Positions 1 to 64,000 of a stretch of 64,000 nt of DNA are shown here, piece by piece; position 1 is the first letter of the stretch, and each line of letters begins with the position of its first letter. The stretch covers positions 62,001 through 126,000 of the forward strand of contig REDR01000131.1 of the NCBI GenBank assembly GCA_007693385.1, given 5' to 3'. Position numbers and translations under genes: made by a program. The notes under the pieces were generated by a model that was not told the DNA's origin, made no database searches, and was given only the letters and a program-made list of their open reading frames with translations. The stretch comes from Anaerolineaceae bacterium (lineage in GTDB: Bacteria > Chloroflexota > Anaerolineae > Aggregatilineales > Phototrophicaceae).

Positions 1-1302
1 GCGGAAATACTACGGCTTGATGTGGACGGATTACGGCGCGGATTCTATGCAGACCGCTACTTCGTCAACGTGGCGAACATTCTCGCGGAACTGAGGACGG
101 CGGGGTATCGTTACCCGGATAATTCGCCGCGTGGCGTGTCGGCGGAGGGCTTCGCGGTGGGCGATGTCGAAGTCGAAGCGCAGATATTCACGCGGCGTCA
201 GCCTTCGGCGCTGATCGCTGGCGTGGATGTCGCCTTGCAGATTCTACGACACTGCGCCGGATATTTTGAAGGGGAGCGCTTCGTCCCAACATGGGATGAC
301 CTGCATGTGCAAGCGCTGGCTGATGGCGAGATGACGCGCTATGACGGCGATCCGCTAAACGTCCAGCCGGTCATGCGGATTCGCGGGCATTATCGCCATT
401 TCGCATTGCTGGAGACGGCATTGCTCGGCTATCTGACGCGGGCGACGCGGGTCGCCTCGCAGGTGTATGACGTGTTACGGGCGGCGGATGGCAAAGAGAT
501 ATTGTTTTTTCCGGCGCGGTTTGACCTGCCCGCCGTGCAAAGTCTGGACGGCTACGCTTATTGGTTGGCGGTGGCGCGTTACAATCAGGGTGCGCCGACT
601 CCGGTCAGGCCGCTAGTCAGCACCGACGCGGGCGCGGCGTGGTGGGGGGGAAGCGGCGGCGGGACGATGCCGCACGCGCTGATCGCCTGTTTTCTGGCGG
701 ATACGGCCGAATCGATGATCGCTTTTGCGCGGCACATGCCGCCCGATATGGCGCGTATCGCACTGGTCGATTTCAATAATGATGTGGTCGGCGACTCGTT
801 GCGCGTGCTGGATGTGCTGTGGCCGGAATACAGCGCGGCTTATCAGCGCGGCGATGAGGCGGAAATGCGGCGCTGGTCGCTGGATGGCGTGCGGTTGGAT
901 ACTGCTAGCGGTATGCGCGATATTTCGCTGGTATCGGAAGATGCAACCGGCGTCAGCTCGCAGTTGGTGCGCTTGGTGCGCGAAGCGCTCGACAACGCTT
1001 ACACGCGCTGGGATGTCGCATCGCAGATGCAGACCGTCGCCCGTGAATTCTGCGAACGGGTGAAGATCGTCGTCTCTGGCGGGTTCAACACGGAACGCAT
1101 CCGGCGCTTTGAGGCGGAGCGCGTGCCGGTTGACTCTTACGGCGTCGGCTCAACGTTGCTGGCGAATCGTGGCGATACCGACTTCACGCAGGATATTGTG
1201 CGCGTCAAAATCGATGGGCGCTGGGTGGATATGGCGAAGACCGGACGCGCCCCGAACGATCACCCCGACCTGCAAGACATAGATTTAGGAGCGTTAACCT
1301 GA
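1..1302 (+). CDS. pncB: nicotinate phosphoribosyltransferase (5' end outside window)
   Basis: Joins nicotinate and PRPP to give nicotinate mononucleotide in the NAD salvage (Preiss-Handler) pathway, in the cytosol. The frame is open from base 1, and a GTG at 22 is only one possible start, so the N-terminus is probably missing by a few residues. Family hallmarks seen are the N-terminal substrate region FYADRYFVN, the HFALLETALLGYLTRATRVAS segment in shortened form (YRHFALLET), the beta-barrel core with VDFNNDVVGDSL, the phosphate-binding VVSGGFN strand with the YGVGSTLL loop, and the C-terminal KTGRAPNDHPDL. At roughly 430 residues it has normal length. Its stop overlaps the next start by one base (TGATG), so the two genes are probably translationally coupled. 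Confidence 0.9.
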   Translation, partial: AEILRLDVDGLRRGFYADRYFVNVANILAELRTAGYRYPDNSPRGVSAEGFAVGDVEVEAQIFTRRQPSALIAGVDVALQILRHCAGYFEGERFVPTWDDLHVQALADGEMTRYDGDPLNVQPVMRIRGHYRHFALLETALLGYLTRATRVASQVYDVLRAADGKEILFFPARFDLPAVQSLDGYAYWLAVARYNQGAPTPVRPLVSTDAGAAWWGGSGGGTMPHALIACFLADTAESMIAFARHMPPDMARIALVDFNNDVVGDSLRVLDVLWPEYSAAYQRGDEAEMRRWSLDGVRLDTASGMRDISLVSEDATGVSSQLVRLVREALDNAYTRWDVASQMQTVAREFCERVKIVVSGGFNTERIRRFEAERVPVDSYGVGSTLLANRGDTDFTQDIVRVKIDGRWVDMAKTGRAPNDHPDLQDIDLGALT

Positions 1303-2618
1303 TGAGCGATAGCGACGCCGACAAAAGCGAAGGCCGCCGCCTGATAGATACATTGCGCGACATCAACCGCGACGCCGACAAAGGCCGCGAACCGGCATTC
1401 TTGCCAGCGCGGGACGGACGGCGACAAGTCTCGATCAGCGCGTTAGTCGAACGCATCATCGACCAGTTCATCGCCGAGCATGGCGAACGCGAATCCGACG
1501 CGGTGCAACGTGCCGTCACCACCACCGAGCGCATCAAGCTAGTGAAAGCGGTGGCCGAATATGTCATCGCGCTGGAGTCGATACAGGTCAGCGACGCGCA
1601 AAAAGCGCGGATTATCCGCCGCGTGTACGCCGAAATGTTCGCGTATGGTGCGCTGGATGATCTGATAAACGATCCGCAAATCACCACCATCACCATCGAA
1701 GGCGCGGACAAAGTGGCGATCCGGCGCGGGCACGGCGAACTCAAACCGGCTCAGCCGCTATTTGATGACGAAGCGCACCTCAAACGCATCATCCGCCGCT
1801 TGTTGGAAGACGCGGGCGCGTCTCTGCGTCCTGATGTGCCGATGATCGAAACCGGCCTGATGATTGACGGGCGACGAGTCAGTTTGAACGCGGTGTTGCC
1901 ACCGGCCACCGTGTTGATCTCCGCCGATTTGCGCCTGCATCCTCCCGAACCGCCGACGCTGGACGCGCTAGCGGAAGATTGGGCGATGCCGCCCGCCGCA
2001 CTTGATCTGCTACGCCGCATCGCCGCTTCATCGCATGGCGTGGTCATCGTCGGCGAAGCGGAATCCGGCAAGACGACGCTCACCGGCGCTCTATTATCCC
2101 ACGTCGGCGGGCGCGTGATGTCGGTGGAGCGTGCCGGAGAGTTAGCTCTGCCGCCGGAGGCGTCGCGGCTTCTGGTGCGCTGGCCGGTAGGCGATGTGGA
2201 CGGGCGCGGGTTCGATCAACTGGTGGCGGAAGCGCTGAGCGCCGCGCCGGATGTGCTGGTATTGGATGAAGTACGCGCCGATGAAGCGCAGGCCATCGCG
2301 CCGCTACTGACGGCGGAAGAAACGCCGCGTCAAATATGGTCGTTTCGTGGCGGGGTGGATCATAAGCGGTTGGCGGCTTCGCTGGGGATGCTGGCGCGTC
2401 GTGCCGCGCCTTCTGCCGGAGAGTCGGCGGTGCGGGCTTTGTACCGGCGCTTGCCGTTCGTGGTCACGGTGCGGCGGCGTCACGAGCGCCTGATGTTGCA
2501 CAGCATCGCCGAATGGCAGTTCCCGCCGTCGGCGGAATATCCCGATTTTGTCGCGTTGATGGCGATGGGTGCGGATGGCATCACCGCGACGGGCAATCAG
2601 CCATCACGGGCGCTATAA
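1302..2618 (+). CDS. TadA/VirB11/CpaF-like secretion ATPase, orphan
   Basis: Protein of 438 residues with the layout of CpaF/TadA-type hexameric ATPases. A helical N-terminal region of about 120 residues is followed by the N-terminal alpha/beta domain (YGALDDLINDPQITTITIEG) and then a RecA-like domain. The Walker A is GEAESGKT at 251-258 and the Walker B region is DVLVLDEVRADEAQ. Family members power type IV pilus or type II/IV secretion. No pilin, TadB/C, TadZ or secretin gene lies nearby; the partner is nicotinate phosphoribosyltransferase upstream, sharing one base. The usual Asp-box/His-box residues are not obvious to me, so activity in secretion is not assured. The assignment to the superfamily is firm; the role is unknown. 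Confidence 0.72.
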   Translation: MSDSDADKSEGRRLIDTLRDINRDADKGREPAFLPARDGRRQVSISALVERIIDQFIAEHGERESDAVQRAVTTTERIKLVKAVAEYVIALESIQVSDAQKARIIRRVYAEMFAYGALDDLINDPQITTITIEGADKVAIRRGHGELKPAQPLFDDEAHLKRIIRRLLEDAGASLRPDVPMIETGLMIDGRRVSLNAVLPPATVLISADLRLHPPEPPTLDALAEDWAMPPAALDLLRRIAASSHGVVIVGEAESGKTTLTGALLSHVGGRVMSVERAGELALPPEASRLLVRWPVGDVDGRGFDQLVAEALSAAPDVLVLDEVRADEAQAIAPLLTAEETPRQIWSFRGGVDHKRLAASLGMLARRAAPSAGESAVRALYRRLPFVVTVRRRHERLMLHSIAEWQFPPSAEYPDFVALMAMGADGITATGNQPSRAL

Positions 2619-2635
2619 GCTAGCAATGGGGGGGA

Positions 2636-2666
2636 ATGTGGGGCGAGACATCCCGCCGCCCCACAT
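2636..2666. terminator. bidirectional terminator between convergent genes
   Basis: A perfect 9-bp inverted repeat, ATGTGGGGC at 2636-2644 and GCCCCACAT at 2658-2666, lies in the 62-bp gap between two converging genes. It is followed on the plus strand by a weak T stretch (ATTTTAT) and on the minus strand by a run of C then ATT, so it probably works as a shared terminator of moderate strength. Confidence 0.55.
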
Positions 2667-2680
2667 CATGATTTTATCGT

Positions 2681-3364
2681 TTAGCTGTTGGCGTCCATCA
2701 CGAGCTGGCGCAGTTCTTCAAACGGGATGCCCGCCCGCGTCAGATCGCGCACCGGCATCAGTTCGCCGCCGTTGTAGCGGATACGCACGGCGGGCGTGCC
2801 CTGCACCTGTGCGCTACGTCCCAGCGATAGGTTGGTCTGGTACTGTTGCGCTTCGCCGGTGCATTCCAGCAAACTGGCGTAAGAGATATTCAGTTCTTCG
2901 GCCAGAGCGCGGGCGGCCTGATCGCCACTGCGTCGCTGGCTGGCATGGACGAATAGCTCGGTATGCGCCAGCCAGAAGCCTTCATCGCCGATCATCTCGC
3001 CGGTGCATTCTAGCAGTTGCGCGTAGTACGTGCTGGCCTGTCCTAGCACGGGGAACACGCGGAATTCGTATTGAACCAGACCTTCAGCTACCAGTTCTTC
3101 AACGACGCGATCCATCGTGCTTTTATATTCCTGACAGTACGGGCACTGGAAATCCGCGAATTCGACAATCGTGATCGGTGCGTCGGGGTTGCCCAGTACG
3201 AACGCGCCGTCATCCGTGCGCGAGAAGCCCAATTCGCTATAATCCACGTTAGCGCGGGAGATGTTGCCGGTATTCAATAAGCTAATGGCAATCGCTAACG
3301 CGGCGACCATGACGGCGGCGACGCCCCCGAATAGGATATATTGCTTTTGCTTTTCTTTGTTCAT
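2681..3364 (-). CDS. membrane-anchored DsbA-family thiol-disulfide oxidoreductase
   Basis: A 227-residue protein with a basic N-terminus and one membrane segment (about residues 9-31), then an extracytoplasmic thioredoxin-fold domain of the DsbA/thioredoxin_4 type. The active-site CPYC is at 74-77 in the context VEFADFQCPYC, and the cis-proline loop is QGTPAVRI near the C-terminus. It probably introduces or shuffles disulfides in exported proteins. Two further cysteines each lie in an identical LLECTGE heptapeptide (near residues 117 and 164), which could form a second structural disulfide. The CcdA-TlpA pair near 58 kb would act in the same compartment. Family call is firm; direction of catalysis (oxidase or reductase) is not known. 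Confidence 0.88.
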   Translation of the reverse strand: MNKEKQKQYILFGGVAAVMVAALAIAISLLNTGNISRANVDYSELGFSRTDDGAFVLGNPDAPITIVEFADFQCPYCQEYKSTMDRVVEELVAEGLVQYEFRVFPVLGQASTYYAQLLECTGEMIGDEGFWLAHTELFVHASQRRSGDQAARALAEELNISYASLLECTGEAQQYQTNLSLGRSAQVQGTPAVRIRYNGGELMPVRDLTRAGIPFEELRQLVMDANS

Positions 3365-3446
3365 AACAGCTAACTATTCCTTATGCAATCTCAAGATCGT
3401 ATACAAATTATAAAGCAATGATCGGATGCTTGATACATCCAGGCGT

Positions 3447-4061
3447 TTACGATTTGTTGCCCAAGTGTAAAAAAGGTATTATCCACGCCACTTTAGCGCG
3501 ATAATCGCGGTAATCGTCCCCGAAAGCCTCCAACAGACGACGTTCTTCGTACAGCGAACCGACGATAAAATATAGCGTCGCACCGATGGCGAATCCCAGA
3601 TAGGCGTGAGTCATCGTCGTGACCGGCCAGATAATCAGCAGGCTGAACAGATAAAGCGGATGCCGCACCAGCCGATAGACGCCGCCTGTGGTCAGCGACT
3701 CCGGCGGTAGCGGTAGGTCATCGCCTTTGAAGAAAGCGCGGGCTTGTTCGATTCCGGCGAAGCGGCTGAGGTTGATCTGCAATAAACTCAGCGTGAAACC
3801 GATAATGCCGACCAGTTGCAACGCCATCAAAAACCATTGCAGATCGTTGTCAATGCGCCATACAGCCCGATTGTCGTAAAATACGATCATACCAGCGATG
3901 GGTATGAACAGGATGCCCGCTAGCGCGTTAAAATACAGACGGTACAGGCCATGAAAGGCGCGTTCGCCGAAGCGTCGCCTGAATAGCCCTTTAGCTGTCT
4001 GGCTGGCGAGTAGACTGTGCAATAAGCCATATATCAGCATGGCGATGAGTACCGCAACCAT
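3447..4061 (-). CDS. NnrU / isoprenylcysteine methyltransferase-like membrane protein
   Basis: Multi-pass membrane protein of about 204 residues. The C-terminal half carries the PEMT/ICMT-type signature: RLVRHPLYL, followed by a membrane segment and then EERRLLEAFGDDYRDYRAKV, the S-adenosylmethionine site region of small integral membrane methyltransferases (NnrU, MddA methanethiol methyltransferase, ICMT). The start is set at 4061 because the AGGAG ribosome-binding site lies 9 bases upstream; a longer reading frame to 4175 would add a non-membrane N-terminus with odd composition. It is divergent from the nucleoside phosphorylase gene. The substrate cannot be told; MddA-like or lipid methylation are both possible. 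Confidence 0.72.
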   Translation of the reverse strand: MVAVLIAMLIYGLLHSLLASQTAKGLFRRRFGERAFHGLYRLYFNALAGILFIPIAGMIVFYDNRAVWRIDNDLQWFLMALQLVGIIGFTLSLLQINLSRFAGIEQARAFFKGDDLPLPPESLTTGGVYRLVRHPLYLFSLLIIWPVTTMTHAYLGFAIGATLYFIVGSLYEERRLLEAFGDDYRDYRAKVAWIIPFLHLGNKS

Positions 4062-4169
4062 AAGCGCCGATCTCCTGCTGGATGACGAACGATGAATCGT
4101 TACACAGTATATCGTCGCATGGCAGACTTTAACAGGTGAACAACAGCGTAAAACACGAGGGGGAAAACG

Positions 4170-5486
4170 ATGCACGCAGTAGACATTATCGAGAAGAAAC
4201 GCGACGGCGAGGCGCTATCGCCGGAAGAAATCAAATGGTTCATTCAAGCCTACACCGCCGACGACATCCCGGACTATCAGGCGGCGGCGTTTTGCATGGC
4301 GGTGCTGTTGCGCGGCATGGATACCGCCGAAGTCACCGCGCTGACGCTGGCGATGGTCGCCTCCGGCGATACGCTGGATTTGAGCGCGGTGGGCGATTAC
4401 GTGGTTGATAAGCACTCGTCGGGCGGGGTGGGCGATAAAACGTCGCTGGTGGTGTTGCCATTGGTGGCGGCGCTGGGTGTACCCGTCGCTAAGATGAGTG
4501 GGCGCGGACTGGGACTTTCCGGCGGCACGCTGGATAAGCTGGAAGCCATCGCCGGATTCAACGTCAATCTAGCCGAAGATGTGCTGATCGCGCAGGCGCA
4601 ACGCATCGGCCTAGCGCTGGGCGGGCAGACGCGGCAACTCGCCCCCGCCGATGGCAAGCTGTACGCTCTGCGCGATGTGACCGGCACCGTGCCCAGCATC
4701 CCGTTGATCGCCAGTAGCATCATGAGCAAGAAAATCGCGGCGGGGGCGCAGGGTATCGTGCTGGATGTCAAAGTCGGGGAGGGCGCTTTCATGGAGAGCA
4801 TCGACGCGGCGCGAGAACTGGCGGCGATGATGGTCGGCATCGGGCGCAACGTCGGGCGCGATATGGTGGCGTTGCTCTCCAGCATGGATCAACCGTTGGG
4901 GCTGGCCGTCGGTAACGCGCTGGAAGTCGCGGAGGCTATCCACACGCTACGCGGCGACGGCCCGGCTGATTTCGTGGCGCATTCGCTGGAAGTGGCCGCC
5001 CATATGCTGTATCTGGCGGAGGCGGGTGCGGGGCGTCCGGCAGACATCGACGCGGCGCGGGGCGCACTCAGCGCCGCGCTGGACGATGGGCGCGGGCTGG
5101 ACAAATTCCGGCAGATGGTTTCAGCACAGGGCGGCGATCCGCGCATGGTGGATGAGCCGTCGCTGTTGCCACAGGCCGCGCAAACCATCACCGTGACCGC
5201 GCCGACAGGCGGCTATGTGGCGCGGGTGGCCGCCCGCCCGATTGCCCGCGCCGCCTTCCTGCTGGGCGCAGGCAGAGAGCGCAAAGACGACAAAATTGAT
5301 CCGGCGGTGGGGGTGCGCGTGGCGGTCAAAGTCGGGGATGCGGTGAGCGCGGGCGATGTGCTGGCGACATTGCACGTCAACGACTCCGCCGCGTTAGATC
5401 AAGCCCGCCAACTGGTCGAAGCCGCGTATCACATCAGCGCCGAGCCGGTGGCGCGTCCGCCGCTATTTCATGGCGTGATGCGCTGA
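4170..5486 (+). CDS. pdp: pyrimidine-nucleoside (thymidine) phosphorylase
   Basis: Cleaves thymidine or uridine with phosphate to base and (deoxy)ribose 1-phosphate in pyrimidine salvage. The 438-residue length and the domain order match the family: a helical alpha domain with YTADDIPDYQAAAFCMAV, the signature KMSGRGLGLSGGTLDKLE near residue 110, the phosphate-binding DKHSSGGVGDKTS at about 79-91, and a C-terminal domain starting near 345. The start is supported by a GAGGGGG ribosome-binding site. Whether it prefers thymidine only (DeoA) or both pyrimidines (Pdp) cannot be decided by eye; Gram-positive-type enzymes are Pdp. The last 19 bases overlap the convergent lipoprotein gene. Confidence 0.92.
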   Translation: MHAVDIIEKKRDGEALSPEEIKWFIQAYTADDIPDYQAAAFCMAVLLRGMDTAEVTALTLAMVASGDTLDLSAVGDYVVDKHSSGGVGDKTSLVVLPLVAALGVPVAKMSGRGLGLSGGTLDKLEAIAGFNVNLAEDVLIAQAQRIGLALGGQTRQLAPADGKLYALRDVTGTVPSIPLIASSIMSKKIAAGAQGIVLDVKVGEGAFMESIDAARELAAMMVGIGRNVGRDMVALLSSMDQPLGLAVGNALEVAEAIHTLRGDGPADFVAHSLEVAAHMLYLAEAGAGRPADIDAARGALSAALDDGRGLDKFRQMVSAQGGDPRMVDEPSLLPQAAQTITVTAPTGGYVARVAARPIARAAFLLGAGRERKDDKIDPAVGVRVAVKVGDAVSAGDVLATLHVNDSAALDQARQLVEAAYHISAEPVARPPLFHGVMR

Positions 5487-6289
5487 AGCCCGCCGTCATC
5501 ATCGAAGCGGTATTCATGGCGCGGCGCGTCCACCCATGCGCCATCACGGAAGCGGATAACGCCGTTGAGTCCGTCGTGGCGCATGTCGTCTAGCGGCGTG
5601 GCGGTCTGCACCGCGTCAATCGCCAGCCGGAAAGCGTCATAAGTCAGCGTGCTGAGGTGGTTGGGCGTGGCGGCGTAGGGGGCGCTCGCCATGATGCGGG
5701 CGATATAGTCGGCGTCGGCGGGCGTGCCACTGCTGACCACGCGCACGCCGTCCAGATCATCACGGCGGGCGATGAACCCTTCCAGCGCGAACACTTCGCC
5801 GCCGACCACCGGCGCGGGGGCGTTCAGCGCGTCGTTGAAGCTGATGCGCTCCGGCACGGTCAGCCCGTCGCGTTCGGCGTGCGACAGATGATAGACGTTG
5901 GGTGCGGGGGATGCGCCCCAATCGCCGACCACGATCACCGGCAGATCGCCCAGCGCGGCGAAGACCTCCGGCGTGGTGGCGGCGTACCCCTGCACGATCA
6001 CCACGCGCACGCGCTCATCCAGACTCAAGGCGCGGGCGCGGTGGAGCGCGGTCTGTTCGCTCCCGCCGTCGTCCAGCGCTAAAAATGTGATGTCCGCCGC
6101 GCCGGAATCCGTCCACGCTAGCCGCGCCGCGTATAGGGCGCTGTAGCCGATTTCGCGGTAGCGTCCTTCAAATGGCGCTAGCAGGACGATCTTATCCGGC
6201 GGAGACGACGGGCTGACCACAGCGCATCCGGCCAGCACCCAGACGATCAACAGGAAGACGAGAGCGCGGCGCATCGGCTTAACAGGCAT
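5468..6289 (-). CDS. lipoprotein resembling periplasmic binding fold type I
   Basis: About 273 residues with a lipoprotein signal peptide: basic start, LVFLLIVWVLAGC lipobox, so the mature protein begins at that Cys and is anchored outside the membrane. The body has features of type I periplasmic binding proteins (LIVBP/LppC-like): an opening IVLLAPFEGRYREIGYSAL, then LDDGGSEQTALHRARAL and a late LTYDAFRLAIDAVQ. It is short for that family (usually 350 or more), as though part of the fold were missing. Starts at 6289 or 6274 are both possible; the first overlaps mltG by 11 bases, and neither has a strong ribosome-binding site. It is the last gene of the alaS-ruvX-mltG operon. Ligand unknown. 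Confidence 0.68.
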   Translation of the reverse strand: MPVKPMRRALVFLLIVWVLAGCAVVSPSSPPDKIVLLAPFEGRYREIGYSALYAARLAWTDSGAADITFLALDDGGSEQTALHRARALSLDERVRVVIVQGYAATTPEVFAALGDLPVIVVGDWGASPAPNVYHLSHAERDGLTVPERISFNDALNAPAPVVGGEVFALEGFIARRDDLDGVRVVSSGTPADADYIARIMASAPYAATPNHLSTLTYDAFRLAIDAVQTATPLDDMRHDGLNGVIRFRDGAWVDAPRHEYRFDDDGGLQRITP

Positions 6290-7439
6290 TGACGTGATCG
6301 GTGTAATTGGTGAAGAAGTCATGGCGATTATCCCCACGACAATCGGCGCGGAAGAACAGATACGGCGACTCTTCCGGCTGGATGGCGGCGCGGATGGACG
6401 ATAGCGCCGGACTGGCAATCGGCGCGGGTGGCAAGCCGCGATTGATGTAGGTGTTATAAGGCGAAATCACCCCGCGATAGTCGGCGACGGTGATTCGCGG
6501 CCACCAGTTGCCCGGCGTGGCGTTCGGATGCTCATACTGTACTGTCGGGTCGGCGTCCAGCGTGTTGATGTCGTTGTCGCCCTCTAGCCGGTTGCGGTAC
6601 ACACTGCTGATGAGGGGCTTCTCGTCGTCGAATACCGCTTCGCGCTCGATGATCGACGCCAGCGTGACGATCTCGTACATATTATACGGCGTCTGTGTGA
6701 CCAGTGGCCGCAGGTCGGCGACGGCATTGGTGAACGCGGCCAGCAGGACATCGCGCATCCCGACGGCGGTCACTTCCGGCTCGAAGATGTAAGTATCGGG
6801 GAACAGAAAGCCCTCCAATGAGCCACCGAACGGGATGTCGTTTTGCGCGGCGAATGCTGACGGGATCGGCGCACCGTTCCCGACCTGCGCCAGAAAATCC
6901 GCGCCGCTAAACGCGAAATACGGCGTCATGTTGTCGATGCGCTCCGCGATTTCCTCGACGCGCTGGCCGGGAAATACCGTAAATTCGATCTGACTGAACG
7001 AAGCGTCGGTTAGCGCCTCCGCGATCTGGCGCGTGGTCATATTGCGCTGGATGAAAAATGTCCCCGCCTCTAAATCGGTGTCCAACCCTTCGACGCGGAC
7101 GTACAGCGTGAACAGATCGCCGTCGGCGATGATGCCCAGCGTTTGCAGGCGCGATCCGATCTCGCGGGCGGTACTGCCCGGTTGCACGGTGAAGCGCAGG
7201 ACGGAATCATCGGCGCTGAGCGGTGTATCCAACTCGGCGCGGCGGCCTTCTAGCTGTATCCGCATGATGACATCGCGTGTACCGTCGATGATGCGATCAC
7301 CGGCTAGCAGAAAGACCAGCCCGCCGCAGATCATCATCAGCATGAATAGTGCGCCGGTCACGATCATGATTTTACGGATGGTATCGTCCAAGTTCGGCTC
7401 TCTCTGCGCTTTATAGCGCGTCTTCGACCAGCCCATCAC
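6279..7439 (-). CDS. mltG: endolytic murein transglycosylase MltG (YceG-like)
   Basis: Cuts nascent glycan strands in peptidoglycan at the outer face of the membrane. The 386 residues comprise a short cytoplasmic tail, one membrane segment (about 23-46), a LysM-like region (FTVQPGSTAREIGSRL) and the YceG catalytic domain. The catalytic glutamate is seen in LASIIEREA (Glu265), followed by the family segments ISSVYRNRL, LDADPTVQYEHP, SPYNTYINRGLPPAPIASP and the C-terminal PYLFFRADCRGDNRHDFF. Its start overlaps ruvX by 29 bases. The ruvX-mltG neighbourhood is conserved in many Gram-positive-type bacteria, which supports the call. Confidence 0.93.
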   Translation of the reverse strand: MMGWSKTRYKAQREPNLDDTIRKIMIVTGALFMLMMICGGLVFLLAGDRIIDGTRDVIMRIQLEGRRAELDTPLSADDSVLRFTVQPGSTAREIGSRLQTLGIIADGDLFTLYVRVEGLDTDLEAGTFFIQRNMTTRQIAEALTDASFSQIEFTVFPGQRVEEIAERIDNMTPYFAFSGADFLAQVGNGAPIPSAFAAQNDIPFGGSLEGFLFPDTYIFEPEVTAVGMRDVLLAAFTNAVADLRPLVTQTPYNMYEIVTLASIIEREAVFDDEKPLISSVYRNRLEGDNDINTLDADPTVQYEHPNATPGNWWPRITVADYRGVISPYNTYINRGLPPAPIASPALSSIRAAIQPEESPYLFFRADCRGDNRHDFFTNYTDHVNAC

Positions 7440-7851
7440 GCACCGCGTCGATATAGCGTTGCAGGATAACGCGGGCGGCGAGGTCGTCGATGTGGGCGGT
7501 GATGGGGCGCTTCTTCTGCTTGGCGAGGGCTTGCGCGTCGTGGCTGGTGTTGGTCTCGTCCCAGAAGTCTATCGGCAAATCGGTTGTTTCAGCAAGTCGC
7601 TGAGTCCATAATAGCACGGTATCGGCGCGGCTGTGCTCGCCTTCTGGCAGACTATCATCAAACGGTACGCCGACGATAAAGCCGACGGCGTTCTCGCGTT
7701 CGGCCAGCGCGTTGATCTGCGCGAAGTCCTCAGTGCGTGACCGCCGCTCGATGATGGTCAGTTCGCGGGCGACGATACGCAACTCATCGCACACCGCTAG
7801 CCCGATGCGCTTGATGCCGTGATCGATGCTGATGAGCTTGCCTCGTTTCAT
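7411..7851 (-). CDS. ruvX: putative Holliday junction resolvase / pre-16S rRNA nuclease YqgF
   Basis: A 146-residue RNase H-fold protein. The N-terminal strand carries the acidic residue in LISIDHGIKRIGLAVCD (Asp10), VGFIVGVPFD is the second conserved block, and WDETNTSHDA followed by HIDDLAARVILQRYID supplies the remaining acidic residues. Family members process the 5' end of 16S rRNA and have been proposed to cut branched DNA. The start overlaps the upstream gene stop in an ATGA arrangement. Length and motifs are ordinary. Confidence 0.9.
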   Translation of the reverse strand: MKRGKLISIDHGIKRIGLAVCDELRIVARELTIIERRSRTEDFAQINALAERENAVGFIVGVPFDDSLPEGEHSRADTVLLWTQRLAETTDLPIDFWDETNTSHDAQALAKQKKRPITAHIDDLAARVILQRYIDAVRDGLVEDAL

Positions 7852-9407
7852 TCGCCGTCCGCCTCTATGATGCTGATGCGCTCCGTCCAGATCGGCAAGC
7901 GCCCGAACAAGTCTGGCTCGACGGTGATCTGCGGCGTGGTGCCGGGCTGGATGTCGGCATTTTCCAGCAGATAATCCAGCGCATCCTGTAGCGGCATGTG
8001 GGCGATGGCGCTACGGAGCGCCGCATCGTTGATCTGCCCGACGATGCGCCCGGTGCCCGACATGGTGAACAGGATCAGGTCGCCGTCGAAGCGCACTTCG
8101 CCCTGCGTATAGTTGATCGAGTCCGGATCGAACACGCGCCCGCGTGGGATTTGCGCCGCCATCCGCGCAAACACGATCTGCTGGCCGAGTCCGGTATCGA
8201 CGACGACTGCTTCCACGACGGCGCGTTTGCTCAATGTCAACGTGTTCGCCGTTTCGCCGGTTTCGGCGCTGTAGCGCGTCCAGTCGTCGCGCTCCTCCAC
8301 GATGCGTAATGTCTCCAGTACGATATATTGCCCCGCGCCGATCTGCGGTAATTCTTGCATCTCGGTATAGGCGCGTTGTTGCAAAAGCTGGTTCATCTGC
8401 GCTTGAAGGCGCTCCCGATCTCCGGTGGAGACGGCCGAGACGGATTGCGTCTCGCCGCCGGATGTGGGGCGCGGGTTAATCACGCTGATCTGCCCGTTCA
8501 ATTCGCCGAGAACGGTGTTAATCAGGTTGGCGTCCACGTTGCCGACTGCGCCGACGGACTGCGGCGCGGCCTCTATCTCGGCGCTGACCTCCGCGCCTTC
8601 TCCGGCGGGGAGCGTCACTTCTTCGACGGTGCGAAACAGGATCGGCGCTCCGGCGCTGGTGCTGACCGTAGTGCCCGTCGGGATGGTCAGCTCGGTGTCG
8701 CCGCGATTGATGAACATGACTTCCCCTGTCGCGCCGGAATCGCCCAGACTCTGCGTGCCGGTGGTCGGGATGCTGGTCGTCTCCTCAATCTCGATACGCA
8801 CGCGAGTCGCGGGCAATATCGCGTTCTCGATGTCGATGCCGCTAAAGTTGGCGTCGGGGTTGACGGTGATCTGTACGCTGGTGTTGATTTGCTCGACGGC
8901 AGGAGTCAGCGTGATGGTGGCTGATGGCACGGTGAAGTAGAACACGCCGAAGCCGATGCCCAGCAGGACGCCCAGCACGATGAACCGCGTCAGCAAGCCG
9001 CCCAGCGTCATAGAGCGCTCGCGCTGGCTTTTGCGGCTGGCGACTTCTTCCAGTTCTTCGGCACTAGGCGCGACTGTCGGACGGCGTTCGCGTCCGGTGA
9101 ATACACGGGAGCGCCCGCGCCGCCACCGTCCGCGCTCGCTCGCACCGATGGTCTGAAACGTGCTGATGTTCAGGTCTTTCGCGTGTTCGATGACCTGCGG
9201 ATCATGCGTGACGAACGCCAGCCGGAGTTGACGGCGCATCGCTTCGCGCTGAATCAAGATCAGATCGAGCTTGCGCGTTAACGCCGTGCCCTCCTCCGGC
9301 CAGATCAACAGGACGCGCTGGCCTTTGTAAAAGCTCAGGCGGTCTTTGACCGAGTTCGGGTCTTCCTCCGCTTCGATCTGGATGAGGTGGCGCTCGTCAC
9401 CGGACAT
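7848..9407 (-). CDS. baseplate J-like membrane protein
   Basis: A 519-residue protein with a cytoplasmic N-terminal part of about 130 residues that looks like an alpha/beta domain (QRVLLIWPEEGTAL, then LAFVTHDPQVIEHA), an Arg-rich linker, one membrane segment (about 137-160) and a long beta-rich external region. The latter has repeated Thr/Ser-rich strands such as INRGDTELTIPTGTTV and AGAPILFRTVEEVTLPAGEG, typical of the baseplate J/gp47-like proteins seen in Chloroflexota genomes. No phage genes are near, so a host envelope role is more likely than a tail part. It lies 27 bases after alaS and overlaps ruvX by 4. Function unknown. Confidence 0.65.
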   Translation of the reverse strand: MSGDERHLIQIEAEEDPNSVKDRLSFYKGQRVLLIWPEEGTALTRKLDLILIQREAMRRQLRLAFVTHDPQVIEHAKDLNISTFQTIGASERGRWRRGRSRVFTGRERRPTVAPSAEELEEVASRKSQRERSMTLGGLLTRFIVLGVLLGIGFGVFYFTVPSATITLTPAVEQINTSVQITVNPDANFSGIDIENAILPATRVRIEIEETTSIPTTGTQSLGDSGATGEVMFINRGDTELTIPTGTTVSTSAGAPILFRTVEEVTLPAGEGAEVSAEIEAAPQSVGAVGNVDANLINTVLGELNGQISVINPRPTSGGETQSVSAVSTGDRERLQAQMNQLLQQRAYTEMQELPQIGAGQYIVLETLRIVEERDDWTRYSAETGETANTLTLSKRAVVEAVVVDTGLGQQIVFARMAAQIPRGRVFDPDSINYTQGEVRFDGDLILFTMSGTGRIVGQINDAALRSAIAHMPLQDALDYLLENADIQPGTTPQITVEPDLFGRLPIWTERISIIEADGE

Positions 9408-9434
9408 AATAGGCTAATACCTGCTGGCGGACGC

Positions 9435-12134
9435 TCACGCCCGTGCTTCCGCGATCATACGGCGGGCGATGTCCAGCGCTTCGCTGATTTTGCCGCTATC
9501 CTTGCCGCCAGCTTGCGCCATGTTGGGGCGGCCACCGCCGCCACCGCCGACAGCTTGCGCCATCGCTTTGACGATGTTGCCCGCGTGCAGGCCGCTTTTG
9601 GTCAGATCGTCGCTGACCGTGACCAGCAGTTGCGGCTTGCCGTCGTTGTCCACACCGGCCACAAACACGCCGCTATCTACCTTATCGCGGAACCAGTCGG
9701 ACATCTCCCGCAGAGTCTCCGGCGGGGTGTCGCTCAGTTGCAGGATCATGACCGGCACGCCGCCGATCTGCTCTAGCGATTCCATCCGCGCCATGAATGA
9801 CTGGCGGGCGACTTCGCGGCGCAGTCGCTCGACTTGCTTCTTGCTGGCCTGCAATTCACCCTGTAGCGCTTCCAGCTTGGTCAGCGCGTCGGCGGGGGTG
9901 GCGGTCAGGCGTCCGGCGATCTGATGCAGTTGCGCCTTCTGCGTCTGCATGTAGTCAATCGCCCGTTGACCGGTCAGCGCCTCCACACGGCGCACACCGG
10001 CGCTGACACTGCCTTCACCGACCACCACGAACAGGCCAATATCGGCGGTCTGCTTGACATGCACGCCGCCGCATAGCTCATAACTGTAGCGGTTGTCGTC
10101 GGCGGCGATGCTCACCGTGCGGACGACATCGGCGTACTTCTCGCCGAATAGCGCCATCGCGCCCTCATTGCGGGCTTGCTGTAGCGGCTTATACTGTGCG
10201 AAAACCGGATAGTTCGCCAGAATGATGTCGTTGACTTCGCGCTCGATGTCGCGCAGTTGCGTTTCGTCCACGCGGGCATCATGCGCGAAGTCGAAGCGCA
10301 GGCGATCCGGCGCGACCAATGAGCCGCGTTGCTGGACATGCGTCCCCAGATGGTTACGGAGCGCGGCATGGAGCAGGTGCGTTCCGGTATGGTTGCGGAT
10401 GATGTCGGTGCGGCGGGCATCGTCCACGCTGGCGATCACCTTCGCGCCGATGCGCGGCGTCCCCTGCACGACTTCGCCGTGATGCACCACCAGCCCGCCA
10501 ACCGGACGGCGCGTGTCCTCCACTTCGATCTCCCAATCATCGGCGCGGATTGTCCCCGTATCGCTGACCTGACCGCCGGATTCGACGTAGAACGGCGTTT
10601 GATCCAGCACGACGCTGACTTTATCGCCGACGCTCAGCGCATCCGCCGGAGCGCCATCAACTATCAGCGCGATGACCTCCGCCGGGACGCTGGTCGCGCC
10701 GTGCGGGTCGTGCATCACGCCGGACGCGGGCAATTTACCGTCCGCTTGCAGGTCGGCCAGCACCGCCGCGTAAACTTCGGCGCTCTCGGTGACGCCCATC
10801 GCCTGCCCGCCGCCACTGACGCGGGCGTGTTCTTCTTCGGCGCTGTCGAATCCGGCCATGTCCACGCTGTAGCCGTGTTCTTCGGCGATGTCTTTGATGA
10901 CCTGTGTCGGCAGGCCGAGAGTCGCCTTGAGGAAGAACGCTTTATCGCCGGATAGCGTGCCGCCCGCCGGTAGATCGGCCAGCATGTTCTCTAGCTCGGT
11001 CAGGCCGGATTCCATCGTGCGGCGGAAGCGCTCTTCTTCGCGCTGGATGGTGCGCTTGATCGCGTCGGCGCGTTCGACTAGCTCCGGATAATGGCCGCCC
11101 ATCTCGTCAATGACCGCGCCCGCCACGTCGTTGAGGAATGGCCGGTTGAGGTCGATCTTCGTGCCGAAACGCGCCGCCCGTCGTAACACCAGACGGCACA
11201 CCGAGTCGCGGCCTTTCGCGCCCGGCAACACGCCATCTGCGATCAGGAATACCGCCGCCCGAATATGATCGGCGATGACGCGATAGGGCACGATGTTGGC
11301 GTCGCGCTCCGCGTCGCTGTGTCCGGTCAACTGTTGCGTGCGCTCGATGATCGGCATGAAAAGGTCTGTTTCGTAGTTGGCTTCCGCGCCTTGCAAAATG
11401 CTGACGATGCGCTCTAAGCCCATGCCGGTATCGACACACGGCGCGGGCAGTGGCTGGTCGTATTGGCCGCTATTGGTGGGGTCGGCCTGTGTGCGGTTGA
11501 ACTGCATAAAGACCAGATTCCATATTTCGAGGAAGCGGTCATCGTCCTTTTCTAGCGATTCGATGATGCCTTCTTCGCCGCGTTCGGGGTATTTATCCCA
11601 GTGGATTTCCGAGCAGGGGCCACACGGCCCGGTCTCCGCCATCTGCCAGAAATTATCTTTCGCGCCCAGACGGGCGACGCGGCGCGGACTGATGCCGACT
11701 TGCTCCGTCCACAGGTCGAAGCTCTCGTCGTCTTTCTCGTAGATGCTGACCGCCAGACGCTCGGCGGGCAGGCCGTAGACTTCGGTCAGCAGTTCCCACG
11801 CGAAGCGCATCGCCTCCAGCTTGAAGTAATCGCCGAAGCTGAAGTTGCCGAGCATCTCAAAGAATGTATGATGGCGCGGCGACGGACCGACTTCTTCCAG
11901 ATCGTTGTGCTTGCCACTGACGCGCATACACTTCTGTGAAGTGGCCGCCCGTTTGTAGTCGCGCTTATCCGTGCCCAGAAACACATCTTTGAACTGCACC
12001 ATGCCGGCATTGGCGAATAGCAATGTCGGATCATTGCCCGGCACCAACGACGACGACGGCAGGACTTTATGCTTTTTTGTCTGAAAATAATCCAGAAATG
12101 CTTGGCGCACTTCCGCGCTGGTCATTTGTCTCAT
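9435..12134 (-). CDS. alaS: alanyl-tRNA synthetase
   Basis: Charges tRNA-Ala. The 899 residues contain the class II catalytic core (SSSLVPGNDPTLLFANAGMVQFKDVFLG; RHHTFFEMLGNFSFGDYFK), the tRNA-recognition helices, the editing domain with HTGTHLLHAAL and the zinc-binding CGGVHV, and a C-terminal DHHA1 domain ending in a Gly-rich segment (AVGGGGGGRPNMAQAGG). The start is supported by an AGGAAAG ribosome-binding site 5 bases upstream and by a well-placed promoter at 12173-12201. First gene of a five-gene operon. Confidence 0.97.
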   Translation of the reverse strand: MRQMTSAEVRQAFLDYFQTKKHKVLPSSSLVPGNDPTLLFANAGMVQFKDVFLGTDKRDYKRAATSQKCMRVSGKHNDLEEVGPSPRHHTFFEMLGNFSFGDYFKLEAMRFAWELLTEVYGLPAERLAVSIYEKDDESFDLWTEQVGISPRRVARLGAKDNFWQMAETGPCGPCSEIHWDKYPERGEEGIIESLEKDDDRFLEIWNLVFMQFNRTQADPTNSGQYDQPLPAPCVDTGMGLERIVSILQGAEANYETDLFMPIIERTQQLTGHSDAERDANIVPYRVIADHIRAAVFLIADGVLPGAKGRDSVCRLVLRRAARFGTKIDLNRPFLNDVAGAVIDEMGGHYPELVERADAIKRTIQREEERFRRTMESGLTELENMLADLPAGGTLSGDKAFFLKATLGLPTQVIKDIAEEHGYSVDMAGFDSAEEEHARVSGGGQAMGVTESAEVYAAVLADLQADGKLPASGVMHDPHGATSVPAEVIALIVDGAPADALSVGDKVSVVLDQTPFYVESGGQVSDTGTIRADDWEIEVEDTRRPVGGLVVHHGEVVQGTPRIGAKVIASVDDARRTDIIRNHTGTHLLHAALRNHLGTHVQQRGSLVAPDRLRFDFAHDARVDETQLRDIEREVNDIILANYPVFAQYKPLQQARNEGAMALFGEKYADVVRTVSIAADDNRYSYELCGGVHVKQTADIGLFVVVGEGSVSAGVRRVEALTGQRAIDYMQTQKAQLHQIAGRLTATPADALTKLEALQGELQASKKQVERLRREVARQSFMARMESLEQIGGVPVMILQLSDTPPETLREMSDWFRDKVDSGVFVAGVDNDGKPQLLVTVSDDLTKSGLHAGNIVKAMAQAVGGGGGGRPNMAQAGGKDSGKISEALDIARRMIAEARA

Positions 12135-12172
12135 GGCGCTTTCCTGTTTACAGCGAAGGATTTTATGCCCGA

Positions 12173-12201
12173 ATTATAGAGTTTCCCGCCGTCCGACACA
12201 A
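12173..12201 (-). promoter_or_regulatory. sigma70-type promoter of the alaS operon
   Basis: On the minus strand, TTGTGT (12196-12201), a 17-base spacer and TATAAT (12173-12178) precede the alaS start by about 40 bases. The -10 is perfect and the -35 keeps the TTG core. Confidence 0.55.
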
Positions 12202-12236
12202 CCCACGAACGAACGATGACTTGAATTCGCGCCGTG

Positions 12237-12245
12237 TGTTATAAT
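12237..12245 (+). promoter_or_regulatory. extended -10 promoter of tyrS
   Basis: TGTTATAAT, a perfect -10 hexamer with the upstream TGn extension, ends 56 bases before the tyrS start. No good -35 is seen at 17 bases (TGACTT), which extended -10 promoters tolerate. Back-to-back with the alaS promoter. Confidence 0.5.
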
Positions 12246-12301
12246 CTACCGCGCCATCAATGGCACGAAGATGACTATGATCTAAGATATAGGATGCGTC
12301 C

Positions 12302-13555
12302 ATGACCACAACGAATGCGACAATTGATGAGCAAGTCGAAGTATTGATGTCCGGCGCGGAATACGGCGATCCGGAGACGTACCACGCCATGAAGCGCGAA
12401 CTGCGCGAGCGTCTGGTATCGGCGACGGCGGAAGGCCGCCCGTTGCGGGTGTATTGTGGTTACGATCCGCGCACATCAGACCTGCATCTCGGCCACACGA
12501 TCACCATGCGGAAATTACGCCAATTTCAAGATTTCGGCCATGATGTGACGTTTCTGGTCGGCACGTTCACCAGCTTGATCGGCGATCCATCCGACAAAGA
12601 ATCCGCCCGCGATCAATTGACGCCGCAACAGGTGGACGACAACGCCCGCACCTATGCGGAGCAAGCGTTCAAGATACTCGATCCGGCTAAGACCCGCGTG
12701 CGCCGCAATGACGAATGGCTGTCCACGCTAGATTTTGCCGACATCATCCGGCTGGCGAGCCATTTCACCGTGCAACAGTTCCTCAAGCGCGAAAATTTCT
12801 CCAAGCGCGTCAATGCGGAGGAAGCCATCTATCTACATGAATTCTTCTACGCGCTGATGCAGGCTTACGATGCCGTCGCGCAGGAAGCCGACGTGCAAGT
12901 TGGCGGGCAAGACCAACTGTTCAATATTCTGGTCGCCGGACGCAAACTGCAATCCGGGCTGGGGCAAAAGCCGCAAATCGCCATCATCATGGGCGAGAGC
13001 CTGCCGGGTACCGATGGCGAGATTAAGATGAGTAAAAGTCTGGGCAACCACATCCCGCTATTGGGCGAGGCGTGGGATATGTACGGCAAGGTGATGAGCC
13101 TGCCGGATAAGGCGATGCCGATTTATCACAAGTTGATTCTCGGCTGGTCAGCCGAACGCCTCGCGGAGTTGGAGCGCGGGCTGGCCGATGGTAGCCTGCA
13201 TCCCAACGAAATCAAGATGAGTCTGGCGCGAGAGATCGTCGGCATCTTCCACAGTCCGGCGGACGCCGAAGCCGCACAAAAACGCTGGGACGACGTGTTC
13301 CGCAGTGGCAAAAAAGACGCCGTGCCGGACGACATCCCGCAAGAGGCGCTGACCGCCGATGAGAAAATCGTGGACGTTCTGCGGCGTCTGAACATGGTCA
13401 AAAGCGGCAAAGAGGCCAAGCAATTGATCGATCAGGGCGGCATCAAGCGTGACGGTCAGCCGGTAGATGATGCACAGGCGCTCGTCACGCTCGATGAATT
13501 GCCGGTTGTGTTGCAGGTCGGCAAGCGTAAATTCGTGCGGCTGGTGGTCGATTAA
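12302..13555 (+). CDS. tyrS: tyrosyl-tRNA synthetase
   Basis: Charges tRNA-Tyr. Class I synthetase of 417 residues: HIGH motif as HLGH at 62-65 (YCGYDPRTSDLHLGHT), the specificity segment VGGQDQLFNILVAGR, the KMSKS loop at 242-246 and a C-terminal S4 RNA-binding domain (SGKEAKQLIDQGGIKRDGQPV). The KMSKS sequence and the S4 type fit the TyrZ-like subgroup. The gene stands alone between divergent alaS and a convergent catabolic operon. No T-box leader is visible in the 56 bases after the promoter. Confidence 0.96.
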   Translation: MTTTNATIDEQVEVLMSGAEYGDPETYHAMKRELRERLVSATAEGRPLRVYCGYDPRTSDLHLGHTITMRKLRQFQDFGHDVTFLVGTFTSLIGDPSDKESARDQLTPQQVDDNARTYAEQAFKILDPAKTRVRRNDEWLSTLDFADIIRLASHFTVQQFLKRENFSKRVNAEEAIYLHEFFYALMQAYDAVAQEADVQVGGQDQLFNILVAGRKLQSGLGQKPQIAIIMGESLPGTDGEIKMSKSLGNHIPLLGEAWDMYGKVMSLPDKAMPIYHKLILGWSAERLAELERGLADGSLHPNEIKMSLAREIVGIFHSPADAEAAQKRWDDVFRSGKKDAVPDDIPQEALTADEKIVDVLRRLNMVKSGKEAKQLIDQGGIKRDGQPVDDAQALVTLDELPVVLQVGKRKFVRLVVD

Positions 13556-13581
13556 TCGGGCCGATTAATCAGGCCGATTAA
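13549..13581. repeat. three 13-bp tandem repeats across the tyrS stop
   Basis: CGATTAA occurs at 13549, 13562 and 13575, giving three near-identical copies of a 13-bp unit CGATTAATCGGGC. The first copy contains the tyrS stop and the third contains the stop of the convergent carboxylase gene, so the gap between the genes is made almost entirely of the repeat. Confidence 0.8.
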
Positions 13582-15518
13582 CCGCCGCCGTCGTCCTCTG
13601 TGACTTCCAACAACACCGCCTCCGCGCTGACGGTATCGCCGACGCTGTAATACACCGCTTCGACGACGCCATCATAAGGCGACTGGATGCGGTGTTCCAT
13701 TTTCATCGCTTCCAGCGCCATCAACACATCCCCTTGCTTGACCGTCTGGCCGACTGTCACCGCTACGCTGATGACCTGTCCGGGCATCGGCGCACGCAAC
13801 GAGCCTTCCGCCGCCGCGCCTGCGCCCGGCAACGGTAGCGGATTGCGCCAGCGCAGATGATACGTCGCGCCGTCGTGGTGCGCCCACCACGTTTCGCCGT
13901 CGGCGGTCAGCGTGACGCGCTGGCGGTGGCCGTCCACGATGTATTGACCGTCCGCGACGGCTTGCGCCTGATACGTCTCCGCGCCGATTTCAACCTGATA
14001 GGCGTTCGCGCCCGTCGGGGTCAGCGCGATGCTGTGCGTGTTGTCGTCCCGCGTGAAGTCATGTGTGATGGCGCGATAGCGATTATTGCGCCACGTCGTC
14101 CCCGCCGCCCGTTCGGTCTGTGCGATGCCGACGGCGATCAACACCGGCGGCGGTAGCGCGTCGGTCATGGCGATCAATTCGGGGTGCGCGTCGATGAAGC
14201 CGGTGTGTATATCGCCCGCGATGTGTGCCGGATGGTCGATGACGCGGCGCAGGAACGCGACGTTATTCTCCAGCCCGAACAGCTTGATCCGCGCCAGCGC
14301 GTAACTCAATCGGCGCAATGACTCCTGACGATCCGCGCCCACCGCGATCATCTTAGCGATCATCGGGTCATAGTGGATGCTCACCGCGTCGCCGGTGCGG
14401 ATGCCGGAATCAATGCGGACGCCGCCGGCTTCACCCGTGTCGAATAGCACGACATCGCCGACGGCGGGCAGAAAGTCGCGGGCGGGGTTCTCCGCGTACA
14501 GTCGCGCTTCGACGGCGTGCCCCTTCGCGCTCAAGTTGGTTCGCGGCAACGGTTTACCCGCCGCAATCTCGATCTGCCAGCGCACCAGATCGACGCCGTA
14601 CACCATCTCCGTGACCGGATGCTCGACCTGTAGCCGCGTGTTCATCTCCATGAAATAGAAGTTCTTCCCGGCATCTAGCAGAAACTCCACCGTGCCCGCG
14701 CCGATATAGTTCAGTTGTTGCCCGATGCGGACGGCGGCCTCGCTCATGCGCCCGCGCAGGTCATCATCAACGGCGGGGGAGGGCGTCTCCTCGATGATCT
14801 TCTGGTGGCGGCGCTGGATGCTACATTCGCGCTCGCCGATGGCGATGACGTTCCCGTGCTGGTCGCCGAAGATTTGAATTTCAATGTGGCGCGGGTTGGT
14901 GACGAACTTCTCCAATATCAGCGTATCGTCGGCGAAGGCTTGCGCCGCCTCACGGCGGGCGATGCTCAATGCGCTTGCTAGCTCGTCCGGCGCATCGACG
15001 CGCCGCATCCCTTTGCCGCCGCCACCCGCCGACGCTTTAACCATCACCGGATAGCCGATCTGTTCGGCGGCCTCGCTCAGCGTCTCGTCGCGCTGATCTT
15101 CGCCTTGATAGCCGGGCACTAACGGCACATCTTTCAACATCAGCTTGGCTTCGCGCTTTTTGCCCATAGCGCGGATCGAATCCGGCGACGGGCCGATCCA
15201 CGTCAGGCCAGCGTCGATCACCGCTTCCGCGAATTCGGCATTTTCCGCCAGAAAACCATAGCCCGGATGCACCGCATCCGCGCCGGTGCGCGTCGCGGCT
15301 GAGATGATGCGCGGGATGTTGAGATAGCTCTCCGTCGCCGGACTCGCGCCGATGTGGACGGCTTCCCCCGCCTGACTGACGTGAAGCGCGTCGGCGTCGG
15401 CGTCGGAGTAGACCGCGACGGTGGCGATGCCCATATCGTGGCATGTCCGCATGATACGGCAGGCGATTTCGCCGCGATTGGCGATTAAAATTTTGCGTAT
15501 CGACATCGGCTCATTCAT
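13578..15518 (-). CDS. acyl-CoA carboxylase alpha subunit (biotin carboxylase + BCCP)
   Basis: Carboxylates its own biotin using ATP and bicarbonate, then hands it to the carboxyltransferase subunit encoded at 20823-22433. The 646 residues show the biotin carboxylase N-domain (KILIANRGEIACRI), the ATP-grasp region (KASAGGGGKGMRRV; EKFVTNPRHIEIQI; FYFMEMNTRLQVEHPVTE), a BT-type linker and a C-terminal biotinyl domain with EAMKMEH, target Lys606. This is the architecture of methylcrotonyl-, geranyl- and propionyl-CoA carboxylase alpha chains. Last gene of the catabolic operon, overlapping the hydratase by 8 bases. BirA at 55369-56130 would biotinylate it. Confidence 0.93.
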   Translation of the reverse strand: MNEPMSIRKILIANRGEIACRIMRTCHDMGIATVAVYSDADADALHVSQAGEAVHIGASPATESYLNIPRIISAATRTGADAVHPGYGFLAENAEFAEAVIDAGLTWIGPSPDSIRAMGKKREAKLMLKDVPLVPGYQGEDQRDETLSEAAEQIGYPVMVKASAGGGGKGMRRVDAPDELASALSIARREAAQAFADDTLILEKFVTNPRHIEIQIFGDQHGNVIAIGERECSIQRRHQKIIEETPSPAVDDDLRGRMSEAAVRIGQQLNYIGAGTVEFLLDAGKNFYFMEMNTRLQVEHPVTEMVYGVDLVRWQIEIAAGKPLPRTNLSAKGHAVEARLYAENPARDFLPAVGDVVLFDTGEAGGVRIDSGIRTGDAVSIHYDPMIAKMIAVGADRQESLRRLSYALARIKLFGLENNVAFLRRVIDHPAHIAGDIHTGFIDAHPELIAMTDALPPPVLIAVGIAQTERAAGTTWRNNRYRAITHDFTRDDNTHSIALTPTGANAYQVEIGAETYQAQAVADGQYIVDGHRQRVTLTADGETWWAHHDGATYHLRWRNPLPLPGAGAAAEGSLRAPMPGQVISVAVTVGQTVKQGDVLMALEAMKMEHRIQSPYDGVVEAVYYSVGDTVSAEAVLLEVTEDDGGG

Positions 15519-16311
15519 CCCCTTCTGCTGGTGGCGTCGCCCATGCGGGCTTGCGCTTCTGTATGAAGGCCATCATGCCCTCTTGCCCACTTGCCCCGCG
15601 CCGCAGATCGTCCAGCAGGCGGGCGCGATACGATGCGGTCTGGCTGATGTCGGCGCGGTTCACGCGGAAGATCAACGCTTTGCACGCGGCCAGCGCGTCG
15701 GGGCTGGCCTGCCGGATTTCTTCCAGCGTGGCATTCACGCGCTCGTCTAGCGCATCCGGCGGGCAGACTTCATGCACCAGCCCGTAATTCAATGCCGCCG
15801 CGCCATCAAACCGCGCACCGGTCAGCATCAAGCGCCGCGCATGGGTCAGGCCGATGCGGTCGATCACATACGGCGAGATCAACGCGGGCACGATGCCCAA
15901 CCGCACTTCCGGCAGGGCGAATGTCGCGGTCTGGCTGGCGATGGCGATGTCCGACGCGCACACCAACCCGAAGCCGCCGCCCATCGCCGCGCCTTCCACT
16001 TTGGCGATGACGGCCTGCGGCGCGTTCTGCACCGCGTTCAGCAGGCCGTCGAATTGCTCGGTGCGCCCGCTATCGTCATTGTCGGGATCGGTGAAAGCTG
16101 TCTGCATCTCTTTGAGGTCGCCGCCCGCGCAGAACGTCCCGCCGCTACCGTTCAGCACGATAGCGCGAATGGTGCGGTCATCGCGCAGGGAGTCGAACGC
16201 CTCGCGCAGTTCTATCACCATTTGCTGGCTCATCGCGTTGCGGGCGTCGGGGCGGTTTAAGGTGATCGCCGCGAACGGTGGTTTGATGTTTACGATAATC
16301 GTCTGTGGCAT
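15511..16311 (-). CDS. enoyl-CoA hydratase/isomerase family (methyl- or isohexenyl-glutaconyl-CoA hydratase)
   Basis: A 266-residue crotonase-fold enzyme. The oxyanion-hole segments are GGTFCAGGDLKEM and EGAAMGGGFGLVCASD, and the catalytic region is FALPEVRLGIVPALISPYV, where the Glu of PEVRLG corresponds to a crotonase catalytic Glu. The absence of a GGTQRL motif after LGIVPA and the context (carboxylase alpha subunit directly after, AtuA directly before) suggest hydration of 3-methylglutaconyl-CoA (LiuC/AuhA) or of isohexenylglutaconyl-CoA (AtuE). It lies 3 bases after the AtuA partner gene. The exact substrate is inference. Confidence 0.85.
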   Translation of the reverse strand: MPQTIIVNIKPPFAAITLNRPDARNAMSQQMVIELREAFDSLRDDRTIRAIVLNGSGGTFCAGGDLKEMQTAFTDPDNDDSGRTEQFDGLLNAVQNAPQAVIAKVEGAAMGGGFGLVCASDIAIASQTATFALPEVRLGIVPALISPYVIDRIGLTHARRLMLTGARFDGAAALNYGLVHEVCPPDALDERVNATLEEIRQASPDALAACKALIFRVNRADISQTASYRARLLDDLRRGASGQEGMMAFIQKRKPAWATPPAEGDE

Positions 16312-16314
16312 GGC

Positions 16315-16626
16315 TCACTCATCCCATTCCATGTAAAGCAACGCGCCCGCCAATGACTTCCCCAGCCCGTCGATGCGTAAGGAGCGCGTGCCGCCGCCGT
16401 CCAACGCGCCATGAAGCACGAAGTTCAGCGCCTCGATATTGTCCAGTTCGTAGCGGATGACCTCCCCGCGCACCATATCGCCGAAGTAGTCGTGCACGCG
16501 CTCGGCGGTTAAATGCGTTTTCAGCGTCCGGTAGGCGGCGCTGTCGCGGGCGATGATGCTGATATTGGCGATGTCGCCTTTGTCGCCGGAGCGCCCGAAG
16601 GCCAGATCGTAAAGTCGCTTGGTCAT
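16315..16626 (-). CDS. small AtuA C-terminal-like partner protein
   Basis: About 103 residues beginning MTKRLYDLAFGRSGDKGDIANISIIA. The RSGDKGDIANI block is the signature of the C-terminal domain of AtuA, which in proteobacteria is fused to the main AtuA domain; here it is a separate gene. The start at 16626 overlaps the atuA stop as ATGA, so the two are translationally coupled and probably form one complex. A longer frame to 16689 would overlap atuA deeply and lacks support. Molecular activity of the family is not established. Confidence 0.82.
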   Translation of the reverse strand: MTKRLYDLAFGRSGDKGDIANISIIARDSAAYRTLKTHLTAERVHDYFGDMVRGEVIRYELDNIEALNFVLHGALDGGGTRSLRIDGLGKSLAGALLYMEWDE

Positions 16627-17987
16627 AGTGACACCTCCAGATAATCCACGCTCGGCGTGACCAGATCGCGCCCGATGAGCGTCGGCCACAATCCGAGAAT
16701 AATGCGCGGCTTGGCGCTGATCGTCGTGCCGGAGATACTCATGCCCGCCGGACCGCTCAGGCCGTTATTCATCATGCGGCGTACCGCTTTGCTCAATGTA
16801 TTCTCGTCGTTGGCGGTGAACATCACACGCACGATGACCTCTAGCGGGTCGTCCGGTAGTGGTGCGATGCTCCCGTATAGGCTGTTCATGCCCATGTAGT
16901 CATAGGCGATCCGCTTGATTGAGAGGCCGTCCCAGCTTCGCTCGATCATCGTCTTGAGCTGGTTGACCTTGTGCCATGCGTCCGGCCAGCCGACAGTGAA
17001 GATCAATTCGCGCATGTAGCCTTCGACACGCCCCAGATTCAGCTTGAGCTTTTGCGGGCGCGGCTTGCCACTGACGCCGGTCACGCGCACATGATCGGGC
17101 GCGGTCTGCTCAAGCGCTAGCGTCGTGAAATCAGCGACGACATCCGGTGTGATGTAGTTGGCCGGATCGTGAACTTCGTAGAGTAGTTGTTCTTTCACGG
17201 TGTTGACGGTGACGATGCCGGGCGCGTCCGGCGTCTTGGTGATGGTGAACGCGCCATCGGCCTCAACATGGGCGATGGGGTAGCCCAGATGTGGCAAGTC
17301 CTCCGCTTCGATGCCGTCCTCCATCGCCGCCAGACTGTTACCGCCGACGACCTGACCGGTACATTCCAGCAGGTGGCCGCACACGATGCCGGATGCCAGC
17401 TTGTCCCAGTCATCCCACGCCCAGCCGTAATGCGCGATTAACGGCGCGAGATACAGACACGGGTCAGCGACACGTCCGGTAATCACGATGTCGGCGCCCG
17501 CTTGCAACGCCTCCACGATGGGTAACGCGCCCAGATAAACGTTGGCGTTCGCCCAGTAGCTTTCCGGCGCGAACGGCTTGCCGCTTTCCATGTGGGCTAA
17601 ATCCGCGCCGCCCGCCTGCAATTCGTCCAGCCGTCCCAGCATGTCATCGCCGCTAACGGCGGCTATCTTCACGCCATCCAATCCTAATTTTTCCGCCGTC
17701 GCCTTGACCATCTGCGCCGCGCCCGCCGGATTCAATCCGCCGCCGTTGGTGATGAGCGGTATCTTGCGCTCGAACGCTCCCGGCAGAATCTTTGATGCGA
17801 TGATGTTCAGGTCAAATGTATAGCCGCGTGATGGGTCTTGCAGGCGGTCTTTTTGCAGGATGGCGAGCGTTAATTCCGCCAGCGCCTCGAAGCATATAAC
17901 GTCCACATGCCCGCCTTCGATCATCGGTAGAGCGCGGGTCACGTCGTCGCCATAGAATCCTTGCGCGGAACCAATACGATATGTCAT
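16623..17987 (-). CDS. atuA: AtuA family protein (DUF1446), acyclic terpene utilisation
   Basis: A 454-residue protein beginning RIGSAQGFYGDDVTRAL, with VDVICFEALAELTLAIL, NGGGLNPAGAAQMV, GADIVITGRVADPCLYLAP and CGHLLECTGQVVGGN, all hallmarks of the DUF1446/AtuA family. In Pseudomonas, atuA belongs to the gene set for citronellol/geraniol breakdown, but its reaction is unresolved. The C-terminal domain is split off as the next gene. It sits between an acyl-CoA dehydrogenase and the hydratase/carboxylase genes, which argues for a role in branched or isoprenoid acyl-CoA metabolism. Confidence 0.88.
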   Translation of the reverse strand: MTYRIGSAQGFYGDDVTRALPMIEGGHVDVICFEALAELTLAILQKDRLQDPSRGYTFDLNIIASKILPGAFERKIPLITNGGGLNPAGAAQMVKATAEKLGLDGVKIAAVSGDDMLGRLDELQAGGADLAHMESGKPFAPESYWANANVYLGALPIVEALQAGADIVITGRVADPCLYLAPLIAHYGWAWDDWDKLASGIVCGHLLECTGQVVGGNSLAAMEDGIEAEDLPHLGYPIAHVEADGAFTITKTPDAPGIVTVNTVKEQLLYEVHDPANYITPDVVADFTTLALEQTAPDHVRVTGVSGKPRPQKLKLNLGRVEGYMRELIFTVGWPDAWHKVNQLKTMIERSWDGLSIKRIAYDYMGMNSLYGSIAPLPDDPLEVIVRVMFTANDENTLSKAVRRMMNNGLSGPAGMSISGTTISAKPRIILGLWPTLIGRDLVTPSVDYLEVSL

Positions 17988-18021
17988 AACGTTCTGCTTT
18001 CTTTATGGATTCCAGCGCGAC

Positions 18022-19215
18022 TTAGCGCGGATTCATGTTTTCAAGTTTGGCGATAATCCCCAGCATGACCTCATCCGCGCCGCCGCCGATGGATGTCAGC
18101 CGCGCATCGCGGAAATAACGCGAGATTGGCGTCTCCTCCATGTAGCCCATGCCGCCGTAAAATTGCAGGCAAGTATCGGCCACTTCGCGCATCAGGCGTC
18201 CGGCTTTCAGCTTGCACATGGACGCGATGCGCGTCACTTCCATGTTGTCCTCACCGGCTTCGATCTTGGCCGCGCATAGATAATTCAATTGTCGCGTCGC
18301 CTCAATCTCGGTCAGTAATTCGGCTAGCTTGAATTGAATCCACTGGCTGGCGATCAACGGCTTGTTGAAGGCGTGGCGCTCCTGACAGTACGCGATGGTA
18401 TCACGCACGACCAGTTCCGCACCGGCCACGCCGCCCAGCGCCCCGACCAACCGTTCGACCTGAAATTGCTCCATCTGGTAGTAGAAGCCGAAGCCCTCCT
18501 CGCCGATGCGGTTACTGACCGGCACGCGCACGTCCTCGAACGTCAGGAAGGCGGTATCACTGCTGTGATTGCCCAGTTTTTTGAGTTTCTTGCTGATGGT
18601 AAATCCGGGTGTGTCCGTCGGCACAATGATGAGCGACATCCCCTGATAATCGTCGCCGGGCGATGTACGTGCCAGCAGGCACAGCCAATCGGCCTGCGTG
18701 CCGTTGGTGATGTATAGCTTGCTCCCGTTGATGATGTAATCATCGCCGTCGCGCTCGGCGCGGGTCTTGATGCGGGCGACATCGCTTCCGGCGTCCGGCT
18801 CGGTGACTGCAATCGCGCTGACCATCTCGCCGCGTATGGCCGGCATCAGATAGCGCTCCTTGAGTTCTTCAGAGCCGTGCCGCGCTAAGGCGGGCGTCGC
18901 CATGTCGGTATGCACCAGCGTCGCCATCGGGATGCCCGCCGCGCCCGCCCGCGCTAGTTCCTCCGCGAACACGACGGTAAACCAGATGTCGGCCTCCGCG
19001 CCGCCGTATTTCTCCGGATAGTTCAAGCCGAGAAAGCCGAGTTCGCCCATTTTCTTGAATAGCTCGTGCAGTGGGGCGATCTCCGCTTCTTCCCATTCGT
19101 CAACGTGCGGGCGGATTTCTTTTTCCACGAACGCACGAACGGACTTGCGGAACATCTCGTGTTCTTCGGTGAATGGATTAAACAGGTTAATAGCGGTTGC
19201 TTTTGGTAAAACCAT
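18022..19215 (-). CDS. acyl-CoA dehydrogenase (isovaleryl/citronellyl-CoA type)
   Basis: A 397-residue FAD enzyme introducing the alpha-beta double bond into an acyl-CoA. Seen are the helical N-domain, the flavin segment AIAVTEPDAGSDVARIKT, YIINGSKLYITNGTQADW, and the C-terminal LQFYGGMGYMEETPISRYFRDARL. The usual catalytic Glu position near the end reads SIGGGADEVM, with no Glu; instead Glu254 lies in QVERLVG, the place used by isovaleryl-CoA and long-chain dehydrogenases. That fits a branched substrate. A GGAG ribosome-binding site lies 10 bases upstream, and an own promoter is at 19307. First gene of the core catabolic transcription unit. Confidence 0.88.
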   Translation of the reverse strand: MVLPKATAINLFNPFTEEHEMFRKSVRAFVEKEIRPHVDEWEEAEIAPLHELFKKMGELGFLGLNYPEKYGGAEADIWFTVVFAEELARAGAAGIPMATLVHTDMATPALARHGSEELKERYLMPAIRGEMVSAIAVTEPDAGSDVARIKTRAERDGDDYIINGSKLYITNGTQADWLCLLARTSPGDDYQGMSLIIVPTDTPGFTISKKLKKLGNHSSDTAFLTFEDVRVPVSNRIGEEGFGFYYQMEQFQVERLVGALGGVAGAELVVRDTIAYCQERHAFNKPLIASQWIQFKLAELLTEIEATRQLNYLCAAKIEAGEDNMEVTRIASMCKLKAGRLMREVADTCLQFYGGMGYMEETPISRYFRDARLTSIGGGADEVMLGIIAKLENMNPR

Positions 19216-19306
19216 ACGCTTTGAACTCCATCAATTACTATTTTCAAAAAATGCGCCGGTATCATTGACCGAACGCCGGTTTAATTATGTCGGATTGCGG
19301 CTAAGG

Positions 19307-19315
19307 ATTATAGCA
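19307..19315 (-). promoter_or_regulatory. extended -10 promoter upstream of the acyl-CoA dehydrogenase
   Basis: On the minus strand TGCTATAAT gives a perfect -10 with a TGn extension, about 90 bases before the acyl-CoA dehydrogenase start. It lies in the only sizeable gap (103 bp) of this gene block, just at the 3' end of the methyltransferase gene. Confidence 0.5.
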
Positions 19316-19318
19316 CCA

Positions 19319-20179
19319 TTACCGCTTGATCGCATGAATCCCGAACATCAATGGTATGACGAATGCGCTTTCCGGCATGAACATCTGGCGGCCTTCGCGC
19401 TCGATCATGTTATCGAAAGGCTTCCAGCCGTTGCAATGCGGGTATTCTTCGACTCGCGTGATGGTCAATCCCGCCGCGATCAGCGCGTTGAGGTGGTCGG
19501 CCAGCCCCCATGCGAACTCGTGCGCGGGGTGCGGATTGTGCCATGTTGCATCATCGGGCGCGACGGCGGTCGGCGTGCCGGTGTTGGTCGATTCGCCACC
19601 CTGCACGCCGACATAATCGCCCACGCCGTCCGCATTGTAGATATGGCCGCCGCCCATGTAGTCAAAGCTGATGTGACGCCCATCATCGCCCAACATACCC
19701 ACTACCGGATGAAATTCCACCATGACGAACCGCCCGCCATCTTTTAGCGCTCCGGCGACGCCCGCCCCCCACCGCGTCAGATCGCTCAGCCAGCCCGTCG
19801 TCCCGTATGACGTGAACACCGCGTCGAAGGGCTGGTCGTTGGCGTCGAACCAGTCGAACAGATCAGCGCGGATAAACTGCGCCGGAATCCCGCTATCGCG
19901 TGATAGTGCCTGCGCGAAATCAACCGCCTCATCGCTGATGTCGATGCCGGTCACATCCGCGCCCAGATGGGCGGCGATGCTCAGCGTATCGACGCCGGTA
20001 TTGCATTGCAGATGCGCTAGCGTCCGCCCGCGCACATCGCCCAGCAGGTCGATCTCTTCGGGGAATAGCGTGTTGCCGCCGTCGCGCAGGAACGCGGCTT
20101 GATCGCCCTTGTGGATGTTGTGGCGGCGCGTCGCCGCGTTCCATGATTGCCGGTTGTCTTGATGATGCGCGTCGCTCAT
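19319..20179 (-). CDS. class I SAM-dependent methyltransferase
   Basis: A 286-residue protein with a Rossmann-fold methyltransferase core: motif I is a variant (RTLAHLQCNTGVDTLSIAAH, with CNTG in place of the usual GxGxG), then an acidic end of strand 2 in VTGIDISDEAVDFA, motif for strand 4 FDAVFTSYGTTGWL and post-motif LKDGGRFVMVEFHPV. The C-terminal third has conserved-looking His/Trp residues (ATWHNPHPAHEF) common in the family with this odd motif I. It overlaps the RNA-binding protein gene upstream by 4 bases (ATGA). The substrate is unknown; the coupling suggests an RNA or translation-linked role, which is inference. Confidence 0.8.
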   Translation of the reverse strand: MSDAHHQDNRQSWNAATRRHNIHKGDQAAFLRDGGNTLFPEEIDLLGDVRGRTLAHLQCNTGVDTLSIAAHLGADVTGIDISDEAVDFAQALSRDSGIPAQFIRADLFDWFDANDQPFDAVFTSYGTTGWLSDLTRWGAGVAGALKDGGRFVMVEFHPVVGMLGDDGRHISFDYMGGGHIYNADGVGDYVGVQGGESTNTGTPTAVAPDDATWHNPHPAHEFAWGLADHLNALIAAGLTITRVEEYPHCNGWKPFDNMIEREGRQMFMPESAFVIPLMFGIHAIKR

Positions 20180-20805
20180 CCTACGGTTTCCTCTACATCG
20201 AAGCGGTGCGGATTGACGATCAGATGGTAGATGGCGCGGTCGTCGGTCTTTTCGTAATTCGGCAATTTGCCGCCCTTCGGATGCACGATCTGGTAGATCG
20301 GCGGCGACATGCGCGGCAGGGCGAGTTGAAAGAACACGCCGCCCACCGAACGTTTGCGCGTGCCGTCCAGCGTCAACATGCCCTCACCGGCGTGTAACGC
20401 CTGCGCTTCTTCCAGCAGTGCGTTGACGAAGCTATGCCCGCACAATAGCACCATACTGTGAATACGGCGCACCGGCTTGCGGTACACTTCGTTTAGCGTT
20501 TTGCACACCGACTCGGCGGTTTGCCGTGCTTTCTTGCTCAGCCCACGCTCTACGGCATCCATGTCAACATCGGGATAGCTGACCGCCAGCCGCTTACCGT
20601 TGATCTCCATGCCGTTTAATGTGCTATTGGCGCGGGTGGCGCTCTTCTCGGCGTTCATCGTCACCAGTAGCGCCTGCACGTCAAAGCGTTCGTTGTGCGT
20701 CGTGGCGATTGCCGTCACGTCGCCGTATTCGCTGAACGTCTCGCGGATGGTCGCCTCGTCGGTCTCATCAGCCAGATTTGCGACGTAAAGAGTCTCGCGT
20801 CCCAT
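20176..20805 (-). CDS. RNA-binding protein: RRM domain plus PHAX-like RNA-binding domain
   Basis: A 209-residue protein. Residues 1-80 form an RRM: RNP2 is LYVANL, spacing and the ending LNGMEINGKRLAVSYP are typical, but the RNP1 strand reads VQALLVTM without the usual aromatics. Residues about 90-170 resemble the RNA-binding domain of eukaryotic PHAX, the snRNA export adaptor: ALLEEAQALHAGEGMLTLDG followed by TRKRSVGGVFFQLAL, matching its Gly-rich TxGGVFxxLL end. The tail (HPKGGKLPNYEKTDDRAIYH) is unrecognised. A GGAAAGAG ribosome-binding site lies upstream. It is sandwiched between the carboxyltransferase (17-bp gap) and a methyltransferase (4-bp overlap). RNA target unknown. Confidence 0.78.
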   Translation of the reverse strand: MGRETLYVANLADETDEATIRETFSEYGDVTAIATTHNERFDVQALLVTMNAEKSATRANSTLNGMEINGKRLAVSYPDVDMDAVERGLSKKARQTAESVCKTLNEVYRKPVRRIHSMVLLCGHSFVNALLEEAQALHAGEGMLTLDGTRKRSVGGVFFQLALPRMSPPIYQIVHPKGGKLPNYEKTDDRAIYHLIVNPHRFDVEETVG

Positions 20806-20822
20806 AAGTTAGTCTCTTTCCA

Positions 20823-22433
20823 CTACATGCGGTCATTTCCATAGCGGGGTACACCTTCGTTCACCCAGTCCCGATTATACGACATGCTCAGGCCGATTGT
20901 CAGCGCTTCGCGGGTGTGGCGTGGGTCGATCATGCCATCATCCCAGATGCGGGCGGTGCCGTAATACGGGTCGGATTCTTGCTCGAATTTGTAGCGCACC
21001 ATGAATTTCATCTGCTCGATCTGCTCCATGTCCGGCTCGATGCCGCGCCGCCGTGCTGATGCTTCCTGCACGATGCCCAGCACCCCGGCGGCTTGCTCCG
21101 CCCCCATGACCGCCGTGCGGCTGGTCGGCCACGAGAAGATCAGGCGCGGATCGTAAGGCCGCCCGCACATCGCATAATAGCCCGCGCCATACGCGCCGCC
21201 GATCAACACGGTGAATTGCGGCACGTTGCTATTGGCGACGGCGTTAATCATCTTGCTCCCGTGTTTGATGATGCCGCCTTCTTCGTATTGCCGCCCGACC
21301 ATGAAGCCGGTGATATTTTGCAGATAGATCAACGGGGTTCTGCTGTGGTTGCAAAGCTGGATGAATTGCGCCGCTTTATTAGCGCTTTCCGAGAATAAAA
21401 TGCCGTTGTTCGCCAGAATGCCCACCGGAAAGCCGTTAATGTGCGCGTGGCCGGTGACCAGCGTCGCGCCGTAATCCGGCTTGAACGGATGGAAGCGCGA
21501 GCCGTCTACGATGCGGGCGATGACTTCGTGCATGTCGAGCGGCTGGCGGATGGTATCGACGGGCACGATGCCCAGCAATTCGTCGGGATCGTAAAGCGGC
21601 GGCTCCGGCGTGCGGAGCGCGGCGTGAATCCCCTTGCGATGGTTCAACTGCCCGACGATCTCGCGCCCGATGCGTACCGCGTCGGCGTCGTCCTCCGCGA
21701 TGTAGTCCGCCAGACCGGAAACGCGGGCGTGCATCGCCGCGCCACCCAGCGACTCCTCGTCCACTTCCTCGCCCGTCGCCATCTTGACCAGTGGCGGCCC
21801 ACCCAGAAACGCCATCGCTTGATCGCGCACGAACACCGTATAATCGCTGAGGCCGGGCACGTAAGCGCCGCCCGCCGTGCTGTTGCCGAAAACCAGCGCG
21901 ATTTGCGGCAGACCGAGAGCGCTCATCTGCGCTTGATTGGCGAAACCGCGCCCGCCCGGGACGAAAATATCCGCCTGATGCGGCAGATTCGCCCCGCCGG
22001 ATTCCACCAGATACACCATCGGCAGGCGGTTCTCGCGGGCGATTTCCTGTGCGCGTAGCGACTTGCTCAGCGATACGGGGTAGGTCGTGCCGCCTTTGAT
22101 GGTCGCCTCGTTACAGGAGATCATCACCTCCACGCCGTTGACCACGCCAATACCGCTAATGATGCCCGCGCCCGGCGTCTCGTTCTCGTACATATCCCAC
22201 GCCGCCAGCGACGAAAGCTCCAGAAACGGCGCGCCCGGATCGAGCAGGCGTTCCACGCGCTCACGCGGGAGTAACTTGCCGCGCTCGATGTGGCGCAGGC
22301 GGGCGCGTTCACTGCCGCCTTGCCGCACTTTGGCCTGCCGTTCTTCGAGAGTCTGCACTAGCGTTTGATTGTGCTGGTAATTCTGCGCGAATGAATCGTC
22401 TTTTCTGTCGATTTTACTTTGAATAATGGTCAT
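20823..22433 (-). CDS. acyl-CoA carboxylase beta subunit, geranyl-CoA carboxylase-like
   Basis: Carboxyltransferase of 536 residues that moves CO2 from biotin to an acyl-CoA; partner of the biotin subunit at 13578-15518. Both crotonase-like halves are present: ESGGANLPHQADIF, STAGGAYVPGLSDYTVFV and GGAAMHARVSG in the N half; ILANNGILFSESANKAAQFI, NITGFMVGRQYEEGGIIKHG and GGAYGAGYYAMCGRPYDP in the C half. The segment at 159-166 reads PGGRGFAN, where methylcrotonyl-CoA carboxylases carry a bulkier, Phe-containing stretch before NQA; small residues there are a trait I associate with geranyl-CoA carboxylase (AtuC). First gene of the minus-strand block. Confidence 0.88.
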   Translation of the reverse strand: MTIIQSKIDRKDDSFAQNYQHNQTLVQTLEERQAKVRQGGSERARLRHIERGKLLPRERVERLLDPGAPFLELSSLAAWDMYENETPGAGIISGIGVVNGVEVMISCNEATIKGGTTYPVSLSKSLRAQEIARENRLPMVYLVESGGANLPHQADIFVPGGRGFANQAQMSALGLPQIALVFGNSTAGGAYVPGLSDYTVFVRDQAMAFLGGPPLVKMATGEEVDEESLGGAAMHARVSGLADYIAEDDADAVRIGREIVGQLNHRKGIHAALRTPEPPLYDPDELLGIVPVDTIRQPLDMHEVIARIVDGSRFHPFKPDYGATLVTGHAHINGFPVGILANNGILFSESANKAAQFIQLCNHSRTPLIYLQNITGFMVGRQYEEGGIIKHGSKMINAVANSNVPQFTVLIGGAYGAGYYAMCGRPYDPRLIFSWPTSRTAVMGAEQAAGVLGIVQEASARRRGIEPDMEQIEQMKFMVRYKFEQESDPYYGTARIWDDGMIDPRHTREALTIGLSMSYNRDWVNEGVPRYGNDRM

Positions 22434-22528
22434 CTTTTAATCTCAAAATGTATTGTCTAGCCGATAATTTCTGCCTGATTTTACCGCATGGTATCATGAA
22501 TTGGCGAAAAGTGGTTCGATCCAAAGCG

Positions 22529-22545
22529 GAAAACAGCGTGTTTTC
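22529..22545. repeat. short perfect inverted repeat in divergent promoter region
   Basis: GAAAACA GCG TGTTTTC is a perfect 7-bp palindrome with a 3-base centre. It lies in the 291-bp divergent region between the carboxyltransferase gene and the plus-strand membrane protein gene. It could be a regulator site or a small hairpin. A weak plus-strand promoter (TTGCTT, 17 bases, TAACAT at 22559-22587) follows. Nothing else is recognised in this gap. Confidence 0.35.
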
Positions 22546-22724
22546 TGCCACATGCGTTTTGCTTTGTTGCGGAATTTGGAGTAACATTAGAAATCGAGAT
22601 TTAGTGGGCTACATGGCGCGATGGTTTGCGGATGATCTGGTCAGGCATATTTCCGCACGCCGTCACCATGCCGCCCCGCGTAAATACCAACTTGTTAACG
22701 GCGTGCGTCACGAAAGGTATCAAG

Positions 22725-24257
22725 ATGACCGATGACATCCTCCAAGATGACGGTCTTGAACAAGAAGACGGCAAAAAGCGGCGGGGACGCCGTAAGAAGA
22801 GCAAACCGGCAGGGGAAGGTGGCGGCCTGCGTCAGTGGCTAGTTGATAGCTACAACGGCGTTTTCAGGATCGTCATTCAGCCGCAATTGCCATCTTTGCG
22901 CGTGCTGTCCTTCATGTTGATTGCGTTTTTGGCCGGCATGTTCTGGGCATACGAACCGGCGGGCGTGCAGTTCTATGACGGCGCACCGCACCAGATGCGA
23001 AGCGAACATCAAGACCAGTACATCATCGGCATTGCCGCCAGCAAACTCGCCAACATCTATGACGATGAGGGCATCCGGCAATTGCTGGAACGCATTGACG
23101 ATCCGGCGGAGCGTGCCGAGCGCTTGATCCAGCGTGGCGGGCAGACCGCCGCCGCCCTCGAGCAAGTCATCGACGTGGCGCGGGTGGTCGAAGGTCGGCC
23201 AGCGCCGTCAAGCGGTAGCCTGCTGGCGGCGATATTACAGATCGCGGGCGGGGTGCTGATTTTCGTGGTGGTGGTCAACGTGTTCGCGCTGGTGTGGGGC
23301 TTGTTGATCGGCGGCTATGTGGAACGCGCCCGCCTGACGATCAAGCGGCGCATGGTCGGCGAATCTGACGATGACAAACGCGCCCGCGAGACGATGGAGG
23401 GTGAACGCCGCCGCCGTGACATCGCCAAGCAGATGCTAGAGACGACCACCGATTCCGATAGGGCGCTCGGTACGCCGCTTGTCAATAAACCGTCGATTTA
23501 TTTCAAAGGCCGCGCCTACGACGATTCCTTCGCTATTGAAGATGCGGATGATATGTTTCTGGGTGAAACCGGCGCGACGGTGGCGCGGAGCATCGGCGAT
23601 GGGCAGGACTTATCCGCCGTTGAGGTCTGGCTGTTTGATAAAGATGATTTCGTCAAGACGCTCACCAAGATTTTTGTCAGCGAACACGGCTATAATGATC
23701 CGGCCACGCGCTCCGATCTGGAAAACCGCGTAGATAATCCGCAGACCGACATCGTTGTGTTGCGTGCTGGCGCGGAACACATCGTCGAGAGCGATAACTT
23801 GATCGTCAAGGCGAAGGTGGCCGACGCCACGCCGGGCACTGATCCGGCGCTACCGCCGAACAGCCACTTCGAGAGTATGACGCTACAAATTCAAGCATGG
23901 CAGAAACAGGCGGGGGCAACGCCCGCATCGCCGCCACCGATGGGCGCTCCGGCGGGCGGTCTGCCGGATGTATCCGACTATCAGATAGGCACATTATCGG
24001 ATGCGCCCGCATCGCCGCCACCACCGCCACCACCGCCGCCGTCGTCTAGCGGTCAGCGCGATTTATCCGAATACGAGATTGACCCGTTACCGCCGGGCAT
24101 GTCGCCACCGCCATCACCGCCGCCGATGGGTTCGCCCGGCACATCGACCCGCCCGACGATGCCGCCGGACTTGCCGCCGTATGATGCCGGTGATGACGAT
24201 GACGAAGAAGATGATCCATTCGGCGGGACTGCGGACTTCACCCCGATTAATCGCTGA
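22725..24257 (+). CDS. two-segment membrane protein with proline-rich tail, unrecognised
   Basis: A 510-residue protein. It starts with a charged stretch (DGKKRRGRRKKSKP), has a membrane segment near 31-50 positions after that (VLSFMLIAFLAGMFWAY), an external domain of about 100 residues, a second membrane segment (GGVLIFVVVVNVFALVWGLLIGG), then a cytoplasmic basic helix and a globular domain (SAVEVWLFDKDDFVKTLTKI). The tail is rich in Pro with runs of up to ten, and ends in an acidic patch (DDDDEEDDPFGG). The start at 22725 has AAAGG upstream; an in-frame earlier ATG at 22626 lacks support. A strong terminator follows. I know no functional family; it resembles conserved hypothetical proteins of Chloroflexota. 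Confidence 0.7.
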   Translation: MTDDILQDDGLEQEDGKKRRGRRKKSKPAGEGGGLRQWLVDSYNGVFRIVIQPQLPSLRVLSFMLIAFLAGMFWAYEPAGVQFYDGAPHQMRSEHQDQYIIGIAASKLANIYDDEGIRQLLERIDDPAERAERLIQRGGQTAAALEQVIDVARVVEGRPAPSSGSLLAAILQIAGGVLIFVVVVNVFALVWGLLIGGYVERARLTIKRRMVGESDDDKRARETMEGERRRRDIAKQMLETTTDSDRALGTPLVNKPSIYFKGRAYDDSFAIEDADDMFLGETGATVARSIGDGQDLSAVEVWLFDKDDFVKTLTKIFVSEHGYNDPATRSDLENRVDNPQTDIVVLRAGAEHIVESDNLIVKAKVADATPGTDPALPPNSHFESMTLQIQAWQKQAGATPASPPPMGAPAGGLPDVSDYQIGTLSDAPASPPPPPPPPPSSSGQRDLSEYEIDPLPPGMSPPPSPPPMGSPGTSTRPTMPPDLPPYDAGDDDDEEDDPFGGTADFTPINR

Positions 24258-24294
24258 GTGGGGGCGGGTGTGTCGGTGAAAACGTGATCTTACG

Positions 24295-24329
24295 CGGGGC
24301 GCGGTGGTTTAAGCGCCCCGTTTTGTTTC
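24295..24329 (+). terminator. intrinsic terminator
   Basis: CGGGGCGC at 24295-24302 and GCGCCCCG at 24313-24320 form a perfect 8-bp GC-rich stem with a 10-base loop, followed by TTTTGTTT. It ends the plus-strand membrane protein gene. Confidence 0.85.
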
Positions 24330-24331
24330 TC

Positions 24332-24799
24332 TCACTCGATCTTGCGAACCTTGAATGTCGTCTTGCCCGCCGGTGTGTTGACGCGCACCTTGTCGCCTTT
24401 TTTGCTTCCGATCAACGCTTTACCAATCGGACTTTCGTGCGAGATGCGCCCTTCACGCGGGTTAGCTTCCGCCGCGCCGACGATCATATAGCGCTCGTCT
24501 TCGTCTAACCCTTCTTCGCGGATGGTCACGCTGGAGCCGATCTGCACCACGCTGGTATTGCCATCCGTCTCGATGATGACCGCACCGCGCAGGACATTTT
24601 CCAGATATTGGATGCGGCCTTCCGCGAATGATTTCTGCTCGCGGGTGTCGTGATAGTCGGCGTTCTCTTTCAGATCGCCTTCGGCTACCGCCTCTTTGAG
24701 CTTCTGCGCTAATTCCGGTATGCGCTCATGCACGAGCTGATGCAACTCGCGCTCTAGTTCCGCTTTGCCTTCCGGAGTCAGATATACGGGGTCAGACAT
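24332..24799 (-). CDS. greA: transcription elongation factor GreA
   Basis: Rescues backtracked RNA polymerase by stimulating cleavage of the nascent RNA. About 155 residues: an N-terminal coiled coil with the acidic tip ENADYHDTREQKSFAEGRIQ and a C-terminal FKBP-like domain (ISHESPIGKALIGSKKGDKVRV). The start at 24799 is chosen because AGAGGA lies 10 bases upstream; an upstream ATG at 24823 would add eight atypical residues. It has a long leader (about 190 nt) that contains a dispersed palindromic repeat. Confidence 0.95.
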   Translation of the reverse strand: MSDPVYLTPEGKAELERELHQLVHERIPELAQKLKEAVAEGDLKENADYHDTREQKSFAEGRIQYLENVLRGAVIIETDGNTSVVQIGSSVTIREEGLDEDERYMIVGAAEANPREGRISHESPIGKALIGSKKGDKVRVNTPAGKTTFKVRKIE

Positions 24800-24947
24800 A
24801 ATATGTAATCCTCTTGCAAACAATAGACGCGGTGAACCGCGCCGCGTACAGGTTCGATAGAATGCCGGTTCAAAAGCCGTCGATTTCGATGGCGTACTCG
24901 GATTATCGCTTGTGGGATACTGCCAGTATATTCATATTTCCCGATGA

Positions 24948-24978
24948 TTTGTAGGGGCGCGATGGATTGCGCCCGACA
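24948..24978. repeat. dispersed palindromic repeat, copy 1
   Basis: TTTGTAGGGGCGCGATGG followed by ATTGCGCCCGACA, with stem GGGCGC (24955-24960) and GCGCCC (24969-24974). It matches 23 of the first 26 positions of the copy at 51280-51310 when that one is read on the minus strand. Located in the greA leader. Confidence 0.7.
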
Positions 24979-24996
24979 CGTCATCATCTAACATCC

Positions 24997-27058
<2,062 letters not shown>

Positions 27059-27069
27059 CTATCACCCTT

Positions 27070-28068
27070 CTATGATGCCGCGCTATCGGCGGCGAGTTGT
27101 TCGGCCAGTTGTTTGATCTTGTTGCTGGTCTCGTACCAGCTCGGCTCGCTCAGTCCCAGTTTTTCGCGTAAGGATTGCTCGTCCATTCCCATGCGATGAT
27201 CTTTGACGGCGCACGTCCAGCGCAATACCTCGAACGATAGCTTGATGCGATTTTCCGGCGGTATCTGCTCGCCATCCAATCCGGCGGCCTGCCCGATGTC
27301 CTTGAGGATGTATTCCAGATTGCGGGCGGTGCAGGTGACGATGATCTCGGTGTTGGGTTTGGGCGGATACTGCGCCCGATACAGGTCAAACAGGCGCACC
27401 CAGTCCGGATCAAGGTCGATGCGGCGCTCTTTGAACACGTTGCGGACTTTCTGCCGTACATGCAACACCGGCAGATGCGGGTTGGTGCGGTCAATGTGAA
27501 TCGGCTTCAGCCGCATGACTTCGCTCTTCTTCAGGCCGGTATCAACCAGCAGGCGGAATAGCATTTCCGGCCTATAGTCTTGCGTCCCGCCCTTTTTGAA
27601 CGTCCGTGCCGCCTCGATGCAAGCGCGGATTTGCGGCAGGGATAGCGCCTGTGATAGTGGCGCGGGGCCGCTACGCTGACGCACCGCGCCCGCCGGATCA
27701 TGCTTGATCGCGCCTAGCGCCTTCAACCACTTGAAGAACACTTTGAGCGACGTGACGCGGCGAGCGTAGGACTTACGGCTACACGGGATCGGACGCCCGT
27801 CATTGTCGGTGCGCTCGAATTCCAGCCAGTACAGAAAGTCCTCTAGATCGCCGGTCAGCAATCCCCCGACGGGGCGCTCCATGCCCAGATACCCACCCAT
27901 CAATTTCAGGTCGGATAGAAAAGAGGTGATCGTGTGTTGCGTCTTGCCCTCATGCTTGAGGTGCGCCGCGAAGTGACCGAGAGTCGCCTTTAGCGGTGTA
28001 TCGGCGGCGATTTCTTCCGGCGTTTGTGGATCAGCAGAAAAAAGCGGTAATTGTCCCATATCGTCCAA
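27070..28068 (-). CDS. tyrosine recombinase-family protein with degenerate active site
   Basis: A 332-residue protein with the XerC/XerD layout: an N-terminal SAM-like core-binding domain (about 25-125, TITSFLSDLKLMGGYL and RVTSLKVFFKWLKALG) and a C-terminal catalytic fold. Compared with the canonical residues, the first Arg (GLRxSE) is Lys180 in GLKKSE, the strand Lys213 (KERRIDL) is kept, HxLRH is EVLRW (Glu280, Arg283 kept), the LGH histidine is Leu306, and the only nearby tyrosine, Tyr312, is not at the usual spacing. It therefore probably cannot cut DNA. It lies between ligA and lipM with no mobile-element signs. Role unknown; DNA binding is plausible. Confidence 0.78.
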   Translation of the reverse strand: MDDMGQLPLFSADPQTPEEIAADTPLKATLGHFAAHLKHEGKTQHTITSFLSDLKLMGGYLGMERPVGGLLTGDLEDFLYWLEFERTDNDGRPIPCSRKSYARRVTSLKVFFKWLKALGAIKHDPAGAVRQRSGPAPLSQALSLPQIRACIEAARTFKKGGTQDYRPEMLFRLLVDTGLKKSEVMRLKPIHIDRTNPHLPVLHVRQKVRNVFKERRIDLDPDWVRLFDLYRAQYPPKPNTEIIVTCTARNLEYILKDIGQAAGLDGEQIPPENRIKLSFEVLRWTCAVKDHRMGMDEQSLREKLGLSEPSWYETSNKIKQLAEQLAADSAAS

Positions 28069-28093
28069 CCCTGATTTTATATCTCACGTAATA

Positions 28094-28906
28094 TCAACGG
28101 CGAAACGTCCATGACTCCGCGCCGTAAACTTGCATTGCTAGTGTTTCGGCTTCGGCCAACTCCGCGCCGGACAAATCGGCGGGCGTCAGGTCGGCGTCGA
28201 AAATCTCCGCGAAGGCGTCGGTCATCGCGGTGACGGCATCTTCCCAGCGCACGATGACGCCGAGCGCGTCCTGCAAGGTGGCGGCACGCTGGCGCACGCT
28301 CAACTTTGCCATATCACGCGCCGCCGCCGACGCAAACTGCAAGCCGTCGCAGATGTCGGTCACGTCGCCGTGTAGCGGTAGCGTGCCATGTTGCAACAGC
28401 CCGCCGCGTCGCCTTAGCTGGGCGCTACCGATTAGCTTACGTCCGTCGCCGATGGTGATCTCATAATGTGATGGCACTTCAAAGCAGACCGGCCCGGTAT
28501 CGCGCAGACGCTCTTTTTTGCGCTCCGCGCCGGTACGCAACCCTAGCGCCACCAGCCCGCGCCGTAACGCTTCGCTGATGCGGCGATAGCTCTCGATGAT
28601 GCCGCCTTCGGCCAATGGGTGCGAATCCGGCACGGTGACGCTATACGTCATCTCGTGCGCGTGCAAGATCGCCCGCCCGCCCGTCGCCCGCCGCACCACA
28701 TCCCAACCGCGCTTTTGCAGGCGTTCGATGTCGGCGTCGGCGGCGCGTTGCCCGTATCCCAGCGACAAACAGGCCGGACTCCACGCATAGAAGCGTATCG
28801 TCGGCGGACTGCTACCGGCGATGACCGCGTTCATGATCGCTTCGTCAATCGCCATATTGCGCCGCCCTGTCGTCGGTTGATCGGTGATGAGGCGATATTG
28901 ACGCAT
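28094..28906 (-). CDS. lipM: octanoyltransferase LipM / lipoate-protein ligase family
   Basis: A 270-residue member of the BPL/LplA/LipB fold. It has NMAIDEAIM, the lipoyl-binding RRATGGRAILHAHEMTYSV, and VCFEVPSHYEITIGDGRKLIGSAQ, where Cys141 is in the position of the LipM acyl-thioester cysteine and Lys157 in the conserved GRKLIGSAQ. This favours an octanoyl-ACP:protein transferase (lipoate biosynthesis for 2-oxoacid dehydrogenases and GcvH) rather than ATP-dependent lipoate ligase, though the latter is not excluded. No lipA is in the window. Divergent from the LCP gene. Confidence 0.82.
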   Translation of the reverse strand: MRQYRLITDQPTTGRRNMAIDEAIMNAVIAGSSPPTIRFYAWSPACLSLGYGQRAADADIERLQKRGWDVVRRATGGRAILHAHEMTYSVTVPDSHPLAEGGIIESYRRISEALRRGLVALGLRTGAERKKERLRDTGPVCFEVPSHYEITIGDGRKLIGSAQLRRRGGLLQHGTLPLHGDVTDICDGLQFASAAARDMAKLSVRQRAATLQDALGVIVRWEDAVTAMTDAFAEIFDADLTPADLSGAELAEAETLAMQVYGAESWTFRR

Positions 28907-28967
28907 CTTTTTAGCCTTCGTATACTGAATTCAACTTGTCATGTTCCTATTTTATCACGGTCTGCCG

Positions 28968-30344
28968 ATGAACGACGATAAATTCAAGCGGCCTTCCCGC
29001 CAACAACCGGAAGGCGACGATACCGGTCAAAATGACCTGAATCGGACGGTACGCCGTCCCATCGCGCCGCCACCGCCGCCAGAAAGTCGGCCATCGTGGG
29101 CGGATGTGCCCGCCGTCAAGATGTACGAGACGCCGATTGACGCGCCGCGCCGTGCGGTGCATGTCGGGCGTAGCAGTGGATCAACGCCACCGCCGCCGCC
29201 CCCGTCCGCCATCTCCCGCGAATCGGCGGCGCGTCAACGTGCCCGCCGCCGCGTTAATCGCCACACACGCGGCTCGGATTGGGCGTGGGTGATCGTCTCC
29301 GGCGCGATCCTGTTCATCGCGCTACTGCTGGGCATGAGCGCGGTCTTTCTGTTGCAAAACGGCACTAACAGCCGCGAGATCATCCCCACCGCGACGCTGG
29401 ACATCGCCATGCTTCCGCCCGCCGTCGATATGCGCGAACAGCGTCCGGTCAGTCCGCAGGAAGCGCAGACCGGCGACATCATCCTGCTCGGTGATGGCAC
29501 GCCGCTTGAGTTGCGCGGCTGGGACGGCGAATCGCGCTTTACGGTGTTGCTGATGGGCATTGACCGCCGTGCCGGTTCGCGCGGGTTGGCTTATCTGACC
29601 GACACCATCATTATCATCAGCATCGACCCCCGCGCCAATACTATCGGCATGTTGAGCGTGCCGCGTGATCTGTACGTGCCGGTGCCCGGCTATGCCGCCC
29701 ATCACCGTATTAACTCCGCGATGGCGCTAGGCGAGACGCGCTCGCCCGGCAGTGGCGCCAGGCTGGCGATGCAGACCGTACAGAATAATCTGGGGATGCG
29801 GATACATGAATACGTCGTCGTTGATTTTCAGGCGGTGATCGACATTGTAGACGCGATTGACGGCGTGACCGTCACCACAGATTACACCATCAATGACCGC
29901 CGCTATCCCGACATGAATTACGGTTACGATCCGTTTTTCCTGCCTGCTGGCACCAACCAGCTTGACGGCGAAACCGCGCTCAAGTTCGCCCGCACACGGC
30001 ACGGCGATAATGATCTGGAACGGGCGCGGCGTCAGCAACAATTGATCTTCGCCATCCGCGATAAAGTCACACGCTTGAACATGATCCCCAATTTGATCGT
30101 GCAAGCGCCGGTATTATTCAATTCGCTATCAGACAATATCACCACCGGCTTATCATTGACCGAGATGATTCAGTTGGCGTGGTTCGTCAAAGATGTGCCG
30201 CGAGAGAACATCACCACCGGCGTCATCGACTACCGCTATGTGCAGAACTTCACGACCGAGCGCGGCGAACAGGTATTATTGCCGGTGCGTAGCCGTCTCG
30301 GTGGCTTGCTGGTGGAGACGTTCGGCGCGAATTATTCGGAGTAG
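28968..30344 (+). CDS. LytR-CpsA-Psr (LCP) family membrane protein
   Basis: Family members transfer undecaprenyl-linked glycopolymers onto peptidoglycan outside the membrane. This protein of about 458 residues has a long, proline-rich cytoplasmic N-terminus (RRPIAPPPPPESRPSW), a membrane segment near 108-132 (WAWVIVSGAILFIALLLG), and an external LCP domain: LLMGIDRRAG, LTDTIIIISIDPR, MLSVPRDLYVPVPGY, HRINSAMALG, DFQAVIDIVDAIDGVTV, LDGETALKFARTRHGDNDLERARRQQ (shown here in part). The acidic and Arg residues that bind the lipid pyrophosphate (SVPRD, FARTRH, DxxRxxRQ) are all present. Start 28968 fits the composition; 28941 is an alternative. A terminator follows. Confidence 0.9.
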   Translation: MNDDKFKRPSRQQPEGDDTGQNDLNRTVRRPIAPPPPPESRPSWADVPAVKMYETPIDAPRRAVHVGRSSGSTPPPPPPSAISRESAARQRARRRVNRHTRGSDWAWVIVSGAILFIALLLGMSAVFLLQNGTNSREIIPTATLDIAMLPPAVDMREQRPVSPQEAQTGDIILLGDGTPLELRGWDGESRFTVLLMGIDRRAGSRGLAYLTDTIIIISIDPRANTIGMLSVPRDLYVPVPGYAAHHRINSAMALGETRSPGSGARLAMQTVQNNLGMRIHEYVVVDFQAVIDIVDAIDGVTVTTDYTINDRRYPDMNYGYDPFFLPAGTNQLDGETALKFARTRHGDNDLERARRQQQLIFAIRDKVTRLNMIPNLIVQAPVLFNSLSDNITTGLSLTEMIQLAWFVKDVPRENITTGVIDYRYVQNFTTERGEQVLLPVRSRLGGLLVETFGANYSE

Positions 30345-30370
30345 CGCATCCCAAGCGGGAAGCTGGCGCA

Positions 30371-30410
30371 AAAAAGCGACCTGACGCACGCGCCACAGTC
30401 GCTTTTTCTT
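30371..30410 (+). terminator. intrinsic terminator of the LCP gene
   Basis: AAAAAGCGAC (30371-30380) pairs with GTCGCTTTTT (30399-30408) across an 18-base loop; the stem ends in a T run. It lies 27 bases after the LCP stop and faces the minus-strand RNA gene downstream. Confidence 0.7.
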
Positions 30411-30440
30411 TATGATGACCACCCGCTATGCCGTGTGGAC

Positions 30441-30469
30441 AAAAAAGTTTTGAACCTGCTCTCGCAGGT
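30441..30469 (-). terminator. intrinsic terminator of the 6S-like RNA
   Basis: On the minus strand ACCTGC-GAGA-GCAGGT (30469-30454) is a perfect 6-bp stem with a GNRA-type loop, followed by TCAAAAC and six T (30446-30441). Its 3' arm is the same sequence that pairs with the RNA 5' end, so the terminator hairpin and the mature closing stem exclude each other. Confidence 0.7.
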
Positions 30470-30591
30470 GGGTGACCGCATCGTTGCTTTGGTCTTGGCT
30501 CAGGGCCTATCACCTCCACACGAGATGTTGGTCTCCCTATATGTGATTGTTGGCTCAAAACGAATGATGCCATCACAAACACAGCAGGTTT
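30441..30591 (-). ncRNA. ssrS: structured small RNA, 6S-like (ssrS candidate)
   Basis: About 151 nt transcribed on the minus strand from a near-consensus sigma70 promoter to an intrinsic terminator; no gene-sized frame. The two ends pair: AACCUGCU (30590-30583) with AGCAGGUU (30460-30453). Inside, GUGAU/GUCAC, GCAU/AUGC and CGUU/AACG continue a broken stem, then a large bubble opens, then AUCAC/GUGAU closes a terminal arm. The 5' and 3' sides of the bubble share GAGCCAA. Closing stem, wide central bubble and terminal arm is the 6S RNA plan, which mimics an open promoter and binds housekeeping RNA polymerase. The 3' side also forms a competing terminator hairpin. The class is an inference from architecture; another structured RNA is possible. 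Confidence 0.6.
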
Positions 30592-30598
30592 AACTCCA

Positions 30599-30627
30599 TT
30601 TATATCAAACGGCGTTAGCGCTGTAAA
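30599..30627 (-). promoter_or_regulatory. sigma70-type promoter of the 6S-like RNA
   Basis: On the minus strand TTTACA (30622-30627), exactly 17 bases, TATAAA (30599-30604). Transcription would begin at A at about 30591, right at the base of the closing stem. It is among the best promoters in the window. Confidence 0.72.
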
Positions 30628-30670
30628 GCATGACTTAGATCACATCTCGGCTATGACACGGCGCGGCAAC

Positions 30671-32881
30671 TTACGGCGGGAAGCCGCTTTCGCGCCACAT
30701 CAACGCCAGAAATTCGGCTGATTCCGCCGCCGTCATCGGGCGCGGGCGGCCTAAATCTTCGATGATGCCGGTGTGAATGTTGACCGTCAGCAGTTCCCCG
30801 CCGTACAGGATGACCTCATCCATGAAGAAGCGCACCTTCTCCCACGATGTTTGATCGAAGAAGAAATTGCCCAGCCCGTAATGGATGAAGGCGTCGCGCC
30901 CGTCTTCCGTCGTGTAGAATTCATACGTTTGCGGCTGATGCGCCTGCGTGCCCAGCACCACATCCGCGCCCATGTCGGCCACCTGCCGGAAGTGGTTGAC
31001 TTGCCGTTCAATCGGGGTGTAACGGTCATATTCCGCATATTGCAAGGTGACGATGACCGTATCGTGTTCTGCCTGTAGCGCGGGGATCGCTTCGCGCAAC
31101 CAGTCCAGCACGCAGAAGGCGGCGCCCGGCCTCGTCTCGCTGACCAGCGCGAAGTCCGGCCCGTTCCAGTTGCACGACAGCAGGGCGATACTGCCGCCGC
31201 CATGCTCGATGATGCGGGGCGCTCGCGCCGATTCTAAATCGCGCCCGCCCGCGACGGTCATCATGCCCGCGTCCTCGTACATCGCCAGCGTGCGCAAATA
31301 GGCATTGAAGCCGTAATCGTTGTTATGATTGCCGCTTAACTCCACGATGTCCACGCCCAGCAAATACAGCAGGGCGAAGTGTTCGTCCATCGCGCATAGG
31401 CCGCCCAGCACCGGCTCATCGCTCTGCGGGCAACGCGGCGCGAAGCTAACTTCGTTGCTGATATGCAGGAAGTCGGGGCGGATGACCACATCGCGGATGC
31501 CACTCACCGCCCAGTTGACGCCGTTCTGCTGGATGGCCTCCCGCGTGCGACGGGCGAGCGCCGTCGTGCCGGTGAACATCATGCGCGTGACGCGGCTCAG
31601 ATCAACCGCGTCACCGGCGAACGCGAACGGATACGCGCTCAAGTCGGTATCCAGCACGAAGTCGCCGTCGATGTTGAGTGGGCGTAGGCGCGGCGTCAGA
31701 TTGTTCAGCGCGATCAGCGTATATGCGGATGGCGACTCCCACAGCGCATCAATCAGCGCGGCGTCGGGGACGGTGGTTGTCGCGGTGTTGATCGCCACAC
31801 CGCCCGCGATCAGCCCATCGCGGGCGCTCTCGCTCAAGATCAGGTCGAAATCCAGCAGACCGGCATACACACGGAGCAGGCGCTCCCGTTCGATGCTCAT
31901 GCGCGTGGCCGCGAAAGCGGCGGACGGCACATACAGATCGAGCGTCCCGCCCACGTCGAAATCGTGGCGAATTTGCGGCGGGATGAAATCCGGTTCGTCG
32001 CGCTCCCATGTGGCGGCGTAAAACGCCAGATAATCGCGCAGATGCGCCGCCCAGTAGTCGTCGGTGTGTTCGCCTTCAGGATAGATCGTGTAATCGTGCG
32101 CGATACCGGCGAAACTCAGCGCGTCGTGCATGGTGTCCAGCCCGAAGAAGGCATAATCCCCCGCGCCACGATCCAGCCAGATGCGCGGCGCATCCATGCC
32201 CGCCGCGTTCCGTGCGATGTCGAGCGGGTTGTATTCCGCCGGAAAATGTCCCGGATCGAAGAAGGCGCTATGACCGCCCACCGCGCCGAACAGATGCGGG
32301 AAGCGTAGCGCGATGTTAAACGCCCAGAATCCGCCGCGTGAAATGCCGCCGATGGCGCGGTCTTCCCGCGTATCGCGCACCGCATACCGCGCTTCGATGG
32401 TCGGCATGAACTCATTCAAGAAGATATGGCTCCATGTCGCCGCGCCGACGAAGCGATTCTCGTTGGCGATCCAGCCGCCGTAAGGCATCGCCACCACCAT
32501 CGGCGGCAACGCACCGCCGACGATCCCGCGATCTAGCACCGCGTCGATTCCCAGTGACGGCCAATGCTCGTCGGTGCGATTCGAGCCGTGCAGAAGGTAG
32601 ATGACCGGATATGCGGAGTCCGCGTCGTAGCACGGCGGCAGATAGACCGAGTAGCGCATGGTCTGGTCGATGGCTTCGCTGTGATAAGTTTGCTGTATGA
32701 TCTGGCCGTGTGCGTCGGAGCAAGGCGGGATGGTTTCGGCGTGGGCGAGTCCTGCGCCCCACATCAGCAGGGCGCAGGGCAGACAAAAGAGCAGGGTGAA
32801 TAGCGGGGCGGCGATGCGCCCCTCTGCTAGTCGTTCTAGTCGTTCTAATCGTTTAATCGTCGTCCGTCTCATCTTCATCAT
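30671..32881 (-). CDS. secreted fusion protein: esterase (alpha/beta hydrolase) + CapA-like metallophosphatase
   Basis: A 736-residue protein with an N-terminal signal peptide (about 22-48). Residues 65-295 form an esterase D/putative esterase domain: YPVIYLLHGSN (oxyanion region), nucleophile Ser181 in GISRGG, acid in WLDRGAGDY and His in PEGEHTDDYW. After a linker, a CapA (PGA_cap) type calcineurin-like domain covers about 410-720: FTGTTALARRTR, ELSGNHNNDYG, ADVVLGTQAHQPQ and FIHYGLGNFFFDQ. The usual MLHWG-type histidine before EY reads LQYAEY. Both activities would face outside, so cleavage of an envelope or extracellular polyester/polyglutamate is possible. The 5' end overlaps the aspS 3' end by up to 29 bases. 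Confidence 0.82.
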   Translation of the reverse strand: MMKMRRTTIKRLERLERLAEGRIAAPLFTLLFCLPCALLMWGAGLAHAETIPPCSDAHGQIIQQTYHSEAIDQTMRYSVYLPPCYDADSAYPVIYLLHGSNRTDEHWPSLGIDAVLDRGIVGGALPPMVVAMPYGGWIANENRFVGAATWSHIFLNEFMPTIEARYAVRDTREDRAIGGISRGGFWAFNIALRFPHLFGAVGGHSAFFDPGHFPAEYNPLDIARNAAGMDAPRIWLDRGAGDYAFFGLDTMHDALSFAGIAHDYTIYPEGEHTDDYWAAHLRDYLAFYAATWERDEPDFIPPQIRHDFDVGGTLDLYVPSAAFAATRMSIERERLLRVYAGLLDFDLILSESARDGLIAGGVAINTATTTVPDAALIDALWESPSAYTLIALNNLTPRLRPLNIDGDFVLDTDLSAYPFAFAGDAVDLSRVTRMMFTGTTALARRTREAIQQNGVNWAVSGIRDVVIRPDFLHISNEVSFAPRCPQSDEPVLGGLCAMDEHFALLYLLGVDIVELSGNHNNDYGFNAYLRTLAMYEDAGMMTVAGGRDLESARAPRIIEHGGGSIALLSCNWNGPDFALVSETRPGAAFCVLDWLREAIPALQAEHDTVIVTLQYAEYDRYTPIERQVNHFRQVADMGADVVLGTQAHQPQTYEFYTTEDGRDAFIHYGLGNFFFDQTSWEKVRFFMDEVILYGGELLTVNIHTGIIEDLGRPRPMTAAESAEFLALMWRESGFPP

Positions 32882-34697
32882 CTAAAGGCGCGGTTGAAGC
32901 GATGAACAGTTCTTCCAGTTGTCCCGGCTCCGGCAATGACGGCGCACCGGCCATCACGTCGCCGCCGCTTTGCGTCTTGGGGAAGGCGATCACCTCGCGG
33001 ATGTTGGGCGCACCGGCGAACAGCATCGCCAGCCGGTCAATGCCCCACGCGATGCCGCCATGCGGCGGGACGCCGTACTCGAACGCCTCCAGAATGTGGC
33101 CGAATTGATCTTTCGCGTGTTCCATCGTCTGGCCGATAAGCGGGAAGATTTTCTCCTGCAATTCGCGCTGATACAGGCGGATGCTCCCGCCGCCCACCTC
33201 ATAGCCGTTACATACTAGATCGTATTGTGTGCCGCGTGCCTGTCCGGGGTCGCTATCCAGATAGTGCAAATCTTCCGGCATCGGCGCGGTGAACATATGT
33301 TGTGATGGGTCCCAGCGCTGGTTATCTTCGTCCCAGTAGAATAACGGGAAATCAATCACCCAGCAGAAAGCCAGCACATTCGGATCAGCTAATTTGAGCA
33401 GTTCGGCGATATGGCGGCGCAGTTTATCCACCGTCGCGTATACGATGTCGTCATCGTCGGACGTGAACAGCAGGATGTCGCCGGGTTCCGCGCCTGTTTG
33501 CTCGAATAGTGCCATCTTTTGCTCGACGGTGAAGAATTTGCCGATAGGCCCTTTGACCTCGCCGGACTCTTCAAGCGGGAGCGCCATCCATGCCAGACCT
33601 TTCGCGCCCGCTTCGGCTTTGACCAGCGTCTCCAATGAGGCCATCAGTTTCTTGAGGCGCTCGCCACTCAACGCTTTTTCCGGCGCTTCTTGATCGCGGT
33701 ACAGGCCGGGCGCACAGATCACCTTGACCTTTTTGCCGGCCTCCACGTTCTTATTGAACACGACGAAACCGCTTTTACCGGCGATGTCGGTCACGTCGAT
33801 GGCTTCCAGCCCATAGCGCAAATCGGGCTTGTCACTGCCGTATTTCTCCATCGCTTCGGTATATTTCAGGCGCGGGAATGGCCGCGCTAGTAAGGTGCGC
33901 TCCGGCACGATGGCGTCGCACAAGGCCAGCGCCAGCGCTTCGTTGAGTTCGATCACGTCTTCGCGTTCCACAAAGCTCATTTCAAGGTCAAGCTGGGTGA
34001 ACTCCGGCTGACGTTCGCCGCGCAAGTCCTCATCGCGGAAGCACCGCGCAATCTGAAAATAGCGCTCGTATCCGGCCACCATCAACAACTGCTTGAGCTG
34101 TTGCGGGCTTTGCGGTAGCGCGTAGAATTTGCCCGGCTGTAACCGGCTCGGCACGAGGAAGTCCCGCGCCCCTTCCGGCGTGGTCTTGAACAACATCGGC
34201 GTTTCGATCTCGATGAACTGGCGCTCGTCCAGATAATCGCGGATGAATTTCACCAGCTTGTGGCGGGTGATGATATTGTGTTGCATGTGCGGGCGGCGCA
34301 GATCAAGATAGCGATAGCGCATCCGCTCAACTTCGCGCTCGTTGCCGTCCTGATTGATGTAGATGGGCGGCGTCTTGGATGCGTTCAATACGTCGATCTG
34401 CTCGGCCATCACGTCGATAGCGCCCGTCGCTAATTCGTCGTTTTCCGTGCCTTCAGGCCGCTTGCGAACCTGCCCGACGATCTTCAGCACGTACTCATTC
34501 CGCGCAGAACTGGCGACGCGGTGCGCTTCGGCGGCGGTTTCCTCATCGACGACAACCTGCGTGATGCCCCACCTGTCGCGCAGATCAATGAAGATCAGGC
34601 CGCCCTGATCGCGGCGACGATTAACCCAACCCGCCAGCGTGACCGGCTGGCCGATATGCTGTTCACGAAGTTCACCGCAGTTGTGCGTTTTCTGCAT
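32853..34697 (-). CDS. aspS: aspartyl-tRNA synthetase, bacterial type
   Basis: Charges tRNA-Asp. About 614 residues: N-terminal OB anticodon-binding domain (VTLAGWVNRRRDQGGLIFIDLRDRWG, shown here only to mark its position near residue 20), class II motif 2 in FQIARCFRDEDLRGERQPEF, the bacterial GAD insertion (about 300-420) and motif 3 in GGIAWGIDRLAML. The start at 34697 is fixed by AGGAGAG 6-8 bases upstream; a frame to 34748 adds 17 unlikely residues. The acidic tail DDEDETDDD overlaps the esterase-CapA gene start. Whether it discriminates against tRNA-Asn is not clear from sequence alone. Confidence 0.96.
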   Translation of the reverse strand: MQKTHNCGELREQHIGQPVTLAGWVNRRRDQGGLIFIDLRDRWGITQVVVDEETAAEAHRVASSARNEYVLKIVGQVRKRPEGTENDELATGAIDVMAEQIDVLNASKTPPIYINQDGNEREVERMRYRYLDLRRPHMQHNIITRHKLVKFIRDYLDERQFIEIETPMLFKTTPEGARDFLVPSRLQPGKFYALPQSPQQLKQLLMVAGYERYFQIARCFRDEDLRGERQPEFTQLDLEMSFVEREDVIELNEALALALCDAIVPERTLLARPFPRLKYTEAMEKYGSDKPDLRYGLEAIDVTDIAGKSGFVVFNKNVEAGKKVKVICAPGLYRDQEAPEKALSGERLKKLMASLETLVKAEAGAKGLAWMALPLEESGEVKGPIGKFFTVEQKMALFEQTGAEPGDILLFTSDDDDIVYATVDKLRRHIAELLKLADPNVLAFCWVIDFPLFYWDEDNQRWDPSQHMFTAPMPEDLHYLDSDPGQARGTQYDLVCNGYEVGGGSIRLYQRELQEKIFPLIGQTMEHAKDQFGHILEAFEYGVPPHGGIAWGIDRLAMLFAGAPNIREVIAFPKTQSGGDVMAGAPSLPEPGQLEELFIASTAPLDDEDETDDD

Positions 34698-34851
34698 TTT
34701 ATCTCTCCTGATACGGTTGAGGTGGTTGCGCGTGACAAAGCATAGCACGCCGCTAGCGATAAATAAAGACGTGGCGCGTATGATTTTGCCCGCGCTTCAG
34801 GTGAAAAGGGCGGCTTTCATGTGTGTGGTATGCCTGTTCGGTTGAGCGCGG

Positions 34852-34857
34852 TATAAT
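34852..34857 (+). promoter_or_regulatory. -10 element before the AAA+ ATPase gene
   Basis: TATAAT at 34852-34857 lies 45 bases before the ATPase start. No convincing -35 is visible at 17 bases. Between it and the start lies AGGAG followed by a three-codon frame ATG ACA TAG (34890-34898). Confidence 0.4.
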
Positions 34858-34901
34858 CAATCTACATGGCACGACTTTGTATAGGAGTGATGACATAGCG
34901 A

Positions 34902-36182
34902 ATGCAATATGAACGGCTTGTAGAATGGGCGAAATCGGTCTGGCAGGAGCGCTATCCAGATGTCGAAGCGTTGACCGTCTGGGCTTCGGGAGATTGCAGT
35001 AATAAGATCGCGCAGAGCAAGATCAAAGCGGGGCGGCGGTTGCGTGGCAAAGCGCGTTATGATGGCTTCGAAGTGCTGGAATGTGACATCATCACGCCGA
35101 TAAGCGATTGCGGCCTGCGGAATCAGCGTGTCGTGCTGACGGCGACATCCGGCGCGTATGCTTTCCGCTTCATCGACCACAAAGGCGAAACGTTCGAGGT
35201 CATTTACATCAGCTCGTATTTTGATGACGACGTGCAAGACCTGACCGCCGTCGCGCTGGTACCGGAAGGGCGGCTCGATACGTGGTCGGCCTTTGAGGGG
35301 CTATGCTCCAAGACGGTACGCCCGCGCATCAAACGGCGGCGCGATGTGTATATCATCGGCGGCATTGACGCCTTCTTTGATCCGAGCGTGGAATGGGACG
35401 ACGTGATCCTGCCCGACGATCTGAAGCGTAAAATCTCCGATGATGTCGAATCGTTTTTCAACGAAGGCGTGGGCATCTATAAAGACCTCAAGTTAGCGCC
35501 CTTCCGCAAATTGTTGCTGGCGGGCGTGCCGGGCACCGGCAAGACGATGTTGTGCGCGGCGCTGGCGAAGCGGGCGCTGGATCAAAAGCGGCTGGTGGTC
35601 TACGTTTCCGGCGCGGATCGTGACGGCGCATCGTTCGACAAAATTCAACGCGCATTTCAGGCGGTGGCCTCTGCCAAGTTTCCGACTTTGTTGATCGTCG
35701 AAGAATTCGACGCTTACCTGCGCGGCGACGACAAAGCGCGAATCCTCAATGTACTGGACGGCGTGGAGTCGCCCAACAACGCGAAAGGCTCGATGCTTCT
35801 GGCGACGACTAATTACCCCGAAGCCATCGACGAGCGACTGGTCAAACGTCCCGGCAGGCTGGATCGCATCTACATCATCCCGCCGATTCAAGACGAAACG
35901 CAGGCGCTAGCCATGCTCAAGCATTACATGGGCGAACACTGGGACGAGTCGCACAGCGTCATCACGCCTGATCTGGTCGATCAGCCCGGCGCGTTCGTGC
36001 GGGAGGTGGCGCTACAGGCGCGGATGCTGGCCGCGCACAATCATCAGCGCGAGGTGACGCTGGAATTGCTACAGCAGTCCGTCCGCAATTTATCGCAACA
36101 AATGAAAGCGGAGCGCGACTTTCTATTGCAACGCCGCCCGACGGGGTTGGGCTTCGGCAACAAACGCGACAGGCGCTTCTAA
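34902..36182 (+). CDS. AAA+ ATPase, Cdc48/Bcs1/YjoB-like
   Basis: A 426-residue protein with an N-terminal substrate domain of about 165 residues of unknown type and one AAA+ module. Walker A is GVPGTGKT (208-215), Walker B is LLIVEEFD (263-270), in which the usual Asp of hhhhDE is Glu, sensor 1 is Asn304 in ATTNYPE, and the arginine finger region is KRPGRLDR (315-322). One-module AAA proteins with this kind of N-domain (such as Bacillus YjoB) act as unfoldases or chaperones. No membrane segment is seen. The ribosome-binding site AGGAG lies 14 bases upstream, rather far. Gene stands alone; partner unknown. Confidence 0.78.
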   Translation: MQYERLVEWAKSVWQERYPDVEALTVWASGDCSNKIAQSKIKAGRRLRGKARYDGFEVLECDIITPISDCGLRNQRVVLTATSGAYAFRFIDHKGETFEVIYISSYFDDDVQDLTAVALVPEGRLDTWSAFEGLCSKTVRPRIKRRRDVYIIGGIDAFFDPSVEWDDVILPDDLKRKISDDVESFFNEGVGIYKDLKLAPFRKLLLAGVPGTGKTMLCAALAKRALDQKRLVVYVSGADRDGASFDKIQRAFQAVASAKFPTLLIVEEFDAYLRGDDKARILNVLDGVESPNNAKGSMLLATTNYPEAIDERLVKRPGRLDRIYIIPPIQDETQALAMLKHYMGEHWDESHSVITPDLVDQPGAFVREVALQARMLAAHNHQREVTLELLQQSVRNLSQQMKAERDFLLQRRPTGLGFGNKRDRRF

Positions 36183-36214
36183 TAATGCCCGCCCCCGTTC
36201 GGATGTGGCGCGGT

Positions 36215-36243
36215 TTGCCTGTTACGCTCAATCCATCTATAAT
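36215..36243 (+). promoter_or_regulatory. sigma70-type promoter of the double-HTH regulator
   Basis: TTGCCT (36215-36220), 17 bases, TATAAT (36238-36243), ending 42 bases before the gene start. Confidence 0.65.
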
Positions 36244-36285
36244 ACGTGTGTTATGGTGTGGCGTAGATAGTGTGAGGATAAGGCC

Positions 36286-37041
36286 ATGAGCTTTGATGAT
36301 TTCGCGGCAAGGATGAAAGCCAAACAACAGCAGAAACAGGGGGCGCAACCGGACTCTGCCGCGTCTTACGATTTCTCCGAATCGTATCGCATTCGCGCCA
36401 AGATGCTCGGTGTGCTGTTGTGCGATGCCCGCGAGAGTGCCGTCCGCACGCAGGAAGATTGCGCCCGCCTGTTGAATATTGGCGTCGCTGAGTATCAGGC
36501 GTGGGAACTGGGCGACAGCGCCCCGACTCTGCCACAATTAGAGCTTCTGGCGTACTATCTGGATGTGCCCGTCAGCCACTTCTGGGGCATGGAGACGACC
36601 AAAATCTCCCGCGCTGGCCGCCAGCACGCTCAGCCGGAGTATCTATCCCTGCGTAACCGTATGATCGGCGCGTTATTGCAGAAGGCACGGCAAGAGGCCG
36701 ACCTGTCGCATGATGACATCGCCGAGTCGTGCGGCATTCCAGCCCAAACCATCATGCGCTACGAACTGGGAGAGGCCGCCCCGCCCATGCACGAGCTTTC
36801 CGTGCTGGCTTCCGCCGTGAACCGCAATCTCAGTTATTTTCTGGAGACAAGCGGGCAAATCGGCGAATTATTGGCGATGCGCGAAGCGTGGAAGCACTTC
36901 GCCGATCTGCCGGAAGATGTACGCGCCTTCGCCGCCGACCCGAAGAATATCGGCTTCATCCATATCGCGGTCTTGCTCAGCCAGATGCCGACTGACCGTC
37001 TGCGCGAAGTCGGCGCGAGCATCCTCGATATTACGATGTGA
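36286..37041 (+). CDS. transcriptional regulator with two XRE-type HTH domains
   Basis: A 251-residue protein with two Cro/C1-type helix-turn-helix units in tandem: about 38-95 (TQEDCARLLNIGVAEYQAWE) and about 125-185 (SHDDIAESCGIPAQTIMRYE). Each is followed by a similar phrase (PTLPQLELLAYYLDVPVSHF and PPMHELSVLASAVNRNLSYF), so the protein arose by internal duplication. The C-terminal 60 residues are helical and could dimerise. Start supported by GAGGAT. It has its own promoter and a strong terminator, so it is a single-gene unit; it may control the ABC exporter that follows, which is a guess from position. Confidence 0.85.
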   Translation: MSFDDFAARMKAKQQQKQGAQPDSAASYDFSESYRIRAKMLGVLLCDARESAVRTQEDCARLLNIGVAEYQAWELGDSAPTLPQLELLAYYLDVPVSHFWGMETTKISRAGRQHAQPEYLSLRNRMIGALLQKARQEADLSHDDIAESCGIPAQTIMRYELGEAAPPMHELSVLASAVNRNLSYFLETSGQIGELLAMREAWKHFADLPEDVRAFAADPKNIGFIHIAVLLSQMPTDRLREVGASILDITM

Positions 37042-37116
37042 GCCTTTACGCTTGATTCAGCGCGACGAAGACCGTCGTCAGTCCCGGATTAAGCAAGCGC
37101 TAAAGTGCTACTCACC

Positions 37117-37145
37117 GCCATCAAATCCTTGATGGCTTCTTTTTG
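37117..37145 (+). terminator. intrinsic terminator
   Basis: GCCATCAA (37117-37124) and TTGATGGC (37129-37136) make a perfect 8-bp stem with loop ATCC, followed by TTCTTTTTG. It ends the double-HTH regulator gene. Confidence 0.9.
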
Positions 37146-37161
37146 TTGAAATGGTCTTACA

Positions 37162-37170
37162 TGGGATAAT
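37162..37170 (+). promoter_or_regulatory. candidate extended -10 promoter of the ABC exporter operon
   Basis: TGGGATAAT (TGn plus GATAAT) lies 76 bases before the first ABC gene and just after the terminator of the previous gene. The matching -35 is poor (TTTGTT). Confidence 0.35.
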
Positions 37171-37246
37171 GCCTATCCGATAAGATGGTAGGGTGTTGCA
37201 TCGTTTGTGGCTTTTATGTGTCGCCAGAGAAGCAAATAGGATCAGT

Positions 37247-39154
37247 ATGTCTTCGGAATTCGTGACCGGAAAAAACTACAATACTAACCGTTCTTCCCCC
37301 GCCCGTTTCATCATCTCGCACATGCTTCGCCATCCGTTGGTGATGATTCTGCTGTTGATCGGCGCGGCCAGCAATGCCGGCTTAGCGGCGCTGGTGCCCA
37401 TTTTCGTCGGGCAATCTTTCAACGTGCTGACCGCCTCTAACCCGCTATGGTCGCTGGGCGGATTTGACCGTGTGTTCAATAGCGTGATGTATCCACTAGA
37501 CGGCGCTTTGAACTTCGTGGCGTTGATGGCGGTTGCCATCATATTGTCGCAATTATCGCGTGGCGCGGTGCAGTTGGTGCGTAACTTCTCGTCGGAAACG
37601 TTCGGTCAGCGCATCGAGCGCGACGTGCGCGACGAGCTATACGCCAGTCTGCTGGGCAAAAGCATGACGTTCCACGACTATCACCCCGTCGGCGAAATCA
37701 TGGCGCGGGTGACAAACGACGTGCGTGAGATGAATTTGATGATGAATCCGGGACTGAACTTGCTGGTTGGCTCTAGCATGTTTTTGATCGTGCCGGTGAT
37801 CTTCGCGCCGTTGATCCATCCGACGCTGTTTCTGGTGCCGCTCGCGTTCGTCGTGTGCCATTTAGCCGTGCAATATCGCTTTATCCGGCAGATGCACCCC
37901 GTCGCGCAACGGGTGCGGGCTAGCTTCGGCCAGATGAACGCCCGCCTCGCCGAAGCGCTGGACGGCTTGCAGGTGGTCAAGGGCGCGGCGCAAGAACGCG
38001 CTGAAACCGAGCGCTTCGACAAACTGGCCGATCAAGTGCGCGATTATTTCGTCCAGCAAGGGCGCATCGAAGCCCGTTATCTGTCTTATCTGTTGCTGGG
38101 GTTGTCTTTCGTGCTGGGCTTCGCGCATACGGTCATCCTGTATCAACAAGGCGCGATATTGGTCGGCGACATTGTGAACTTCATGACGCTGATCGTGCTA
38201 TTCGGCTTTCCGGTCTTCACGTCGCTCAATTCGCTGTCGCGTGTCGCGCTCGGCTACGCCAGCGCCAGCCGCATCTTAGAGATTATCAACACCAAGACCG
38301 ATCTTGACCGCAACCCGCAGGGGCACAAGGCCACTATCGCGGGCGAAATCGTGTTTGACGGCGTGACATTCGCCTATGGTGAAGACCACAACGACGTTCT
38401 GCACGATGTTTCGTTCCGCGTGAAGCCCGGCCAGACAGTGGCCGTCGTCGGCCAGACCGGAAGCGGCAAGAGTACCGTCACCAAGCTGATTAACCGCACC
38501 TACGACGCGCAATCGGGGCGCGTCGTGCTGGATGGTGTGGACGTGCGCGAATGGGATTTAGAGTCCTTGCGTTCGCAGATCAGCATTATCGAGCAAGACA
38601 TCTTCCTGTTCAGCCGTACCATCGCGGAGAATATCGCGTTCGGTGTGGACGACGCCACCCGTGAACAGGTCATCGACGCCGCGCAAAAAGCGCAGGCGCA
38701 CGACTTCATTCTGACGTTCCCCGAAGGCTATGACACGGTGATCGGTCAGCGCGGCGTGACATTAAGCGGCGGCCAGCGTCAACGGCTGGCGATTGCGCGG
38801 GCTTTCCTGACGAACCCGCCGGTGTTGATTCTGGACGACAGCACCAGCGCCATCGACAGCGCCACAGAGGACAAAATCCAGCAGGCGATCTGGTCTGCCG
38901 CACGCGGGCGCACGACGGTTCTCATCACGCATCGGCTATCACAGATCAGGTGGGCGGATCATATCGTGGTATTACGTAACGGGCATATCGTCGCGCAGGG
39001 CACACACGATGACCTGCTGGCAAATTCCGAGAGCTACCGCCGCATCTTCGCCCGCTATGAGGCTGATCCGGTACAGCAGGCGAGCGAGATCAACGGTCAC
39101 GACGCGGAAGAATCCGATAAGCTCGATACGGTGAATAAAATGGAGGGCGAATAA
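37247..39154 (+). CDS. ABC exporter half-transporter with degenerate Walker B
   Basis: A 635-residue type IV (ABCB-like) half-transporter: six membrane segments (about 30-330) and a C-terminal nucleotide-binding domain. Walker A is GQTGSGKST, the signature is the normal LSGGQRQR, and the Walker B ends LILDD (530-531), so the catalytic Glu is replaced by Asp. The H-loop THRLSQ is present. The start at 37247 has GGAT upstream; an earlier GTG/ATG at 37193 is not supported. It overlaps the next gene by one base (TAATG) and should form a heterodimer with it. Substrate unknown (drug, lipid or peptide). Confidence 0.92.
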   Translation: MSSEFVTGKNYNTNRSSPARFIISHMLRHPLVMILLLIGAASNAGLAALVPIFVGQSFNVLTASNPLWSLGGFDRVFNSVMYPLDGALNFVALMAVAIILSQLSRGAVQLVRNFSSETFGQRIERDVRDELYASLLGKSMTFHDYHPVGEIMARVTNDVREMNLMMNPGLNLLVGSSMFLIVPVIFAPLIHPTLFLVPLAFVVCHLAVQYRFIRQMHPVAQRVRASFGQMNARLAEALDGLQVVKGAAQERAETERFDKLADQVRDYFVQQGRIEARYLSYLLLGLSFVLGFAHTVILYQQGAILVGDIVNFMTLIVLFGFPVFTSLNSLSRVALGYASASRILEIINTKTDLDRNPQGHKATIAGEIVFDGVTFAYGEDHNDVLHDVSFRVKPGQTVAVVGQTGSGKSTVTKLINRTYDAQSGRVVLDGVDVREWDLESLRSQISIIEQDIFLFSRTIAENIAFGVDDATREQVIDAAQKAQAHDFILTFPEGYDTVIGQRGVTLSGGQRQRLAIARAFLTNPPVLILDDSTSAIDSATEDKIQQAIWSAARGRTTVLITHRLSQIRWADHIVVLRNGHIVAQGTHDDLLANSESYRRIFARYEADPVQQASEINGHDAEESDKLDTVNKMEGE

Positions 39155-40983
39155 TGGCGGCTATCTTCGGCGGCTTAGATCAAGATGCTTATGATCGTCA
39201 ATATACCGACGGCTACCTCATGCGGCGTATCATCAGCTATTTTGCGCGGTATCGCGGTAAGCTGATCGCTATCGCGCTCGGCTTCATCGGTGTCGCCATC
39301 TTCAACGCGCTACCGCCGATTCTGGTGGCGGAAGGCGTCGATCAACTCGACCTTGAAGGCGGCAGTGATGTCATCATCGTGCTGGTTGGTGCGTTGATCG
39401 TCGCCGCGTTCTTGCAATACGGCTCGAACTGGATACGGCGTTACCTGATGAGCGTGGTTATCGGTAACGTCATCGCGCAGTTACGCAAGGATGCGTTCGC
39501 GGCGGCGGTAGACCGCGACCTCGCGTTTTACGACAAGCAGAAGTCGGGCAAGATCGTCAGCCGCATCACCAGCGATACACAAGAATTCGGCGACGTGGTG
39601 CTGATTACCAGCGATGTATTCGCCCAATTGTTGCAGGTGTTCGTCTTGCTGGCGGTGTTGTTCACGCGCTCGGTATCGCTGACGTTCATCCTATTGCTGA
39701 TGTTGCCGCTGATCGTCGGCGCGGCGATGGGATTTCGGGCGCTGGCGCGGGTGGTCACGCGGCAAGGGGCGCGGGCGATGGCGATGGTCAACGATACCAT
39801 TCAGGAGAGCGTGACCGGTATCAGCGTGGCGAAGAACTTCCGCAAAGAGAAGATGATCTACGGTGAATTTACCGAGATCAATTACAAGTCGTATCGCATC
39901 AACATGAAGCGCGGCTTCGTGCTGGCGCTGATCTTCCCCGTGTTGAACATTCTGGCCGGGTTTGCTATCGCGGTTATCCTGTTCGTTGGGGCGCAGTATG
40001 TGGTGTGGGGCATGGTCAATGTCGGCTCGTGGTTCCTGTTCATTCAGGGTGTAGACCGCTTCTGGTTCCCGTTCATCAACCTCTCGGCGGTGTGGAGTCA
40101 GTTCCAGCAGGCATTGAGTGCCACCGAACGCATCTTCGCGTTGATCGATGCCGGTAATACCGTCAAGCAGACTGATAATCGCCAGCCGGAAAACCTGCGC
40201 GGCAAAGTCGAAATCAAAGACGTGACATTCGCCTACGAAGTCGATCAGCCGATCTTGCAGAACTTCAATCTGAGCATCGCGGAGGGCGAAGACGTGGCCT
40301 TCGTCGGGCACACCGGCGCGGGCAAGAGTACCATCGCCAAGCTCATCACGCGCTTCTACGAATTTCAGGCGGGCGACGTGTTGATTGACGGGCAGGACAT
40401 CCGCACGTTTGATCTACCAGCTTTCCGTAGCAAGCTGGGCATCGTGCCGCAACAGCCGTTCCTGTTTAGCGGCACGGTGCGCGATAATATCCGCTATAGC
40501 CGCCCGAACGCCACCGACGACGAAATCCGCGAAGTGGCCTACAGCGTCGGGAATGGCGAGTGGTTGGAGGGCTTGCCGGAAGGTCTGGATACCGACGTGG
40601 GCGAGCGCGGGGCGCATCTGAGCATGGGACAGCGCCAGCTCGTATCGCTGATGCGCGTTTTGCTGGAAAAGCCGGTCATCTTCATTCTGGACGAAGCGAC
40701 GGCCAGCGTCGATCCGTTCACCGAGGCGCAAATACAGGAAGCGCTCGACCTGATCTTGAAGCATTCGACATCTATTCTGATCGCGCATCGCCTCAGCACG
40801 ATCCGCAACGCAGACCGCATTATCGTGCTGAAGGATGGCGAGATCATCGAGCAGGGCAGTCACGATCAGTTGATGGCGGGCGGCGGCCACTATGCCGAGC
40901 TTTATAACACGTATTTCCGCCATCAATCGCTGAACTACATCGAAAACGCCAAGTCTATGTTTGACCGTGCGGCGGGCGATTGA
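39154..40983 (+). CDS. ABC exporter half-transporter with normal Walker B and LSMGQ signature
   Basis: A 609-residue half-transporter with six membrane segments (about 30-330) and a nucleotide-binding domain. Walker A is GHTGAGKST, Walker B ends FILDE (Asp513, Glu514) with the catalytic Glu, and the signature is LSMGQ (489-493) in place of LSGGQ. In the dimer its altered signature would face the altered Walker B of the partner, leaving one weak and one active ATP site, as in TM287/288 and BmrCD. Translationally coupled to the partner. A palindromic repeat lies 30 bases after the stop and may end transcription. Confidence 0.93.
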   Translation: MAAIFGGLDQDAYDRQYTDGYLMRRIISYFARYRGKLIAIALGFIGVAIFNALPPILVAEGVDQLDLEGGSDVIIVLVGALIVAAFLQYGSNWIRRYLMSVVIGNVIAQLRKDAFAAAVDRDLAFYDKQKSGKIVSRITSDTQEFGDVVLITSDVFAQLLQVFVLLAVLFTRSVSLTFILLLMLPLIVGAAMGFRALARVVTRQGARAMAMVNDTIQESVTGISVAKNFRKEKMIYGEFTEINYKSYRINMKRGFVLALIFPVLNILAGFAIAVILFVGAQYVVWGMVNVGSWFLFIQGVDRFWFPFINLSAVWSQFQQALSATERIFALIDAGNTVKQTDNRQPENLRGKVEIKDVTFAYEVDQPILQNFNLSIAEGEDVAFVGHTGAGKSTIAKLITRFYEFQAGDVLIDGQDIRTFDLPAFRSKLGIVPQQPFLFSGTVRDNIRYSRPNATDDEIREVAYSVGNGEWLEGLPEGLDTDVGERGAHLSMGQRQLVSLMRVLLEKPVIFILDEATASVDPFTEAQIQEALDLILKHSTSILIAHRLSTIRNADRIIVLKDGEIIEQGSHDQLMAGGGHYAELYNTYFRHQSLNYIENAKSMFDRAAGD

Positions 40984-41012
40984 GCCGCCCGTCCCCGACA
41001 ACACAATGAAAA

Positions 41013-41044
41013 TCTGTAGGGGCGTAGCCACGCTACGCCCGCAC
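41013..41044. repeat. dispersed palindromic repeat, copy 2
   Basis: TCTGTAGGGGCGTAGC, CAC, GCTACGCCCGCAC: a perfect 9-bp hairpin GGGCGTAGC/GCTACGCCC (41020-41028 and 41032-41040) with the same GTAGGGGCG opening as copy 1. It lies 30 bases after the ABC exporter operon and could double as its terminator. Confidence 0.65.
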
Positions 41045-41082
41045 ATCGCCGGTATCTATATTTGGCCGTCGCTAACCGATTA

Positions 41083-41091
41083 TGTTACAAT
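41083..41091 (+). promoter_or_regulatory. extended -10 promoter of the cNMP-binding protein gene
   Basis: TGTTACAAT (TGn plus TACAAT) ends 75 bases before the gene start; TTGGCC lies 18 bases upstream of the -10. Confidence 0.42.
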
Positions 41092-41166
41092 CTCGTTTAG
41101 ATGGCATCATCATCTGAACGCTGGTTTATATCGAAAAATACTATATTGTGGATCGGAAAGCGACCT

Positions 41167-41655
41167 ATGTCTGTTGTCAATGTGCTAAAGCAGGCGGATA
41201 TATTCGATGAGATGAGCAATACCCAGCTAGAATTGATCGCGTCTATTTGTAGCGAACGCCACTACCAGACCGGCGATACCGTCTTTGAAGAACACAGCAT
41301 CGGCGATCAACTGTACGTCATCGCTAGCGGTGAGGTGCAAATACAGGTTGATCCGTCACTGGTGGAGCGCGAAGGCTCCGGCTCCGGGACATACACTATC
41401 GCGGTGTTACGACGCGGCCAATCGTTCGGTGAGGTGTCGCTGGTCGATCAGGGCGTGCGCTCCGCAGGGGCGCGTTGTTCCGATCAGGATACGCGACTGA
41501 TTATCATCCCGCGTGATAAACTGATGCTGTTATGCGACACGTACCCCGCGCTCGGCTATCGTCTGATGCGTAATCTCGCCGCCGACCTCGCCATGAAGAT
41601 TCGCAATACTGATTTGAAAGTCCGTGAGCATCTGCTGTGGGCGCAAAAGAAGTAG
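41167..41655 (+). CDS. cyclic nucleotide-binding domain protein
   Basis: A 162-residue protein made of one cNMP-binding beta-roll with flanking helices: GDTVFEEHSIGDQLYVIASGEVQI, then the phosphate-binding cassette region RRGQSFGEVSLVDQGVRSAGARC, in which FGEVSL keeps the ribose-binding Glu and the Arg near the end (RSAGAR) could bind the cyclic phosphate. There is no DNA-binding HTH after it, unlike Crp, so it is a single-domain sensor or partner protein. Start at 41167 has GGAAAG upstream; a longer frame to 41101 is less likely. Monocistronic. Confidence 0.85.
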   Translation: MSVVNVLKQADIFDEMSNTQLELIASICSERHYQTGDTVFEEHSIGDQLYVIASGEVQIQVDPSLVEREGSGSGTYTIAVLRRGQSFGEVSLVDQGVRSAGARCSDQDTRLIIIPRDKLMLLCDTYPALGYRLMRNLAADLAMKIRNTDLKVREHLLWAQKK

Positions 41656-41771
41656 CGACATCGGGACAACAGCGCGGATGATGTTCGTCTTTATGATTAT
41701 ATCGTGATTACAGCATATGCCAGCTAATCCCGTCGATGCTGTGGACACATTTCGAGGGAGAGATAAACGTG

Positions 41772-43151
41772 ATGACCAGATGGATAACACGATTTTTGGG
41801 CGCGATGTTGCTTGTATTGTCCGGCGCTATCGTCAGCGCGGATGACGTGACGACGGCGCAGGTTCGCATCGGCCACTTCGCGCCGGATGTCGCCGCCGTT
41901 GATGTCTATATCGACGATGCGCCGACAACGCTCAACGGCGTGCCGTTCGGCACAGTGAGCGATTGGTTCGCATTGCCCGCCGATACGTACACGGTGGCGA
42001 TTGTGCCGACAGGTGCGGCGCGTGCCGACGCCGTGCTGGAAACGACGGTTGATCTATCCGCGCAAAGCTGGCATAGCCTGTTAGCCGTTGGCCTGTTGGA
42101 AAACGACACGCTGACGCTGGACATCATCGAAGAGGATTACACGCCGCTAGCCGATGGCGAGACGCGCATCAGCTTTTACCACGCCATACCGGAAACCCTG
42201 CCGCTTAATGTGGTGGCCGACGACGATGAAGTGCTGGCATTTCTGGCGTTCATCGATACGCTGACCGATGGCGAAGGCCAGCCGGTGCCGCGCTATGACA
42301 CGGTTGATATTCCGCAAGGGCCGCGCCTAGTGCAGATCATCAGCGCGACAGATGCCGACGCGGTGCTGGTGGATACCGCCGCGTTCAACTACGCCGCCAT
42401 GCGTCATTACTTCTTCGCGGTGATCGGCGCTTCGTCTAACCCGACATTCGTGCTGACCTCCACGCACATGAACCAGCTCGACACAGAAATCGGCGACGAT
42501 CCGCGCCGCGCCGTGACAACAGACGGCGACGGTAGCGGCTTCTTGCGCGTGGCGCATCTATCTAGCGGCACGCCCGATGTAGACGTTTTCCTGAATGGCG
42601 AAGCGACGGACTTGACCGGCATCGCCTTCACCGACCTGACCGCGTTCGCGGAGTTGCCGTCCGGCGCGTATGAAGTCGCCCTCGCGCCCGCCGGTACTGG
42701 CCTCGCGGAAGCGGTCATCAGCACCGATTTGACGCTGAACGACGGCGCACATCTGACCATCGTCGCGCATGGCTTCTTAGAGAATGAGACGCTGGCGCTG
42801 GCTATCGTGACGGAAGATTTCAGCGAATTACAGCGCGGCCTGTTCCGCTTCTCGGTGTTCCACGCCTTGCCGGGTGGCGATCCGGTGGCGATCATCCGCG
42901 ATGACGGCCTGAGCGTCATCAGCTTTCTATCCTATCCCGGGCTGGTTGATGGCGGTGAATTCGCTTTCGCGGAGCTAGTCGTCGGGCAATACGCCTTCAG
43001 CGTGGTGGATGCGGCGGATTCAACCGTCACCTTGCTGGAAATTCCCAATATTCAGTACGGCGCGAATCGTAATTACTTCATCGGTATCATCCCGGGCGAT
43101 GTTGGCTATATCTTCGATTATGTCGAATTGCCGTCGGAGTCAGCAGAATAA
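41772..43151 (+). CDS. secreted protein with two DUF4397 domains
   Basis: A 459-residue protein with a signal peptide (WITRFLGAMLLVLSGAIVSA). The mature part has two homologous halves. Each opens with a DUF4397 phrase: AQVRIGHFAPDVAAVDVYID and LRVAHLSSGTPDVDVFLNGE, and continues LPADTYTVAIVPTG or LPSGAYEVALAPAG. Each half ends in RISFYHAIPE or RFSVFHALPG style strands, giving four beta-sandwich units in all. DUF4397 proteins are extracellular and of unknown function. The start at 41772 has GAGGGAGAG upstream. Next gene follows after 34 bp. Confidence 0.85.
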   Translation: MTRWITRFLGAMLLVLSGAIVSADDVTTAQVRIGHFAPDVAAVDVYIDDAPTTLNGVPFGTVSDWFALPADTYTVAIVPTGAARADAVLETTVDLSAQSWHSLLAVGLLENDTLTLDIIEEDYTPLADGETRISFYHAIPETLPLNVVADDDEVLAFLAFIDTLTDGEGQPVPRYDTVDIPQGPRLVQIISATDADAVLVDTAAFNYAAMRHYFFAVIGASSNPTFVLTSTHMNQLDTEIGDDPRRAVTTDGDGSGFLRVAHLSSGTPDVDVFLNGEATDLTGIAFTDLTAFAELPSGAYEVALAPAGTGLAEAVISTDLTLNDGAHLTIVAHGFLENETLALAIVTEDFSELQRGLFRFSVFHALPGGDPVAIIRDDGLSVISFLSYPGLVDGGEFAFAELVVGQYAFSVVDAADSTVTLLEIPNIQYGANRNYFIGIIPGDVGYIFDYVELPSESAE

Positions 43152-43185
43152 AACCGCACGCCGATTCACGGAGAGGAGCGTCATC

Positions 43186-43491
43186 ATGCCGCTATACAGC
43201 TATAAATGCCCATCCTGCGATCATCGCTTTGATGCGCGGCACAGCATGAGCGCCGCCCCGCCGGTCTGTCCGGCCTGCGGGCACGAGTCCGTTCAGCGCG
43301 TCATCACCACCGCGCCCGCTATCGCTGGCGGCATCAGCACGCCCGCCGGAGACGGCCATCGTGCTTCAAAAGAGCAACTCAAAAGCAAATGGGCGGAAGA
43401 GACGCCCAAGCTCCGCCAGAAACTAGAATCTAAGCTGGGGGCGGAGACGGTGCGCCGCAATGCGCCCTCGCTGTATTCCAATGATGATTGA
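43186..43491 (+). CDS. FmdB-type zinc ribbon protein
   Basis: A 101-residue protein whose first 45 residues form a zinc ribbon with two CxxC pairs (YKCPSCDHRF and PVCPACGHES), as in the FmdB putative regulatory family. The remaining part is charged and helical (ASKEQLKSKWAEETPKLRQK) and probably disordered or coiled. The start follows GAGAGGAG. It lies between the DUF4397 gene and a methyltransferase gene (27-bp gap). Role unknown; many genomes carry such a protein. Confidence 0.85.
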   Translation: MPLYSYKCPSCDHRFDARHSMSAAPPVCPACGHESVQRVITTAPAIAGGISTPAGDGHRASKEQLKSKWAEETPKLRQKLESKLGAETVRRNAPSLYSNDD

Positions 43492-43518
43492 TTAGCCCGC
43501 AACAGGAGGAAGCCGCCG

Positions 43519-44292
43519 ATGAGTCCGTCGCAAGATTTTGTCTCGTTTGACCGCGCCGCCCATTTCTACGACCAGACTCGCGGCTTCCCGCCTGACGCGC
43601 AGGCCGACATCGGCGCGACCATCGCCCGCGCTGGTGATCTGAACGCGCACAGCCGCGTGCTGGAAATTGCGATAGGCACCGGGCGCGTCGCTTTGCCACT
43701 CGCCCGTCATCTGGGCGCGGCGGTGCATGGCGTCGATATTTCGGCGGGGATGCTGGCGCACTTGCTGGCGAAGCGCGGTGACGCGGCGCTGTATCCGGCG
43801 CAGGCCGACGTGTATCATCTACCGTATGCGGATGGCGCGTTTGACGCGGTGTTGGCGGTGCATATCTTCCATCTTCTGCCGGATTTTGACCGCCTAGACC
43901 GTGAATTGCGGCGCGTGCTGGTGCGCGGCGGGGCGGTGTTGCATTGCTGGAATACCAACGATAGCGCTATATTGCGTGCCCGCAATAACGTATTAGCGGA
44001 GGCGGGAGGTCGTCCGGCGACATGGCAGAAAGCATCCGAATATCTGCCCGATGCGGGGTGGCGCGAAACCGCGCACCTGACGTATGATTATACGACGCAA
44101 CAGGCACCGGAAGACATGATTAAGTCGTTTCAGGATCGTGTTTGGTCATCGACATGGACGATGAGCGATGAAGAACTTCAGCGCCGCACGAACGACATCA
44201 GCGCCCAGCTACGGGCGATTTATGATGACCTCAGCCAGCCGGTACCCATCAAAAATCAGTTTCATGCGACAAGGTATGTTTTGCCTGATTGA
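43519..44292 (+). CDS. class I SAM-dependent methyltransferase (Methyltransf_11 type)
   Basis: A 257-residue protein with motif I VLEIAIGTGRVALPLA, acidic strand-2 end GVDISAGMLAHL, strand-4 DAVLAVHIFHLLPD and the motif-III region VLVRGGAVLHCWN. The opening FDRAAHFYDQTRGFP is common in small-molecule methyltransferases. Ribosome-binding site AGGAGG. It forms a probable unit with the zinc ribbon gene before it. Substrate not evident. Confidence 0.85.
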   Translation: MSPSQDFVSFDRAAHFYDQTRGFPPDAQADIGATIARAGDLNAHSRVLEIAIGTGRVALPLARHLGAAVHGVDISAGMLAHLLAKRGDAALYPAQADVYHLPYADGAFDAVLAVHIFHLLPDFDRLDRELRRVLVRGGAVLHCWNTNDSAILRARNNVLAEAGGRPATWQKASEYLPDAGWRETAHLTYDYTTQQAPEDMIKSFQDRVWSSTWTMSDEELQRRTNDISAQLRAIYDDLSQPVPIKNQFHATRYVLPD

Positions 44293-44373
44293 TGGCGTTA
44301 TATCGTCCGATCTTCTTTGATTTGTGTTTGTCGCGTCCATTAAGCTCGTATAGTGCCGGAGATGCTTTGTTCT

Positions 44374-45936
44374 ATGGAAGAGACATTGCAAAAGATTGAC
44401 CTGCACGCTTTGATCGAAAAAGCGGATTGGGCGGTTGTGCGCGAGGTGATCCACAATACACCTTATGCGGAAATCGCTGACGTTTTATTTCAGCTTGACC
44501 TTAAAGATCGCATGGTGTTGTTTCGCCTTCTGCCGCGCAATATCTCGGCGGAAGTATTCGCCCAGCTAGAATACGATCAACAAAATAAACTGCTGGACGA
44601 CCTGACGCTCGATGAGACGCGCTATCTGCTGGCCGAACTCAGCCCGGATGATCGTACCGCCTTATTCGAGGAGTTGCCCGGTCAGGTTACGCAGAAATTA
44701 CTCAATCTGCTAGCGCCGGAAGACCTGAAAGAGACGCGAAAACTGCTCGGCTATCCGCCGGAGAGCGTCGGGCGTTTGATGACGCCGGATTATGTCGCGG
44801 TGCGCCCCGAATGGACGATTGAGCGTGTGCTAGAACACATCCGCAAGCGCGGCAGTGATAGCGAGACGGTCAACGTGATTTATGTGACCGATAAATCATG
44901 GAAATTATTGGACGCGCTGAGCGTGCGCCGCTTCTTGCTGGCCGATGCACAGGCCAAAGTCGAAGACATCATGGACTATGCGTTCGTCAGCTTGACGGCC
45001 ACTGAAGACCGTGAAGAGGCCGTCCGCACGATGGAGCGCTACGATCTGGCGGTGCTTCCGGTGGTCGATACTGGCGGCGTGCTGGTCGGTATCGTCACGT
45101 TTGACGATGTGCTGGACGTGGCCGCCGACGAAGCGACGGAAGACTTCCACAAAGGCGCGGCGATCAGTCCGATACGCGGTAGCTACAAGCACGCGCCGTT
45201 TTCTGCGCTGTACAGCAAGCGCATCGGTTGGTTGCTGGCGCTGGTCTTCGCCAATATTTTCTCCGGCGCGGCCATCGCCAATTTTGAGGACACTATCGCG
45301 GCGAATGTGGCGCTGGTCTTCTTCCTGCCGTTGCTGATTGACAGTAGCGGTAACGCCGGTTCACAGTCTGCCACGCTGATGGTGCGGGCGTTGGCGATGG
45401 GCGATGTTAAGCTGACCGACTGGAGTTCGCTATTCCTCAAAGAGATTTTCGTGGCCGCCGCGCTCGGCTTCACGATGGCGCTGGCCGTCTCCACGATAGG
45501 TATTCTGCGCGGTGGTGTCGAGGTAGCGCTGGTCGTCGCGCTGACGATGAGTCTGGTGGTGGTGGTCGGTAGCACGATAGGTACCGCGTTGCCGTTCTTG
45601 CTGACGCGCTGGAACTACGATCCGGCGACGGCGAGTGCCCCGCTTATCACGTCACTGTCGGATATTTCCGGCGTGCTGATTTACTTCTCGCTAGCGTCAT
45701 TCATTCTCGGCGGTACGGTTGATACGGATGATCCCTGTCTGCCCGAGACGCAGGCCGACGCGATCACCGAGACGCGGTACGTCATGACCTGTGACGCGCA
45801 CGGCGAATTCTGTGTCTACGTCGATACGCACACGCAGACGATAATATCCGCCGAAGAATACGCGCTCCACGACGCGCCCGATCAGGTGTGCGTCATGACT
45901 CTCGGCGACGATGTGCAGGCTGTCGGGGTGCAGTAA
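44374..45936 (+). CDS. mgtE: magnesium transporter MgtE with unusual C-terminal extension
   Basis: Mg2+ channel/transporter of the inner membrane. About 520 residues: an N-terminal superhelical MgtE_N domain with repeats such as EIADVLFQLDLKDRMVLFRL, two CBS domains (about 130-250; MTPDYVAVRPEWTIERVL, DLAVLPVVDTGGVLVGIVTF), and five membrane segments with the ion path LLIDSSGNAGSQSATLMVRA. The family ends near VLIYFSLASFILG (about 445), but here the frame runs about 75 residues further through a Cys-rich, non-membrane tail read from the antisense of the neighbouring ABC gene. A start at 44374 is favoured (GGAG at 12 bases); 44362 or GTG 44353 are possible, with a TATAGT -10 at 44349-44354. 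Confidence 0.9.
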   Translation: MEETLQKIDLHALIEKADWAVVREVIHNTPYAEIADVLFQLDLKDRMVLFRLLPRNISAEVFAQLEYDQQNKLLDDLTLDETRYLLAELSPDDRTALFEELPGQVTQKLLNLLAPEDLKETRKLLGYPPESVGRLMTPDYVAVRPEWTIERVLEHIRKRGSDSETVNVIYVTDKSWKLLDALSVRRFLLADAQAKVEDIMDYAFVSLTATEDREEAVRTMERYDLAVLPVVDTGGVLVGIVTFDDVLDVAADEATEDFHKGAAISPIRGSYKHAPFSALYSKRIGWLLALVFANIFSGAAIANFEDTIAANVALVFFLPLLIDSSGNAGSQSATLMVRALAMGDVKLTDWSSLFLKEIFVAAALGFTMALAVSTIGILRGGVEVALVVALTMSLVVVVGSTIGTALPFLLTRWNYDPATASAPLITSLSDISGVLIYFSLASFILGGTVDTDDPCLPETQADAITETRYVMTCDAHGEFCVYVDTHTQTIISAEEYALHDAPDQVCVMTLGDDVQAVGVQ

Positions 45937-46719
45937 GTACGTGCCACCCGCTTGAATGTCGATGGTGTCCGGCGTGTCGGCTAATCCGCCCAGCCACGCG
46001 CCACTGACGATATTATTCAGTCCCAAAAAACGGGCGACGAATACGGTCTGCGGTTGATTGTACAGTGTCGCGGGTGCGTCGATCTGCTCGATGCGCCCGT
46101 CGTTCATCACCGCCACGCGATCCGCGATGGCGAACGCCTCCTGTTGATCGTGCGTGACGTGGATCGCGGTTAGCCCCACGTCTTTGATGATTTGCCGCAA
46201 ATCCAGTGCCAGCCGTTCGCGTAGCGCGGCATCCAGTGAGCCGAGCGGTTCATCCAGCATCAACAGGCGCGGATTAGGCGCGAGGCTTCGCGCCAGTGCG
46301 ACGCGCTGTTTTTCTCCGCCGGATAGCTCGCTCACGTCGCGTTCGTCGAAGCCCGCCAGCCCGACCATACGCAAAACCTCACGCGCCCGACTCAAGCGTT
46401 CCCGACGCCCGACGCCCTGCATCCGCAATCCGAAGGCGGCATTGTGGATCACGTTCAAATGCGGAAATAACGCGAAGTCCTGAAACATCAACCCGAAGCC
46501 GCGCCGATGTACCGCGACGTCGCGCACGGAGCGCCCATCTAGGCGGATGTCGCCCTGTGCCGGTGGCTCTAATCCGGCGATGGCGCGGAGTAGCGTCGTC
46601 TTGCCGCATCCACTCGCGCCGAGCAGACACACAATTTCCCCCTGCGCGATGGTCAAATTGATGTGATGCAACACCGCCGTTTGATCGTACCGCACCACCA
46701 GATCATGCACCGAAAGCAT
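45697..46719 (-). CDS. ABC transporter ATPase (iron/thiamine/polyamine importer type)
   Basis: A 340-residue importer ATPase. Walker A GASGCGKTT, Q-loop GLMFQDFALFPHLNV, signature LSGGEKQRVALARSL, Walker B LLMLDEPLGSLD and H-loop VTHDQQEA are all intact. After the nucleotide-binding domain a TOBE-like regulatory domain (about 245-335, ending GLRLGQTGIIRINRTAENE) gives the FbpC/PotA length. The last 240 bases overlap the mgtE tail on the other strand. Its start shares one base with the permease gene stop (46719). Substrate not determined. Confidence 0.9.
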   Translation of the reverse strand: MLSVHDLVVRYDQTAVLHHINLTIAQGEIVCLLGASGCGKTTLLRAIAGLEPPAQGDIRLDGRSVRDVAVHRRGFGLMFQDFALFPHLNVIHNAAFGLRMQGVGRRERLSRAREVLRMVGLAGFDERDVSELSGGEKQRVALARSLAPNPRLLMLDEPLGSLDAALRERLALDLRQIIKDVGLTAIHVTHDQQEAFAIADRVAVMNDGRIEQIDAPATLYNQPQTVFVARFLGLNNIVSGAWLGGLADTPDTIDIQAGGTYLLHPDSLHIVAESHDAHLIGRVVERVFFGGYYRLRVRIDVDTEFAVRVTGHDVPRLGDRVGLRLGQTGIIRINRTAENE

Positions 46720-48458
46720 CAGAACTCCCCGATTCCAGCCACGCGCACGCGCTCAATCACGATAAAGCTAGTCGCGCATACCAGCAACAACAGACTGCTC
46801 AGCGCGTAGGCTTCGGCGGATGTCCCCGGCTGGCTCAACAGGCGCTCGATGGCGATGGGGAGCGTCGTGCTTTCCGTGCGGGCGACGAACAACGACGCGC
46901 CGAATTCGCCCATGCTGATGGTGAAGGCGAATGTCGCTCCGACGATCACCCCGCGACTGATGAGCGGCAATTCCACGTACAGCCAGCGCTTATGCGGTGG
47001 CGCACCGAGAACGGCGGCGGCTTCGTGGATGCTCGGCGCGATGCCGCGCAACGCCGGTAACACGCTCCGCACCACAAACGGCAGAGCGACCAGTACATGC
47101 GCTATCGGGATCAATATCCATGAGGCGCGTAAATCCCAGTTGCCGCGCACGGATAGGCCGAAAACGTCATTCAAGCCGCCGCGCACGCCGTTGAAGTCCA
47201 TCGTCAGGATATAGCCGAAGCCCAACGTCACCGCGCTGGTCGCCAGTGGCAACATGAACACCGGATCGAGCCAGCGTCCACTGCGCCCGCGCCGCGCCAG
47301 CAAATACGACGTGAGCAAGCCGAGAATCACGGCGGCTAGCGTGGTCATCAGCGCGAACGTCAGCGAATTCTGGATGATCTCCACCGGCGCGACGCCCAGA
47401 ACATCCTCCATTGAGCGCGGCAGACGCCCGCCGACCGGACGATTTTCTAGCAGGTTGCGGTAGTGGTGCAGGGTGCTTCGCTCCGCGCTGAATGACAACG
47501 AACGCGACACCAGCGCCAGCAATGGCGAGAACAGCAGACCGCCGATGAACGTCACCGTCGCGCCGACGGCCAGCCATTCGCGGCGGTTGCGCGGCTTGCG
47601 GGCGACGCGCCGTGTGCTTTGTAAGTCGGTCTTGATGTCGCGTTGCAGGCGCGTATAGACCGCCATCATGACGAACATCGCGCCGATTTGTACCAGCGAG
47701 AGCGCCGCCGCCACCGGCAGGTCAAACACACTTTGCGCTTGATAGTAGATTTCGACCTCGAGCGTCGCATAACGGAAGCCGCCGAGAATCAACACGACGC
47801 CGAAACTGGTAAACGTGAAGATGAATACCAGCAACGCCGCCGCCGTGATCGCCGGTCTGAGGATGGGCAAGCGCACATACCACCACAGCCGCCACCCCCG
47901 CGCCCCTAGTACCTGCGCCGCCTCTTCCATGCGCGTACTCTGGTTTGCCCAGTAGCCGGTAATCATCCGCAAGGCGACGGCGAAATTATAAAACACATGC
48001 GCGATCAAGATAGCGGTTAGTGTGCGCTGTAGCTGTAACGGCGGGGAATCCAGCAGGAGCAGGCGCATCAGCCCATCGTTCAGCAGGCCATTCGGCCAGA
48101 TCAGCGCCCGAAAAGCCGCCGCGACGACCACCGTCGGCAGGACAAACGGCAGAGTCGCCAGCGCCAGCAAGGTTGATTTCCCCGCGAATTGAAAGCGCGT
48201 GAACACATACGCGCACGGCAGAGCGCAGGCGATGGTCAAGGCGGTGGAGAGCGTCGCCTGCCATACGGTAAACCGGAGCGTGCGCTGGTAGTACGGCGAG
48301 CGCACCACATCCAGCAGGCGCTCCCATTGCAGGACGCCCTCTGGCCGCAAGCTGAGGTCAAATATCGCCGCTAGCGGATAGAAGAAAAACAGCGCCAGAA
48401 ATGCCACCGGAAGCGCATACAGTAACGCCGACGCCCCGCGCTTCAGCCATCGCTCCAT
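46719..48458 (-). CDS. fused ABC importer permease (ThiP/FbpB-like)
   Basis: A 579-residue membrane protein with two permease halves of six segments each. Each half carries an EAA loop that docks the ATPase: EEAAQVLGARGWRLWWYVRL near 185-205 and HEAAAVLGAPPHKRWLYVEL near 470-490. A duplicated permease of this kind is found in thiamine and ferric-iron importers; the segment ISMGEFGASLFVARTESTTL is common to both. No substrate-binding protein gene lies next to it, so the substrate stays open. It lies 12 bases after gyrA on the same strand and may be cotranscribed. Confidence 0.88.
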   Translation of the reverse strand: MERWLKRGASALLYALPVAFLALFFFYPLAAIFDLSLRPEGVLQWERLLDVVRSPYYQRTLRFTVWQATLSTALTIACALPCAYVFTRFQFAGKSTLLALATLPFVLPTVVVAAAFRALIWPNGLLNDGLMRLLLLDSPPLQLQRTLTAILIAHVFYNFAVALRMITGYWANQSTRMEEAAQVLGARGWRLWWYVRLPILRPAITAAALLVFIFTFTSFGVVLILGGFRYATLEVEIYYQAQSVFDLPVAAALSLVQIGAMFVMMAVYTRLQRDIKTDLQSTRRVARKPRNRREWLAVGATVTFIGGLLFSPLLALVSRSLSFSAERSTLHHYRNLLENRPVGGRLPRSMEDVLGVAPVEIIQNSLTFALMTTLAAVILGLLTSYLLARRGRSGRWLDPVFMLPLATSAVTLGFGYILTMDFNGVRGGLNDVFGLSVRGNWDLRASWILIPIAHVLVALPFVVRSVLPALRGIAPSIHEAAAVLGAPPHKRWLYVELPLISRGVIVGATFAFTISMGEFGASLFVARTESTTLPIAIERLLSQPGTSAEAYALSSLLLLVCATSFIVIERVRVAGIGEF

Positions 48459-48469
48459 CGTGCGGCGCT

Positions 48470-51028
48470 TCAGTCTATCAGGTCTTCTTCGGGTGGCGCT
48501 CCGTTACTCTCCGCCGCCGGTGATGATCCCGCGCCGGTGCCGTTGGCGTCGTCCAGCGTATTGTCCGCCAATTCGCGCTCACGCAGTACCGCCATGCCGA
48601 CGACTTCATCTTCTTCGCTCACGTTCATCAGCTTGACGCCCTGCGTGGAGCGTCCGGTTTCGCGGATGTGGTCGAGTCCGGTGCGCAGTACCGTGCCGCC
48701 TCGCGTGATGAGCATGATCTCGTCGGTTTCGCTGATCGCCCGCAGGCCGACAATCGGGCCGGTGCGATCATTGCGTGCTAGCGTCCGCAGGCCGGAGCCA
48801 TAGCGACTCTGTACCGTGTATTGCTCGATGGCGGTGCGCTTGCCGAAGCCGCGACTGGTCACCACGATGATGTGCGTCTTGTCCTCGTCGATGACATCCA
48901 TACCGGCGCACAGATCGCCCTCGCTCAGCTTGATCGCGTTGACGCCGCCCGCCGTCCGTCCCATCACGCGCACCTGTCGCTCGTGAAAGCGGATGCTCTG
49001 TCCCTGCTCCGTGCCGACGACGATATGCTGATCGCCGTTGCTGTACTTCACCCAGCCCAGATAATCCCCTTCGTTGAGCGACATAGCGATCAAACCGCTA
49101 GGCCGCACGTCGGCGAAGTCCTGTAGATGCACACGCTTGATGCGTCCGTGCTTGGTGACCATGACGAAGTGCCAGCCGACTTGATCGAACGACGTGACCG
49201 GCAGAATAGCGGTGATGTGTTCGTCCTGTTCTAATGGCAGGACGGTGTGAATCAGTGTGCCACGATTGGCGCGGCCTGCTTCCGGTATGCGGTACGCCTT
49301 CTGTGAGTACACCTTGCCCTTATCGCTGAAGAATAGCACGGTGTCCTTGCTACTGCTGAAGAAGATGTCTTTGAGGATGTCCTCCTCGCGGGTCGCCATA
49401 CCGCGCATCCCCTTGCCGCCGCGTCGTTGTGCGCGGTATTCGCTGGAGGGCACGCGCTTGATGTAGCCGCTATCGGTCAACATGATGACCACATCTTCAT
49501 CACGCACCAGATCATCCTCGTTGAAATCGGCGTCGCCGTAGATCAGTTCGGTGTTGCGCTCGTCGCCATATTGCTCGGTGATGTCGGTCAAATCATCGCG
49601 GATGACGGCGCGAATCTTCGCCGGAGAGTTCAGCAAGTCCTCAAGGAAGGTGATCCGCGCCAGCACTTCGTCGTATTCGGTTTGTAGGCGCTGACGTTCC
49701 AGCGCGGCCAGACGGCGCAACTGCATCTCAAGGATGGCTTCGGCCTGCGCTTCGGTCAGGTCAAAGCGCGTCATCAACTGGATGCGGGCGGTCTCGGCAT
49801 CCGGTGAGGCGCGGATGGTCTGGATGATCTGATCCAGACTGCTCAGCGCCTTGAGCAAACCTTCCAGAATGTGCGCCCGTGCGCGACGCTTGCCCAGCTC
49901 GAACTCCGAGCGCCGCACGATCACCTCATAGCGATGATCGAGGAAGATGGACAGCGCACGTTTCAGGCTGAGTGTGCGCGGCTCGCTCTTGACCAATGCC
50001 AGCATTTGAATGCTGAATGTGCTTTGTAGCTGGGTGTATTTATACAGGCGGTTGAGGATGGTCTGCGGGGTTGTGCCGCGCTTCAGTTCGACCACCAGCC
50101 GCAAGCCGTCCCGATCACTCTCGTCGCGTAAATCGCGGATGCCCTCTAAGCGTCCGCTACGCACTAGCCCGACGATGCGCTCGATGATGGCGACTTTGCT
50201 GACCTGATACGGGATGGACGTGAAAACCAGCCGTAGGCCGTTCGTGCCTTCTTCGATGTCGGCTTTGCCGCGCACCACGACGCGCCCCTTGCCGGTAGCA
50301 TACGCCTCTTTGAGTTCTTCATTGGCGATGATCTGCGCGCCGGTGGGGAAGTCCGGGCCGCTGACGAACTGCATCAGGTCATCGACGGTGACATCTTCCA
50401 GATGCTCGTAATGGTCAATCAGGTAGATCAGCGCGTTGACGATCTCCCGCAAATTATGCGGCGGGATGCTGGTCGCCATGCCGACGGCGATACCACTCGC
50501 GCCATTCAGTAGCATATTCGGCAGGCGGGCGGGCAATACAACCGGCTCTTGCTGGGTGCCGTCGTAATTATCCTGAAAATCGACGGTATCCATGTTGATG
50601 TCGGCCAGCATCTCCTCCGCGACCCGCGCCATGCGTGCCTCCGTGTAGCGCATCGCCGCCGGACTATCGCCGTCAATACTGCCGAAGTTACCCTGACCAT
50701 CGACCAGCATATAACGCAAAGAGAAATTCTGCGCCATGCGTGCCATCGCATCATAGACGGCGCTATCGCCATGCGGGTGATACTTACCCAGCACTTCGCC
50801 GACGATACGGGCGCTTTTCTTGTAGGCGGTATTAGGCCGCACGCCCATGTCGTGCATCGCGTATAAGATGCGGCGATGTACCGGCTTCATGCCGTCGCGT
50901 GCATCCGGTAACGCCCGCGCCACGATGACGCTCATCGCGTAGTCAAGGTAACTACCGCGCATCTCGTCGTTAATGTCCATCGTTCGCACGACGCCGATGC
51001 TCTGTTCTGTTTCGCTACCGTCTGTCAT
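48470..51028 (-). CDS. gyrA: DNA gyrase subunit A
   Basis: Breaks and rejoins DNA to introduce negative supercoils. The 852 residues include the winged-helix/tower core with catalytic Tyr128 ([10 protein letters not shown]), the quinolone-determining [10 protein letters not shown] with Ser89 and Asp93 both in wild-type form, and a C-terminal beta-pinwheel domain that carries the GyrA box QRRGGKG, which separates gyrase from topoisomerase IV. The tail is Gly/Ser-rich and acidic. No gyrB is in the window. Its leader contains a strong hairpin. Confidence 0.97.
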
Positions 51029-51059
51029 AGCTATCCCCTAATTATCCTGTAAAACACAA

Positions 51060-51099
51060 ACCACCCGTCGAGTCGCGCAGATAACGGCGCGAAGGTGGT
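51060..51099 (-). promoter_or_regulatory. hairpin in the gyrA leader
   Basis: ACCACC (51060-51065) pairs with GGTGGT (51094-51099) and CGCGC (51074-51078) with GCGCG (51087-51091), an 11-bp interrupted stem that ends 32 bases before the gyrA start codon. There is no T run, so a leader regulatory structure is more likely than a terminator. Confidence 0.5.
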
Positions 51100-51219
51100 C
51101 TGCTATGGGTTCTCATATCGTCAATTATCAGGCTGATTGATCGGGGTGTTCTTTTTGCTGTTCAATGCCCTGTTTTTCACGCAATCCGCCTTGAATCCAA
51201 TGGTGGCATACTCCCCGCA

Positions 51220-51225
51220 ATTATA
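51220..51225 (-). promoter_or_regulatory. candidate -10 of gyrA
   Basis: TATAAT on the minus strand, with TTCGCA at 18 bases upstream. It would give gyrA a leader of about 185 nt containing the hairpin. Confidence 0.38.
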
Positions 51226-51279
51226 CACCAAAATGACGCTATTTGCGAATGTGGCCGCGCCTTGTCCGGGCGCATTTCA

Positions 51280-51310
51280 GCGTAGGCGCAATTCATTGCG
51301 CCGCTACAAA
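51280..51310. repeat. dispersed palindromic repeat, copy 3
   Basis: Read on the minus strand: TTTGTAGCGGCGCAATGA then ATTGCGCCTACGC. The stem GGCGCAAT/ATTGCGCC is perfect. It matches copy 1 (24948-24978) at 23 of the first 26 positions. Confidence 0.7.
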
Positions 51311-51320
51311 CAAACGATCA

Positions 51321-51345
51321 GTAGCGGCGTAGCGTGCGATGCCGG
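51321..51345. repeat. degenerate palindromic repeat, copy 4
   Basis: GTAGCGGCGTAGCGTGCGAT begins like copy 2 (GTAGGGGCGTAGC) but the right arm is decayed. It lies 10 bases from copy 3 in the opposite orientation. Confidence 0.4.
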
Positions 51346-51458
51346 TTATATTGGCAACATGACCGATATAGCACGCCTTGACCGCGCAAAACCTGTAATA
51401 TTTTTTTTACAAGATTTACAAAAATGGTATTTCGCGTCGCTTATGCCGAATTTGCCTA

Positions 51459-51464
51459 TACAAT
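51459..51464 (+). promoter_or_regulatory. candidate -10 of the TPR gene pair
   Basis: TACAAT lies 41 bases before the start at 51505; the -35 at 17 bases is poor (TCGCTT). Confidence 0.33.
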
Positions 51465-51504
51465 ACAAGTATGGATGAAGCGATCAGAGACCAAAGGATA
51501 CCTG

Positions 51505-52641
51505 ATGAAACGCGGACTGATGCTATTGATGATCTTGTTGTTGTTGCCGAACATGGGTGTTCTGGCAGATGCACACGACGACGACGCGACCTATGTCGTA
51601 ACCGTCTACGTCGATTCGCGGTTCAGCCAACCTTCGCAACAGTTGGACGATCTCATCGATATGCTTGAATCCGCTTTGCGAGAACAATCTACCGATCTGC
51701 AACGGGTGATCTTGCAAATAGAGAGCGACCCCGATTTCGCCTATATCATCGTCAATCTCGATCTGTTGGCCGATGCCGACGTGCTCTTCGTTGATATTGA
51801 CCCGATTTACCCGTTCATCGGCGTGTTGCCTTCGGAGAACATCATCGGGCAGATGTATACCGAGTTCCCGCTAGCCGCTTCACCTTCTGATGCGCTATGG
51901 CTGGACATCACCGTATCCGTCGTACTGGCGATGAGCCATTATCTGGTGGGCGAATGTGAGACGACGCTGGCTTATCTGGGGCGGGCGAATATGCTGGCCG
52001 CCAGTCAAGAAGAATTGTTCTATCTGGGGCAACTGGAACAAACCGACGCCTACCTGATGTTTTATCAGGGCGTTTGCTTGCTGATCGAGGAAGATTATCA
52101 GGCCGCTTATGACATCTTCAGCGAGATCATCGCGCTGTACGATGAAAACGGGTTTGACCGTACCCTGTACGGCATGGAAGTCCGGCTGAATCTGGCATGG
52201 GCGGCGTACATGATCGGCGATGTGGATACCGCGTTGGACACCATCGCGCAGGTCATGGGCACACAATTTGACTGGATCGAACTGGACGCGCTACTGATGC
52301 GGGCGCGAATCTACGCGGAAACCGACCAATTCGATCTGGCGCTTAACGATATTTTTCGTGCGGAGCGCGTGCTATTCCCCGATGATTTACATGCCGCACT
52401 GCTTGTCGCTGAATTGCGTATCCGTGCCGGTGATCTGTTCGGCGCGGCGGACGACATCGAACAACTCGAAAAGACCTTTCCCGATTGGCCGGAATTGTTT
52501 TATCTACGTGGATTATTAGCCCGTGCTGAAGGTGACGACATCGCGGCGCTGAGCTATTTTTATACTTATCAGGAAATTGAGCCGGATGGCTATGCCGAAG
52601 AAGTGCAAGCCTATATCGACGCAATAGAAAGTGGGAGGTAA
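51505..52641 (+). CDS. secreted TPR-like protein, first of a tandem pair
   Basis: A 378-residue protein with a signal peptide (MKRGLMLLMILLLLPNMGVLA) and an acidic mature start (DAHDDDATYV). Residues 30-150 are an alpha/beta region with an Asp/Ile-rich pattern (LDLLADADVLFVDIDPIYPF); from 160 on, helical pairs repeat in TPR fashion (LYGMEVRLNLAWAAYMIGDV, LLMRARIYAETDQFDLALND, PELFYLRGLLARAEGDDIAA). It has AAAGGAT before the start. The next gene has the same plan and follows after 4 bp. Probably a protein-binding scaffold outside the membrane; partner unknown. Confidence 0.75.
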   Translation: MKRGLMLLMILLLLPNMGVLADAHDDDATYVVTVYVDSRFSQPSQQLDDLIDMLESALREQSTDLQRVILQIESDPDFAYIIVNLDLLADADVLFVDIDPIYPFIGVLPSENIIGQMYTEFPLAASPSDALWLDITVSVVLAMSHYLVGECETTLAYLGRANMLAASQEELFYLGQLEQTDAYLMFYQGVCLLIEEDYQAAYDIFSEIIALYDENGFDRTLYGMEVRLNLAWAAYMIGDVDTALDTIAQVMGTQFDWIELDALLMRARIYAETDQFDLALNDIFRAERVLFPDDLHAALLVAELRIRAGDLFGAADDIEQLEKTFPDWPELFYLRGLLARAEGDDIAALSYFYTYQEIEPDGYAEEVQAYIDAIESGR

Positions 52642-52645
52642 CGCC

Positions 52646-53614
52646 ATGCGTTTGACCGTCTGTGTTATTTTTATTCTCTGTCTGGGTGTGATGACTGTTT
52701 ATGCTGACGACGCCGATGACGATGCGCCCGCCGAACCAACCGCGATCACGCTATCTTACTTCAACGCAGTGGACGACACCACATTTGACCGATACATGAT
52801 GGAATTGATGTTCGGCCTGCTCGACTATGATCTGGAATTGCAGATCGTTGATTATGATGCCGATGACCCGATGGTGCATGTCCTGTTACAACCGGCGACA
52901 TCACGCGACGATCAGCGCGACAACGTGACATATATGCTGAATTTGCTACAAACGCCGTTCAGTGAGCTATCACACGGCATCGCACCGACGCTGACCGAGC
53001 GGGCGGTCATCTTCAGTGCTGATCCGGTGCCCAGCGCGACATTCACCCTGTCTATCTTGCTGATGCTGATTGAGGATTGCGAGAACGCGGTCAAGCTGTA
53101 CGATGATTTAGAAGTCGCCTCATCGTCCCCTATCTGGCGCGATCATTTGATCTTTCATCGCGGGCATTGTTCGCTGTTGGATGAAGAATACGCATCGGCG
53201 GTGACGTATTTTCAGTCTGTGCTGTACGCGCCCACCGGTGATTATTACTGGGCGTCGGCGCTGAATCTATCTTACGCTTATCTGTTCAACGAACAGCCGC
53301 ACGAAGCCCGCGCTATGTTGGCGGCCATCGGGCAGGACTTGCCGGTGTGGTCTACGCAGTACAGCGAGGTGATGACGCGACGGGCGGCGCTATACGTCGC
53401 GCTCGATGACATGCCCGCCGCGCTGGAGAGCATCGCCGCCGCTTTCACCGTCGATCAACTGTACCGTCCGGCGTTTTACCAGCGCGGCGTGATTCTAGCG
53501 GCGCTAGGCGACACCGACGCGGCGCGTGATGATATGCTGATGTATCTGGAATTGTTGCCGCGTGGCATTTACGCTGAACAGGCGCAGGACTTTCTGGATA
53601 ATATCGGCGGTTAG
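52646..53614 (+). CDS. secreted TPR-like protein, second of a tandem pair
   Basis: A 322-residue protein with a signal peptide (RLTVCVIFILCLGVMTVYA), an acidic mature start (DDADDDAPAEP), a region with similar layout to its neighbour and C-terminal TPR-like helices (LIFHRGHCSLLDEEYASAVT, AFYQRGVILAALGDTDAARD). The ribosome-binding site GGGAGG fixes the start at 52646. It looks like an old duplicate of the upstream gene: a Cys in the first helix of the repeat region (EDCENAVKLY against GECETTLAYL) and a Cys after it (GHCSLL against GVCLLI) match in position. Its stop codon lies within a hairpin. Confidence 0.75.
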   Translation: MRLTVCVIFILCLGVMTVYADDADDDAPAEPTAITLSYFNAVDDTTFDRYMMELMFGLLDYDLELQIVDYDADDPMVHVLLQPATSRDDQRDNVTYMLNLLQTPFSELSHGIAPTLTERAVIFSADPVPSATFTLSILLMLIEDCENAVKLYDDLEVASSSPIWRDHLIFHRGHCSLLDEEYASAVTYFQSVLYAPTGDYYWASALNLSYAYLFNEQPHEARAMLAAIGQDLPVWSTQYSEVMTRRAALYVALDDMPAALESIAAAFTVDQLYRPAFYQRGVILAALGDTDAARDDMLMYLELLPRGIYAEQAQDFLDNIGG

Positions 53615-53629
53615 CGTTTAACCGCCGAT
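53603..53629. terminator. perfect hairpin spanning two convergent stop codons
   Basis: ATCGGCGGTTA (53603-53613), loop GCGTT, TAACCGCCGAT (53619-53629): a perfect 11-bp stem that includes both the TPR gene stop (53612-53614) and the stop of the convergent small membrane protein (53618-53620). No T run follows on either side; it may act as a bidirectional 3' end or RNA stabiliser. Confidence 0.55.
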
Positions 53630-53833
53630 GCGTCCGGTTGCCAGCAATAACGCGATGCCCAGCACCGCCACGTTCATGAAGAAGAACATGGAAATAAACA
53701 TGCGCTCTAGTGCGGTCATGCCTAGAAAGCGCTGTTGCGTGACCGGTGCCATGCTGGCGCTCTCTTCGTCCTCAAAATCGTAATCGTCGTAATCTTCTTC
53801 TGTACTACGCCGCAGATCATCAAAATTGACCAT
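53618..53833 (-). CDS. small single-pass membrane protein, unrecognised
   Basis: About 71 residues: an acidic N-terminus (DLRRSTEEDYDDYDFEDEES), a short linker, then one membrane segment (MFFFMNVAVLGIALLLATG) ending six residues before the C-terminus. The start at 53833 is supported by GGGAG 8 bases upstream; the frame extends five codons further. It is convergent with the TPR gene, with only 3 bp between stops. No family known to me. Confidence 0.68.
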   Translation of the reverse strand: MVNFDDLRRSTEEDYDDYDFEDEESASMAPVTQQRFLGMTALERMFISMFFFMNVAVLGIALLLATGRIGG

Positions 53834-53908
53834 TATTTGCGCTCCCACCCAACTGTGTCGTCGTATGTAATTTTGACGTGCAAGATGACGTTATTTGCAG
53901 ATGTTTTA

Positions 53909-53914
53909 ATTATA
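53909..53914 (-). promoter_or_regulatory. candidate -10 of the small membrane protein gene
   Basis: TATAAT on the minus strand, 76 bases before the start at 53833. The 20-base motif at 53885-53904 lies just downstream of it. Confidence 0.35.
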
Positions 53915-53949
53915 CTCTAAAACACCCGCACGGCGCACCGGATACGGAA

Positions 53950-55362
53950 TTAACTGGCGCGTAACCAGTGATTGTTGACCAGACGGAACACCACTTGAAA
54001 CGTCTCCTCATCCGGCGTGGCGACGGTGGCGAGGACTTGCGTCTGGCCGTCGGCGGTGGGCGATGTCGTGCCGACGGAGACGACCTCCCATTCGCCGCTC
54101 TCGATGCCGCGCTCGAAGCGCTCCCGCGCCCCCTGCCGGATGTTGGGATCGCCGCCATCGTACAGCATCAGATAATCGTTCATCAGGCCGCGCTCCCACA
54201 GCGCGTACTCCTGCCGTAGCCGCCACGTGAAGAAGTCGCGCCAGTCCAGCCCGGACTCGTCCAACGGTGCGCCGGTTATCTCGCTGATGAAGCCGCTATC
54301 GGCAGTCGGCGGCGTGCGGCGGATCAATTCGCCTGCCGCGCTCTGGCCGTAGCCTGCCACCAGCGAATCGATGAAGTGAGCGCCGGTGTTGATCTGCACG
54401 AAATGGCCGACCAGCCACGTAATCACCGCCTGATGGTTGTAGTTGGCGTCGATGGTCAACATGCGTTGATCGTTCGCCTGAAACGCGGTCAGGCGCTCGG
54501 CTAGCAGAGTAGCGGTTTCGACGCGCAGATTCGGCGAAAACGGCATGTCGCTCCGCGCTCGATCGGCGAACGGTGACGACACCAGCAATACCCATTCTTC
54601 GCTCAGTATGTTGCCGGGCGCCCATGCTAATTCGCGGCTATCCTGCGGCGCGACCTGCACGCGGATATGGGGCAGGTTCTCACAATTGAACGCCCCGCAC
54701 GCGAACGCCGTCCAGTCGTCCAGCGATTGCCCCAACGACGCGCCGAAGTCGGCATCGACATCACGGTAGGCCACCGTCACATAATCGCCCTCATAAAGCT
54801 GGCTATTGCCCCAGAACGTGTAATCCGGCGGCACATGATACCAGCCACCCGGCATCAGCTCGCGCCCTTCATCGTCGATGATCGGCTCATAAAGCCAGTA
54901 GAACCAGACGCGGGTATACGGCACGCCGTCGATGATCTCCTGTATTTTGACGCGGGCGCGGGGATCGTCAATCGTCACGTCGATGATCTGGCCGGTTAAT
55001 CGGGTGTTTTCGCTCTGCAACAGAATATCCTGATAGCGCTCGAATTGTGTGCGCTGGACGCGAATCCAGTCTTCCGAAGCGCTACGCTGAAAGCGCGAAT
55101 AGGCGGTCCAGTCACCGATGCGTAACGCGGTGATTTCCGCCTGCACCGTGTCGCGCAGGTTGGTCTCTATGCGCTCGTTGATGCGCTCAATCTGTTGTAC
55201 GACGAAGAAGGCGACGCCCCCCGCGATCAATGCCAGCAGGCCGAATGTGAACATCACACGCACCACGCCCATCCGCCTCTGCCGTCGTGCGTCCGGGTCT
55301 TCGCTGATGCTACGGCGGGCGGTATGCTCCGCTTCTACTTCCCAATCCAGTTGTATACCCAT
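53950..55362 (-). CDS. single-pass membrane protein with large external domain, unrecognised
   Basis: A 470-residue protein with a basic cytoplasmic tail (DPDARRQRRMGVVR), a membrane segment (about 33-56, VMFTFGLLALIAGGVAFFVV) and an external region. The latter has an NTF2-like looking part after the membrane (EITALRIGDWTAYSRFQRSA), a Trp/Tyr-rich part (VWFYWLYEPI, DYTFWGNSQLYEGDYVTVAY) and a C-terminal repeat of the NTF2-like pattern (PTADGQTQVLATVATPDEET, VVFRLVNNHWLRAS). A His (NHQAVITWLVGHFVQIN) in the middle recalls peptidase-type helices without a full HExxH. It lies 6 bases after birA. Function unknown. Confidence 0.7.
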   Translation of the reverse strand: MGIQLDWEVEAEHTARRSISEDPDARRQRRMGVVRVMFTFGLLALIAGGVAFFVVQQIERINERIETNLRDTVQAEITALRIGDWTAYSRFQRSASEDWIRVQRTQFERYQDILLQSENTRLTGQIIDVTIDDPRARVKIQEIIDGVPYTRVWFYWLYEPIIDDEGRELMPGGWYHVPPDYTFWGNSQLYEGDYVTVAYRDVDADFGASLGQSLDDWTAFACGAFNCENLPHIRVQVAPQDSRELAWAPGNILSEEWVLLVSSPFADRARSDMPFSPNLRVETATLLAERLTAFQANDQRMLTIDANYNHQAVITWLVGHFVQINTGAHFIDSLVAGYGQSAAGELIRRTPPTADSGFISEITGAPLDESGLDWRDFFTWRLRQEYALWERGLMNDYLMLYDGGDPNIRQGARERFERGIESGEWEVVSVGTTSPTADGQTQVLATVATPDEETFQVVFRLVNNHWLRAS

Positions 55363-55368
55363 CAGTTT

Positions 55369-56130
55369 TTAACCTGTCTCGTTCAAGTCGCCGGCCAGTA
55401 CGGTATGTGTGACGCCATCCACCGAGCGCACCAGCAGAGCGCCGTCCGCGTTCGCGCCGGTAGCGGTGCCGCGTATGCCGTTAATCTCGACCTGCTGGCC
55501 GATGGTGTCGAGCCGTTCGTACCATGCGCGATGTAGGCGCTCCGAGCCGAGCCAGCCCGACCAGTCATCGAGCCGCGCCACCACATCCGCGACGATGGCA
55601 GGTCGTTCGACGCGCCCGCCGATTTCCGCTTCGATGCTGGTAGCGATCAACGCTAGCTCGGTGTCGTCAAATTGATTGCGGATGTTGATGCCGATGCCCA
55701 GCGCGATCCCCTGCAAACGCCCGTCACGCCATATCGCCTCCGGCAGGACGCCGCTAATCTTGCGTCCGTTCAGCCGCACATCATTCGGCCATTTGATGCT
55801 GACCCGCGCCGACGACCGGCTGATCGACTCGGCCATCAGCGCGATAGCCAGCGCACCGGCCATCATGACATGCGTCAGGGCGGGCGTTCGCGGTTTGAGG
55901 ACGAACGATAGCGCGATGGCGACATCCGGCGGGGTATGCCACACGCGCCCGCCACGCCCGCGCCCGCGCATCTGCTCATCGGCGATGACCACCGATCCGG
56001 CCTCCGCGCCTTCTGAAATCCATGCTAAAGCGATGTCTTGCGTGCTGTCCACGCGCTGAAAATAACGCATCGGGCGCTTGAGCCGCGCCCGCAGATCGTC
56101 CTCATAGCTCAAAGTAGATCGTCCTCGCAT
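55369..56130 (-). CDS. birA: biotin-protein ligase
   Basis: Activates biotin with ATP and attaches it to the lysine of biotin carrier domains. The 253 residues contain only the catalytic and C-terminal domains: GRGRGGRVWHTPPDVAIALSF (biotin/AMP loop), IKWPNDVRLNGRKISGVLPE (catalytic Lys) and the SH3-like end GTATGANADGALLVRS. No DNA-binding N-domain is present, so it is a non-repressor enzyme. A likely target in this window is the acyl-CoA carboxylase alpha subunit (Lys606). Confidence 0.93.
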   Translation of the reverse strand: MRGRSTLSYEDDLRARLKRPMRYFQRVDSTQDIALAWISEGAEAGSVVIADEQMRGRGRGGRVWHTPPDVAIALSFVLKPRTPALTHVMMAGALAIALMAESISRSSARVSIKWPNDVRLNGRKISGVLPEAIWRDGRLQGIALGIGINIRNQFDDTELALIATSIEAEIGGRVERPAIVADVVARLDDWSGWLGSERLHRAWYERLDTIGQQVEINGIRGTATGANADGALLVRSVDGVTHTVLAGDLNETG

Positions 56131-56337
56131 CGGATTGATAGCTTATTTTCTTCGAATTCTACCACTGACCGGCGGATTTTTCTTCGCTCCTGCCCGACGA
56201 TCCCCCGACTTGTGTGGTAATATCTTAGGCAAAATGCGGGCTTATCCCGATATGGCCTGTCGGCGGCGGTCTGATGCCGCCTGCTCAACATCAGCCAGCA
56301 AAATTAGATCAATATATATGGGAGATTTTTAGAGACC

Positions 56338-57555
56338 ATGACTCAACAGGACAAAACCCCGCGTGATGTCGTCATACTCGGCGCCGCCCGCACCCCGCAA
56401 GGGCGCTTTATGGGCGCTCTGGCCGGCGTGACCGCCGCCGAGCTAGGGCAGGTGGCTTTTCGCGCCGCGTTAGAGCGCAGTGGCGTTGATGGCGCTGATG
56501 TCGATGAGGTGATCGTCGGCAATGTGGTCAGCGCCGGAACCGGACAGGCGTTACCGCGCCAGATCAGCTTGAAGGCCGGTGTCGCCGATCATGTCGGCGG
56601 CGTGACCGTCAATAAAGTATGCGGTAGCGGCTTGAAAAGCGTGATGTTGGCCGCCAGTGCCATCAAAGCCGATGACGGCGATCTGTACATGGCGGGCGGC
56701 ACGGAGAGCATGAGCCGCGCCCCGTACCTTAACGATTCCCTGCGGGCGGGCAACAAATACGGCGCGGTGGAATTGCGCGACTCGCTACAAAATGATGGCC
56801 TATGGTGCAGTCTGCAAGATTGGGCGATGGGCAACGCGGCGGAATTCATCGCCCGCCACATGGAGCTATCCCGCGAAGAACTGGACGAATTCGCCTATCG
56901 TAGCCACCAATTGGCCGCGCAAGCCACCGATTCCGGCAAATTCGCGGCGGAGATCGTGCCGGTTACGGTGAAATCGCGGCGCGGCGAAACGGTGGTCGAT
57001 GCGGATGAGGCCATCCGGCGCGATACCACACTGGAAGCACTGGCGAAGTTGCGCCCCGCGTTTGAGGCGGATGGCATGGTGACGGCGGGCAACGCGCCCG
57101 GCATGAATGACGGTTCTGCCGCGCTGGTGATCGCCAGTCGTCAGTATGCGGAGACGAAAGGCCATGCCCCGCTAGCGCGGATCGTCGGCTATGGGCAGGC
57201 GGCGGTCAGTCCGGAATGGATATTCTACGCGCCGGTGAAGGCGGTGCCGCGAGCGCTGGCGCGGGCTGGTTGGACGGTGGATGATGTCGATTTGTTCGAG
57301 ATCAACGAAGCGTTCGCCTCGCAAGTGCTGGGCGATTTACGCGGGCTGGAGCGTGAAGGCTATCCGGTGCCGCTAGAGAAGGTCAATGTGCATGGCGGCG
57401 CTATCGCGCTGGGGCATCCGTTGGGGGCGTCCGGTGCGCGGGTGCTGGTCACGTTGATCCACGCGCTGAAAGATCGCGGCTTAAAGCGTGGCATCGCGGC
57501 GCTGTGTCTGGGCGGTGGTGAGGCTGTCGCGCTGGCCGTCGAGATCGAGAGTTAA
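56338..57555 (+). CDS. acetyl-CoA acetyltransferase (thiolase)
   Basis: Condenses or cleaves acetyl-CoA/acetoacetyl-CoA or 3-ketoacyl-CoA. The 405 residues hold the three thiolase hallmarks: nucleophilic Cys in [12 protein letters not shown] (near residue 97), [12 protein letters not shown] with the catalytic His, and CLGGGEAVA with the second Cys. [10 protein letters not shown] and the flexible loop region fit biosynthetic/degradative type II thiolases. It could finish the branched acyl-CoA pathway by splitting acetoacetyl-CoA. Upstream 207 bp holds an A/T-rich stretch but no clear promoter. Confidence 0.93.
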
Positions 57556-57581
57556 CCCGCGCCACAAGAAAATCAATGTCG

Positions 57582-57610
57582 GGCGGGGGATCGCCAAAGA
57601 ATCCCCCGCC
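57582..57610. terminator. bidirectional terminator hairpin
   Basis: GGCGGGGGAT (57582-57591) and ATCCCCCGCC (57601-57610) form a perfect 10-bp stem with a 9-base loop between the convergent thiolase and ccdA genes. There is no long T run. Confidence 0.65.
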
Positions 57611-57617
57611 TTCGCGC

Positions 57618-58334
57618 TTATACGGTGCTGACGCCCTGCACAAATTCCGTCCAGAAGCCGAACAGCCCGATAGCGATCAGCACGACGCCGGTGAAGCGCG
57701 TTAGCTGTAGGTGGTTGCGCGTCATCCAACCGATGAAGCGTTTTTGCAACGGCGCGGCGGCCAATGACAGCGCCAGCAACGGCCAGCCGAAGCCGAAGCC
57801 GAACGCCATGAAGTAGGCGATCTCCGCCTGTAGCGTACTCGCGCCGACGGTGGTCAGCGATAGCCCGCCGAGAATGATCGGCCCGGTGCAGGGGAGCGTC
57901 ATCGGGCCGAGTAGCATCCCGTATAGAAAAGCGGTCAGGAACGGGTTCTTGAAGATGGGCGCTTCAAACGTGCTCATTTTGGTGAATGGATTCCATCCGG
58001 CGATCATCCCCAGCCCCAGCACAATCACCAGCAGATAGACCATCGGCAATAGTATCTCGAATATGTCGGAGAAGGTGCGCTTTAGCCCATGCAAGATGAG
58101 CGCCAGCAACAGCATCACCGCCAGCACGCCGAGCAAGACGAACAGCCCCAGCAAGCCAGTCACCCACATCGGGCGCTCCCCGCCGGAAATCGCGCCTTCG
58201 CCGTCCGCGCCCTGCTGGACGCTCCCCGCCAGAAACGCGATGAGGCCGGGATAAAGCGGTAACAGGCAGACGTTTGTCGTGATCGCCAGATTACCCAGCG
58301 TGAACGACTCAATCAAGGCGCTCCATTCGAGCAT
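57618..58334 (-). CDS. ccdA: CcdA/DsbD-type transmembrane electron transporter
   Basis: Carries reducing power from cytoplasmic thioredoxin to extracytoplasmic thioredoxin-like proteins. The 238-residue protein has six membrane segments and the two redox cysteines of the family: TTNVCLLPLYPGLIAFL near residue 23 and LGPMTLPCTGPIILGG near 150. It lies 2 bases after the TlpA-like gene, so the two form one unit. Call to CcdA rather than full DsbD is based on length. Confidence 0.88.
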   Translation of the reverse strand: MLEWSALIESFTLGNLAITTNVCLLPLYPGLIAFLAGSVQQGADGEGAISGGERPMWVTGLLGLFVLLGVLAVMLLLALILHGLKRTFSDIFEILLPMVYLLVIVLGLGMIAGWNPFTKMSTFEAPIFKNPFLTAFLYGMLLGPMTLPCTGPIILGGLSLTTVGASTLQAEIAYFMAFGFGFGWPLLALSLAAAPLQKRFIGWMTRNHLQLTRFTGVVLIAIGLFGFWTEFVQGVSTV

Positions 58335-58336
58335 AA

Positions 58337-59125
58337 TTACACCTCTTCTGCTGTGTCTGCGTCGTCGTCGTTCTCGTCCGCTTCGTCATCTGCTTCGATG
58401 ATTAGCGTGGGGGCGCTTTCCAGTATGGCCTGCAAGATGTCCTCGCGCAGTTCATCGGATGATTTCACGCCGGTGACTAGCTCGCTGTGGGTGCCATCGG
58501 CACGGATGAAAAACTTGGGCGTTGATGGCGGATTCAAAATCGGACGCCCGAATTCATCCACCAATAGCGACAGCATATCGGACGGGATGACGGCGAATGT
58601 CCACTCGAAGCCCTGCGCGTCCACGTATTCGGCCAGCCGTTCGGGGTTGAGGTTCGTCTCGACGCTCAGGCCGATGAACACCACCTCATCTAGATCAAAA
58701 CTGGTGCGTATCTCGTCCGTTTCGCCGTCGGCGGAGGCGGACGCGCTGTTTTCGCGCTCGGCCTCTTCTTCTTCCAATTCAGCGATCAAGCTAACGATGT
58801 TACGCATCTGCGAACGGCAGGTCACGCACCATGTCGCCATCGGCTCGATGAAGACCGTCTTGCCGTAGAAATCGCCTAGCGTGAACGTCTCCCCCGTCCG
58901 CGCATCGACCAGTTCGACTAACTGCCACTCGGGGCGCTCGATGTCTTCTTCCAGCACGATGTCGCCGTTGTCTGACGCTTCAGCCGGTGTTTCAATCGCG
59001 CTTTCGTCTTCGTCGTCACTGGCGAGCGTGGCCGTCTCGCCACCATTGAGCGCCACCAGTCCGCCGATGATCGCCACGATAGCGACCATCGCCAGCAGTA
59101 CAAAACGCTTATTCCGTGTTATCAT
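58337..59125 (-). CDS. membrane-anchored TlpA-like thioredoxin
   Basis: A 262-residue protein with an N-terminal membrane anchor (FVLLAMVAIVAIIGGLVAL), an acidic linker, and a thioredoxin fold with CVTC active site in EPMATWCVTCRSQM. An insertion of about 40 acidic/Ser residues separates the first helix from the next strand (EEEEAERENSASASADGETD), and the cis-Pro loop is NPPSTPKFFIRADG. The tail is highly acidic (DDEADENDDDADTAEEV). Adjacent ccdA would keep it reduced. Likely a reductase for extracellular thiols or cytochrome c maturation. Confidence 0.87.
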   Translation of the reverse strand: MITRNKRFVLLAMVAIVAIIGGLVALNGGETATLASDDEDESAIETPAEASDNGDIVLEEDIERPEWQLVELVDARTGETFTLGDFYGKTVFIEPMATWCVTCRSQMRNIVSLIAELEEEEAERENSASASADGETDEIRTSFDLDEVVFIGLSVETNLNPERLAEYVDAQGFEWTFAVIPSDMLSLLVDEFGRPILNPPSTPKFFIRADGTHSELVTGVKSSDELREDILQAILESAPTLIIEADDEADENDDDADTAEEV

Positions 59126-59221
59126 AATGCCCTCAATTCACTTGATTCCCTAATTGTGTATCTGTCCCGTTGGACGTGATCGCTAGCCGGATGCTTACAC
59201 GATGACGAGAGATTTCACATC

Positions 59222-60037
59222 ATGATAACATTTACACCGGATGAGATGATCTGCGTTTGCATTGCGCGGCAGGTGGTTAACGGCGAAGTGCTGGCACAGG
59301 GCATCAACACGCCGCTTGTGATGGCTGGCTACATTCTGGCGAAGCTGACACACGCGCCGGATGTGCGCTTCGCGTCGGCCATCGGGCAGGGCATCGCGCA
59401 GGATTGGTCGCCGTTGCGCGTCACCCGCGTGGAATCGGGATGGCTGGATAAAGCGCTAATGCATGTCGGCTTCGCCACCGCGACGGCGGACTTGTTGCCC
59501 AAATATCAGCCGAAGGAATTCTTCCGTCCGGCACAGGTGGACGCGGCGGGCAATTTTAACAATATCGCGCTACGCCGTCCGGCCATGCGCTTGCCGGGCA
59601 CCGGCGGCATCCCTGACGTGACCACGTATTCATCGCATGTTTATCTGTACGTGCCGCGTCATTCCCGCGCCATCTTCACGCCGCAGATCGACTACATTAG
59701 CGGACTCGGCCACTTCGCCGGACGCCAGCGCGGGCGCGGGCCGAACTACTGCGTGACCGATCTCGGCCAATTCGACTGGCACGATGGGCAGATGCGCCTG
59801 CTCAGTTACCATGCGGGCGTCTCTGCGGCGCATATTCAGCGCAAGACCGGCTTTGCGTTGCAGGTCGCGCCCGATGTCGGCCAGACGCCGCCGCCCACCG
59901 CCGACGAGTTGCGCTTGCTCCGTGAGGTCATCGACCCGCTAGGCGTGCGTCGTCTGGAAACGCTGGGCGGAGCGCGACGCAAGGCGCTATTGCGGCAGAT
60001 CATCCAGCAAGAGCGCGATATGGACGGCGACGTTTGA
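59222..60037 (+). CDS. CoA-transferase family, beta subunit-like (GctB/IpdB type), orphan
   Basis: A 271-residue protein that begins FTPDEMICVCIARQVVNGEVL and continues INTPLVMAGYILAKLTHAPD, the glutaconate CoA-transferase beta subunit/IpdB pattern; later segments are DLLPKYQPKEFFRPAQVDAAG, NFNNIALRRPAMRLPGTGGIPD and RGPNYCVTDLGQFD, also typical. Family enzymes need an alpha subunit; none is encoded next to it. IpdAB acts as a ring-opening hydrolase in steroid breakdown, GctAB moves CoA between acids. Here the partner is either elsewhere or the protein works alone. The upstream gap of 96 bases is too small for another gene. Confidence 0.82.
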   Translation: MITFTPDEMICVCIARQVVNGEVLAQGINTPLVMAGYILAKLTHAPDVRFASAIGQGIAQDWSPLRVTRVESGWLDKALMHVGFATATADLLPKYQPKEFFRPAQVDAAGNFNNIALRRPAMRLPGTGGIPDVTTYSSHVYLYVPRHSRAIFTPQIDYISGLGHFAGRQRGRGPNYCVTDLGQFDWHDGQMRLLSYHAGVSAAHIQRKTGFALQVAPDVGQTPPPTADELRLLREVIDPLGVRRLETLGGARRKALLRQIIQQERDMDGDV

Positions 60038-60201
60038 CATTATGCACAAGTTCTAATGCGATATATCCGCAGGCGGTTGTAAAATGTGTGTAATTGGATT
60101 TCATCGACCACAGTAAAATCTGCGCATTAACCGTTACAATCATCACTAGAGGCGCTCGATCATCGCGCCGCGCTTACCGGTAGCACTTCGGAGTTTCCCT
60201 T

Positions 60202-61488
60202 ATGGACTACAAACAGACGACCGCAATTCTATTCAGACGTGTGCGGGTGGCGCTATTCGTCGCCTTGATCTTCGCCGCCGGTTACGGTTTCGGCACGGCA
60301 GGGCAAGCGGCGGACGCGCAAAGTCGCATTCGCCTGCCGGATGGCGCGGAGGCGCTGTTTGATCCGTTATTCGAGGCGTTCAACATGATTAACCGCGAAT
60401 ACATCGAGCCGGTGCCGCCCGAAGAATTGATCGATGGCGCGATACGCGGCATGATGTTAGCGCTGGATGATCCGTACAGCAACTACGTCAACGCGGAATA
60501 TTTTCCGTTTATCGGCGGTGATCTGGAAGGCTCTATCGAGGGCATCGGCGTGATTATCAACGAGATGGAGGAGGGCGGGCGCGTGCAAATTTTGACCGTC
60601 CTGCCGGATACGCCCGCCGAGCGTAGCGGCTTACAGGTCGGCGACATCTTCTACGCGGTGGAAGGCGAGAACGTCGAAGGGCTGACTAATCTCGAATTGG
60701 CGGCGCGGGTGCGTGGCCCGGCGGGTACCAGCGTGGCGTTGACCATCTTGCGCGGCGATGACCTGATTGATTTTGACGTGCGCCGCGAGCGCATCGAAGT
60801 GCCCAACGTCGAACATGAGCTATTAGATGATGACATCGCCTATATCAGCATGGCACAATTCACCACACTATCGCGCCAGCAAGTCGAGCAAGCGCTGGCT
60901 GATCTGTCGGTTAATTCGCGGCGCGGGCTGATCTTTGACCTGCGCGGCAATAGCGGCGGTTATCTGTCGGCGGCGGTAGATATTGCCGCGTTGTTCATCG
61001 AAGAGGGCACGATCCTCATCGAAGAATTCGCCGAAGATCGCGTCGATACGTTCAAGATCATAGAAGATCAGGCATACCGTATCGACGAGAACGGCAACCA
61101 GCGCCTATATTCCACCCGCGCCACGTATGCCGGGGTCAATGTGCCGGTGGTGGTGCTGGTCGATGAACGTAGCGCGAGCGCGGCGGAACTAGTCACCGGC
61201 GCATGGCAGGATAACAACGCGGTGACGGTCATCGGCGTGCCAACGTTCGGCAAGGGCACGGTGCAAACCCAGCGCCAGTTAGTCAACGGGGGCGGGGTGC
61301 GCCTGACTATCGCACGCTGGCTGACACCGGCGGGGCGCTCTATCTCCGGTGAAGGTGTTCTGCCGGATGTGGTGGTCGCCATGCCGGAAGAAGACGAGAT
61401 AGAGGCGGAAACGGGCGCGGACGTTCAATTACAGGCCGCGATTGACTTCTTGCTGGCCGATAATTTGATCGAACAGTCGGCTGATTAG
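60202..61488 (+). CDS. S41 family C-terminal processing protease, first of a pair
   Basis: Serine protease of the CtpA/Tsp type. About 428 residues: an N-terminal membrane anchor (VALFVALIFAAGYGFGTAG), a helical region with DDPYSNYVN, a PDZ domain (VLPDTPAERSGLQVGDIFYA) and the catalytic core with GNSGGYLSAAVDIA, the nucleophile serine in VDERSASAAE and the Lys in FGKGTVQTQ. The start at 60202 lies after a weak GGAG. The next gene is a paralogue 22 bases downstream. Confidence 0.93.
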   Translation: MDYKQTTAILFRRVRVALFVALIFAAGYGFGTAGQAADAQSRIRLPDGAEALFDPLFEAFNMINREYIEPVPPEELIDGAIRGMMLALDDPYSNYVNAEYFPFIGGDLEGSIEGIGVIINEMEEGGRVQILTVLPDTPAERSGLQVGDIFYAVEGENVEGLTNLELAARVRGPAGTSVALTILRGDDLIDFDVRRERIEVPNVEHELLDDDIAYISMAQFTTLSRQQVEQALADLSVNSRRGLIFDLRGNSGGYLSAAVDIAALFIEEGTILIEEFAEDRVDTFKIIEDQAYRIDENGNQRLYSTRATYAGVNVPVVVLVDERSASAAELVTGAWQDNNAVTVIGVPTFGKGTVQTQRQLVNGGGVRLTIARWLTPAGRSISGEGVLPDVVVAMPEEDEIEAETGADVQLQAAIDFLLADNLIEQSAD

Positions 61489-61510
61489 CCGGGTTAGGGA
61501 AAATCAAGGG

Positions 61511-62734
61511 ATGGATCAACAATACGCAACTTACGTCAAAGTCAGCCCGCTACAGTTGGGCGTCGCCTTCGTCGTGGTGTTCGTCGTCGGCTTCTTACTC
61601 GGCAATCAGATCACCGTGATTCAGGCGCAGACCAGCCCCTCCAGCGAGACCAGTTTACTCGCTCCGGTGCGGCAGGCGTATGACATCATCCAGCGCGATT
61701 ACATCGCTGAAGTAGACGACGATGTGCTGATCGACGGCGCGTTAAGCGGTATGATCGCCGCGCTGGACGATCTTTATAGCGGCTATCTGAACCGCGATGC
61801 GAACCAGCGTTTCAGCCAGAGTTTATCCGGCGATATGGAGGGCATCGGCGCGACGATCCGCACCGTACCGGAGACTGGCGAGATCGAAGTGGTCAACACC
61901 TTGCCCGAAACGCCGGCGCGTGAAGCCGGTGTGCAGGCCGGTGACATCTTCTACGCGGTAGACGGTGAGGACGTGCAAGGATTCGACCAGATGGAACTGT
62001 TGCCACTGGTGCGCGGCCCGGCGGGAACGCCGGTGACGATCACGTTTTTACGTGGCGATGATCTGGTGGATATTACCATCGTTCGCGCCCGTTTTGAGGT
62101 GCCATCGGTAGATTATGAGCTATTAGACGGCGACATCGCCTATGTTTACCTGCTTGACTTCAGCGCCCGTTCACGCCGCCAGCTTGATGAAGCATTTGAG
62201 ACGCTAGACGTGAACAACCGCGCCGGATTGGTGCTGGACTTGCGCGGTAATCCGGGCGGCTTGCTCAGTAGCGCGGTGGAAGTGACCAGCGCCTTCGTCG
62301 AGGAGGGCGTCATCCTGTACGAGCTGTTTGGCGATGGCACCGAGCGCATCTTCGAGGCGGACGGTTCATACTTTGGACTGGACGTGCCGATTGTGTTGCT
62401 TGTCGATCAGACCAGCGCCAGCGCCTCCGAATTGCTGGCCGGTGCGTTGCAAGATAACGGGCTGGCGACGGTGGTCGGTGATGTGACTTTCGGCAAAGGC
62501 ACGGTGCAGGTCATCAACCAGTTGAGCAACGGCGGCGGCCTGCGGCTGACCATCGCCGAGTGGCTGACGCCGAATCGCAACTCGATTGAGGCTGTCGGCA
62601 TTCAGCCCGACATCGCCGTGCCGATCACCGAGGATTTCGACTTCGAGCGCGATGGCGACATCCAGCTACAGGCCGCTATCGACCTATTGCTGATCGCTGA
62701 CGGTGTGCAGGCGGCGGAGGCCAGCGCACCATGA
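61511..62734 (+). CDS. S41 family C-terminal processing protease, second of a pair
   Basis: A 407-residue paralogue of the protease before it: N-terminal membrane anchor (GVAFVVVFVVGFLLGNQ), DDLYSGYLN, PDZ (TLPETPAREAGVQAGDIFYA), GNPGGLLSSAVEVT, catalytic serine in VDQTSASASELL and Lys in FGKGTVQVI. The pair is close to 45% identical by eye over the core. Both keep the Ser-Lys dyad, so both should be active. Ribosome-binding site AAGGG directly upstream. Physiological substrates are unknown. Confidence 0.93.
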   Translation: MDQQYATYVKVSPLQLGVAFVVVFVVGFLLGNQITVIQAQTSPSSETSLLAPVRQAYDIIQRDYIAEVDDDVLIDGALSGMIAALDDLYSGYLNRDANQRFSQSLSGDMEGIGATIRTVPETGEIEVVNTLPETPAREAGVQAGDIFYAVDGEDVQGFDQMELLPLVRGPAGTPVTITFLRGDDLVDITIVRARFEVPSVDYELLDGDIAYVYLLDFSARSRRQLDEAFETLDVNNRAGLVLDLRGNPGGLLSSAVEVTSAFVEEGVILYELFGDGTERIFEADGSYFGLDVPIVLLVDQTSASASELLAGALQDNGLATVVGDVTFGKGTVQVINQLSNGGGLRLTIAEWLTPNRNSIEAVGIQPDIAVPITEDFDFERDGDIQLQAAIDLLLIADGVQAAEASAP

Positions 62735-62769
62735 TATAGGGCGCGGTGCTGTGGTGTGGCAAGCGTGGG

Positions 62770-62798
62770 TTTGCAAGCGGCGCGGTGCGTGCTATACT
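62770..62798 (+). promoter_or_regulatory. sigma70-type promoter of secG
   Basis: TTTGCA (62770-62775), 17 bases, TATACT (62793-62798) with TGC just before the -10, an extended promoter. It ends 40 bases before the secG start. Confidence 0.62.
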
Positions 62799-62838
62799 GG
62801 CCGCACGATGTCTATGAGTGTGCAAGGAGATTTGTCGT

Positions 62839-63063
62839 ATGGGTTGGGCATTCCAGATCGCTTCAATTGTGATGGCGGTCATCCTGATTGTGTTGATTAT
62901 GATGCAGGTACGCGGCGGCAGTCTGGGTAGTCTGATGGGCGGCGATAGCGGTGGTGGTATCACCCGCACGCGGCGCGGACTGGAAAAGACGGTCTATAAT
63001 TTCACCGTCGGCTTGGCTATCGCCTTTCTGATTATTTGTATCTTATCGGTTGTTTACAACTAA
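62839..63063 (+). CDS. secG: preprotein translocase subunit SecG
   Basis: A 74-residue protein with two membrane helices: IASIVMAVILIVLIMMQ and VGLAIAFLIICILSVVY, joined by a Gly-rich loop (RGGSLGSLMGGDSGGG) and RTRRGLEKTVYNFTV, the SecG signature. It helps the SecYEG channel in protein export. Start fixed by AGGAG at 10 bases; a frame to 62818 is less likely. It has its own promoter and terminator. Confidence 0.93.
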   Translation: MGWAFQIASIVMAVILIVLIMMQVRGGSLGSLMGGDSGGGITRTRRGLEKTVYNFTVGLAIAFLIICILSVVYN

Positions 63064-63096
63064 CAACCAATCGTTCCACACCGATGAAAAAGATCA

Positions 63097-63140
63097 AATC
63101 AGGTGTTTTGTCCTCTAGCAAGACACCTGATTGTGTTTTA
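63097..63140 (+). terminator. intrinsic terminator of secG
   Basis: AATCAGGTGT (63097-63106) pairs with ACACCTGATT (63123-63132), a 10-bp stem, followed by GTGTTTTA. It lies 33 bases after the secG stop. Confidence 0.85.
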
Positions 63141-63257
63141 AGGTCAGTTTTGCGATTGAGCGACGCCGTGAAATTCGCATAGTCATTCAAACATGCAGGA
63201 CGCGGCGCACGCTCGATGAACAAGACGACACCTATCTATAGGAGGGACGTTTGAGCG

Positions 63258-64000
63258 ATGTTTCGTGAATATCGCTGGCAAATGGCGGCATTGGTCGTTA
63301 CCGCTTTGATTTTCTTCGCCGTGTTGCTGACCGGCACCGGCGATGATGGCCGGACAGAACCCCCACAGCCTTCACCGACTGCCACCGCACAGAATACCCC
63401 ACAACCGACTCCGACGGAGGTCGTCGTCGCTCAGCCGACGGTAGCGGCCACGCCGCAAGTCGTGACGCCACAACCACAACCGGAGGCTGAAATTGCCCCC
63501 CGTGCCGACGATGTGCCGACATACCGCGAAGCGCTGGTCGGCGAAGTCGGGCGTTTGAATCCGCTTTTCGCGTCGTTGAATCCGGTGGATGCCGACATCA
63601 CCGAATTGATCTTTGAGGGGCTGACCACCGTTGACCAGTTCGGCGACATCGCCCCGCTTCTAGCCGAAGAATGGGCGGTATCTTCCGACGGTTACAACTA
63701 TGTATTCAGCTTGCGCCGTGATGTGCTGTGGCAGGACGGCCAGCCGTTCAGCGTGGACGATGTGCTGTATACGTTCTCGCTGTTGCAGTCGCCGGATTTC
63801 CCCGTTGTGGATGAACTGCGCGAGTTCTGGAAAACGGTTGAGATGGAACGCATCGACGATCACACCATCCGCTTTCGGTTGGCGCAACCGTTAGCGATAT
63901 TCCCCGCCGTGTTGCGCGTCGGCATCCTGCCGGAACACGCCTTGCGCGGTACACAGGCCGACCAGATCGCGGCGCATCCGTTCAACCTATCGCCCATCGG
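63258..64000 (+). CDS. family 5 extracellular solute-binding protein (peptide ABC type), 3' end outside window
   Basis: Starts ATG at 63258 after GGAGGG and runs open to the window end (247 codons). N-terminus: a membrane/signal segment (MAALVVTALIFFAVLLTG), a Thr/Pro-rich linker of about 60 residues, then an SBP_bac_5 domain: YREALVGEVGRLNPLFASL, ADITELIFEGLTTVDQFGDI, LAEEWAVSSDGYNYVFSLR, DVLWQDGQPFSVDDVLYTF and FPAVLRVGILPEHALRG. Such proteins bind peptides or other solutes for an ABC importer. The linker lacks a lipobox Cys, so it is held by its membrane segment or released. The rest of the operon is beyond the window. Confidence 0.88.
   Translation, partial: MFREYRWQMAALVVTALIFFAVLLTGTGDDGRTEPPQPSPTATAQNTPQPTPTEVVVAQPTVAATPQVVTPQPQPEAEIAPRADDVPTYREALVGEVGRLNPLFASLNPVDADITELIFEGLTTVDQFGDIAPLLAEEWAVSSDGYNYVFSLRRDVLWQDGQPFSVDDVLYTFSLLQSPDFPVVDELREFWKTVEMERIDDHTIRFRLAQPLAIFPAVLRVGILPEHALRGTQADQIAAHPFNLSPI

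Follow-up and report, generated by a model that had tools for sequence, protein, structure and literature searches.

What is a protein with a domain of an animal RNA export factor doing in the catabolic operon of a bacterium? The question is raised by a short gene of an Anaerolineaceae bacterium (phylum Chloroflexota), analyzed here within a window of 64,000 nucleotides, meaning the whole stretch of DNA that was studied. In animals, small RNAs leave the nucleus with the help of PHAX, the phosphorylated adapter RNA export protein. An earlier note on this DNA had read the gene product as an RNA recognition motif (RRM) followed by a PHAX-like RNA-binding segment, and we therefore call the gene RRM–PHAX.

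The RRM–PHAX Gene and Its Product

The gene, its domains, and its immediate surroundings are listed in Table 1. RRM–PHAX is 60% identical to its ortholog in the nearest genus, and its two halves differ in conservation, with 69% identity in the PHAX half and 46% in the RRM half when the nearest orthologs are compared. Against the nearest ortholog, substitutions cluster at third codon positions (0.71 versus 0.37 and 0.24 at the other two), and synonymous changes are saturated. Judged by this conservation and third-position bias, RRM–PHAX is a translated gene on which purifying selection is acting. The carboxyltransferase and the acyl-CoA dehydrogenase encoded nearby are 84% and 87% identical, respectively, to those in the nearest ortholog's genome; RRM–PHAX therefore evolves faster than these neighbors, yet is clearly constrained. 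The AlphaFold model of the full protein has a mean pLDDT of 86 and a pTM of 0.83.

Table 1. Features of the RRM–PHAX locus, with positions in the window and the evidence for each
Feature	Position	Strand	Evidence
Acyl-CoA carboxyltransferase subunit, upstream	20823..22433	-	PF01039, E=5e-136
Candidate separate promoter, promoter-like site CTGACA-18-TATAAT	20874..20903	-	11/12 sigma-70 consensus matches
RRM–PHAX protein, 209 aa	20176..20805	-	ORF with ATG start; Pfam RRM_1 and PHAX_RNA-bd; AlphaFold model
RRM domain, residues 6-73	20587..20790	-	PF00076, E=3.2e-9; Foldseek matches to PABP and other RRMs
RNP2 LYVANL, residues 6-11	20773-20790	-	Alignments
Degenerate RNP1 VQALLVTM, residues 43-50	20656-20679	-	Alignments
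PHAX RNA-binding domain core, residues 97-161	20323..20517	-	PF10258, E=1.4e-10; Foldseek of residues 88-187 model
Signature segment GMLTLDGTRKRSVGGVFFQL, residues 142-161	20323..20382	-	Alignments A2 and A4; human alignment
C-terminal tail, residues 186-209, predicted disordered	20179..20250	-	pLDDT <50 over 186-209
Methyltransf_25-type SAM methyltransferase, downstream	19319..20179	-	Pfam; synteny

The RRM, the sole one detectable in the window genome, scores 37 bits with PF00076 against a cut-off of 20.7, and the AlphaFold model and Foldseek agree on its beta-alpha-beta-beta-alpha-beta fold. Tyr7 of RNP2 is retained, and both RNP1 aromatics are missing from the window copy. Most close orthologs keep one of them (RYALVxM), and one family (f88) keeps both (KGFGFVHM). 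Canonical RNA binding by this particular RRM may be absent, RNP1 being without its aromatics. When the whole protein was searched with Foldseek, RRMs alone were found among the matches listed because the RRM dominates, and the second half was therefore modeled separately.

Is the Second Half a PHAX Domain?

The Pfam profile PF10258 (PHAX_RNA-bd) gives 41.4 bits, well over its curated cut-off of 25, and covers positions 2-63 of the 84 in the profile. The motif TLDGTRKRSVGGVFFQLAL falls inside this match, and the signature segment is almost invariant across alignments of bacterial and eukaryotic PHAX domains; its common core reads GSRRRTPGGVF in the human protein versus G[ST]RRRTxGGVFF in the bacterial ones. 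How well do bacterial sequences alone lead to PHAX? Relatives were gathered by a protein search of 61 related genomes and then aligned (A2, and A4 over the PHAX half), and the PHAX relatives that lack an RRM were placed in a separate alignment (A3). All 14 fusion proteins of A2 matched both PHAX_RNA-bd and RRM_1. Searched against the PDB, the bacterial-only profiles found the human PHAX structure 2xc7 at E values of 4.7e-15 (A2), 4.8e-20 (A4), and 3.3e-20 (A3), and they also matched human 8pnt and the Cryptosporidium domain 2w4s. By these profile searches, the PHAX match is far beyond chance.

The predicted structure tells the same story. The model of the PHAX half has five helices, a pLDDT of 91, and a pTM of 0.81. 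With residues 88-187 as the query, the probability-1.00 Foldseek matches in the PDB were 2w4s A, 2w4s B, and 2xc7, all of them PHAX domains, and no other fold in the PDB rose above a probability of 0.08. The best match is Cryptosporidium parvum 2w4s (TM-score 0.80 by target, 2.2 A). For a helical query of 100 residues, Foldseek E values of 0.006-0.06 are modest; what settles the PHAX identity is that these matches rank at the top and that the sequence evidence, which is independent, agrees.

The reading in the earlier note, an RRM with the RNP2 LYVANL and a weak RNP1 followed by a PHAX-like RNA-binding segment, is thus borne out. The profile searches it had proposed, with PF10258 and the RRM families, matched above cut-off for both domains, and residues 90-170, the part it had singled out for structural comparison, have a predicted fold like that of the human PHAX domain as well as the profile match. 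Profile and fold evidence together support its view that the protein fuses an RRM with a bacterial relative of the RNA-binding domain of PHAX.

Comparison with Known Proteins

How much of PHAX proper does the bacterial protein retain? The two have one domain in common, as judged by profile, signature segment, and predicted fold. The segments of PHAX that bind the cap-binding complex and contain the NES (residues 112-162), and those that contact CRM1 and ARS2, have been described (PMC12350170). PHAX carries the cap-complex-binding helix, the NES, the ARS2 motif, and a phosphorylation-cluster region, all of which RRM–PHAX lacks; no homology to the ARS2 motif or to segment 112-162 was found, and full-length human PHAX (8pnt_C) aligns only at residues 223-322. 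Unlike PHAX, moreover, RRM–PHAX is bacterial and joined to an RRM, and a three-residue gap (LQEPKK) that marks both eukaryotic PHAX sequences is absent from it. On this comparison of sequences, RRM–PHAX is not PHAX proper, the cap-complex and CRM1 adaptor, and has the RNA-binding domain alone in common with it.

The closest fold, that of Cryptosporidium 2w4s, is also eukaryotic, and its solved chain has no RRM. Although named "Ankyrin-repeat protein," the chain has both the sequence and the fold of a PHAX domain. PHAX domains are therefore not confined to animals among eukaryotes. In a comparative study, PHAX was termed an animal innovation (PMC3032688). The literature search found no description of a bacterial PHAX domain and no mention of PF10258, in keeping with the statement in the earlier note that the fusion and its place in a catabolic operon are not known to have a functional description.

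Among bacteria, a parallel in size and domain content is found in the cyanobacterial RRM proteins (Rbp1-3; NF058537), which are likewise small and built on a single RRM. RRM–PHAX differs from them in its C-terminal partner, the PHAX domain, and in its degenerate RNP1, and it scores 30.5 bits with NF058537, the equivalog for cyanobacterial-type Rbp proteins, far below the cut-off of 100; it is not a member. In Synechocystis Rbp3, the region C-terminal to the RRM can steer the protein to a different physiological role (PMC9333190), which makes it a helpful parallel.

Distribution and Domain Partners

PHAX domains are patchily distributed. PF10258 is present in 16 of 301 sampled Chloroflexota genomes, in 20 of 298 genomes of the class, and in 68 of 154 genomes of the order. 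Of the 154 genomes of the order, 29 carry the RRM–PHAX fusion, counted as matches spanning both domains, with at least 32 such genes among them. PF10258 was not found in 14 control genomes or in 198 genomes of another phylum, that of a Spirochaetes MAG. This MAG had provided the sole match in the genome-contig search (L027), which was rejected as a chance one: the protein shares little beyond IHAGEGMLT, and PF10258 matches neither its genome nor any of 197 others from that phylum. The fusion itself had no match among phage profiles, defense profiles, or viral records.

The commoner form of bacterial PHAX protein lacks the RRM and is 250-400 residues long. The window genome has two PHAX genes, the second of which (G000 contig 136:62574-63782; L001, L059) encodes such a protein of about 377-402 aa. 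This protein, like others of Chloroflexota with PHAX alone or with a cold-shock domain joined to it (for example, on Herpetosiphon aurantiacus plasmid CP000876), has the PHAX domain in common with RRM–PHAX and no RRM. Most of these proteins share, at the C terminus, a conserved module that has no Pfam match; in the second protein of the window genome, its pattern is G[RH]PxxxV...P[KR]GxPxP...LxIEG. An OB-fold identity for the module was considered from likeness by eye and set aside, as searching its sequence against Pfam and the PDB turned up no natural homolog that was convincing. Of 23 RRM-less PHAX proteins, 3 have a cold-shock domain. In a family of other Chloroflexota (f23: L018, L019, L023, L024), an N-terminal cold-shock domain is joined to PHAX, and L024 has three repeated N-terminal segments that look cold-shock-like by eye and have no Pfam match.

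How often did the RRM and PHAX domains come together? In a tree of PHAX domains, the short fusions form one group and the longer ones are scattered, at weak support, which suggests that the two may have been joined more than once. The same tree puts the eukaryotic pair away from the window gene; supports around the pair are 0.57-0.83, from about 80 residues.

Gene Neighborhood

The gene lies between the carboxyltransferase and methyltransferase genes, with a 17-nt gap on one side and a 4-nt overlap (ATGA) on the other. Genes for acyl-CoA dehydrogenase, AtuA, enoyl-CoA hydratase, and biotin carboxylase follow the methyltransferase. Pfam assignments of these neighbors bear out, for the window genome, the claim that RRM–PHAX sits in a catabolic operon. 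The surrounding genes (13578-19215 and 20823-22433, both on the minus strand) form an acyclic-terpene/leucine-type catabolic operon and include an AtuA-ferredoxin-like gene. The order carboxyltransferase, RRM–PHAX, methyltransferase recurs in the genome of the nearest ortholog (G303), where the operon has an extra Schlafen/AlbA_2 gene (L049:7704-8684) between the methyltransferase and the acyl-CoA dehydrogenase. Elsewhere in the window, a gene on the plus strand (22626-24257) has a 543-aa product that contains hydrophobic segments, ends in a proline-rich tail, and has no Pfam match at E ≤ 1e-5.

Is this setting informative? It is common to only one other genus; neighbors differ at the other RRM–PHAX loci examined, and no conserved replication or repair neighbors were seen. 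In addition, the promoter-like site lies within the last part of the upstream gene, some 70 bases ahead of the RRM–PHAX start codon, and is the one such site in the 64-kb window versus 0.09 expected. The G303 ortholog has TTAACA-18-TATAAT at the equivalent place; this, too, is coding sequence, so that the conservation is not independent evidence. As the neighbors are shared with a single genus and the gene is preceded by its own promoter-like site, a role tied to the catabolic pathway is unlikely, and the place in the operon seems to be a local arrangement rather than a functional clue.

What Might RRM–PHAX Do?

RRM–PHAX is probably a trans-acting, two-domain protein that binds single-stranded RNA, either as an RNA chaperone or as a factor in mRNA stability or translation, with the PHAX domain as its main contact. 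From its domain families, it would be a small cytoplasmic protein that holds single-stranded RNA through both domains; from its context, it would act in trans and post-transcriptionally on many transcripts. The helical PHAX domain would provide the main conserved contact through its basic-glycine segment, G-x-x-T-x-D-G-x-R-x-R-[ST]-x-G-G-[VI]-F-F-x-L. The RRM would be a second contact, presumably weakened in the window copy because RNP1 has lost its aromatics; more speculatively, it may set specificity or bind a partner instead. Such a role would be akin to that of the cyanobacterial RRM proteins or, in other bacteria, of cold-shock proteins or Hfq.

What supports this proposal? Each domain scores significantly against a family of RNA-binding domains, and the closest folds carry the PDB titles "PHAX-RBD in complex with ssRNA" (2xc7) and "novel RNA-binding domain" (2w4s). 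The stronger conservation of the PHAX half counts for PHAX as the main contact, and the nonconserved neighbors and promoter-like site fit a trans-acting role. That PHAX is joined to an RRM in some proteins and to a cold-shock domain in others fits a nucleic-acid-binding module and not part of a catabolic enzyme; these alternative partners are the best, if indirect, evidence that PHAX works as an RNA-binding module in bacteria. An RNA target that differs from that of eukaryotic PHAX, as the earlier note had supposed, is a reasonable expectation. Three points weigh on the other side: RNP1 has lost its aromatics, the conserved basic residues could also serve DNA binding, and the patchy presence of PHAX in the phylum and of the fusion in the order is less than expected of a core chaperone.

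Could RRM–PHAX regulate its own operon instead? The tight spacing to its neighbors and the equal gene order in the one genus with a 60%-identical protein would suit a local regulator that attaches to the carboxylase/acyl-CoA dehydrogenase transcript and thereby governs how stable it is or how well it is translated. We consider this unlikely, given the different neighbors at the other loci examined and the promoter-like site before the gene. A factor associated with the ribosome, rRNA, or tRNA, like the RRM proteins of plastid ribosomes, is another improbable candidate. It is brought to mind by the A2 profile, whose best RRM matches include cS22 and 30S ribosomal protein 2 of plastid ribosomes, and by 5mmj chain v in the Foldseek list. 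These matches cover the RRM only, however, and the RRM draws matches with little specificity (447 sequences at E ≤ 0.01); the patchy presence also speaks against a core ribosomal role.

What about DNA? RRM and cold-shock domains can bind single-stranded DNA, and the basic loop conserved in PHAX is not by itself specific for RNA, as would suit an accessory protein that binds single-stranded DNA or nucleic acids in general. Such a function is nevertheless doubtful: the solved PHAX-domain matches are titled RNA-binding, one of them with ssRNA, and conserved neighbors for replication or repair were not seen. Finally, the near identity of the signature segment to the human one might evoke a recent gene transfer from a eukaryote with the PHAX export-adaptor role kept. 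The adaptor part of this idea is already refuted, and the whole deserves hardly any credence. The bacterial family is diverse, with several architectures in many Chloroflexota families; human PHAX, of 394 residues, aligns over its RNA-binding domain alone; the tree, at weak support, sets the eukaryotic pair apart; and CBC, CRM1, and the nucleus are missing in bacteria.

A Bacterial PHAX Family

Both domains of the fusion were already known and recognized by Pfam; the wider point, which goes beyond the positions covered by the earlier note, is a bacterial PHAX-domain family with several architectures. Since many Chloroflexota relatives carry PHAX, the module exists in cells without a nucleus, and these bacterial domains, clear by sequence and predicted fold, show that it is not bound up with either nuclear export or capped snRNA. 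One tentative and rather less likely extension of the trans-acting RNA-binding role is that PHAX is an ancient RNA-binding module of bacteria; in Chloroflexota it would have diversified by joining RRM, cold-shock, and other partners and would define an undescribed class of global RNA-binding regulator in bacteria, and the eukaryotic export factor would have taken it over later. The bacterial proteins offer a simple system for asking what the module recognizes. They may also represent a class of RNA-binding regulator in a phylum, Chloroflexota, in which proteins of this kind have received little study. Another group that seems little studied, several small RRM-only proteins of about 100-170 aa, occurs in many genomes of the order.
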